NCBI GenBank assembly: GCA_016933815.1
Contig: JAFGAF010000444.1
Coordinates: 1 to 36,935, forward strand
Source of the DNA: Prolixibacteraceae bacterium
GTDB taxonomy: Bacteria; Bacteroidota; Bacteroidia; Bacteroidales; Prolixibacteraceae
Direction: 5' to 3'
Length of the DNA stretch: 36,935 bases
The translations under genes and the position numbers were made by a program. The notes under the pieces were generated by a model, which saw nothing but the letters and a program-made list of their open reading frames with translations, was not told where the DNA came from and ran no database searches. Position 1 is the stretch's first letter. Each line of letters starts with the position of its first letter. Of this stretch, positions 1 through 36,935 are shown piece by piece.

Positions 1-2507
1 GCCTGAATTTCTGTTGCTAAATCACCTAACGATATCTGGTATGGAACTGCCGAAACGGTTACCACCCTTTGTTTTCGTTTACGTTCAATATTAGGAGGCG
101 TAAGGGTTTGTTTCACTTCTCCCAGCTCTTTCAACCTTACCATACTGCCTGTAGGCGATGCAATAAGAATGTTTTCCAAATCGGTAATTGAATTACGGGC
201 ATCTTCTTTATAACGAACCACAACGTTGTATTCGTCGCCAAACTGACGGAAGCGTGTCGATATCATACCCGAAACACGGTTACGAACGGCATTTGAAACA
301 ACCGCAGTTGACAAGCCATGTTCGGCCAGCTTTTCGCGATCGAACTGAATGGTTAATTCGGGCTTGAATTTTTCGCGACTTATTTTCACTTCGCGAGCAC
401 CGTTAATCTGTTCAATCTTTTCTTGTAAATCGCGAGCATAAAGCGTTGTAGCATCGAGATCGTAACCATACACTTCAAGTTCAACGGCATTTCCGCCGCC
501 CATGCCGCCCATACCACTTTCGGTACTTACGGTAAAGTTTACCACCTCGGGCAAGGTAAGCAGTTTTGCACGTAAAATTTCGGCAATGTCCCAAACCGAA
601 CGTGAACGTTCACCCGGTTTAACAAGGCTTAAGGTCATGTTAATAATGTTCGAACCCGACGATTGGAACAAAGTGTTCACCCCACCCCTATCGTCGGAAC
701 CTGTTGTTGCAGCGTTGAGTTCTACTTCGGGGATTTCATTGGCGACAAAATTTTCCATTATGTTGGTAATTTTCATCGATTCCTCGAAACGGGTGCCCGT
801 TTGCAACTCTATACTTGCCGATATTGAACTGCTATCACTTTCCGGAATAAACTCAGTACCGATATTTCCCAAGAAGAAAAACGAACTCACAAATATTCCC
901 ACTGAAGCCAATGTAATTAAAAGTTTGTGGCGCAACGACCAAGCCACGCTTTTGCCGTAAAAATTATCGATCCAATTAAGGAAAGGCAATACTGTTCGGC
1001 TGTGGCTGTACCATTTGAGTTTACGGTTGGCAGGGCGCAAACGCAACATTTGCGACGAAAGCATTGGCGTGAGCGATATTGCTGCTATTGTTGAAGTTAC
1101 AACAGTAATGGTTACCACCCAGCCCAACTGACGGAATAAAACACCTGTCATACCTCCTACCAAAGTAAGCGGTAAGAACACAGCTACAACAGTTAACGTG
1201 GTAACAATTACAGCCAACCAAACCTCGTTGGTGGCATAAATGGCGGCTTCGCGCGGACTACTGCCCCGTTCAATGTGCTTGGTGATGTTTTCGAGTACCA
1301 CAATGGCATCGTCAACCACCATACCTATGGCAATTGAAAGTGACGATAACGAAATGATATTGATAGAATTACCTGTTAAATACAGATAAATAAACGCTAC
1401 AATCAGTGCTATAGGAATTGTTAGCACAATAATAAAGGTTGCCCTCCAGCGCCCAAGGAAAAACAACACCACTAAGGTAACAAACAACAATGCATACAAC
1501 AAGGTGGTTGACAAGTTTTTGATTGAACCGCTGATAAAATCGGATGAGTCGAAAACAGTTTGAATTTCGATATCGGCCGGAAGGGTTTTCTTAATTTCTT
1601 CCAACTCTTTCTTCACATCGCGGGCTACTTTAACGGTGTTGCCACCGGCCTTTTTCTGAACAAACATACGGGCGCCTACCTTGCTGTTGATGCGTTCTTC
1701 GATATCCATGTCGCGCATACCATCAACTACTGTTGCCACATCTTTTAAAAAGATAGGAACACCATTGTAGTTACCTACTACAATATCGAGCATTTCGGAG
1801 CTTTCCGAAAATTCACCCTTCACCCTTAATGGGTAGGTAAGTTGCCCCATTTTAACATTACCCGACGGAGTATTTAGGTTTTCCATACGAAGGGCATTCC
1901 CAATTTGCTCAAGGGTCATGTTATATGCCTCAACCCTAACCGGATCGAGTTCGATCAAAATTTCGCGATCGGGCGCACCCGAAAGACCAATGCTACCAAT
2001 ACCATCGATATTGTTCAACGGGTTCACCACCTTTTCTTCAATAATTTTATCGAGTCCTTCGAGGCTCTCGTCGGCAGTAACAGCAAAGAACAAAATAGGC
2101 ATCATGCTCGAATTGAACTTGAAAATTGTTGGATCTTCGGCATCTTCGGGCAAAAAGCGTTCAATAAACGACAAGCCGTCGCGTATATCGTTGGCCGCTT
2201 CATCGAGATCGGTACCCCATTCAAATTCAATAATTACCAATGAAATGTTATCGCGCGAAACCGATGTAAGCTCTTTCACATCGCTGATGCTCGACATGGC
2301 ATCCTCAACCGGTTTGGTAATATTGGTTTCAATATCGGAGGCGCTGGCGCCATCGTACTGAGTAAGAACAGTAATGGCAGGCAGCTCAATTTCGGGGTAC
2401 AAATCGACCGGTAACTGAACCAGCGAGTACAAGCCGAAAACCATTAACCCCACAAAAATAAGCAAGGTTGTAATGGGCCGCTTAACGGAATCTTTATATA
2501 TACTCAT
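1..2507 (-). CDS. RND-family efflux pump inner-membrane permease (AcrB/HAE1-like), 3' end beyond window
   Basis: This is the proton-driven inner-membrane pump of a tripartite efflux system that exports drugs or other toxic compounds. The frame is open from an ATG at 2507 to the window edge, giving about 835 residues of a family that is usually about 1030 long. The first transmembrane helix lies at about residues 13-31. The paired aspartates of the fourth helix, needed for proton relay in this family, are at D399-D400 in the motif VVDDAIVV. The porter-domain text is typical of the hydrophobic/amphiphilic exporter branch. A Gly/Met-rich loop (GMGGMGGG) sits near residue 665. The gene follows the adaptor gene by 21 bases and is the last visible gene of the efflux operon. 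Substrate cannot be read from the sequence. The C-terminal part is simply outside the window; no frameshift was seen. Confidence 0.93.
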   Translation of the reverse strand, partial: MSIYKDSVKRPITTLLIFVGLMVFGLYSLVQLPVDLYPEIELPAITVLTQYDGASASDIETNITKPVEDAMSSISDVKELTSVSRDNISLVIIEFEWGTDLDEAANDIRDGLSFIERFLPEDAEDPTIFKFNSSMMPILFFAVTADESLEGLDKIIEEKVVNPLNNIDGIGSIGLSGAPDREILIELDPVRVEAYNMTLEQIGNALRMENLNTPSGNVKMGQLTYPLRVKGEFSESSEMLDIVVGNYNGVPIFLKDVATVVDGMRDMDIEERINSKVGARMFVQKKAGGNTVKVARDVKKELEEIKKTLPADIEIQTVFDSSDFISGSIKNLSTTLLYALLFVTLVVLFFLGRWRATFIIVLTIPIALIVAFIYLYLTGNSINIISLSSLSIAIGMVVDDAIVVLENITKHIERGSSPREAAIYATNEVWLAVIVTTLTVVAVFLPLTLVGGMTGVLFRQLGWVVTITVVTSTIAAISLTPMLSSQMLRLRPANRKLKWYSHSRTVLPFLNWIDNFYGKSVAWSLRHKLLITLASVGIFVSSFFFLGNIGTEFIPESDSSSISASIELQTGTRFEESMKITNIMENFVANEIPEVELNAATTGSDDRGGVNTLFQSSGSNIINMTLSLVKPGERSRSVWDIAEILRAKLLTLPEVVNFTVSTESGMGGMGGGNAVELEVYGYDLDATTLYARDLQEKIEQINGAREVKISREKFKPELTIQFDREKLAEHGLSTAVVSNAVRNRVSGMISTRFRQFGDEYNVVVRYKEDARNSITDLENILIASPTGSMVRLKELGEVKQTLTPPNIERKRKQRVVTVSAVPYQISLGDLATEIQ

Positions 2508-2528
2508 AATTTAATTCGCTTAGTGTGT

Positions 2529-3641
2529 TTACTCAATTACATTTACTTTGCTGTTGTCCATCAGAATTGCCTGTCCGGCAACAATAAGCTGATCGCCGGC
2601 ATTGAGTTGTTCGCTAACAATTTCAATATTTTCGTCGAAACGTTGTCCAACCTGTACCTGCATCTTTTTGGCTACACCTTTGTTATTTATAAATACGTGG
2701 CGGTTGTTGGTACCTTCTTGCTGAATAACAGCAATTGCCGGTACAACCAAAGCATCGGTTTCGTCAAGTTTAATGCTTACGCGGCTGTACATACCCGGAC
2801 GTAATTTGAATTCACGGTTAGGGATTTTTATTTCAACCACAAACGAGCGGGTCAAGGGGTTTATGGTTGGGTAAATATTGCTGATTTCACCACCAAAAAC
2901 CTCGCCTTTAAACACTTCGGAAATGACTTTTACCGGAGTACCCACCGACAACGTAGAGTAATATTTTTCGGAAACATTAATTGAAGCTTTTAGTACATTG
3001 ATTTGCTGTAAAGTTACAATGGCCGCCTTACCAGCCTGCGTATTTGGAGCACCCGAGTACAGCTCGCCATTTTCGAAAAATTTACCGGTTACTACCCCGT
3101 CGTACGGCGCAAGCAGCAGGTTGTTTTCTTCCAAAAATTTCACGTTTTGCTCGGTAACTTCGAGTTGGGTTTTCATTTGATCGAATTGTTGTTCGGCCAC
3201 ACTACCCGACTCCCTCAATGTTTTCAAACGGCCAAAATCTTTACGCAAGCTTTCGAGCTGAATTTTAGCTTGCAACAATTGGGTGTCGTCCATTTTAACC
3301 AATTTTTGGCCTTTTTTCACCCTATCGCCCACTTCGACAAATATTTGGGTAATTTTTCCGGGCGATGCAGGAGCCATGTAAATTTCTTCCCAAGGCTGAA
3401 GATTGGCCGAAAATTCAATCTCGCGCGACAGGCTTTCAAACGCCAAAGCTTTCACTTTAACAGGATAAACCCTTTGATCGCCGTTTTCGGTTGCTTGCAA
3501 CTCAATTTGCTCCAACTGACGTTCCATTTTCACAATGCGCCTTTTCAAGGCATCGGCCTTTTTCTGATTGGCTTCGGGGGTGTTTTGCCCGCATGCAAAC
3601 AACACAAGGGCAAGTATCGAAATTGATATTATTCGCTTCAT
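2529..3641 (-). CDS. RND efflux periplasmic adaptor (HlyD/AcrA-like membrane fusion lipoprotein)
   Basis: The adaptor links the inner-membrane pump to the outer-membrane channel. The 370-residue protein begins with a lipoprotein signal ending in the lipobox LFAC, with the lipidated cysteine at C17. An extra short coiled coil follows at about residues 22-52, ahead of the usual fold. The lipoyl-like half-motif (ASPGKITQIFVEVGDRVKKG) is near residues 92-111. A helical hairpin follows at about 118-175, then a second lipoyl half (APYDGVVTG) and the beta-barrel and membrane-proximal regions (LRPGMYSRVSI). The gene lies 12 bases after the TolC-like gene and 21 bases before the pump gene on the same strand, so the three are probably co-transcribed and assemble into one pump. 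Specificity is unknown. Confidence 0.93.
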   Translation of the reverse strand: MKRIISISILALVLFACGQNTPEANQKKADALKRRIVKMERQLEQIELQATENGDQRVYPVKVKALAFESLSREIEFSANLQPWEEIYMAPASPGKITQIFVEVGDRVKKGQKLVKMDDTQLLQAKIQLESLRKDFGRLKTLRESGSVAEQQFDQMKTQLEVTEQNVKFLEENNLLLAPYDGVVTGKFFENGELYSGAPNTQAGKAAIVTLQQINVLKASINVSEKYYSTLSVGTPVKVISEVFKGEVFGGEISNIYPTINPLTRSFVVEIKIPNREFKLRPGMYSRVSIKLDETDALVVPAIAVIQQEGTNNRHVFINNKGVAKKMQVQVGQRFDENIEIVSEQLNAGDQLIVAGQAILMDNSKVNVIE

Positions 3642-3653
3642 TTTATTATTTTT

Positions 3654-5114
3654 TTAAAGTTGATTATTCAGTTTATCGATGGCCAGTCGTGCTTGCATCA
3701 ACGACATCATTGATTGGATGTAGTTCGATTCGGCCTGTAAATAATTGCTGTTCGATTGGGTTAAATCGAGGCTCGAAGCCACACCCTGTTCGTATTTATT
3801 TTTGATGTTATTAAAAACACGCTTGGCAATGTCAACATTTTCCTTTTGTGCTTCGTAATTTTCAATGGCATTGTTTAAATCGAAAACCAATTGTTGAAAT
3901 TGCAGTTGCAACTGATCTTTCAACATCGATTGGCTAAGCTGTGCTTTGTCGAGTTCTATTTGAGCCTGTGCCACTTTATGCTTGCGTGTTCCGCTTTGGA
4001 ATACAGGCACGTTCATGGTTACGCCGGCCAAATTGTTTGGCGTCATATCGAAACCTGTTGTCAACAACTTTTGATTGTAGGCATAAAAGCCGGTAATTGT
4101 GGGCGCATAAGCCATTTTTTCCATATCGACCATTTTTTCGGTTATTTCGATTTGCGTTTGGGTTAACTGAAACATCGGGTTTAGCGCAATATCGAATTCG
4201 CCAACCGGTGCAGTCGGGTTCATTTGTGCCATCACATTGTCGAGTTTATCGCTTAGTTCCAGTTCAACCGAATAATCAATGCCCATTTGAAATTTGATCA
4301 TGTTGTGCAACATTTTCAAACTACGGTTCATCGAACGCAAATTGTTTTCAAGCATATTTACCTGAATGCTCAACTGATCGACATCGGTTTGTTCGGCCAT
4401 ACCTGCTTCGAACATTTTGCCGGTGTGCATTTTAATTTCGTTCAGGTTATCGATCGACTGTTTGAATGTTTCGATGGTTTGGGCAGTGATTAAAGCCATT
4501 GTATAGCTGTTGGCCACTGCTTCTTTGATATCGAGCACCGAATTTTCGAGCCCTTGTTCGGCAATAACTTTACCCAATTTGGCCACTTTAATGCCCACCC
4601 AGTACTGACCACTAAAAATAAGTTGCCCTATTTGCAGTTTTGCTGTTGAGGCATCGGTCATTTTAATGGTTGTGGCCGGCATCATAGCAGTAAGTTGGCT
4701 TTCGAAGTAACTACCTGCCTGATAATTATAAATATCTTGCGGTGTTACCGGGTTCAAGCCCATAGCCGGCATTCCGGCAAACTGCCCAAGTGTTTGAGTT
4801 GTTGCTTCCTGAATTTGTTCAACTGTGAAATCAGGCGCTCCGCCATCCATGTTAAAATTGAATTCCATTTCGTAGCCAAAGTAGGTCATCCAATCGACCG
4901 ATGCATCGACCTGAGGCAAACCTTGCGAAATGGTTTCTTTTATTTTTCGTTCCGATAGCGCAATGTCGTTGCGTGCATTTTGCAGTGTTTTGTTGTGCTC
5001 AATGGCATAGTCCTGCGCCTCGTTAAGCGAGAAACTGACCTTGTCTTGTCCCGCCAGCGTTGTTCCGTAAAGGATAAACAGTAAAATGATTAATTTGTAA
5101 TTCATAGCTATCAT
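3654..5114 (-). CDS. TolC-family outer-membrane efflux protein
   Basis: This 486-residue protein has a signal peptide (MIAMNYKLIILLFILYGTT, cut near the AGQ that follows). It shows the two-repeat outer-membrane-efflux layout with long alpha-helical stretches, for example the helices around residues 205-280 and 385-480. These would form the periplasmic tunnel of a trimeric channel. The C-terminal segment, with a conserved-looking EQGVASSLDLTQSNSNYLQAE, is typical of the family. The start could be M1 (5114) or M4 (5105); both leave the same signal peptide core. The gene is 12 bases downstream of the TetR gene and 12 bases upstream of the adaptor gene, placing it inside the efflux operon as the exit duct. 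Confidence 0.92.
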   Translation of the reverse strand: MIAMNYKLIILLFILYGTTLAGQDKVSFSLNEAQDYAIEHNKTLQNARNDIALSERKIKETISQGLPQVDASVDWMTYFGYEMEFNFNMDGGAPDFTVEQIQEATTQTLGQFAGMPAMGLNPVTPQDIYNYQAGSYFESQLTAMMPATTIKMTDASTAKLQIGQLIFSGQYWVGIKVAKLGKVIAEQGLENSVLDIKEAVANSYTMALITAQTIETFKQSIDNLNEIKMHTGKMFEAGMAEQTDVDQLSIQVNMLENNLRSMNRSLKMLHNMIKFQMGIDYSVELELSDKLDNVMAQMNPTAPVGEFDIALNPMFQLTQTQIEITEKMVDMEKMAYAPTITGFYAYNQKLLTTGFDMTPNNLAGVTMNVPVFQSGTRKHKVAQAQIELDKAQLSQSMLKDQLQLQFQQLVFDLNNAIENYEAQKENVDIAKRVFNNIKNKYEQGVASSLDLTQSNSNYLQAESNYIQSMMSLMQARLAIDKLNNQL

Positions 5115-5126
5115 ATTTTAAAAACT

Positions 5127-5744
5127 TTAATTTATTTCTGAGTTTTCATATTTTTCAATTATTTTTTTCAACAAATCGATTCCTTTATCGGTGCACAAAC
5201 CCCTTAGGTAAGGCAAGTGTACAGACTTGAAAATTTCGACATGGTTGCATATTTCTTGTACTTCGGGTTTTTGAAAAAAATCGAGTAAGTGATGAATAAA
5301 CAAATTGGCAATGTCGAGATTTATCTCTTTCAGAAAAACACCTTCGTTTACCCCACGTTTTAAAACGGTGTAAGTCAGCTCATAATTCCGCACAGCTCCA
5401 TTATTCATTATCGATTGGAAAACTTGCGGATGGTATTTTTTCATTTCATCGAAAAACAGAGGGTTAATTTTACTGAAAGTTTCGCGATTGTATTCTCCAA
5501 AAGCAAACAATGCCAAAATTACATTATCGGCTTTGTTCATTATTTCAATTGCATTTTTTTTGTGTTGAAGTGTTGCTTCTGTCAGAATATTCTGAAGCAA
5601 ATCGTTTTTATCTTTGAAATTCTCATAAATAGTACGCTTCGATATGCCCATTTCCTGGGCAATCGTATCCATGGTTACTTGCCGCACACCCTTTGCAGCA
5701 AACAACTTTCCTGCTTCCAGTATTATTCTTTCGCGTATTTCCAT
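5127..5744 (-). CDS. TetR/AcrR-family transcriptional regulator of the efflux operon
   Basis: The protein has an N-terminal helix-turn-helix of the TetR type (ILEAGKLFAAKGVRQVTMDT, then IAQEMGISKRTIYENFKDKN) and a variable C-terminal ligand/dimer domain. The ATG at 5744 is chosen (205 residues). A longer reading from 5768 would place its start codon inside a TACTTTTG -7 box at 5766-5773, upstream of any transcript from that promoter. The gene is first in a same-strand run with TolC, adaptor and pump genes, separated by only 12 bases from the next. This is the usual arrangement of a local repressor that responds to the pump substrate. Regulation of its own operon is inferred from position, not shown. 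Confidence 0.9.
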   Translation of the reverse strand: MEIRERIILEAGKLFAAKGVRQVTMDTIAQEMGISKRTIYENFKDKNDLLQNILTEATLQHKKNAIEIMNKADNVILALFAFGEYNRETFSKINPLFFDEMKKYHPQVFQSIMNNGAVRNYELTYTVLKRGVNEGVFLKEINLDIANLFIHHLLDFFQKPEVQEICNHVEIFKSVHLPYLRGLCTDKGIDLLKKIIEKYENSEIN

Positions 5745-5765
5745 ATCAATTTTTGAATGAGTGTG

Positions 5766-5773
5766 CAAAAGTA
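5766..5773 (-). promoter_or_regulatory. Probable -7 box of the efflux operon
   Basis: On the minus strand the sequence reads TACTTTTG, matching the Bacteroidota -7 consensus TAnnTTTG. It lies 21 bases upstream of the chosen TetR start. No good TTTG -33 element is seen at the expected 19-21 base distance, so the call rests on the -7 box and its position alone. Confidence 0.5.
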
Positions 5774-5935
5774 GAAAACTATTACAAACAAAAAAGTTTT
5801 CATTGACATGAACAACAAAAAAATCGGTGAATGGTTGAAAAAAAGAGATAAATTAACACAGAAGTTAAAAAATGAAGCTTTGCCTTTACACTAATACAAT
5901 TTAAATAAGCACGCTCAACAAACTCACCCTTTGCT

Positions 5936-5967
5936 GTTGGGATAAGAAATTTCTTTTCCTATTTTTG
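5936..5967 (+). promoter_or_regulatory. Probable promoter of the outer-membrane barrel gene
   Basis: GTTG at 5936-5939 (three of four matches to TTTG), a 20-base spacer, and TATTTTTG at 5960-5967 fit the Bacteroidota -33/-7 promoter. Transcription would begin near 5974, a short distance before the ATG at 5991. The rest of the 5774-5935 spacer is AT-rich and shows no further structure. Confidence 0.55.
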
Positions 5968-5990
5968 ACTTTTAAACAATATTCTTGTTC

Positions 5991-6938
5991 ATGTTAAAAC
6001 ATATTGCACTCTTTTTTATCCTCATTTCAATTGCATTTAACCTGCCTGCACAGCAACGCAACAAAAGCAACTGGATTGATTTTGGTGGCTCACACGCATC
6101 GAAATGGCTGCAAATTGCGCCCGGCAAACTGGGGCCTAACGCCCTGCCGGTACCACACATGGACTACGCGCTAATTGGCAAACAATCTCAAATCGATGTG
6201 GGTGCACACTATCACCAAATGCCAGGCGACACGGCCATCAATTCATATTTCAATTTTCACTGGAACATTGCTCCGGGCAGGGCCATGGTACAAATTTGGG
6301 GACAAGCTACCGAAACGTTCAGGCTAAGCAACGAACTTCGAGATTTCAGACAAATTACACCCGACGACGAAGGTTGGATAACTCAAGCAGGCGACTTGTA
6401 CATTAGTGCTTTCATCCAGCTTGTTAAAGCACAAAAATACCTTCCCGATATCAATATCAACTTCACCCAAAAAACAACCACGGGCGAAAACGATCACGGA
6501 CGTTTCACCGACTCGCCCATGAGCTATTTTTATTTAGCCTTAGGCAAAAGCTTCAATTTTAATTCAACTATAATCGACGAAATACGAATAGCAACCCTTG
6601 CCGGCTTTTATGTATGGCAAACCAACAAAGTTGAAATGTCGCAAGACGAAGGCCCGGTTGTGGTAGCCGGTTTGCAAATACGCAGCAATAAGCTTTCGTG
6701 GTTCAACGAAATAGGTGGCTATACCGGATACGGTGCCTACGAATACCTCAACAAAATTTACGGCGAAGGGAGTGTTAAAGGACACAACGACCCGTTAATT
6801 TACCGAACAAGGCTCGAATACCAACGCAAAACTTTCAGCTATTCAGCCGAATACCAAACCGGATTCCGCGATTATCCTTACCAAACGTTCAGGATAGGCT
6901 TGAGTTATCGGTTTTGGGTTAAGCCATTAATTAACTAA
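5991..6938 (+). CDS. Predicted outer-membrane beta-barrel protein of unknown function
   Basis: I do not recognise this family. The 315-residue protein starts with a signal peptide (MLKHIALFFILISIAFNLPA, then QQ). The rest is rich in alternating aromatic/polar strands such as YFNFHWNIAPGRAMVQIWGQ and RTRLEYQRKTFSYSAEYQTG. It ends in FRIGLSYRFWVKPLIN, resembling the closing strand of outer-membrane barrels. A TTG six bases upstream could also be read as a start, but the ATG at 5991 gives a clean signal peptide and is preferred. The stop codon overlaps that of the convergent trehalose gene in the four bases CTAA. A porin-like or structural surface role is possible; nothing in the sequence fixes a function. 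Confidence 0.75.
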   Translation: MLKHIALFFILISIAFNLPAQQRNKSNWIDFGGSHASKWLQIAPGKLGPNALPVPHMDYALIGKQSQIDVGAHYHQMPGDTAINSYFNFHWNIAPGRAMVQIWGQATETFRLSNELRDFRQITPDDEGWITQAGDLYISAFIQLVKAQKYLPDININFTQKTTTGENDHGRFTDSPMSYFYLALGKSFNFNSTIIDEIRIATLAGFYVWQTNKVEMSQDEGPVVVAGLQIRSNKLSWFNEIGGYTGYGAYEYLNKIYGEGSVKGHNDPLIYRTRLEYQRKTFSYSAEYQTGFRDYPYQTFRIGLSYRFWVKPLIN

Positions 6939-9145
6939 GCATTAACCAAACTGTTCAATAATTCGCGCACAGCGTCAACCGATTTCACCTTGTAACGGGC
7001 AGCCGATTTCACCAAACCAACTTTTACGGTTATAGCAGTTTCGGGCAATTCGCGAAACATATATTCGTCAGTCCAGTCGTCGCCAATGGCCATCACAAAA
7101 TCGAATTGTTTGCCGCCAATAAACCTCAAAGCAGCTACCCCTTTATTAATTCCACCACTTTTCACTTCAATTACCTTGTTACCTTCCATAATTTCGAGGT
7201 TATGATTGGCAATCAGGTTGGTCAGTTCGTCCTTCAGTTCGTTGGCACGTAAAACGCCCTGCTCGGGTTCCGATTTACGATAATGCCAAACCAAGGAGTA
7301 GTTTTTCTCTTCGATGAACGAACCCGGTGTTCGGTCAACAAAGTTTTCGAGTGTAGGCCTGATGTTTTCTTTCCAATCGGCATTAATTTGGTAGAGCATG
7401 TCCCATTGACCGCCGCGTACTTTTGTCCAAACGCCGTGCTCAACAATTAGATTGATATCGTATCCTTCGAACCATTTTTCGAGCGTATCCCTGTCGCGAC
7501 CACTAATAATGGTTACTTCGTTGCGCTCATCGGCAGTAAGTTTCGAAATTATTTGATAAACTTCGCTGTCGGGGCGAGCTTCTTCGGGGTTGTTTTTGAA
7601 ACCCGACAGCGTACCGTCGTAGTCAAGAAAAATAGCTCTGCTTTTAGCTTCGCAGTAATTTTCGGTTAATGCTTTTTGCACCGAGGCAGTTACTTTTTTT
7701 GTATTGAATTGATGTTGTATGCCCTTAATTTTTTCGAGCGACTTAACAAACTCCGACGACCATTTGAATACATCATACCTTTTCAATCGTTTTTGTAACA
7801 GATCCATTCTGAAAGTTTGCTCTTCAGTTGACATCGAAATGGCCTTGTATATACTTTCGGCTATCTCGTTGAAATTATTGGGGTTGATAATGATGGCTTC
7901 GCCCATTTCTTTGCTCACACCAGCCATTTCGCTTAAAATAATCACCCCATCCTTGTTAATTCGCGATGCTACATATTCCTTGGCCACAAGGTTCATTCCG
8001 TCGCGCACCGGGGTAATCAAAGCAACATCGCTGGCGGTGTACAGTTCAATAAGATTATCGAAAGGCAACGAACGGTAAAAATACCATATTGGCGTGTAAT
8101 TGATCATGCCATACTTTCCGTTGATGTAGCCCACCAACTCATCGACCTGTTTTTTAAGATTAACGTAATGCTCAACATTGTCGCGCGAGGGTACTGCCAG
8201 CATCACCAAGCTTACCTTCCCCTGGTATTGCGGGTATTTTTCGAGGAAGAGACTAAACGCCTTCAAACGGTTGGGAATGCCTTTTGTGTAATCCATCCGA
8301 TCAATTGAAAGAATCAGTTTACGATCGGGCGAAGTGCTAAAATATTTTTCAAGTTCAACATGCAATTCCGATTTTTCGGATTCGTTTTTTGCATGTATGC
8401 GGCTTGCTGCTGAGCTAAACTTCTCATAATCGATTCCCATTGGAAAAGCATCGGCCAAAATAATGCGACTTTCGGTATGTATTTGGTTAAAATGAATTTC
8501 GATGCCAAAAAGCCGCCTTACTGTACTGAAAAAGTGCCTTTCGTAATCGTAGGTATGAAACCCTATTAAATCGGCACCCAGCATCCCTTCAATAATTTCG
8601 TTACGCCAAGGCAATATTCTGAAAACTTCGTACGACGGGAAAGGAATATGAAGAAAAAAACCAATGGTAACATCGGGCCTTTCGTTTTTAATCATCTGAG
8701 GCACAAGCAAGAGTTGATAATCGTGCACCCAAACCGAATCACCATCGTCGAGCACCTGCAATGCAGCGTTGGCAAATTTGCGGTTTACTGCAACGTATGC
8801 ATCCCAACAATCCTGATCGTACTCAATAAACTCGTTAAAATAGTGAAACAGTGGCCAAATAGTTTTATTACTAAAGCCTTCGTAGTATTTATCTACATCG
8901 TTGGTTGTAAGGTGAACAGGCACACAATTTTCTTTTTCAAAAGCCTTTTCGATCCGTTCTTGGTCGCCTGGCTCAAAATGCTCCTCTGCTATTCCCGGCC
9001 ATCCAATCCATTTTCCGTTATATTTTTGGTAAACCGACTTCATGCCGGTTGCCAACCCGCCAACACTCGGACTAAGTTTAAAATCATTGTCAATTCTTTC
9101 GGTATTGAATGGTAATCGATTCGATAAAATATGAATTCTGCTCAT
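6935..9145 (-). CDS. otsAB: Bifunctional trehalose-6-phosphate synthase / trehalose-phosphatase (OtsA-OtsB fusion)
   Basis: This enzyme makes trehalose in two steps: glucose from a nucleotide sugar is joined to glucose-6-phosphate, then the phosphate is removed. The 736-residue protein has a GT20 synthase domain at about 1-475. It carries the N-terminal SNRLPF, GKWIGWPG (44-51), HDYQLLL (141-147), HIPFPSYEVFRILPWR, the phosphate/sugar-nucleotide binding DRMDYTKG (282-289) and GMNLVAKEY (383-391). A HAD-type phosphatase domain at about 500-736 begins with the nucleophile motif LDYDGTL (about 507-513) and ends with the acidic GDDWTDEYMF motif. Both domains therefore look intact. The gene diverges from the GH15 gene across a 136-base AT-rich spacer. 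It probably supplies osmoprotectant or stress trehalose in the cytoplasm. Confidence 0.95.
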   Translation of the reverse strand: MSRIHILSNRLPFNTERIDNDFKLSPSVGGLATGMKSVYQKYNGKWIGWPGIAEEHFEPGDQERIEKAFEKENCVPVHLTTNDVDKYYEGFSNKTIWPLFHYFNEFIEYDQDCWDAYVAVNRKFANAALQVLDDGDSVWVHDYQLLLVPQMIKNERPDVTIGFFLHIPFPSYEVFRILPWRNEIIEGMLGADLIGFHTYDYERHFFSTVRRLFGIEIHFNQIHTESRIILADAFPMGIDYEKFSSAASRIHAKNESEKSELHVELEKYFSTSPDRKLILSIDRMDYTKGIPNRLKAFSLFLEKYPQYQGKVSLVMLAVPSRDNVEHYVNLKKQVDELVGYINGKYGMINYTPIWYFYRSLPFDNLIELYTASDVALITPVRDGMNLVAKEYVASRINKDGVIILSEMAGVSKEMGEAIIINPNNFNEIAESIYKAISMSTEEQTFRMDLLQKRLKRYDVFKWSSEFVKSLEKIKGIQHQFNTKKVTASVQKALTENYCEAKSRAIFLDYDGTLSGFKNNPEEARPDSEVYQIISKLTADERNEVTIISGRDRDTLEKWFEGYDINLIVEHGVWTKVRGGQWDMLYQINADWKENIRPTLENFVDRTPGSFIEEKNYSLVWHYRKSEPEQGVLRANELKDELTNLIANHNLEIMEGNKVIEVKSGGINKGVAALRFIGGKQFDFVMAIGDDWTDEYMFRELPETAITVKVGLVKSAARYKVKSVDAVRELLNSLVNA

Positions 9146-9281
9146 TATTTTGTTTATTTATGTGACACTTGTTTATTTAATTAATAAACCTTCGTCTTAA
9201 ATATATGTTTAATATATGATTAAAAAAAATTTAGCACCACCAAAGAACCTTAATTTTACTAATATTTAAACACAATTTTGA

Positions 9282-11090
9282 ATGAATAATTTAAACTACG
9301 GCATTATAGGAAATTGCAAAACAGGAGCTTTGGTCTCCGAAACCGGATCGATTGAATGGCTGTGTTTACCCAATTTCGACTCTCCTTCGGTTTTTGCCAA
9401 AATTTTAGATGAGAACATAGGCGGAAGCTTCGAAATAATTGCAGAAAACCTTATCAATACTGAACAAGAATACTTAAAAAACACCAACATTTTACGCACA
9501 CGTTTTAATTGCAACGAAGGCACATTTGATGTGCTTGACTTTATGCCGCGCTACGTTAGCGAGAATGTAAAGGAACGTTATTCACCACCCGATTTAGTAC
9601 GATATTTTAAAGTTGTAAGCGGGCAGCCCAAATTCAAAATAACATACAATCCAAAGCTCGAGTACGGCAAACACAAAACCGTTACCCGTGCCGAAAATGA
9701 CTACATAAAATCTTACACATCGAAAGGCGAATACGATTCGATGTATTTTTATTCAAGCTTCGATTTAAAAAAAATAATCAAAGGCGAAAGTATTACTTTA
9801 AGCAACGACAGTTTCTGTCTCATCAGCTACCATCAAAAATTATTAAAACAAACCACCGAGCGAGCTTATTTAAAACTGCAACGCACCGAGGTGTATTGGC
9901 TAAACTGGAGCCAACGTACCACCCAATACACAAAATACAACGATCAGGTTATCAGAAGTGCATTGGCGCTCAAACTGCTCAGCTACCAAAAAAGCGGGGC
10001 TGTTTTAGCAGCGCTAACCACATCGCTGCCCGAAACCATTGGCGAAGTACGCAACTGGGACTACCGTTTTTGCTGGATACGCGATGCATCGATGGTAGTA
10101 AAAATTATGAAGAAACTCGGTCACAACAGTATTTCGCGTCGCTACCTCAATTTCATTATCGACATAATGCCCGATAAAGATGAAAAGATTCAGATTATGT
10201 ATGGCATAAATGGCGAAAAGAAGCTTACCGAACACGAGCTCGACCATTTTTCGGGCTACCAAGGTTCAAAGCCGGTGCGTATTGGCAACGCGGCCTACAA
10301 ACAAAAACAAAACGACATTTACGGCATTCTGCTCGACGTTATCTTCGAGCATTTCCGCATTCACCGTACTTCGCTAATGCACAGCGAAGAACTTTGGACC
10401 ATTGTTCGTAACGTGGTAAAAATTGTAAAACGAAACTGGCAAAAACCCGACAAAGGAATATGGGAAATGCGTAGCGAAGACAAACATTTCACCTTTAGTA
10501 AAGTTTTGTGCTGGACAGCTATCGACAGAGCTTTACGTATTGCCATTATGCTCAATCAAGAACATTACATAAAACCTTGGATAAAACTTCGCAAGCAAAT
10601 AAGCGATGACATTATGCAAAAAGCCTGGTCGGAAAAGAAACAGGCATTTACCCAGGCATACGAAACCGAAGAACTCGATTCGGCTGTACTGTTAATGGAA
10701 AGCTACGGTTTTATTGCCGGCACCGATCCCAAATACATCAGTACTGTTGAAGCCATACAACGCGAACTCGAATACAAAGGATTAATGTACCGCTACAAAA
10801 ACAACGACGATTTCGGAAAGCCCAAATCGGCATTTACCATTTGTAGTTTTTGGCTAATTAATGCATTAATTAAAATTGGCCGAAAAGAAGAAGCAGAAAA
10901 GAAATTCAACGAACTGCTCTCGTATTCAAACCATTTGGGTTTATTTAGCGAAGATATCGATTTTGAGACCAAGCGCTTGCTGGGAAATTTTCCGCAAGCA
11001 TACTCACATTTGGCCCTTATCGAAACAGTAATCAACTTAACACAAGGCGAAAAAACCGACGAAGAACTTATGCTTGAATTTTTTCATTAA
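9282..11090 (+). CDS. Glycoside hydrolase family 15 protein (glucoamylase- or trehalase-like)
   Basis: GH15 enzymes are inverting hydrolases that release glucose from alpha-glucans or trehalose. The 602-residue protein opens with NYGIIGNCKTGALVSETGSI, the N-terminal pattern of bacterial GH15 proteins with no signal peptide, so it should be cytoplasmic. The (alpha/alpha)6 barrel carries NWDYRFCWIRDASM near residue 257. GIWEMR at 392-397 contains the likely general acid E395. GNFPQAYSHLALIE lies near residue 568. Typical length is about 600, so it looks complete. It is divergent from the trehalose synthase/phosphatase, which makes a trehalase or related alpha-glucoside role plausible; glucoamylase activity is the alternative. 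Its stop codon directly abuts the convergent hydF stop. Confidence 0.9.
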   Translation: MNNLNYGIIGNCKTGALVSETGSIEWLCLPNFDSPSVFAKILDENIGGSFEIIAENLINTEQEYLKNTNILRTRFNCNEGTFDVLDFMPRYVSENVKERYSPPDLVRYFKVVSGQPKFKITYNPKLEYGKHKTVTRAENDYIKSYTSKGEYDSMYFYSSFDLKKIIKGESITLSNDSFCLISYHQKLLKQTTERAYLKLQRTEVYWLNWSQRTTQYTKYNDQVIRSALALKLLSYQKSGAVLAALTTSLPETIGEVRNWDYRFCWIRDASMVVKIMKKLGHNSISRRYLNFIIDIMPDKDEKIQIMYGINGEKKLTEHELDHFSGYQGSKPVRIGNAAYKQKQNDIYGILLDVIFEHFRIHRTSLMHSEELWTIVRNVVKIVKRNWQKPDKGIWEMRSEDKHFTFSKVLCWTAIDRALRIAIMLNQEHYIKPWIKLRKQISDDIMQKAWSEKKQAFTQAYETEELDSAVLLMESYGFIAGTDPKYISTVEAIQRELEYKGLMYRYKNNDDFGKPKSAFTICSFWLINALIKIGRKEEAEKKFNELLSYSNHLGLFSEDIDFETKRLLGNFPQAYSHLALIETVINLTQGEKTDEELMLEFFH

Positions 11091-12338
11091 TTAAAACCAT
11101 GGTTTTATTACCCGCTGCAAAGCTTTCTCGCCCTGTAACCACGATAAAAAAACACCATAATTGGTAATTGGAATGCCCGTATTGCGCAACTCGCGCAGTC
11201 GGGCTTGCAGTTTCTGGTTGCTGATCATGCATCCGCCACAATGAATAATTAGTTTGTATTGTTTCAAATTTTCGTTGCTTTGGAATTCGCGCCCGAAATT
11301 AAATTCAACATCAACACCCGGATACAACGCTTTTATTTTGCTCGGAATCTGCACATTACCAATATCTTCCTGAATACGCGAATGATTACAAGCTTCGGCT
11401 ATCAATACTTTATCGCCGGGCTTTAAATCGTTCATGGCGCTTATTCCATTGTAAAAATCGATTAAACGTCCATTGCTTCCAAAGTTGATCATCATAATCG
11501 AAAACGTAGTAAGGGCAATATCGCCGGGCACCCATTTCGACATGATGTCCATGGCTTGCGAATCGGTGATAATAGCAGCCGGGCGCTGTTTAAATTGATC
11601 GAGAAAAGCATCAAACCGGTCTTTCTCTTTTTGAGGATTGGAACTGCGCGCACAATTCAAATCCATACGATACGATACCGGGTAAGCCCAATGGCGGGTT
11701 ATGTACTCCTCGGCCATGGCTTGCGGGCGTAAAAATCTGCCCGGAGGGGTTTCGTCGTCCATGGGAATATTGAGCACATACAGCTTGTCGCGCTCAACAA
11801 ACGGCAACAATTCAACCTGATTTTTTTTGGAATCGTAATGCTTTAGAATAAAATCAATCAACAAGCTACGGAATGAATTATCAACAGCATTCAATTCAAG
11901 CGAAGGATACAGCCCCAGGTTTGAAATTTGCGATTCAACATTGCCGACAAATGCCGAATGCGCCTTATTAAAAAGGTTATAAACCACAAGCATTTGCTTG
12001 TCGAGCTCACGCACTTGTTCAAAAATAAGGCTTTCGGTATCGAAATTCTTAGTTGACGGATCAATCACCAATATAACTAGATCGCATTCTTTGAGCACGT
12101 TGAGCACTTTAGCCCGCTTTTTATTGCCCAACTCGCTGCTTTCGTCAAGCCCGGCAGTATCAAACAATTTAACCGGCCCAAGGCCATGCAATTCCTGTAA
12201 GGCAACTTTAGTGTCGGCAGTTGTACCCGGCGTAATGTCTGTTATTGAGGTTTCTTGTTGGGTTAGTAAATTCATCAAACTGCTTTTGCCCGAATTCATC
12301 TTGCCAAAAAAACCTATGTGATCGCGAATAATTTCCAT
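11091..12338 (-). CDS. hydF: [FeFe]-hydrogenase H-cluster maturation GTPase HydF
   Basis: HydF is the scaffold that receives the 2Fe subcluster built by HydE and HydG and transfers it to apo-hydrogenase. The N-terminal GTPase domain shows the P-loop GKMNSGKSS (12-20), PGTTADT (G2), DTAGL (G3) and NLFNK (G4). The C-terminal cluster-binding domain has C317-x-H319 and H366-C367-x-x-C370, with 46 residues between the two histidines. This matches the family CxH...HCxxC arrangement. The ATG at 12338 gives 415 residues, the usual length. The frame stays open much further upstream, but that extension runs antisense through coaD and is not credible. No hydE, hydG or hydrogenase gene is in the window, so the partners must lie elsewhere if the pathway is complete. 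Confidence 0.93.
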   Translation of the reverse strand: MEIIRDHIGFFGKMNSGKSSLMNLLTQQETSITDITPGTTADTKVALQELHGLGPVKLFDTAGLDESSELGNKKRAKVLNVLKECDLVILVIDPSTKNFDTESLIFEQVRELDKQMLVVYNLFNKAHSAFVGNVESQISNLGLYPSLELNAVDNSFRSLLIDFILKHYDSKKNQVELLPFVERDKLYVLNIPMDDETPPGRFLRPQAMAEEYITRHWAYPVSYRMDLNCARSSNPQKEKDRFDAFLDQFKQRPAAIITDSQAMDIMSKWVPGDIALTTFSIMMINFGSNGRLIDFYNGISAMNDLKPGDKVLIAEACNHSRIQEDIGNVQIPSKIKALYPGVDVEFNFGREFQSNENLKQYKLIIHCGGCMISNQKLQARLRELRNTGIPITNYGVFLSWLQGEKALQRVIKPWF

Positions 12339-12450
12339 ACATTTGATTAAAAACAATAAATAAGTTGATAAAGTTAAAACGAAATTGGAACAATAATTAA
12401 GGTAAAAGAAACTTTTTATCGAAAAACAAGTTTTTAAATGATAGTAAATT

Positions 12451-12481
12451 TTAGTCAATTTCAATAAAAATTTTAGTTTTG
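12451..12481 (+). promoter_or_regulatory. Probable promoter of coaD
   Basis: TTAG at 12451-12454 (three of four matches to TTTG), a 19-base spacer and TAGTTTTG at 12474-12481 fit the Bacteroidota promoter. The start point would fall near 12488, which excludes the TTG at 12486 as a start codon and supports the ATG at 12501. Confidence 0.55.
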
Positions 12482-12500
12482 TAAGTTGAAGAGAGATTAT

Positions 12501-12986
12501 ATGGAAAAGATCGCTGTTTTTCCCGGATCGTTCGACCCGTTTACAGTTGGACACGAATCGGTTTTGAAAAGGGCATTGCCTGTATTCGACAGGATTATTG
12601 TAATGATTGGGGTAAACAATACAAAAAATTACCTTTTTTCGGTTGAGACCCGAAAAAAAATTATTGAAGAAGTTTTTTGCGATGAACCCCGTATCAATGT
12701 TCAAATTTACGATGGGTTAACGGTTGATTTTTGCAGGCAAACCGGTGCAACACATATACTAAGGGGCCTCAGAACAGCAGCCGACTTTGAATACGAAAGA
12801 GCCATTGCGCAGGTAAATAAAAAGATGTACAACAACATCGAAACCGTTTTTTTGCTTACATTGCCTGAGCATACGCCAATTAATTCATCGGTAGTGCGCG
12901 ATATTTTAAAACACAATGGGGACATCAGCATGTTTATTCCTGAAAATATAAACATCAGAAAATTTTTGAGCGATGAGAAGCACTAA
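12501..12986 (+). CDS. coaD: Phosphopantetheine adenylyltransferase
   Basis: CoaD transfers AMP from ATP to 4'-phosphopantetheine, the penultimate step of coenzyme A synthesis in the cytoplasm. The 161-residue protein has the nucleotidyltransferase signature PGSFDPFTVGH at its N-terminus, LRGLRTAADFEYE in the middle and the C-terminal INSSVVRDI corresponding to the family ISSTxVR motif. Length is normal for bacterial CoaD. The ATG at 12501 is preferred over an in-frame TTG 15 bases upstream because the N-terminus MEKIAVFPGSF matches the family and the promoter overlaps the TTG region. The last 14 bases overlap the start of the next gene, suggesting coupled translation. Confidence 0.96.
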   Translation: MEKIAVFPGSFDPFTVGHESVLKRALPVFDRIIVMIGVNNTKNYLFSVETRKKIIEEVFCDEPRINVQIYDGLTVDFCRQTGATHILRGLRTAADFEYERAIAQVNKKMYNNIETVFLLTLPEHTPINSSVVRDILKHNGDISMFIPENINIRKFLSDEKH

Positions 12987-14364
12987 CAGAAACATTATCA
13001 CTATAGCTTTTTTGCTGCTTAGCACCATTTTAAACGGTGCCGAAATAAAGTTTGTTGCACCCGAATATGCCGGTGATGCGTTCAGCTTCTACGTTATTCC
13101 AAATTTTTTGACTGAAAAACAAGAAATAATAGGCAGTGCCGAGGTAGATGCCGATGGCAATTTTAGCTGCACAATCGACATAAGTGAACAACTGCCGGTT
13201 TATACCGAATTTGATGTTTACAAAGGTTGGATTGTTATGAGCCCCGACGATGTAATTGAAATTACCCTTCCGCCCAAAGAACAAAAAAAATCGTCGAACC
13301 CCTACTTCAGGCCCAAAATGGTTCACTTTGGGGTAAAAAACCCTTCGCCCGAAAACATTAACCTGCTAATTGTAAATTTCAACAGGCAATTTCAAATGCA
13401 AATGAGCCAAAACATGCAGCAGATTTTTTACCGTCGATCGATTGAAACTGCTGTTCAAGTGGTTGAAACGTTGCAAACTCAATTTCCGGCAACCGAAAAT
13501 GCCTATTTCGAAGAATACAAAACCTACAAATATGCTTCGATAAAATACACTGCACAAATCCAGGATCCTGCACCGGTTATCGAGGAATACTTTAACAAAC
13601 AACCCATTTTATACACGCAGCCCGAATACAGCGAAATGTTCGATAAACTTTTTTCGAAATACTTGCAATATGCAACACAACAGGTAAACGGGCAAAAAAT
13701 CAGCGTTCTGCTCAACTCAGGTGCATACGAACAGTTAATCGACTGGCTTACCATGGATATAATGTTTAACAAATCGCTGGCCGAAGCAATAATTATTAAA
13801 GGCATTAAACCCATATTTTACTCGAAAAGATTCAATACAGTAGGCCTTTTCAACATATTGCATAAAATAACCGAAACATCGGAAGTTGAAACACATCGGA
13901 TTGCTGCCAACAAAATATTCAACGAATTGGCCCGCACCCAATACGGAACCATTGCACCCGAGCTCGACTTAGCCGATACCCAAGGCAATATTGTAAGCTG
14001 GGACGATTTTAGCGGCAAATACGTTTACTTGTGCTTTACCCGCACCGATAACGAAAAATTCGCGCCGCACAAAGCTTTGATCAAAGAATTTCAAATAAAA
14101 TACAAAGCCGATTTAGCCATTGTTATTGTAATTGAAGACGATAAAATTGAAGAAAACAAAGAGTTGATCAGCAGCGATGGTTTCGAATGGACAATTCTAA
14201 GGGGAAGTACACGTCGTGAAATTTACGATTCGTATAACGTTCGCATACTTCCAACATATTTTCTAATCGACCCTCAAGGACGCATGGCCGGCTCGCAAGC
14301 ACCTTGGCCCGACGAGAATTTCGAAATGCAATTTGCCAACGTACTTAAAGCAACACAGAATTAG
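12973..14364 (+). CDS. Secreted protein with C-terminal thioredoxin-like domain lacking CxxC
   Basis: The 463-residue protein begins with a signal peptide (MRSTNRNIITIAFLLLSTIL, then NGA), so it is exported, probably to the periplasm. Residues of about 25-320 form an unrecognised, helix-rich N-terminal region. Residues from about 325 to the end resemble the TlpA/redoxin fold common in Bacteroidota: PELDLADTQGNIVSWDDFSGKY, then YVYLCFTRTDNEKF where the active-site WCxxC should be, and RILPTYFLIDPQGRM with the cis-proline position. The CxxC pair is absent; only C354 remains nearby. It is therefore unlikely to be a disulfide reductase and may be a binding or structural protein. The gene overlaps coaD by 14 bases and probably shares its transcript. 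Confidence 0.82.
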   Translation: MRSTNRNIITIAFLLLSTILNGAEIKFVAPEYAGDAFSFYVIPNFLTEKQEIIGSAEVDADGNFSCTIDISEQLPVYTEFDVYKGWIVMSPDDVIEITLPPKEQKKSSNPYFRPKMVHFGVKNPSPENINLLIVNFNRQFQMQMSQNMQQIFYRRSIETAVQVVETLQTQFPATENAYFEEYKTYKYASIKYTAQIQDPAPVIEEYFNKQPILYTQPEYSEMFDKLFSKYLQYATQQVNGQKISVLLNSGAYEQLIDWLTMDIMFNKSLAEAIIIKGIKPIFYSKRFNTVGLFNILHKITETSEVETHRIAANKIFNELARTQYGTIAPELDLADTQGNIVSWDDFSGKYVYLCFTRTDNEKFAPHKALIKEFQIKYKADLAIVIVIEDDKIEENKELISSDGFEWTILRGSTRREIYDSYNVRILPTYFLIDPQGRMAGSQAPWPDENFEMQFANVLKATQN

Positions 14365-14380
14365 TAAAAAGGTCATAACG

Positions 14381-14405
14381 AAAAAAGGATGGCTTCTGCC
14401 ATCCT
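14381..14405 (-). terminator. Intrinsic terminator of the candidate small RNA
   Basis: On the minus strand AGGATGGC pairs with GCCATCCT (14386-14405, eight perfect pairs, four-base loop AGAA) and is followed by a run of T (14385-14381). On the plus strand the same hairpin is not followed by T, so it is a poor terminator for the upstream plus-strand gene. Confidence 0.7.
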
Positions 14406-14453
14406 CTAAATCCTAACCAAACCTAATTCTATGAAAAATCTATTGCTTTACTA
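14381..14453 (-). ncRNA. Candidate small non-coding RNA, about 73 nt
   Basis: This intergenic unit has everything needed for a stand-alone minus-strand transcript: a TATCTTTG -7 box at 14467-14460, a short AT-rich body, and a perfect GC-rich hairpin followed by a T run. The body contains ATAGAATTAGGTTTGGTTAG and has no coding potential. It sits between a plus-strand secreted-protein gene and plus-strand ppdK, so it is not a leader of any minus-strand gene. I cannot name a known RNA family for it. The start point is estimated from the -7 box, and the end from the T run. Confidence 0.55.
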
Positions 14454-14459
14454 ACGACA

Positions 14460-14467
14460 CAAAGATA
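14460..14467 (-). promoter_or_regulatory. -7 box of the candidate small RNA
   Basis: The minus strand reads TATCTTTG, an exact TAnnTTTG match. A TTTC at about 22 bases upstream is a weak -33 candidate. Confidence 0.5.
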
Positions 14468-14693
14468 CGGCAATACTCTGTTAACGATTGAAAACCAATG
14501 TTAATTATTGTTAAGACTTACCTCACATCATCAATATGTTAGCTATTTTTCAAAACACGCATCTGCACATGGTAATGAGCTGCAAAAATATTACCTTTGT
14601 TATCCATTATTTGTTGAACATCAACACAACAATAAACGTTTACCCTTTTATGAAATGAATCTGCAATTAAAATCATAAACAAACAATCTTATT
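14468..14693 (+). promoter_or_regulatory. Spacer and leader before ppdK with a probable -7 box
   Basis: The gene-free stretch from 14365 to 14693 is 329 bases long. Its left part holds the candidate small RNA. Its right part holds TACCTTTG at 14592-14599, an exact -7 match. This would start a leader of about 88 bases for ppdK. No TTTG is seen at the proper distance upstream. The leader shows no obvious terminator-like hairpin and no riboswitch that I recognise. Confidence 0.45.
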
Positions 14694-17399
14694 ATGGCTA
14701 CAAAGTACGTTTATACTTTTGGGAACGGTCAGGCCGAAGGAAGGGCTGACATGAAAAATCTGTTAGGAGGCAAAGGCGCCAACCTTGCCGAGATGAACTT
14801 AATTGGAGTTCCGGTACCTCCGGGCTTCACCATCACCACCGACACCTGTACCATTTACAATCAGGTAGGCAAAGAAAAAGTCATTGAACAAATCAAAGAC
14901 CAGGTTGAAGATGCGATGAAATACGTCGAAAGCATTATGAATATGGGCTTTGGTTCCAAAGACAACCCACTTTTAATGTCGGTACGTTCAGGCGCACGAG
15001 TATCGATGCCCGGCATGATGGACACCGTATTAAACTTAGGGATGAACGATGAGGCTGTGCTTGCCATTGCCAAAAAATCGGGTAACGAACGTTTTGCATG
15101 GGACTCGTACCGCCGTTTTGTTCAAATGTACGGCGATGTTGTTTTAGGCATGAAACCCGAATCGAAAGAAGACATCGACCCGTTTGAAGAAATTATGGAA
15201 GAGGTTAAAGCTGCAAAAGGCGTTGAAAACGACAACGAACTCGACGTAAGCGACCTCAAAGAATTGGTAACAAAATTCAAAGCCGCAGTTAAAAAAGTTA
15301 CCGGCCACGATTTCCCTGTTAATCCATGGGAACAACTATGGGGAGCTGTAGCTGCCGTTTTCGACAGCTGGCAAAACCCACGCGCCAACTACTACCGTGC
15401 AATGAACCAAATACCCGAAGAATGGGGAACTGCCGTAAACGTACAAGCCATGGTTTTTGGTAACATGGGGCAAAACTCTGCCACAGGTGTTGCTTTTACC
15501 CGCGATGCAGCTACGGGAGAAAATGTTTTCAACGGTGAATACCTGATTGATGCTCAAGGTGAAGATGTTGTAGCCGGTGTACGCACCCCTCAGCAGATCA
15601 CAAAAGAAGGATCGTTACGTTGGGCCGTTTTGGCTGGCGTTTCCGAAGAAGAACGCAAAGCTAAATTCCCTTCGCTCGAAGAGGCTATGCCCGCTGCGTA
15701 CAAAGAACTTGACGAAACCCAAGAAAAACTCGAAAAGTACTTTAAAGATATGCAAGACCTTGAGTTTACCATTCAAGACGGTAAACTATGGATGTTGCAA
15801 ACCCGTAACGGAAAACGTACTGCTGCCGCTATGGTAAAAATTGCCATGGACCTGCTAAAAGAAGGTCTTATTGACGAAAAAACTGCTGTTCTTCGCCAGG
15901 AACCCAATAAACTCGACGAACTGCTGCACCCTGTTTTCGACAAAGAAGCAATCAAAAAAGCAAATGTTTTGGCCAAAGGCTTACCTGCATCGCCTGGTGC
16001 AGCCACCGGTCAGTTGGTATTCCACGCCGACGAAGCAGGTAAATTCCCTGTAACAATTCTGGCACGTATCGAAACATCGCCCGAGGACCTCGAAGGAATG
16101 GACATTGCCAAAGGTATTCTTACCGCACGCGGTGGTATGACCTCGCACGCAGCTGTTGTTGCCCGTGGTATGGGTAAATGCTGTGTTTCGGGTGCCGGCG
16201 ACTGCAAAATAGACGGCAAAGCCCGTACACTTACCGTTAAAGGTAAAACATTTATCGAAGGCGACTGGATCTCATTAAACGGCTCAACAGGTGAAGTTTA
16301 CGAAGGCAAGATTGGAACAATCGACCCCGAATTAAGTGGCGACTTTGGTGCTATTATGGAACTTGCCGATAAATACCGCAACATTGCTGTACGTACCAAT
16401 GCCGAAACCGAACGCGACTGCCTTGTTGCCCGCAAATTTGGCGCACAGGGCATCGGCCTTTGCCGTACCGAGCACATGTTCTTCGAAGGTGAACGCCTCA
16501 TTCGTATGCGCGAAATGATTCTCGCCGACGACGAAAGCGGTCGCCGTGCCGCACTGGCTAAGTTATTGCCCATCCAAAGGCAAGACTTCAAAGACGTTTT
16601 TAAAGCCATGGCAGGGCTACCTGTAACTGTTCGTTTACTCGATCCACCATTGCACGAATTCGTACCTCACGAAGATGACAACCAAAAAGAAATGGCCAAC
16701 GAGATGGGCATTTCGGTTGAAGTAGTTAAACAAAAGGTAGCCGACCTGCACGAGTTCAACCCAATGTTGGGCCACCGCGGATGCCGTTTGGGCAACACTT
16801 ATCCCGAAATTACCGAAATGCAAGCCCGTGCTATTATCGAGGCTGCACTCGACCTTAAGAAAGAAGGCGTTAAAACCTTCCCCGAAATAATGATTCCGCT
16901 TATTGGTAACAAAAAAGAACTTAAACTTCAGGAAGAAATTGTACGTTCAACCATTGCCGAAGTTTTTGCCGAACGCGGCGAAAGCATCGAATACATGGTA
17001 GGCACAATGATTGAAGTACCTCGTGCTGCTGTAACTGCCGACGAAGTTGCCGAAGTTGCCGAATTCTTCTCGTTTGGAACCAACGACCTCACTCAAATGA
17101 CCCTTGGCTTCTCGCGTGACGATGCCGGAAAATTCTTGCCCGTTTACATTCAAAAGGGATTATTGAAAAACGACCCGTTTCAGGTTCTCGACCAAGACGG
17201 CGTTGGACAATTGGTGAAAATGGGTATTGAAAAAGGTCGCAGCACCAACCCTAAACTTAAAATTGGTATTTGTGGCGAACATGGTGGCGAACCCAGCTCA
17301 GTTGAGTTTTGCGTTCGTGCCGGCATGAATTATGTTTCGTGCTCACCATTCCGTGTACCTATTGCACGTTTAGCTGCTGCTCAAGCCGCCTTACGCTAA
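14694..17399 (+). CDS. ppdK: Pyruvate, phosphate dikinase
   Basis: PPDK interconverts pyruvate, ATP and phosphate with phosphoenolpyruvate, AMP and pyrophosphate. In anaerobic Bacteroidota it can serve glycolysis or gluconeogenesis. The 901-residue protein has the N-terminal ATP-grasp domain (LLGGKGANLAEM, then SVRSGARVSMPGMMDTVLNL), the swivelling phosphohistidine domain with GGMTSHAAVVARGMG where H485 is the phosphorylated residue, and the C-terminal PEP/pyruvate barrel ending with GICGEHGG where C860 is the expected acid/base cysteine. All catalytic landmarks are present and the length is close to the family norm of about 875-900. It is a single-gene transcript bounded by its own leader and a strong terminator. 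Confidence 0.97.
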   Translation: MATKYVYTFGNGQAEGRADMKNLLGGKGANLAEMNLIGVPVPPGFTITTDTCTIYNQVGKEKVIEQIKDQVEDAMKYVESIMNMGFGSKDNPLLMSVRSGARVSMPGMMDTVLNLGMNDEAVLAIAKKSGNERFAWDSYRRFVQMYGDVVLGMKPESKEDIDPFEEIMEEVKAAKGVENDNELDVSDLKELVTKFKAAVKKVTGHDFPVNPWEQLWGAVAAVFDSWQNPRANYYRAMNQIPEEWGTAVNVQAMVFGNMGQNSATGVAFTRDAATGENVFNGEYLIDAQGEDVVAGVRTPQQITKEGSLRWAVLAGVSEEERKAKFPSLEEAMPAAYKELDETQEKLEKYFKDMQDLEFTIQDGKLWMLQTRNGKRTAAAMVKIAMDLLKEGLIDEKTAVLRQEPNKLDELLHPVFDKEAIKKANVLAKGLPASPGAATGQLVFHADEAGKFPVTILARIETSPEDLEGMDIAKGILTARGGMTSHAAVVARGMGKCCVSGAGDCKIDGKARTLTVKGKTFIEGDWISLNGSTGEVYEGKIGTIDPELSGDFGAIMELADKYRNIAVRTNAETERDCLVARKFGAQGIGLCRTEHMFFEGERLIRMREMILADDESGRRAALAKLLPIQRQDFKDVFKAMAGLPVTVRLLDPPLHEFVPHEDDNQKEMANEMGISVEVVKQKVADLHEFNPMLGHRGCRLGNTYPEITEMQARAIIEAALDLKKEGVKTFPEIMIPLIGNKKELKLQEEIVRSTIAEVFAERGESIEYMVGTMIEVPRAAVTADEVAEVAEFFSFGTNDLTQMTLGFSRDDAGKFLPVYIQKGLLKNDPFQVLDQDGVGQLVKMGIEKGRSTNPKLKIGICGEHGGEPSSVEFCVRAGMNYVSCSPFRVPIARLAAAQAALR

Positions 17400-17424
17400 T
17401 TGCATAAATTTCTGTTAAAAATAT

Positions 17425-17459
17425 CGGGGGTCACCTTTAATGGTGACCCTCGTTTTTTT
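17425..17459 (+). terminator. Strong intrinsic terminator after ppdK
   Basis: GGGTCACC (17428-17435) pairs with GGTGACCC (17442-17449). Flanking bases extend the stem to about 11 pairs (17425-17452, one G-T wobble). Seven T follow at 17453-17459. It lies 25 bases after the ppdK stop. Confidence 0.9.
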
Positions 17460-17510
17460 AAACAAACAACAGCTAAAGCACAAAAATAGATCATGCTCAA
17501 TTTTTTTAGC

Positions 17511-17518
17511 TATTTTTG
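17511..17518 (+). promoter_or_regulatory. Probable -7 box of the BatA/VWA gene
   Basis: TATTTTTG matches TAnnTTTG and lies 26 bases before the chosen ATG at 17545. No clear -33 element was found. The position implies that the longer reading frame beginning inside the ppdK terminator is not translated. Confidence 0.5.
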
Positions 17519-17544
17519 AGCTTTCATCAAAATTTGATTTAAAT

Positions 17545-19596
17545 ATGAGCTTTATATTTCCTTCGTTTTTGTGGGCTTTATTGCTGATAGCAATTCCGAT
17601 TATAATTCACTTATTAAATTTGAGAAAACACCAAACCGTGTATTTCTCGAATGTTAACCTGCTAAAAATTGTACGCAAGGAAACAAAACGCAAATCGAAA
17701 CTCAAACAATACCTCATACTTGCCAGCCGCATATTAATGATAAGTGCAATTGTTCTGGCTTTTTCCAAGCCCTACATACCCAAAGGCGAAAGCGAAAAGC
17801 AAATGGCCAATAACATAGTTGCCATTTATATAGACAACTCGTACAGTATGAACGCCGAAGGGCTCGAAGGACGGGCAATTGAAAGCGCACGCGAAAGGGC
17901 CTATGCAATTGTAAACGGCAGTAGGCCCGACACAAAATTTGCATTACTCACCAATTCGCTCAGTGAATTCCAGAACAGATTTTTTTCAAAATCGGAAATA
18001 CTACGACTGATTGCCGATGTTGATGTAAGCCATAATTTTGTTGAACTAAGCACCATACAACGCCGTATTGTTAACCTTAGCGAAAACTTTCTACTCGAAA
18101 CGAACAGAACAGCTTATATTATCTCCGATTTTCAGAAACACACAACCGATCTGCAAAACGCGGTACCCGATTCTACAGTAACTTACAATTTTGTTACAGT
18201 GCCTACCGGTAAAATTGCTAACCTGTTCATCGATACTTGCTGGTTTGACACACCTACTCATCACCTGAACCAACTTGAAACCATCAACGTAAAAATAGCA
18301 AACAAGTCCGATCAGGATTACTTCCAAGTACCTGTAAACTTGTTTATTAACGACACACTAAAATCATTGGCATCGATTGATATTGTTTCGGACGAAGAAA
18401 AAACAATTGAGCTTCAGTTTGCCAACCAAAGTGCAGGCATACAAAGCGGCCGTGTTGAAATTACCGACTACCCTATTACCCACGATAACATTATTTATTT
18501 TGCTTTCGAAGTTAAAGAAAAGCAAAAAGCACTGTTGGTTCAACTGGCAAATAACAAGTTGAGCAATAACATGAAAGCAATGTTTGCTACAGACAACTTT
18601 GTTGAACTCGATATTGAAAGGGCTGACAGACTTCAAATAAGCACCTTAAGCAACTATTCAACCATTTTTATTAACGAATTGCACGACTTAAGCACCGGAT
18701 TGAGCGATGAACTGACAAAATTTGCTCTAAACGGCGGCACCTTGGTGCTAATTCCGGCACAAAACATTGATACAAACAGCTACAACTACCTCTTAAACAA
18801 ATTAAAAACCAATACTATTTCCACCATCGACACCATTCAGCTCCCCATCGACAATGTTATTTACACAAATAAACTTTACGAGGGCGTTTTTAAAGAAGAA
18901 AACCAAGAAGTTGCATTACCCGATATTAAATTGCGCTACCGTTTTAATATTGATCAGCAATTGATCGACAATACAATTTTATCTTTTGCAGATAAGTCAA
19001 AAGCTTTATCGTCGATAACCGTCGAAAACGGAATGGCTTATATTTTCAGCTTCCCGCTTTCATTTGATAAAAATCAGTTCATCGACCATTTGCTGTTCAT
19101 GCCCACCTTTTACAACATGGCTCTGCAATCGTCTTATTTTCAAAAACTTTACCACACAATCGGAACCGATCATGTTGTTGACCTTAAAACAAGCGACAAA
19201 CTTAGCTCTCAAAACATTTACCTTAGGAACCAACAAACAGGCATAGAACTATTGCCCAATATTATCCAACAAAGGGGTACAATAACCCGAATGTTAGTAA
19301 ATGGCGACCTCGATGCAGGTTTTTATTCCGTTCTTTCAAACAATACAGTAATTGGCAAGTTAGCATTCAACTACATGCTAAAAGAATCGGAATTAAGTTA
19401 TTACACCCCCGATGACTTACTGAAAATGGCCAACGATGCCCAAATTGAAAAAATTAACCTAATTGAAACAAACATCGAAAACATGGCAACAAAAATCGAT
19501 GAAATTGACAATGGCATTCAATTATGGCGCATGCTTATCCTCCTGGCCTTTGTGTTACTAATAAGCGAAGCGCTCATCATCAGGTTCTGGAAATAA
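17545..19596 (+). CDS. BatA-domain / von Willebrand factor A-like membrane protein
   Basis: The 683-residue protein begins with a BatA-type N-terminus: a transmembrane helix at about 7-24 ending in IIIHLLNLRKHQ, the cytoplasmic KRKSKLKQ stretch, and a second helix at about 56-73. A VWA-like domain follows, with the metal-site motif DNSYSM at 97-102 (D-x-S-x-S). The long middle part is probably periplasmic. A final helix (LWRMLILLAFVLLISEALII) sits next to the C-terminus. Such proteins are common in Bacteroidota and are sometimes linked to MoxR ATPases, but no moxR or other bat gene is adjacent. The start at 17545 gives the family N-terminus; an upstream frame extension would begin in the ppdK terminator. 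The exact role is unknown. Confidence 0.85.
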   Translation: MSFIFPSFLWALLLIAIPIIIHLLNLRKHQTVYFSNVNLLKIVRKETKRKSKLKQYLILASRILMISAIVLAFSKPYIPKGESEKQMANNIVAIYIDNSYSMNAEGLEGRAIESARERAYAIVNGSRPDTKFALLTNSLSEFQNRFFSKSEILRLIADVDVSHNFVELSTIQRRIVNLSENFLLETNRTAYIISDFQKHTTDLQNAVPDSTVTYNFVTVPTGKIANLFIDTCWFDTPTHHLNQLETINVKIANKSDQDYFQVPVNLFINDTLKSLASIDIVSDEEKTIELQFANQSAGIQSGRVEITDYPITHDNIIYFAFEVKEKQKALLVQLANNKLSNNMKAMFATDNFVELDIERADRLQISTLSNYSTIFINELHDLSTGLSDELTKFALNGGTLVLIPAQNIDTNSYNYLLNKLKTNTISTIDTIQLPIDNVIYTNKLYEGVFKEENQEVALPDIKLRYRFNIDQQLIDNTILSFADKSKALSSITVENGMAYIFSFPLSFDKNQFIDHLLFMPTFYNMALQSSYFQKLYHTIGTDHVVDLKTSDKLSSQNIYLRNQQTGIELLPNIIQQRGTITRMLVNGDLDAGFYSVLSNNTVIGKLAFNYMLKESELSYYTPDDLLKMANDAQIEKINLIETNIENMATKIDEIDNGIQLWRMLILLAFVLLISEALIIRFWK

Positions 19597-19600
19597 TCAT

Positions 19601-20626
19601 CTATTTTGCTACTGAATTTTCGGCATCAATTTGTGTTAAAAGGCGCTCAAAGTCATATTCCGAAACAATACGGTGTTTTTTGGTATTGAAAACTTTTTTA
19701 ACAGGTATTTTATTATTCACCTTTATTCTTAAATCGAAAAAATCGGATAAAGGCTGACCATTTGATGTTTGCGTAGGCATTAATAAGCCAACAGCTTTTT
19801 GTGTGACAGGATATTCGGGCAATAAAACAGGCGTAATATAATCGAAGGTAGGTATTTCGCGTTTTAATAAAATCTTCTTATTAGGATAACGATACTGCCT
19901 GGTCCACCACAAATTATGTACAGCTTCCATTGCCTGGCGGGTTTCATCGGCGGTTTCAACAGCCTGTAAAGTATCAAGTAACATGGTAATATTACGGGTC
20001 ATAGCCTCGTTGTAAGGCAAATCGCTTTCTACTGATTTCATGCCCAAAAGTATTCCCAAACGGTTCGAATAATCATCTTCGGGCGAAAAAGCCGAATACC
20101 TTTCGGCAATAAGAGGGATACTGGAAGCGCCGTACCAGGTTGCAATTTCGTGCCAAAGCGATAAATAATAAGTAATATTACCGGCCAATAAAGCCGCTTC
20201 GTTGAGAGAGAAATCGGCAGGTATATCAAGCTTCAGTTTTTTAACTCCGGCCTCGTAACCTAACTTAATTTCTGTTTTTTGCCCTCTGTTTTCAATAATT
20301 GTTTGGTACAAAAAAGCAGTCCAATCGGCCTGGTCGCGCAAGTGTCCTAAATCGACAAAACCACCCCGCTGAGTATATATAATGCCATTCCCCTCGGTAT
20401 TAACACCTAAGTATTTATGCCGGCCTACATCAACTTTTCCGGCTACTTCGCCAATTCGATAAAACGGAATTCCCCAAACACCAACATTATAACCAAATGA
20501 GCAACAAGTACGAATAATACGTGGCGGACATTTATAAAGTTTCTTGCCAGTTTCGGAACGAGCAGAAACAGCTACACCAATCAGAAACAAGCAGATAATG
20601 AGAAAATGCCAATTTTTCAGCTTCAT
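19601..20626 (-). CDS. Exported DUF4056-like protein
   Basis: This 341-residue protein starts with a signal peptide (MKLKNWHFLIICLFLIGVAV, then SARSE). Its conserved-looking blocks are RTCCSFG (39-45), GGFVDLGHLRDQADW (88-102) and LWHEIATWYG (157-166), which I associate with the DUF4056 family. H159, E160 and the histidine and aspartates of the GGFVDLGHLRD block could form a metal or catalytic site, but that is inference. The start at 20626 is chosen because it gives a clean signal peptide and a -7 box lies 25-32 bases upstream; a longer frame to 20683 would begin upstream of that box. Its 3' end is four bases from the convergent BatA-domain gene. Family assignment is from memory of motifs. 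Confidence 0.7.
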   Translation of the reverse strand: MKLKNWHFLIICLFLIGVAVSARSETGKKLYKCPPRIIRTCCSFGYNVGVWGIPFYRIGEVAGKVDVGRHKYLGVNTEGNGIIYTQRGGFVDLGHLRDQADWTAFLYQTIIENRGQKTEIKLGYEAGVKKLKLDIPADFSLNEAALLAGNITYYLSLWHEIATWYGASSIPLIAERYSAFSPEDDYSNRLGILLGMKSVESDLPYNEAMTRNITMLLDTLQAVETADETRQAMEAVHNLWWTRQYRYPNKKILLKREIPTFDYITPVLLPEYPVTQKAVGLLMPTQTSNGQPLSDFFDLRIKVNNKIPVKKVFNTKKHRIVSEYDFERLLTQIDAENSVAK

Positions 20627-20650
20627 ACAACTACGAATTAAATACAGGTG

Positions 20651-20658
20651 CAAAATTA
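20651..20658 (-). promoter_or_regulatory. Probable -7 box of the DUF4056-like gene
   Basis: The minus strand reads TAATTTTG, an exact match to TAnnTTTG, 24 bases upstream of the ATG at 20626. A matching -33 element is not evident. Confidence 0.45.
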
Positions 20659-20752
20659 AATTTTTTAAGCAGAAAGAAGTCATTGATGATTATCATGGAA
20701 GCGAAGATAAATTTTTTCGATATTAAGCCTTGAATTTTTAAAAGCTTTTACC

Positions 20753-21961
20753 ATGAATACGAATGAATATATTGCTCGCGAAGCACATTATGGTGCGCAC
20801 AACTATCACCCGCTACCTGTAGTCTTAGAAAAAGGTGAAGGTGTTTTTGTGTGGGATGTAGAAGGGAAAAAATACTTCGATTTTTTATCGGCATATTCGG
20901 CAGTAAACCAAGGGCACTGCCATCCGCGGCTGGTTAAAGCCTTGAGCGAACAAGCATCGAAACTGGCATTAACCTCGCGCGCCTTTTACAGCAACAAACT
21001 TGGCGAGTGGGAAGAATTTATGCATCATTTTTTTGGATACGACAAAATGTTGCCCATGAACTCGGGAGCCGAAGGAGTAGAAACAGCTTTAAAGTTGGCA
21101 CGCAAATGGGCTTACAAGGTTAAAGGCATTGCACGCGAAAAAGCAAAAATAGTAGTATGTAACGGTAATTTCCACGGGCGCACCATCACAATTGTATCCA
21201 TGTCGAGCGACCCCGATGCCTACAACGAATATGGTCCCTATACACCTGGCTTTATTAACATCCCATACAACGATGTTGTAGCACTTGAGCAAGCCCTGTC
21301 GGATCCCGATGTGGCAGCATTTTTAACTGAACCCATACAAGCCGAAGCCGGTGTTTTTGTCCCCGAAGACGGATTTTTAAAAGCCGCACGCGAATTATGC
21401 GATCAGTACAACGTGCTGCTTATTGCCGACGAAATACAAACAGGCATTGCCCGAACCGGCAAAATGCTGGCCGTTGACCACGAAAACGTACGCCCCGACA
21501 TTCTCATATTGGGCAAAGCCATTTCGGGCGGCATGTACCCCATTTCGTGCGTATTGGCCAATAACGAAATAATGCTCACCATAAAACCCGGCGAACATGG
21601 ATCGACCTATGGAGGAAATCCTATTGCTGCTGCAGTTGCCATGGAAGCCCTTCAGATAATAAAAGATGAAAAACTGGAAGAAAACTCCAGTAAAATGGGT
21701 GAATTGTTCCGCAACGAAATGAGCAAGTTCGACTCACCTTTTATTGCCGAAGTTAGGGGCAAAGGTTTGTTAAACGCAATTACCATTAATCCCAACAACG
21801 GCAAAGAAGCATGGGATGTGTGTTTAGCAATGAAAGACGAAGGCGTAATAGCAAAACCTACACACGGAAACATCATCAGGTTTACACCTCCGTTAACTAT
21901 CAATAAAGATCAAATGCTCGATGCCATAGAACGAATTAAAAAAGCAATGAAAAAGTTTTAG
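20753..21961 (+). CDS. rocD: Ornithine aminotransferase
   Basis: Ornithine aminotransferase is a PLP enzyme that converts ornithine and 2-oxoglutarate to glutamate semialdehyde and glutamate, linking arginine and proline metabolism. The 402-residue protein has the family N-terminus ([20 protein letters not shown]), the phosphate-binding [16 protein letters not shown], the PLP-ring aspartate in [13 protein letters not shown] and the Schiff-base lysine K255 in [22 protein letters not shown] follows as expected. Length and motifs match class-III ornithine aminotransferases rather than acetylornithine enzymes, chiefly by the [10 protein letters not shown] and [14 protein letters not shown] segments. 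It faces the flavoprotein gene, and the two stop codons overlap in TTAG. Confidence 0.95.
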
Positions 21962-22644
21962 AAATATACTTCGGAATGAATATTCTCAACCGAGATACCT
22001 TTATCGGTGAGAATATCGTAAACTTCAAAAATCATATCACAATTGCCGCACAAATATGCTTGTGTATCTTGCGGCAATTGTTGTTTTCTTAAATAATCGC
22101 TTACCCTGCCATTAAAATCTCCGCTATTTTCGCGCGAAGTGCAAAGCACGTATTTACCTGAGGAATAAGCACTGCTTTCGTAAGCGTCAACCTTACTCTT
22201 CACCCCATGCACCAACTGATAATTAGCTAATTGACCGCTTTTCACAATAGAATGAAATGGCGAAATTCCCGAACCACTTGCCACAAACAATCGAAAAGAA
22301 CTGTCATCAGAAATGTTATTAGCAAAAGAACCCATTGGCCCGTTCACCCGCAGAATATCGCCAGCCTTCAGCTTTCTGAGCCTTTTGCTCACAATTCCGT
22401 TTTCAACTTCTTTTACCAATATTTCGAGATATGGATCGTCAACGGCACTGTAAATAGAATATTCGCGAGCCTGTTGATCGTTTTCCACACCAACCGATAC
22501 ATATTGCCCCGGGGTAAATTGTAAATGCTTACGATCGAAACGAACAATAAAGGCGGTAGGACTCAACATGCGCACATGATGAACTTTATAAGAATTCATT
22601 TGGCCATTATTTGTATTTGGTTTTATGACAGATAAATTGTTCAT
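21958..22644 (-). CDS. Ferredoxin-NADP reductase-like FAD/NAD(P)-binding oxidoreductase
   Basis: The 228-residue protein has the two-domain ferredoxin-reductase fold without an iron-sulfur domain. The FAD-binding barrel carries [10 protein letters not shown] and REYSIYS (the RxYS flavin motif). The nucleotide-binding domain has [21 protein letters not shown], and a C-terminal EVYF with the terminal aromatic residue near the flavin. It would transfer electrons between NAD(P)H and a small carrier such as ferredoxin or flavodoxin in the cytoplasm; the partner is unknown. It is a single gene, divergent from the LiaF-like operon and convergent with rocD, so neither neighbour indicates its pathway. 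Confidence 0.88.
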
Positions 22645-22740
22645 TTAAAAAAAATAAAAAAATACAATGGCATCAAAACATCTTTCGAATGAAAAAGTTT
22701 GCCATTAACCGACTAATAAAGGCAGTTTATCGAACAAACG

Positions 22741-22771
22741 ATTGCCACAAATAAATATAGGATTATTTTTG
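22741..22771 (+). promoter_or_regulatory. Probable promoter of the LiaF-LytS-LytTR operon
   Basis: ATTG at 22741-22744 (three of four matches to TTTG), a 19-base spacer and TATTTTTG at 22764-22771 form a good Bacteroidota promoter. The start codon is at 22792. Confidence 0.6.
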
Positions 22772-22791
22772 AGGCATAAAATTCATTCATT

Positions 22792-23532
22792 ATGGAAAAG
22801 AAAAACATAGTTAACGGACGCAGGTTCTTTTTTGGGTTTATTTTATTGTTAATTGGGGTAGCAATGATTTTGGGGCGTTCGGGGATACTGGATTACGAAA
22901 TCTATGATTTTCTGATGTCGTGGAAAATGTTATTGGTAGCCATAGGTGCTTATGTATTTATAAGTGGCAACCGTGGTGCCGGTATAATTGTTATGGGCTT
23001 GGGTGCATTTTTTATGCTCCCCGATATATTTCGCGATTATCATCAGATCAAACGATATTTTTGGCCATCGATAATCCTCTTGGTTGGTTTAGCAGTAATG
23101 TTTGGTGACCGAAAAAAAAAGCACTTCAGTAAAGACCATTACCGGCGATTTACCGAAAGTATACCCAATGCCAACAGCGATTATTTCGACGAAACCATCA
23201 TTTTTGGCGGAAGAGAAATCAACATGTCATCGTCGGCATTAATTGGAGGGCGTTCAACGGCAATTTTCGGAGGTATGGAAATAGATTTACGTCAGTGCCA
23301 AATTTCGCCCGAAGGTTGCAAAATAGATCTTACAACCATGTTTGGGGGCAACGTAGTAAAGGTACCCAACGATTGGACCATTTTAAACAAAGTTACTACC
23401 ATTTTTGGAGGCTACAGCGATTTGCGTATCAAAGACCCGTCGTACGCCCCAAACCCTGCAAAAACAATAATACTTACAGGTGTTTGCATATTTGGTGGAA
23501 CAGAAGTTAGAAACTACGACAAAGCACATTAA
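22792..23532 (+). CDS. LiaF-like transmembrane envelope-stress protein
   Basis: The 246-residue protein has an N-terminal block of four short membrane helices at about residues 11-100 (FFFGFILLLIGVAMILGRSG, then MLLVAIGAYVFISG, GIIVMGLGAFFMLPDIF and IILLVGLAVMFGD). A soluble C-terminal beta-helix-like domain follows with repeated IFGG motifs (TIIFGGREI, TAIFGGMEI, TTMFGGNVV, TTIFGGYSD, VCIFGGTEV). This layout matches LiaF/cell-wall-active-antibiotic-response proteins, which in other bacteria hold a partner sensor kinase inactive until the envelope is damaged. It is the first gene of an operon with a LytS-type kinase 11 bases downstream. A role in tuning that kinase is a strong inference from context, not proof. 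Confidence 0.85.
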   Translation: MEKKNIVNGRRFFFGFILLLIGVAMILGRSGILDYEIYDFLMSWKMLLVAIGAYVFISGNRGAGIIVMGLGAFFMLPDIFRDYHQIKRYFWPSIILLVGLAVMFGDRKKKHFSKDHYRRFTESIPNANSDYFDETIIFGGREINMSSSALIGGRSTAIFGGMEIDLRQCQISPEGCKIDLTTMFGGNVVKVPNDWTILNKVTTIFGGYSDLRIKDPSYAPNPAKTIILTGVCIFGGTEVRNYDKAH

Positions 23533-23543
23533 TACACTGAACA

Positions 23544-24602
23544 ATGAAGCACCCTTTTCTCAAAAGCCCGTTACTGATAGTTTGGTACCTTGTTTTTTGG
23601 ATCATTTTATCGGCAATACAGTTCTTTCTTGAACGAAACATTTTTGAGTTAAGCTTAGCCGTTACATTGGTCGATGTAATTATATCGAATACCATTTTTG
23701 CCATTTTGGGAATAGGAATTTGGTACGTAGTACTTGGCAGCAACGACGAAAACAAAAGTCAGCTGTATGTAGTTGGTTACCACCTGTTCGCAATGGCATT
23801 TTTGGTTTCGTTTTGGATGTGGCTCACCAATCAGATCGATATTGCCTTGTTCGATGCCGATACGATTAAAGAACACATGAAAAAAGTTATACCGAGCAAA
23901 GCTGGACTTGGTGCCTTAATCTACTTGCTCATTGCAATATTGTATTACACCTTTATTTATTCGAGCCGTTTGCAGGATAAGCTTAAAGAAGAAGCCAAAC
24001 TGAAGGAATTGGTTACGCAAACACAGCTTAACGAGCTAAAATCGCAAATCAATCCACACTTTTTATTTAACAGTTTAAATTCGGTATCGTACCTAACCAT
24101 TACCGAACCCGAAAAAGCGCAGGAAATGGTTATTAAATTATCGTCGTTTTTACGCTATTCACTCAAACACAAACAAAATCAATTGGTTACCTTATCGCAG
24201 GAAATAGAACACATAAAATTATATCTCGAAATTGAAAAGGTACGATTTGGCGATAAACTACATGCAACTTTCGATATCGAAGAGTGCAAAAATTGCAGTA
24301 TCCCAAACATGATATTGCAGCCACTTTACGAGAATGCCATTAAGTACGGTGTTTACGAAACAACCAGTCAGGTTATAATTTCAACAACAGCAAAAAAAGA
24401 AAAAGATTTGTTAATTTTTACCATAACTAATAATTACGACAGCGATGCAACCGTTAAAAAAGGCGAAGGCATAGGGCTTTTTAATATCAGGCGCCGCTTG
24501 GGATTAGTTTATGGAAATACAACTTTATTGAGCATAAAAAACGAGAATCAGATATTTACTGTAACTTTGGAAATACCACAAAACAAGAAGTACCATGAGT
24601 GA
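23544..24602 (+). CDS. LytS/YehU-type sensor histidine kinase
   Basis: The 352-residue protein has four predicted membrane helices in its first 140 residues, a short coiled linker (QDKLKEEAKLKELVTQTQLN), and a His_kinase-type domain with QINPHFLFNSLNSVSYL, where H172 is the likely phosphorylated histidine. The ATP-binding part follows with LQPLYENAIKYGV (N box) and GEGIGLFNIRRRL (G box). No large extracytoplasmic sensor domain is visible, which suggests it senses membrane changes or a partner such as the LiaF-like protein just upstream. It overlaps the response-regulator gene by eight bases, so the pair is almost certainly one two-component system. Confidence 0.94.
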   Translation: MKHPFLKSPLLIVWYLVFWIILSAIQFFLERNIFELSLAVTLVDVIISNTIFAILGIGIWYVVLGSNDENKSQLYVVGYHLFAMAFLVSFWMWLTNQIDIALFDADTIKEHMKKVIPSKAGLGALIYLLIAILYYTFIYSSRLQDKLKEEAKLKELVTQTQLNELKSQINPHFLFNSLNSVSYLTITEPEKAQEMVIKLSSFLRYSLKHKQNQLVTLSQEIEHIKLYLEIEKVRFGDKLHATFDIEECKNCSIPNMILQPLYENAIKYGVYETTSQVIISTTAKKEKDLLIFTITNNYDSDATVKKGEGIGLFNIRRRLGLVYGNTTLLSIKNENQIFTVTLEIPQNKKYHE

Positions 24603-25347
24603 TAAAATTACATGCATTATTATTGAAGATGAGGCTCTTGCCAGAAACTTACTCAAAAAATACCTGACCGATCACGATCAAATTGAACTTATTGACGAGT
24701 GCGAAAACGGTTTCGACGGGCTAAAGGCTATTAACGAAAAGAAACCGCAATTGGTATTCCTCGATGTTCAAATGCCAAAGTTAACCGGCTTCGAAATGCT
24801 TGAATTGCTCGAGCACCGTCCCGAAATCATCTTCACAACGGCTTACAACCAATACGCCATAAAAGCTTTCGAACAACATGCAGTCGATTATTTATTGAAA
24901 CCATTTCCGAAAGACAGGTTGTTTTTGGCAATTGATCGCGCCATTGAAAAAATAAGAACCAACACTCAAGGCGAAACGCCTATCGACAAACTAACCGAAG
25001 AACCGGAATCGGAGTATATCGAAAGGGTTGTTGTAAAAGATAAGAGCAAAATCCACATTATTCCGGTTGAACAAGTACGCTACATTGAATCGCTCGACGA
25101 TTATGTGATGATTTACAACAAAGACCGCAGATTTGTGAAACAAAAAACCATGAAATATTTCGAAAACAACCTTAATCCAAAAGAGTTTGTGCGAATTCAC
25201 CGTTCATACATTGTAAAGGTTGATGAAATAGCAGAAATTCAGCAATACGAGAAAGAAGCTCATATAGTGATTATGAAAAACGATCACACCAAATTAAAGG
25301 TAAGCAAAACAGGGTATAAAAATTTGAAAGAAGCGCTTAACTTCTAA
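24595..25347 (+). CDS. LytTR-family response regulator
   Basis: This 250-residue cytoplasmic regulator pairs with the upstream LytS-type kinase. The receiver domain at about 5-120 has the acidic pair E11-D12 in IIEDEALAR, the phospho-acceptor D57 in VFLDVQMPKLTGFE, the threonine in IIFTTAYNQYA and the lysine in YLLKPFPKDR. The LytTR DNA-binding domain occupies about 145-250 (IHIIPVEQVRYIESLDDYVM, then KEFVRIHRSYIVKVDEI). Phosphorylation should alter DNA binding at target promoters, which cannot be identified here. The start overlaps the kinase gene by eight bases. A bidirectional terminator follows. Confidence 0.95.
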   Translation: MSDKITCIIIEDEALARNLLKKYLTDHDQIELIDECENGFDGLKAINEKKPQLVFLDVQMPKLTGFEMLELLEHRPEIIFTTAYNQYAIKAFEQHAVDYLLKPFPKDRLFLAIDRAIEKIRTNTQGETPIDKLTEEPESEYIERVVVKDKSKIHIIPVEQVRYIESLDDYVMIYNKDRRFVKQKTMKYFENNLNPKEFVRIHRSYIVKVDEIAEIQQYEKEAHIVIMKNDHTKLKVSKTGYKNLKEALNF

Positions 25348-25368
25348 AGCATCAAAAGTTTACAAAAC

Positions 25369-25402
25369 AAAAAAAGGTTAACCACATGGCTAACCTTTTA
25401 TT
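25369..25402. terminator. Bidirectional terminator between lytTR and rplQ
   Basis: AAAAGGTTA (25372-25380) pairs with TAACCTTTT (25391-25399), with a possible further CC/GG pairing inside. Seven A precede the stem, giving a strong T run for minus-strand transcripts of the ribosomal operon. TTTTATTGTTTT follows for plus-strand transcripts. It separates two convergent transcription units. Confidence 0.85.
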
Positions 25403-25422
25403 GTTTTATAAAGAAATTCGAT

Positions 25423-26004
25423 CTATTCTTCTTTCTTTTCTGTTTCGTCAGCAGCAGGTGTTTCGTCAGCTACAGGAGCTTCTTCAACTTTAGCTTCTTC
25501 TGCTTTTTCAACAGTTGCTTCAGCTTTCTTTTCATCTTTTACAGGTGCAACGGCGGGTTTTTCTGCTGTTGTTTCAGCTTTTTTCTTACCACCACGACGT
25601 CTGCGCGACGAACCAGCTTTAGCGTCTTTAGCAGCCAGCATGTTTTCATTGAAATCGACCAACTCGATGATACACATTTCGGCGTTATCGCCTAAACGGT
25701 TACCTGTTTTCAGTATACGGGTATATCCTCCGGGACGATCGGCAATTTTAGCCGAAATTTCGCGGAACAATTCCGAAACTGCGTCTTTATTTTGCAAATA
25801 ACTAAAAACAACCCTGCGGCTATGAGTAGTATCTTGCTTCGATTTGGTAATTAATGGTTCAACATACATTTTTAAGGCTTTAGCCTTTGCTACAGTAGTT
25901 GTAATCCTTTTGTGCAGTAAAAGCGAACTGGCCATGTTTGCCAACATAGCTTTACGATGAGCGCTTTTTCTGCCCAAGTGGTTGATTTTCTTATTATGTC
26001 TCAT
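25423..26004 (-). CDS. rplQ: 50S ribosomal protein L17
   Basis: L17 is a large-subunit protein near the peptide exit tunnel. Residues of about 1-125 are the conserved core ([20 protein letters not shown] at the N-terminus; [20 protein letters not shown] further on). Residues of about 130-193 form a low-complexity tail rich in Lys, Glu, Ala and Pro ([11 protein letters not shown], ending DETEKKEE). The tail is absent from E. coli L17 (127 residues) but is usual in Bacteroidota. It is the last gene of the cluster, eight bases... after rpoA by a seven-base gap, and ends just before a terminator, as in the alpha operons of other bacteria. Confidence 0.97.
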
Positions 26005-26011
26005 CGTTATC

Positions 26012-27004
26012 TTATTCCTTGTCTAATTTGTACTTAGTAATATCCATCCCAAAGTTGAGGTTGAGCCCCGAAAGCAAGTCGTCGAGTTCGGTAAGTGATT
26101 TTTTACCGAAGTTACGGAACTTAAGCAGGTCGTTGCGGTTGTACTGCACAAGGTCGCCAAGTGTTTCCACATCGGCAGCTTTTAAGCAGTTAAGCGCACG
26201 AACCGAAAGGTCCATATCAACAAGTTTTGTTTTGAGCATTTGTCTCATGTGCAAAATTTCCTCGTCGAATTCTTCGTTAGCAAATTTCTCGTCCGAATCG
26301 AGAGTGATCTTTTCATCGGAGAACAGCATAAAGTGATAGATAAGGATTTTTGCAGCCTCTTTGAGTGCATCCTTTGGGTGTATCGACCCATCGGTATGGA
26401 TTTCGAGCACCAACTTTTCGTAGTCGGTTTTTTGTTCTACCCTAAAGTTTTCAACTGCGAATTTTACATTCTTGATCGGAGTGTAAATTGAATCGATTGG
26501 AATAACTCCTAATTCCTCTTCGGCTGGTTTATTTTCCGAAGCAGGAACGTAACCACGGCCTTTACCAATGGTAATTTCCATTTGGAGCTTAACAGCAGGC
26601 TCCATTTCGCAAATTACCAGATCGGGATTAAGCACACTGAACCCCGACATGAATTTATTCAAGTCGCCGGCAGTGAATTTATCTTGCCCAGTAATGGTTA
26701 CCGATACTTTTTCGCTGTCGAAATCGTCAATTTCCTTTTTAAACCTTATTTGTTTAAGGTTAAGGATGATTTCGGTAACGTCGTCGATTACACCTTTAAT
26801 AGTGGCAAACTCATGCTCTACCCCTTCAATTTTAATAGTAGTAATTGCATAACCCTCCAACGATGATAACAAAATACGGCGCAGTGCATTACCAATGGTA
26901 ATGCCATAACCAGGTTCGAGCGGACGAAATTCGAATTTACCTACTTTCTCGTCCGATTCGAGCATTATCACTTTGTCGGGTTTTTGAAAAGCTAATATTG
27001 CCAT
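26012..27004 (-). CDS. rpoA: DNA-directed RNA polymerase alpha subunit
   Basis: Alpha dimerises to seed RNA polymerase assembly and contacts promoters and activators through its C-terminal domain. The 330-residue protein has the N-terminal assembly domain ([22 protein letters not shown]) and the linker. The alpha-CTD at about 250-325 has [20 protein letters not shown] and [19 protein letters not shown]. Length and motifs are normal for Bacteroidota. It lies between rpsD and rplQ with short gaps, the standard alpha-operon order, and would be produced from the same transcript as the ribosomal proteins. Confidence 0.98.
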
Positions 27005-27022
27005 AGTTTTTTCTATAAGTTA

Positions 27023-27631
27023 TTATTTCGAATACAACTCAACAATCAGTTGTTCTTTAATATTTTCGGGTATTTCTTCACGTTCGGGAACGTTAAGGAA
27101 TTTACCTGAAAGCGTTTCGCTGTCCCACTCGAGCCAAGCACTTTTTGAATAGCGACGGCTATTAAGCGAGTCGGTAATTACTTCGAGCGACTTCGATTTT
27201 TCGCGAACGCCAACTACATCACCTGCTTTTAAGGTGTACGAAGGAATGTTACAAACGGCACCATTAACGGTAATGTGTTTGTGCGAAACCAACTGACGGG
27301 CAGCTGAACGTGTTGGAGCAACACCAAGGCGGAATACTACGTTATCGAGACGCGATTCGAGCAATTTCAACAAAATTTCACCGGTAATACCTTTCGAGCG
27401 GTGAGCTTTATCGAAAATTTTGCGGAATTGACGCTCAAGAATACCATAAGTATATTTCGCTTTTTGCTTCTCCTTTAATTGCACACCGTATTCCGAAACT
27501 TTACGACGGCGGCGCGCCTGACCATGGAAACCCGGTGGATAATTTTTCTTATCCAATACTTTATCGGGGCCATAAATAGGCTCACCAAATTTCCTGGCTA
27601 TTTTTGACTTTGGTCCAATATATCTTGCCAT
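27023..27631 (-). CDS. rpsD: 30S ribosomal protein S4
   Basis: S4 is a primary 16S rRNA-binding protein needed early in small-subunit assembly. In E. coli it also represses the alpha operon; whether that holds here is unknown. The 202-residue protein has the N-terminal [18 protein letters not shown] and the S4 RNA-binding domain ([30 protein letters not shown]). The N-terminal zinc-binding cysteines found in some S4 proteins are absent, so this is the zinc-free form. It is placed between rpsK and rpoA. Confidence 0.98.
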
Positions 27632-27656
27632 TGTTTACCTTTTAAATGTCAATAAA

Positions 27657-28046
27657 TTAAACTCGTCTTCTTTTTGCGGGGCGACAGCCGTTGTGTGGCA
27701 ATGGAGTAACGTCAACAATTTCGGTTACCTGAATACCCATACTTGCAATAGCCCTTATGGCCGATTCGCGTCCGTTACCCGGTCCTTTTACATAAACCTT
27801 CACTTTACGCAAACCAAGGTCATAAGCAGTTTTTGCACACTCTTCGGCAGCTGTTTGTGCAGCGTAAGGAGTATTCTTTTTTGAACCCCTGAAACCTTTT
27901 TTACCAGCCGACGACCACGAGATTACTTCACCGTTGTCGTTTGCCAACGATACAATAATGTTGTTGAACGAAGAGTGGATGTGTGCTTGACCAGTGGCCT
28001 CCACTTTAACGACTCTCTTTTTTGAAGTTCCTGACTTTTTTGCCAT
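27657..28046 (-). CDS. rpsK: 30S ribosomal protein S11
   Basis: S11 lies on the platform of the small subunit and contacts the mRNA exit region. The 129-residue protein carries [20 protein letters not shown] and [18 protein letters not shown], and ends in the conserved [14 protein letters not shown]. It follows rpsM by 14 bases. Its start is preceded by an SD-like AGGTG about eight bases upstream, weaker than the one before rplF. Confidence 0.98.
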
Positions 28047-28060
28047 AATCTTTCACCTAA

Positions 28061-28438
28061 TTATTTAGTCGCTTTCTTTTTATTTGCAACAGTTTTACGT
28101 TTACCTTTACGTGTACGTGCATTGTTCTTGGTACTTTGACCACGTACGGGTAACCCAATACGGTGGCGGATACCACGATAACAACCAATGTCCATTAAAC
28201 GTTTGATGTTCAACTGTACTTCGGAACGCAATTCACCTTCAACGCGGTATTTCGACGAAATCTCGCCACGAATGGCTTGAAAATCGTCATCGTTCCAATC
28301 TTGAACTTTCTTGTTTATATCAACACCTGCTGCCTCAAGAATTTTCTTTGCACTACTACGTCCAATACCATAGATATAGGTTAACGCGACTTCACCGCGT
28401 TTATTATTTGGAATATCTACACCAACTATACGAGCCAT
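28061..28438 (-). CDS. rpsM: 30S ribosomal protein S13
   Basis: S13 sits in the head of the small subunit and contacts tRNA and the large subunit. The 125-residue protein has [20 protein letters not shown], the helix-two-turn-helix region and the C-terminal [20 protein letters not shown] with a basic tail. It follows rpmJ by 27 bases and precedes rpsK, the usual order. Confidence 0.98.
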
Positions 28439-28465
28439 AGTGATTTCTTTAATTAAATTTAGTAA

Positions 28466-28582
28466 TTAACCCTGACGTTGTTTAAACTTTGGGTTCTTCT
28501 TATTGATCACGTATAAACGCCCTTTGCGACGTACTATTTTGCAGTCAGCGCTACGTTTTTTAATTGATACACGTACTTTCAT
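28466..28582 (-). CDS. rpmJ: 50S ribosomal protein L36 (zinc-free type)
   Basis: This 38-codon gene reads [20 protein letters not shown] at its start and ends [10 protein letters not shown]36 is a small late-assembling large-subunit protein. The zinc-binding C+ form has three cysteines and one histidine; here only C14 remains, with serine at position 11 and no cysteine near position 27, so it is the C- form. It lies between infA and rpsM. A ten-codon mini-ORF upstream ends on the ATGA that contains the rpmJ start codon. Confidence 0.95.
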
Positions 28583-28611
28583 CCGATTATATTTTTATCT
28601 TGGATTTTCAT
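28579..28611 (-). other. Ten-codon mini-ORF overlapping the rpmJ start (ATGA)
   Basis: On the minus strand ATG at 28611 opens a frame reading [10 protein letters not shown], which stops at TGA (28581-28579). That TGA shares ATGA with the rpmJ start at 28582. The nine bases CGGATGAAA occur at both the mini-ORF start and the rpmJ start, so the site looks like a duplicated initiation region. Translation is not shown; the overlap could be chance. Confidence 0.35.
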
Positions 28612-28641
28612 CCGTAACTTTAATTTTCTTAAAAATCGCCA

Positions 28642-28674
28642 CAAAAGTAAACAATTTATTGAATAATTAAGAAA
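28642..28674 (-). promoter_or_regulatory. Possible internal promoter before rpmJ
   Basis: The minus strand reads TACTTTTG at 28649-28642, an exact -7 match. A TTTC (three of four matches to TTTG) lies 21 bases upstream at 28674-28671. Transcription would start near 28635, giving a leader of about 53 bases before rpmJ that includes the mini-ORF. It would separate rpmJ-rpsM-rpsK-rpsD-rpoA-rplQ from infA. Confidence 0.5.
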
Positions 28675-28694
28675 ATTTCCAGTCAATCAAATAA

Positions 28695-28913
28695 TTACTT
28701 ATATCTAAATATAATCCGACCTTTGGTCAGATCGTATGGAGACATTTCAACTTTCACTTTGTCGCCCGGCAAAATTTTGATGTAGTGCATCCTCATTTTG
28801 CCCGATATATGCGATGTGATCACATGTCCATTCTCCAGTTCAACTCTAAACATTGCGTTCGACAATGCTTCGATAATGGTTCCGTCTTGTTCAATTGAAG
28901 GCTGTTTTGCCAT
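28695..28913 (-). CDS. infA: Translation initiation factor IF-1
   Basis: IF-1 blocks the A site during initiation and helps IF-2 and IF-3. The 72-residue OB-fold protein carries [40 protein letters not shown] and ends in GRIIFRYK; length is exactly typical. It stands between two gaps: 293 bases to secY upstream and 112 bases to rpmJ downstream. It may therefore be less tightly joined to the ribosomal transcript than its neighbours. Confidence 0.98.
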
Positions 28914-28994
28914 AAATTGTTTGTTTTAAATTACGCTTTTGATTTACTAATTACTTTGCATCGCAACAAATCGGATTGGGTAGCAAAACTTTAA

Positions 28995-29040
28995 ATTTTC
29001 ACCTGCCATGAACACACCTCTGAAAATGGCAGGTGAAAAT
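28995..29040. repeat. Perfect 15-bp inverted repeat (hairpin) between secY and infA
   Basis: ATTTTCACCTGCCAT (28995-29009) is exactly complementary to ATGGCAGGTGAAAAT (29026-29040), with a 16-base loop. On the minus strand it could fold in the secY-infA transcript; only short, broken T runs follow (TTAAAGTTTTG), so it would be a weak or conditional terminator at best. Confidence 0.75.
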
Positions 29041-29053
29041 ATATTGTTTTCGT

Positions 29054-29131
29054 TTTCGATGTTTGAATGAATGGTAATAATTATTACCAATCAGCCGCTT
29101 CGCACATCGAAACTTTATGCTGTTGCATAAA
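29054..29131. repeat. Nested palindromes in the secY-infA spacer
   Basis: TTTCGATGT (29054-29062) pairs with ACATCGAAA (29104-29112), enclosing the perfect 18-base palindrome TGGTAATAATTATTACCA (29072-29089). A further hairpin TTTATGC/GCATAAA (29114-29120 with 29125-29131) follows directly. A six-pair GTTTCA/TGAAAC (29165-29170 with 29193-29198) lies next to the secY stop. Together with the 15-bp hairpin they fill most of the 293-base spacer. Confidence 0.65.
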
Positions 29132-29206
29132 CTACTTATCAGTTTTGTTTAGAACATTTACGATGTTTCAACCTTGGGGTAACACACCGCACTGAAACCT
29201 TTCTGT

Positions 29207-30553
29207 TTAGATTGCAGAAGCACCGCCTGCACGTCCTTTAATACGTCCCGATTTCATCAGTCCGTCGTAATGACGCATGAGCAAGTGGCTTTCGATCTGC
29301 TGCAAAGTGTCGAGAATAACCCCAACAAGAATCAACAACGATGTACCTCCATAAAATTGAGCAAACGATGCGTTAACGCCAACCAGCATGGCAAAAGCAG
29401 GAAGAATGGTTACAAAGCCCAAGAAAATTGATCCGGGCAATGTTATTCTCGACATTACAGTATCGAGAAATTCAACGGTTTTTTTACCGGGTTTTACACC
29501 TGGGATAAAGCCTCCGTTTTTCTTCATGTCTTCGGCCATTTGAACCGGGTTAACGGTAACAGCTGTATAAAAGTAAGTAAACAATATAACCATCACAAAC
29601 ATGGTAAAGTTGTACCAAAAGCCTGTGAAGTTAGAGAAAGCAGCTGCAAAGCCACTCATCGAATCACCTCCGAATCCGGCCAATGTAATGGGTACAAACA
29701 TAATTGCCTGGGCAAAAATGATTGGCATAACACCTGCTGCGTTCACTTTTAAAGGTATGTACTGACGTACACCACCATATTGTTTATTGCCTACTATTCT
29801 TTTTGCATATTGAACAGGAATACGGCGAGTTCCTTGAACCAATAATATAACCAACATGAAAACTACAAAAAGCACAACAATTTCGATGAGCAATAATACC
29901 AGGCCACCGCCTGCTTGCTCTTCGAGCCTCGAAATGAATTCTTGCAATACTGCTTGAGGTAAACGTGCAATAATACCGATCATGATAATGAGCGATACAC
30001 CGTTACCAATACCTCTGTCGGTCATTTTTTCACCTAGCCAAAGCACAAACATCGAACCGGCCAACATTATAATTGTTGAACTGATGTCGAACATACGCCC
30101 TTGCAAAACAAATGCTTCGGGAGTGTTGGCTAAAGTCATGTGTAAGTTGGTTAAAAATGCAGGGCCTTGGAAAATGAGTATCACCACTGTAAGCCAGCGG
30201 GTAATTTGATTCATTTTGTTACGCCCCGACTCACCTTCTTTTTGAAGGCGTTGGAAATAAGGAACTGCTATAGTTAATAACTGGATAATAATTGAAGCTG
30301 TGATGTAAGGCATAATACCTAAAGCGAAAACCGATGCATTGGAGAATGCCCCACCCGAAAACATGTCGAGCAGGCCAAGCAGCCCATCTTGAGTTTGTGC
30401 TTTAAGGGCACCTAACTGAGCCGGGTCGAGGCCGGGCAAAACAACAAACGAACCTAAGCGATAGATAATGATAAAAAACAATGTTATCCCTATCCTGTTG
30501 CGGAGGTCTTCGATTTTATAAATATTCTTTAGGGTTTCGATTAACTTCTTCAT
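29207..30553 (-). CDS. secY: Preprotein translocase subunit SecY
   Basis: SecY forms the protein-conducting channel of the inner membrane with SecE and SecG. The 448-residue protein has ten hydrophobic helices, the early plug region (LDPAQLGALKAQ, then GLLGLLDMFSGGAFSNASVFALGI), the family motif GIGNGVSLIIMIGI, and the cytosolic loops with QGTRRIPVQYAKR and NGGFIPGVKPGKKT. It follows rplO by 25 bases, the usual spc-operon order. The downstream neighbour is infA; map, often found next in related bacteria, is absent. Confidence 0.98.
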   Translation of the reverse strand: MKKLIETLKNIYKIEDLRNRIGITLFFIIIYRLGSFVVLPGLDPAQLGALKAQTQDGLLGLLDMFSGGAFSNASVFALGIMPYITASIIIQLLTIAVPYFQRLQKEGESGRNKMNQITRWLTVVILIFQGPAFLTNLHMTLANTPEAFVLQGRMFDISSTIIMLAGSMFVLWLGEKMTDRGIGNGVSLIIMIGIIARLPQAVLQEFISRLEEQAGGGLVLLLIEIVVLFVVFMLVILLVQGTRRIPVQYAKRIVGNKQYGGVRQYIPLKVNAAGVMPIIFAQAIMFVPITLAGFGGDSMSGFAAAFSNFTGFWYNFTMFVMVILFTYFYTAVTVNPVQMAEDMKKNGGFIPGVKPGKKTVEFLDTVMSRITLPGSIFLGFVTILPAFAMLVGVNASFAQFYGGTSLLILVGVILDTLQQIESHLLMRHYDGLMKSGRIKGRAGGASAI

Positions 30554-30578
30554 GAGTTAATTTATTTGTGGTTATTGG

Positions 30579-31025
30579 TTAAATAACCTCGGTTGTACCT
30601 TCTAATTTTTCAATAGCTTCTTTTGCACTTTTAGAAAAAGCATGCGCCTTAACGTTCAGTTTAGCAGTGAGCGAGCCAACACCTAAAATTTTCACTTTAT
30701 CGTTTTTCGAAATCAAACCGTTTTCGGCAAGGAACTGAAGATCGATGTCGGTAACGTTATGTTTTTCAACCAAACTTTGAAGTGTTTTAAGGTTAATGGC
30801 TTTGTATTCTACCCTATTAAAGTTTTTAAAACCAAATTTGGGTACTACACGTTGAATGGGCATTTGTCCACCTTCGAAACCGATTTTTTTGGAATAACCT
30901 GATCTCGATTTTTGTCCTTTGTGACCACGAGTAGCAGTACCACCGTGCCCCGAACCTTGTCCGCGTGCTATCCTTTTCTTACTGTGTGTTGCCCCTTCTG
31001 CGGGTTTCAACTTACTGAGATCCAT
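30579..31025 (-). CDS. rplO: 50S ribosomal protein L15
   Basis: L15 is a late-assembling large-subunit protein. The 148-residue protein shows the glycine-rich N-terminal extension (RIARGQGSGHGGTATRGHKG) and the GFEGGQMPIQRVVPKFGF motif of the family. It lies between rpmD and secY with short gaps. Confidence 0.98.
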   Translation of the reverse strand: MDLSKLKPAEGATHSKKRIARGQGSGHGGTATRGHKGQKSRSGYSKKIGFEGGQMPIQRVVPKFGFKNFNRVEYKAINLKTLQSLVEKHNVTDIDLQFLAENGLISKNDKVKILGVGSLTAKLNVKAHAFSKSAKEAIEKLEGTTEVI

Positions 31026-31045
31026 ATCTTTCGTTTTATTTAAGA

Positions 31046-31225
31046 TTAGATTTCTTCAACCTTAATCAAATGATTCATTTTATTCACCATTCCCATGATT
31101 GATGGGTTAGCTTCATGCTCTACCGAACTGTTGAGTTTGTTTAAGCCTAAAGCTTCTAAAATAAGCTTTTGGCGTTTGGTAGAACCAATTTTGCTTTTTA
31201 CGAGCGTGATCTTGATTTTAGCCAT
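31046..31225 (-). CDS. rpmD: 50S ribosomal protein L30
   Basis: This 59-codon gene reads MAKIKITLVKSKIGSTKRQK and continues to a C-terminal NHLIKVEEI, matching the short bacterial L30. L30 binds the large subunit near 5S rRNA. Its start lies two bases after the rpsE stop, with AAGGA just upstream inside the end of rpsE, so translation is probably coupled to rpsE. It is 20 bases upstream of rplO. Confidence 0.96.
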   Translation of the reverse strand: MAKIKITLVKSKIGSTKRQKLILEALGLNKLNSSVEHEANPSIMGMVNKMNHLIKVEEI

Positions 31226-31227
31226 AA

Positions 31228-31743
31228 TTATCCTTTAAATACTTTATCAAGTGAAACTCCACGTTGTTCGGCCACAGTATAGGCATCGCGCAATTCGAGT
31301 AAAGCATTGAAAGTTGCTTTAACCAAGTTATGCGGGTTCGACGATCCTTTTGATTTTGCGAGGATGTCGTGTACGCCAACACTTTCGAGTACAGCACGCA
31401 TTGCACCACCGGCTTTAACTCCGGTACCGTGCGATGCAGGCTTAAGGAACACACGAGCACCGCCAAATTTTGCGAGCTGCTCGTGAGGTATTGTACCATT
31501 TATAACAGGAACTTTTACCAGGTTCTTTTTTGCGGCTTCAACACCTTTTGAAATAGCGGTGGTAACTTCGCTTGCTTTACCAAGTCCCCATCCAACTATA
31601 CCATCTTCGTTACCTACAACAACAATTGCAGAGAAACTGAAGGTGCGACCCCCTTTTGTAACTTTGGTAACACGGTTAATTGCTACTAACCGGTCTTTTA
31701 ATTCCAAATCGCTGGTTCTTACTTTCTTAATACTTCCTGACAT
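31228..31743 (-). CDS. rpsE: 30S ribosomal protein S5
   Basis: S5 contributes to decoding accuracy and mRNA unwinding at the entry channel. The 171-residue protein has the double-stranded-RNA-binding-like N-terminal region ([20 protein letters not shown]), [20 protein letters not shown] and the C-terminal [17 protein letters not shown]. It lies between rplR and rpmD. Confidence 0.98.
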
Positions 31744-31748
31744 AATTT

Positions 31749-32105
31749 CTAGAATTTAAGGCCTCCCTCGCGGGCTGCTTCAGCAATTGATTTAACTCTA
31801 CCGTGGTATAAATACCCGTTACGGTCGAAAACTACTTCTTCGATATTTACTGCTTTAGCCTTTTCGGCGATCAGTTTTCCAACCAATGCTGCCTGTTCAA
31901 TTTTATTAACTTTGGCTGTAGCAATATCGTTTTCTTTAGAAGAGGCGGCAGCTAAAGTTACACCCGAAATATCGTCGATAAGTTGGGCATAAATTTGCTT
32001 ATTGCTCCTGAACACGCTCAAACGTGGTCTTTCGGCAGTGCCTTTAACCACTTTGCGGATCCTCTTCTTAATCCTGTATCTTCTTGCTTGCTTTGTTAAA
32101 GCCAT
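31749..32105 (-). CDS. rplR: 50S ribosomal protein L18
   Basis: L18 binds 5S rRNA in the central protuberance. The 118-residue protein starts [20 protein letters not shown] and has [20 protein letters not shown] and the C-terminal [19 protein letters not shown]. An in-frame ATG further upstream (32171) would overlap the end of rplF and add a non-homologous extension, so the ATG at 32105 is used. Confidence 0.97.
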
Positions 32106-32124
32106 GATTTTTACTATTAAAACG

Positions 32125-32682
32125 TTATTTTGCAGATGCAGACTTACCGGCTTTGCGCCTGATAACTTCACCGTTGAACTTGATACCTTTTCCTTTGTAA
32201 GGTTCGGGCATACGGAACGACCTGATTTTGGCAGCGATGTGGCCCAACAGTTGTTTGTCGTAACTTTTAAGGGTTACAGTTGGGTTGCTACGTTTATCAG
32301 TAACTGCTTCAACTTTAACTTCGGGAGGAAGCTGTAAGTAGATGTGGTGTGAGTAGCCCAATACCAGGTCGAGTAACTGACCTTGGTTTTCGGCACGGTA
32401 TCCAACGCCAACAAGTTCGAGTTTAATTTCGAAACCTTTCGACACACCAACAGTCATGTTGTTGATGAGTGAACGGTACAATCCGTGTAATGAACGGTGT
32501 TTTTTCGAATCGCTCGGACGGTTTACGATTACTTGGTTACCTTCTACTTTCACATCGATTTCAGGATCCACCTTTTGTGAGAGTTCACCAAGCGGCCCTT
32601 TAACGGTCACAGTGTTATCATCGGCAATGCTAATGTTAACCCCGCCCGGAATCTCGATGGGTAATTTTCCTATCCTTGACAT
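32125..32682 (-). CDS. rplF: 50S ribosomal protein L6
   Basis: L6 is a large-subunit protein near the GTPase-associated centre. The 185-residue protein starts [20 protein letters not shown], has the two related L6 domains and ends with the conserved [20 protein letters not shown]. It follows rpsH by an 18-base spacer made up of a strong Shine-Dalgarno sequence and its spacer, unlike its neighbours. Confidence 0.98.
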
Positions 32683-32690
32683 CGTTTTAT

Positions 32691-32700
32691 TCCTCCTTTA
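32691..32700 (-). promoter_or_regulatory. rplF: Unusually strong Shine-Dalgarno sequence before rplF
   Basis: The minus strand reads TAAAGGAGGA, eight bases before the rplF ATG. AAAGGAGG is fully complementary to the usual 16S 3' end. It lies wholly in the spacer between rpsH and rplF, so no coding constraint explains it. Most other genes in this window lack such a site, as expected for Bacteroidota. Confidence 0.85.
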
Positions 32701-33099
32701 TTAATATACGTAACATAATACTTCGCCACCAACGTTGAAATCGCGTGCTTCTTTGTCGGTGATTACACCTTTCGATGTAGATAATATCGCTATACCTAAA
32801 CCATTGAGTACGCGTGGAATATTGTTTGTATCGCAATATCTGCGTAAACCTGGTTTACTAATTCGTTTTAACGATTTAATTGCAGGTATGCCGGTTTCGG
32901 GATGGTACTTCAAAGCTATTTTGATACTACCTTGATAATTTACATCGTCTTCGAATTTGTAATTGAGGATATAACCTTTTTCCTTAAGGATTTTGGTCAT
33001 TTCCTTTTTTAAATTCGAAGCAGGTATATCAACAACTTTGTGACCTGCTTTAACGGCATTCCTCAACCTGGTCAAATAATCTGAGATTGGATCAGTCAT
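32701..33099 (-). CDS. rpsH: 30S ribosomal protein S8
   Basis: S8 is a primary 16S rRNA-binding protein; in E. coli it also represses the spc operon. The 132-residue protein starts [20 protein letters not shown] and ends with [20 protein letters not shown] followed by VY, the conserved C-terminal RNA-binding region. It lies between rpsN and rplF with 18-base gaps on each side. Confidence 0.98.
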
Positions 33100-33117
33100 T
33101 GTCCTTTAATTTTAAAA

Positions 33118-33387
33118 TTACCAACTTGCTTTTTTAACTCCTGGAATAAGACCAGAGGCTGCCATTTCCCTAAAATTAATACGGCTGATTCCGAATTGTC
33201 TCATATAACCTTTAGGCCTTCCGGTAAGTTTGCAACGGTTGTGCAGCCTTACAGGCGAAGCGTTTTTGGGCAATTTTTGCAATCCTTCATAATCGCCTTT
33301 TGCTTTAAGTTCGGCGCGCTTTGCGGCATATTTATCCACAAGCTTTGCGCGCTTAACCTCACGGGCTTTCATTGATTCTTTAGCCAT
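33118..33387 (-). CDS. rpsN: 30S ribosomal protein S14 (zinc-free type)
   Basis: S14 is an assembly protein of the small-subunit head. The 89-residue length and the sequence [20 protein letters not shown] and [20 protein letters not shown] identify the longer C- form without the two CxxC zinc pairs of the 61-residue form. It lies six bases after rplE. Confidence 0.98.
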
Positions 33388-33393
33388 AGTGTA

Positions 33394-33948
33394 TTAATTT
33401 TTGTCTTTTTTAAACGGCAATCCAAATTCACGCAACAAAGCATACGCTTCTTCATCGGTTTTAGCTGTTGTCACAAAAGTGATGTTCATACCGGTGATTT
33501 TGTTTACTTTGTCGATCACAATTTCAGGAAAAATGATTTGTTCGGCAATACCTAAAGTGTAGTTGCCACGACCATCGAGTTTGTTATCGATACCTTTGAA
33601 GTCGCGAATACGCGGCAACGAGATAACGATTAAGCGCTCGAGGAATTCATACATGCGCTGCCTGCGTAGTGTTACACGTACGCCGATAGGCATTTTTTTC
33701 CTGAGTTTAAAATTAGAAATATCCTTACGGGAAAGTGTTTGAACCGCTTTTTGACCGGCAATGTTGGTCATTTCTTCGGTTGCTACTTCGATAATTTTTT
33801 TATCGGCAGTAGCAGCTCCTAACCCTTGGTTGAGTACAATTTTCTCGAGACGAGGTACTTGCATTACGGATTTGTATCCGAATTCTTTCATAAGTGCAGG
33901 TACAACTTCTTCTTTGTATTTCTGTTGAAGTGTAGGTACGAATTCCAT
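33394..33948 (-). CDS. rplE: 50S ribosomal protein L5
   Basis: L5 carries 5S rRNA into the large subunit and contacts P-site tRNA. The 184-residue protein has [40 protein letters not shown] and [18 protein letters not shown]. Its start codon overlaps the rplX stop by one base (TAATG), and an AGGAG lies about eight bases upstream inside rplX, favouring coupled translation. Confidence 0.98.
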
Positions 33949-34271
33949 TACTTGATCTCCTCTCCTGATTTTTTAGAATAACGAACTAATTTTCCGTCGG
34001 GACCCGGTCGGCGGCCAATGCGAGTAGCTTGTCCGGTTTTAGGATCAACCAACATAAGGTTGGAGATGTGTACAGGAGCTTCTTGCTCGATAATCCCACC
34101 TTGTGGGTTAGCAGCATTGGGCTTGGTGTGTTTTTTCACCATGTTAACTCCTTCCACAATAGCACGGTTGGTTTTACGAATTACTTCGAGTACCTTACCT
34201 TTCTGGCCGTTCGAGTTGCCATTGATAACAACTACGTTATCGCCTTTTTTGATATGTAACTTTTTCTGCAT
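33948..34271 (-). CDS. rplX: 50S ribosomal protein L24
   Basis: L24 starts assembly of the large subunit by binding the 5' end of 23S rRNA. The 107-residue protein has the KOW motif ([20 protein letters not shown]) and [20 protein letters not shown]. It lies between rplN and rplE and overlaps the latter by one base. Confidence 0.98.
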
Positions 34272-34287
34272 TGCTTCTGATTTTCAA

Positions 34288-34653
34288 TTATAACACTTCA
34301 GGAGCAAGAGAAACAATTTTCATGTAACCGTCGCGTAGTTCGCGGGCAACTGGCCCGAAAATACGAGTTCCACGAATTTCTCCTGCATTGTTTAAAAGGA
34401 CAACTGCGTTGTCGTCGAAGCGAATGTAAGAACCATCGGCGCGACGTACTTCTTTTTTGGTACGTACCACCACTGCTTTCGAAACGGTACCTTTTTTGAC
34501 ACCGCCCGAGGGCAATGCGCTCTTTACGGTTACCACAACGGTGTCGCCCAATGAAGCATAGCGTCGTTTAGTACCTCCAAGTACTCTGATAACTAAAACT
34601 TCTTTAGCTCCACTATTGTCTGCTACAGAACATCTACTTTCTTGCTGTATCAT
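34288..34653 (-). CDS. rplN: 50S ribosomal protein L14
   Basis: L14 lies at the subunit interface and forms an inter-subunit bridge. The 121-residue protein starts [20 protein letters not shown] and has [20 protein letters not shown] and [20 protein letters not shown], all highly conserved. It is two bases after rpsQ. Confidence 0.98.
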
Positions 34654-34655
34654 GG

Positions 34656-34916
34656 TTACTTAGCTCTTTCAATAATTTCTACCAATCGCCATCCTTTGTT
34701 TTTACTTAAAGGACGGGTTTCCATAATTCTCACGGTATCGCCTTCGTTGCAATCGTTTTTTTCGTCGTGGGCATAAAATTTCGAAGTCTTATTTACGAAT
34801 TTTCCATAAATAGGATGTTTCACTTTACGCTTTTCGGCAACTACGATGGTTTTGTCCATTTTGTTGCTGACTACAACACCGATACGTTCTTTCCTGAGGT
34901 TTCTTGTATTTTCCAT
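34656..34916 (-). CDS. rpsQ: 30S ribosomal protein S17
   Basis: S17 is a primary 16S rRNA-binding protein of the small-subunit body. The 86-residue protein has [40 protein letters not shown] and the [20 protein letters not shown] segment. It lies between rpmC and rplN. Confidence 0.98.
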
Positions 34917-34929
34917 CGTGATTGAATAA

Positions 34930-35130
34930 TTACTTGTTCTCAGTTAACTGACGTTGACGCATTTCGGTATTTAACCTTGCAATATTTTTGCGAGCCTCTT
35001 TTAATAACATTGGGTTATCGAGAGGTGATACTGCATGGTTAAGCCTCATGCGAGTGAGCTTTTCCTTCTCCGCATCGATGCGTTCGGCGATCTCTTTTGT
35101 TGTTAACTCTTTTATTTCCGAATTTTTCAT
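34930..35130 (-). CDS. rpmC: 50S ribosomal protein L29
   Basis: L29 sits beside the peptide exit tunnel. The 66-residue, two-helix protein has [20 protein letters not shown] and [20 protein letters not shown] followed by the [15 protein letters not shown] helix. It lies between rplP and rpsQ. Confidence 0.97.
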
Positions 35131-35164
35131 CAGTATAATAATTTAAATGTGCTGATGTTAATCA

Positions 35165-35602
35165 CTATTCGCTAGCTGCTGAAGACTCAACATAATCGCG
35201 TCGAACTACAAATTTTGTAGTAACGGGCAGCTTTTGGGCTGCTAAACGGAGTGCTTCTTTAGCCAATTCGTAGGGTACCCCTTCGGCTTCGATAATGATG
35301 CGACCTGGCGTAACAGGTGCAACAAAAGCTTCGGGTGCTCCCTTACCCTTACCCATACGTACCTCTGCAGGTTTTTTAGTAATGGGCTTGTCAGGGAAGA
35401 TGCGGATCCATATTTGTCCTTGCCTTTTCATGTGCCTGGTAACAGCTACACGAGCGGCCTCGATTTGGCGTCCAGTGATCCATGACTCCTCGAGTGACTT
35501 TATCCCAAAAGATCCGAATGCGAGTTGATTGCCACGTTGGGCATTCCCCTTCATTTTTCCCTTTTGTACTCTTCTGAATTTTGTTTTCTTAGGTTGTAAC
35601 AT
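35165..35602 (-). CDS. rplP: 50S ribosomal protein L16
   Basis: L16 organises the A-site region of the large subunit. The 145-residue protein starts [20 protein letters not shown] and has [40 protein letters not shown] and [20 protein letters not shown]. It lies between rpsC and rpmC. Confidence 0.98.
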
Positions 35603-35621
35603 CCTTAATCAAAATTTAAGG

Positions 35622-36338
35622 TTATTTACTTTTCTTTCTACGGTTTGCACGAGGATTTCCCGGACGTGCATTGCTTTCGCTTTTGAGGCCTACATTAGGT
35701 GAAAGGTCGCGTTTACCATATACTTCACCTTTGCAGATCCACACTTTCACACCTAGCAGCCCAGTCTTGGTAAGAGCCTCAGCTAACGCATAGTCGATAT
35801 CCGACCTGAGTGTGTGAAGTGGAGTACGTCCATCCTTGTACATTTCCGACCTTGCCATTTCGGCACCGTTCAAGCGTCCGGAAACCAGCACCTTGATTCC
35901 TTCTGCACCCATTCTCATGGTTGAAGCGATGGCCATTTTAACGGCACGTCGGTAGGCAATTTTGCCTTCTACTTGGCGGGCAATGTTGTTGGCTACGATT
36001 TGGGCGTCCATTTCGGGGCGCTTAATCTCGAAGATGTTGATTTGTACTTCTTTCGAAGTAATTTTTTTCAACTCTTCTTTTAGCTTGTCAACTTCCTGTC
36101 CTCCCTTTCCAATAATAATACCCGGCCTTGAGGTGTGAACTGTGATAGTGATAAGCTTAAGGGTACGTTCGATAATAATTTTTGATACACTGGCTTTAGC
36201 CAAACGTGCACTTAAATATTTACGAATTTTGTAATCTTCCACTAGCTTATCGCCATAATCATTCCCACCGAACCAGTTGGAATCCCATCCTCTGATGATT
36301 CCTAAGCGATTTGCAATCGGATTAGTTTTCTGTCCCAT
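35622..36338 (-). CDS. rpsC: 30S ribosomal protein S3
   Basis: S3 forms part of the mRNA entry channel and its helicase. The 238-residue protein starts [20 protein letters not shown], carries a KH domain with the GxxG loop in [20 protein letters not shown], and ends with a basic tail. It lies between rplV and rplP. Confidence 0.98.
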
Positions 36339-36355
36339 GTATTACTATTTAAAGG

Positions 36356-36763
36356 TTATTCGGTTACAGGATTTTTGCTATCCAAATAAATTGTTACGTG
36401 ATTTGAGCGTTTGCGGATACGGTGTGCTCGGCCTTGTGGAGCCGGTTGTATCCTTTTTAACATACGACCCGAATCAACGAATATTCTTGAAACAATTAAA
36501 TTGTTATCTTCTAAACGTTCTTCTTCGTTTTTAGCTTGCCAGTTAGCTATTGCCGATAGCAACAGTTTTTCTACTTTGCGCGAAGCTTCTTTCGAAGAGA
36601 ATTTAAGCACATCGAGAGCTTTGTTTACTTCCATTCCTCGGATCATGTCGGCTACCAAGCGCATTTTGCGCGGCGATGTAGGACAGTCACGAAGAATTGC
36701 GAAGTATTGTTGTTTCTTCTCTTCTTTGCGCTGATTTGCTGTATTTCTTTTTCTTGCACCCAT
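36356..36763 (-). CDS. rplV: 50S ribosomal protein L22
   Basis: L22 lines the peptide exit tunnel with an extended hairpin. The 135-residue protein has [20 protein letters not shown] and the tunnel loop region with [20 protein letters not shown]. Its N-terminus ([20 protein letters not shown]) is slightly extended relative to E. coli. It lies between rpsS and rpsC. Confidence 0.97.
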
Positions 36764-36799
36764 TGTTTTAACTTTAAAATGATTTTAACAATTCACGCA

Positions 36800-36935
36800 T
36801 TAACGTTTGTTACCTGCGTGTCCCCTGTATGTACGGGTTGGTGCAAACTCACCCAATTTATGACCTACCATGTTTTCTGTGATATAAACCGGTATGAATT
36901 TGTTACCGTTGTGGACAGCAATTGTGTGTCCAACC
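36800..36935 (-). CDS. rpsS: 30S ribosomal protein S19, 5' part beyond window
   Basis: The last 44 codons are present, reading [20 protein letters not shown], then [20 protein letters not shown] and ending GNKR. This is the conserved C-terminal half of S19, a small-subunit head protein that pairs with S13. The start lies outside the right edge. It is 36 bases upstream of rplV in the expected order. Confidence 0.96.

Follow-up and report, generated by a model that had tools for sequence, protein, structure and literature searches.

The minus-strand unit at positions 14381–14514 of the window (the whole analysed stretch of 36,935 nucleotides from a Prolixibacteraceae bacterium) very probably encodes a real, conserved small regulatory RNA. 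Its anatomy, its conservation, a link between covariance models that holds in both directions with FopS and a predicted pairing that favours susC start regions are best explained, and in our judgement probably explained, by a free-standing, trans-acting sRNA of a FopS-like Prolixibacteraceae family, which would pair with the starts of susC mRNAs and block their translation. Transcription would proceed from a TAnnTTTG promoter with TTAAC repeats upstream and end at the RNA's own terminator after ∼75 nt. In the cell, the conserved 5′ stretch would pair with susC-type mRNAs, which encode TonB-linked glycan transporters, around their translation start, and by covering the AUG it would keep ribosomes from entering; a protein with an RRM domain, comparable to RbpB, may modulate the sRNA. 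FopS-10 of Bacteroides thetaiotaomicron binds the susC start region and blocks translation, an effect relieved by RbpB (PMC11697453), and since both the anatomy and the predicted targets match, this mechanism is the most likely one here.

The initial annotation had pointed to a minus-strand TAnnTTTG box followed about 55 bases later by a perfect eight-pair hairpin and a T run, and all of these were recovered at 14467–14381. The box TATCTTTG is separated from the eight-pair stem by 55 bases, and the core arms AGGATGGC (14405–14398) and GCCATCCT (14393–14386) form eight standard pairs around the loop AGAA (14397–14394), with one G-T and one A-T pair lengthening the stem to ten. It was equally correct that no minus-strand gene lies downstream: the neighbour on that side is a plus-strand ORF (12973–14364) with its 3′ end toward the unit. 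The rest of the promoter, namely TTAAC at 14484–14480, 14504–14500 and 14514–14510, had been overlooked. The stretch proposed to pair with targets was right in kind, but it starts further upstream, with a core at 14438–14412, and is not restricted to the AGGTTTGGTTAG part. Folding of the 73-nt body gave a z-score of −3.28 relative to shuffles, 2 of 200 of which fold equally well or better. The seed precedes the terminator in the window unit; it is mostly unpaired in the centroid fold and partly, albeit weakly, paired in the lowest-energy fold.

Table 1. Coordinates of the minus-strand unit and of its divergent neighbour in the window; promoter distances refer to the first base of the −7 box.
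Feature	Position	Strand	Basis
TTAAC, distal promoter repeat	14510..14514	−	sequence; −47; 35/46 Prolixibacteraceae copies
TTAAC, middle promoter repeat	14500..14504	−	sequence; −37; 43/46 copies; invariant in 6/6 genus-level loci
TTAAC, −33-like element	14480..14484	−	sequence; −17; 40/46 copies
−7 box TATCTTTG	14460..14467	−	sequence; TAnnTTTG in 6/6 genus-level loci
Predicted sRNA, ∼75 nt	14381..14455	−	5′ end placed from published FopS 5′ ends relative to the box
Seed-like conserved stretch TTTTTCATAGAATTAGGTTTGGTTAGG, corresponding to FopS R1′	14412..14438	−	alignments; pairing test
Intrinsic terminator hairpin, 10 pairs, loop AGAA	14384..14407	−	pair covariation; folding
Terminal T run	14381..14386	−	sequence
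ppdK, divergent neighbour, not considered a target	14694..17399	+	name as read in the initial annotation; beside the sRNA in seven genomes (two genera)

Single elements of the unit do not exceed chance. TAnnTTTG is found 45 times in the window (47.0 expected) and terminator-like sites 16 times between positions 8000 and 22000 (17.4 expected), whereas TTAAC-N12-TAnnTTTG occurs once against an expectation of 0.09. The box by itself is no evidence for a promoter; the unit is strong despite the chance-level box and terminator because it is conserved in relatives, and it is these comparative data that raise it above chance. A DNA search of 60 relatives and the own genome gave a long match of 85–87% identity in five of the seven same-genus genomes; it was absent from the other two, both of which are incomplete (87% and 56%). 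When the window was aligned with the five genomes, the TTAAC elements, the box, the AGTAAAGCAATAGA-type leader, the seed and the terminator were found to be conserved and the flanks were not. The proposal of an independent sRNA of ∼73 nt had been staked on conservation of box, body and hairpin in close relatives, and their retention in five of seven supports it at 73–75 nt, as do copies elsewhere in the family, many with box and terminator, and a hairpin in which nine of ten pairs show two-sided changes. The chance-level counts would suit a fortuitous promoter-like box next to the terminator of another transcript, with no sRNA at all, but conservation confined to the unit, the compensatory changes and the family-wide copies make this extremely improbable.

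Searches of the genome collection with a degenerate seed pattern retrieved 30 stretches in named genomes, 24 of them titled as Prolixibacteraceae or its genera, five as Bacteroidetes/Bacteroidota only and one as Chitinophaga pinensis. The last, a Prolixibacteraceae-type copy in a MAG (L054, CAMDGL010000239.1), may be due to a wrong label or contamination. The same pattern had no matches in viral contigs. Almost every family copy inspected has its own box and its own terminator; an exact box is missing from L021, one copy of L035 and L037. From 31 Prolixibacteraceae copies, with none from Bacteroidaceae, a covariance model (hereafter model R1) was constructed, and nine of the ten hairpin pairs show one or more two-sided changes by which pairing is preserved. 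At E ≤ 0.01 it has hits, not checked individually, in 139 of 140 Prolixibacteraceae genomes and in all 23 genera, with 1–18 hits per genome. Within the own genome the window scores 75.7 bits, followed by contigs C565 (38.5), C131 (35.4), C148 (30.5) and C142 (28.6); C131 carries the seed, C565 has a changed one, and C148 and C142 are doubtful. As with FopS, several copies are therefore present, both in the own genome (window, C131 and C565) and throughout the family. The C565 paralogue (G000:C565:12416–12485; L081), with its changed seed TTTTTATAAGTTTAGATTTGGTTAG, perhaps has other targets. FopS-like genes are also found in tandem arrays: eight hits of model R1 lie within 1.9 kb at G343:C1:2455425–2457278, and the tandem copies in L023, L035 and L038 mostly have one box and one terminator apiece.

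The divergent neighbour is ppdK in all seven genomes examined with this copy (five of the same genus and two of a second), whereas the gene flanking the window copy on its far side was found in none of the five of these where comparison was possible. Such linkage could be read as a cis-acting element or a dedicated regulator of ppdK. This is very unlikely, given that paralogues of the RNA occur at other places, that the two are divergently oriented without overlap and that the pairing predicted for the ppdK start region (−9.8 kcal/mol) is no better than the control mean (−10.0 kcal/mol; see below). Another reading would turn the unit around. The seed is the reverse complement of a ATGAAAAA start, and the window, L007, L009 and L011 encode MKNLLLY and then a stop, so that the beginning of a small plus-strand gene (ATGAAAAATCTATTGCTTTAC...) might have been read backwards. 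The frame is, however, shifted in L008 and L010, other family copies keep the seed without the frame, and both box and terminator are oriented to the minus strand. The micro-ORF was rejected, and a plus-strand gene is hardly credible.

Under the favoured reading of a trans-acting sRNA, pairing would fall to the conserved 5′ part UUUUUCAUAGAAUUAGGUUUGGUUAGG, an antisense match to start regions containing AUGAAAAA. Duplex energies were computed between the 32–33-base seed and gene positions −35 to +20, the most upstream ATG being taken, uncurated, as the start. In the own genome, 18 susC start regions averaged −14.0 kcal/mol and 227 control ORFs −10.0 (p 9.5e-5); the means were, for 29 susC start regions of Draconibacterium orientale, probed with the seed of that species, −15.4 against −10.6 for 227 ORFs (p 3.8e-8); these p-values, and those that follow, treat homologous susC genes as independent. 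The preference was also seen relative to basic starts of the Met-Lys/Asn/Arg type (p 0.0023, n = 32, in the own genome; p 0.0012, n = 38, in D. orientale). None of 60 dinucleotide-shuffled seeds attained the difference in either genome, and the reverse complement had no effect. Energies of −15 or lower were reached by 7/18 susC genes and 10/227 controls in the own genome and by 17/29 and 15/227 in D. orientale. The susC sets represent 18 of 44 TIGR04056 matches in the own genome (an N-terminal match and an ATG were required; the weak L131–L134 were dropped and the rest are partial or not included) and 29 of 40 in D. orientale (30 were taken, of which L154 has no start and was dropped), and removal of ORFs above 900 aa reduced the controls from 234 and 241, respectively, to 227 each. 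The predicted duplex lies over the AUG in 17/18 and 27/29 susC genes, barely more often than in controls (164/227 and 185/227), a small contrast that arises because the tested region is short. Several strongly pairing controls have N-termini like those of secreted or lipid-anchored proteins and may be targets too. The own genome encodes a single RRM_1 protein, at C2:192–401.

A new feature of the Prolixibacteraceae copies is the 10/20-base register in which TTAAC recurs in their promoters (Table 1; counted over 46 distinct copies with an exact box). Because their spacing is exact over whole helical turns, these repeats suggest a regulator site besides a −33 element. At −17 of TAnnTTTG boxes upstream of ORFs, TTAAC was found in 0 of 95 and in 1 of 67 cases, the latter being the sRNA's own. 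Since the boxes compared have mostly arisen by chance, a general −33 role of TTAAC is still conceivable, and its treatment as a proven family-specific element was dropped. The triple register occurred only at sRNA promoters in 462 kb plus 581 kb (overlapping loci were counted twice, and of the Draconibacterium hits the third repeats one promoter, read from the opposite strand). With 0–2 hits for control registers, however, the count is not significant. Among copies from the order's remaining families, some of them close relatives, 10 of 32 are preceded by the inverted repeat TGTT-N2-6-AACA, against an average of 0.5 and a maximum of 3 in shuffles. Repeats like TGTTATATAACA were noted upstream of FopS promoters in L068, L071, L279, L280, L282, L289 and others. 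Both the TTAAC repeats and the inverted repeat contain TAACA/TGTTA half-sites, and one may speculate that a single regulator reads both.

The RNA-family search that had been recommended for the unit returned no match in the window at Rfam gathering thresholds, and the relation to FopS, missed in the initial annotation, came from a relaxed scan of 14200–14750. Here FopS (RF04319) matched over its full length (1–71) with 31.4 bits and E 0.0084 and was the sole Rfam family at E < 0.1; GibS (RF04182) was absent among the six matches up to E 10. The window was also the best RF04319 place in the own genome (E 0.0116), the next two resembling plain terminators. The score falls short of the gathering value of 56, which rules out strict membership of RF04319, and among 20 other Prolixibacteraceae loci the family was detected in only four (best 41.7, none reaching 56). 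Taken alone, the match of the window would be marginal. Conversely, model R1 finds all nine loci previously above the RF04319 cut-off (62 kb searched; E between 5.6e-6 and 9.6e-5). As a model that lacks Bacteroidaceae recovers genuine FopS genes, homology of the Prolixibacteraceae RNA with FopS is likely, and the RNA constitutes a new, divergent FopS-like subfamily outside RF04319.

Loci with a model R1 hit in other families of the order (the GTDB order; NCBI puts Prolixibacteraceae in Marinilabiliales) scored above the RF04319 cut-off in 10 of 20 and then in 7 of 15 cases (nine hits), fractions that are not prevalences since the loci were picked by that hit. In the pooled scans, 12 of the order's families (f20, f24, f26, f27, f92, f97, f108, f126, f134, f152, f153 and f173) had FopS loci exceeding the Rfam cut-off, which is also new; one code being one family, at least 11 of them are not Bacteroidaceae. 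The FopS paper reports its conservation within Bacteroidaceae, from BLAST with a word size of 28, and mentions one phage (PMC11697453). Among the matches listed, the open-licence literature gave no report of FopS-like RNAs outside Bacteroidaceae and nothing relevant on Prolixibacteraceae sRNAs, and in a wider search the FopS paper alone was relevant. Four IMG/VR viral contigs (L056–L059) have a canonical FopS seed and terminator, with no evident TAnnTTTG box just upstream.

At E ≤ 0.001, model R1 has hits in 91 of 247 genomes of the order, three of them Prolixibacteraceae, in 40 genomes belonging to the class but not to this order (at most 285 drawn) and in 12 of other classes of the phylum. 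Among the inspected hits (one per genome), the core TTCATAG/GG was present in 14/20 from the same order, 5/20 from other orders and 0/12 from other classes, and a TAnnTTTG box within 60 bases accompanied 12, 3 and 0 of them, respectively. The weak hits are in part plain terminators and the E-values are too generous; given the 5/20 and 0/12 counts, the notion that the RNA spans the whole class was dropped. In L228, L231 and L253, which likewise come from the class outside this order, CTCTTCATAGAGTTTTGGTTTGGTTTGG recurs together with a terminator and perhaps belongs to another sRNA of the start-codon type.

These data also bear on whether the RNA, though real and acting like FopS, might not descend from it. 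An RNA carrying UUUUUCAU is antisense to every AUGAAAAA start, and such RNAs could emerge more than once: TTTTCAT without AG is present by chance in six of the 12 weak other-class hits (five of the six being one locus of one genus). The marginal RF04319 score at the window, a seed two bases shorter, a longer 5′ leader and a different promoter would fit such an origin as well. Set against this are full-length model matches both ways, forms intermediate between the subfamilies in other families (L209, L211 and L224) and a core found in 14/20 same-order but 0/12 other-class hits, and we consider independent origin unlikely. Shared descent with FopS suggests that control of the FopS type reaches further back, and across more lineages, than the gut bacteria of its discovery. 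A bolder extension, which we put forward tentatively, as something short of probable, is that start-codon blockers of the FopS type belong to the ancestral regulation of glycan-transporter synthesis in the whole GTDB order, perhaps the class, and that those of Prolixibacteraceae make up a multicopy, coordinated regulon under one DNA-binding regulator reading the helical-turn-spaced TTAAC repeats. For polysaccharide-utilisation genes, control by RNA has been described in gut Bacteroides. If the proposal holds, FopS-type control would be at work in sediment and marine Prolixibacteraceae and predate the gut lineages, the bile response as a late addition to an older circuit would become testable, and the common promoter repeats would provide a handle on the transcriptional regulator.

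Of the known sRNAs, Rfp18 of Flavobacterium psychrophilum is likewise a conserved RNA of the same class that affects secreted enzymes, but by its description its pairing region is a third stem-loop and its link is to metalloproteases (PMC9723704), which sets it apart. GibS has the stretch designated R1 in common with FopS and also acts at start regions, but it extends over 142 positions and possesses a second seed, R2 (PMC11697453). FopS of B. thetaiotaomicron itself differs in that its seed has two A before GGTTA, lacking in Prolixibacteraceae, and in that its box precedes the seed by 15 nt rather than 29 nt, so that the Prolixibacteraceae leader is longer; TTAAC repeats distinguish the Prolixibacteraceae promoter, and the hosts are environmental Prolixibacteraceae here and gut Bacteroidaceae there. 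The likeness to FopS comprises the size class (∼65–75 nt), several copies per genome, a TAnnTTTG promoter just upstream (the sigma-ABfr consensus according to PMC11697453), conserved in the window unit, a terminator after a 5′ stretch of the UUUUUCAU.G..UUAG type, the presence of an RRM_1 protein and pairing with susC start regions, predicted here in silico.
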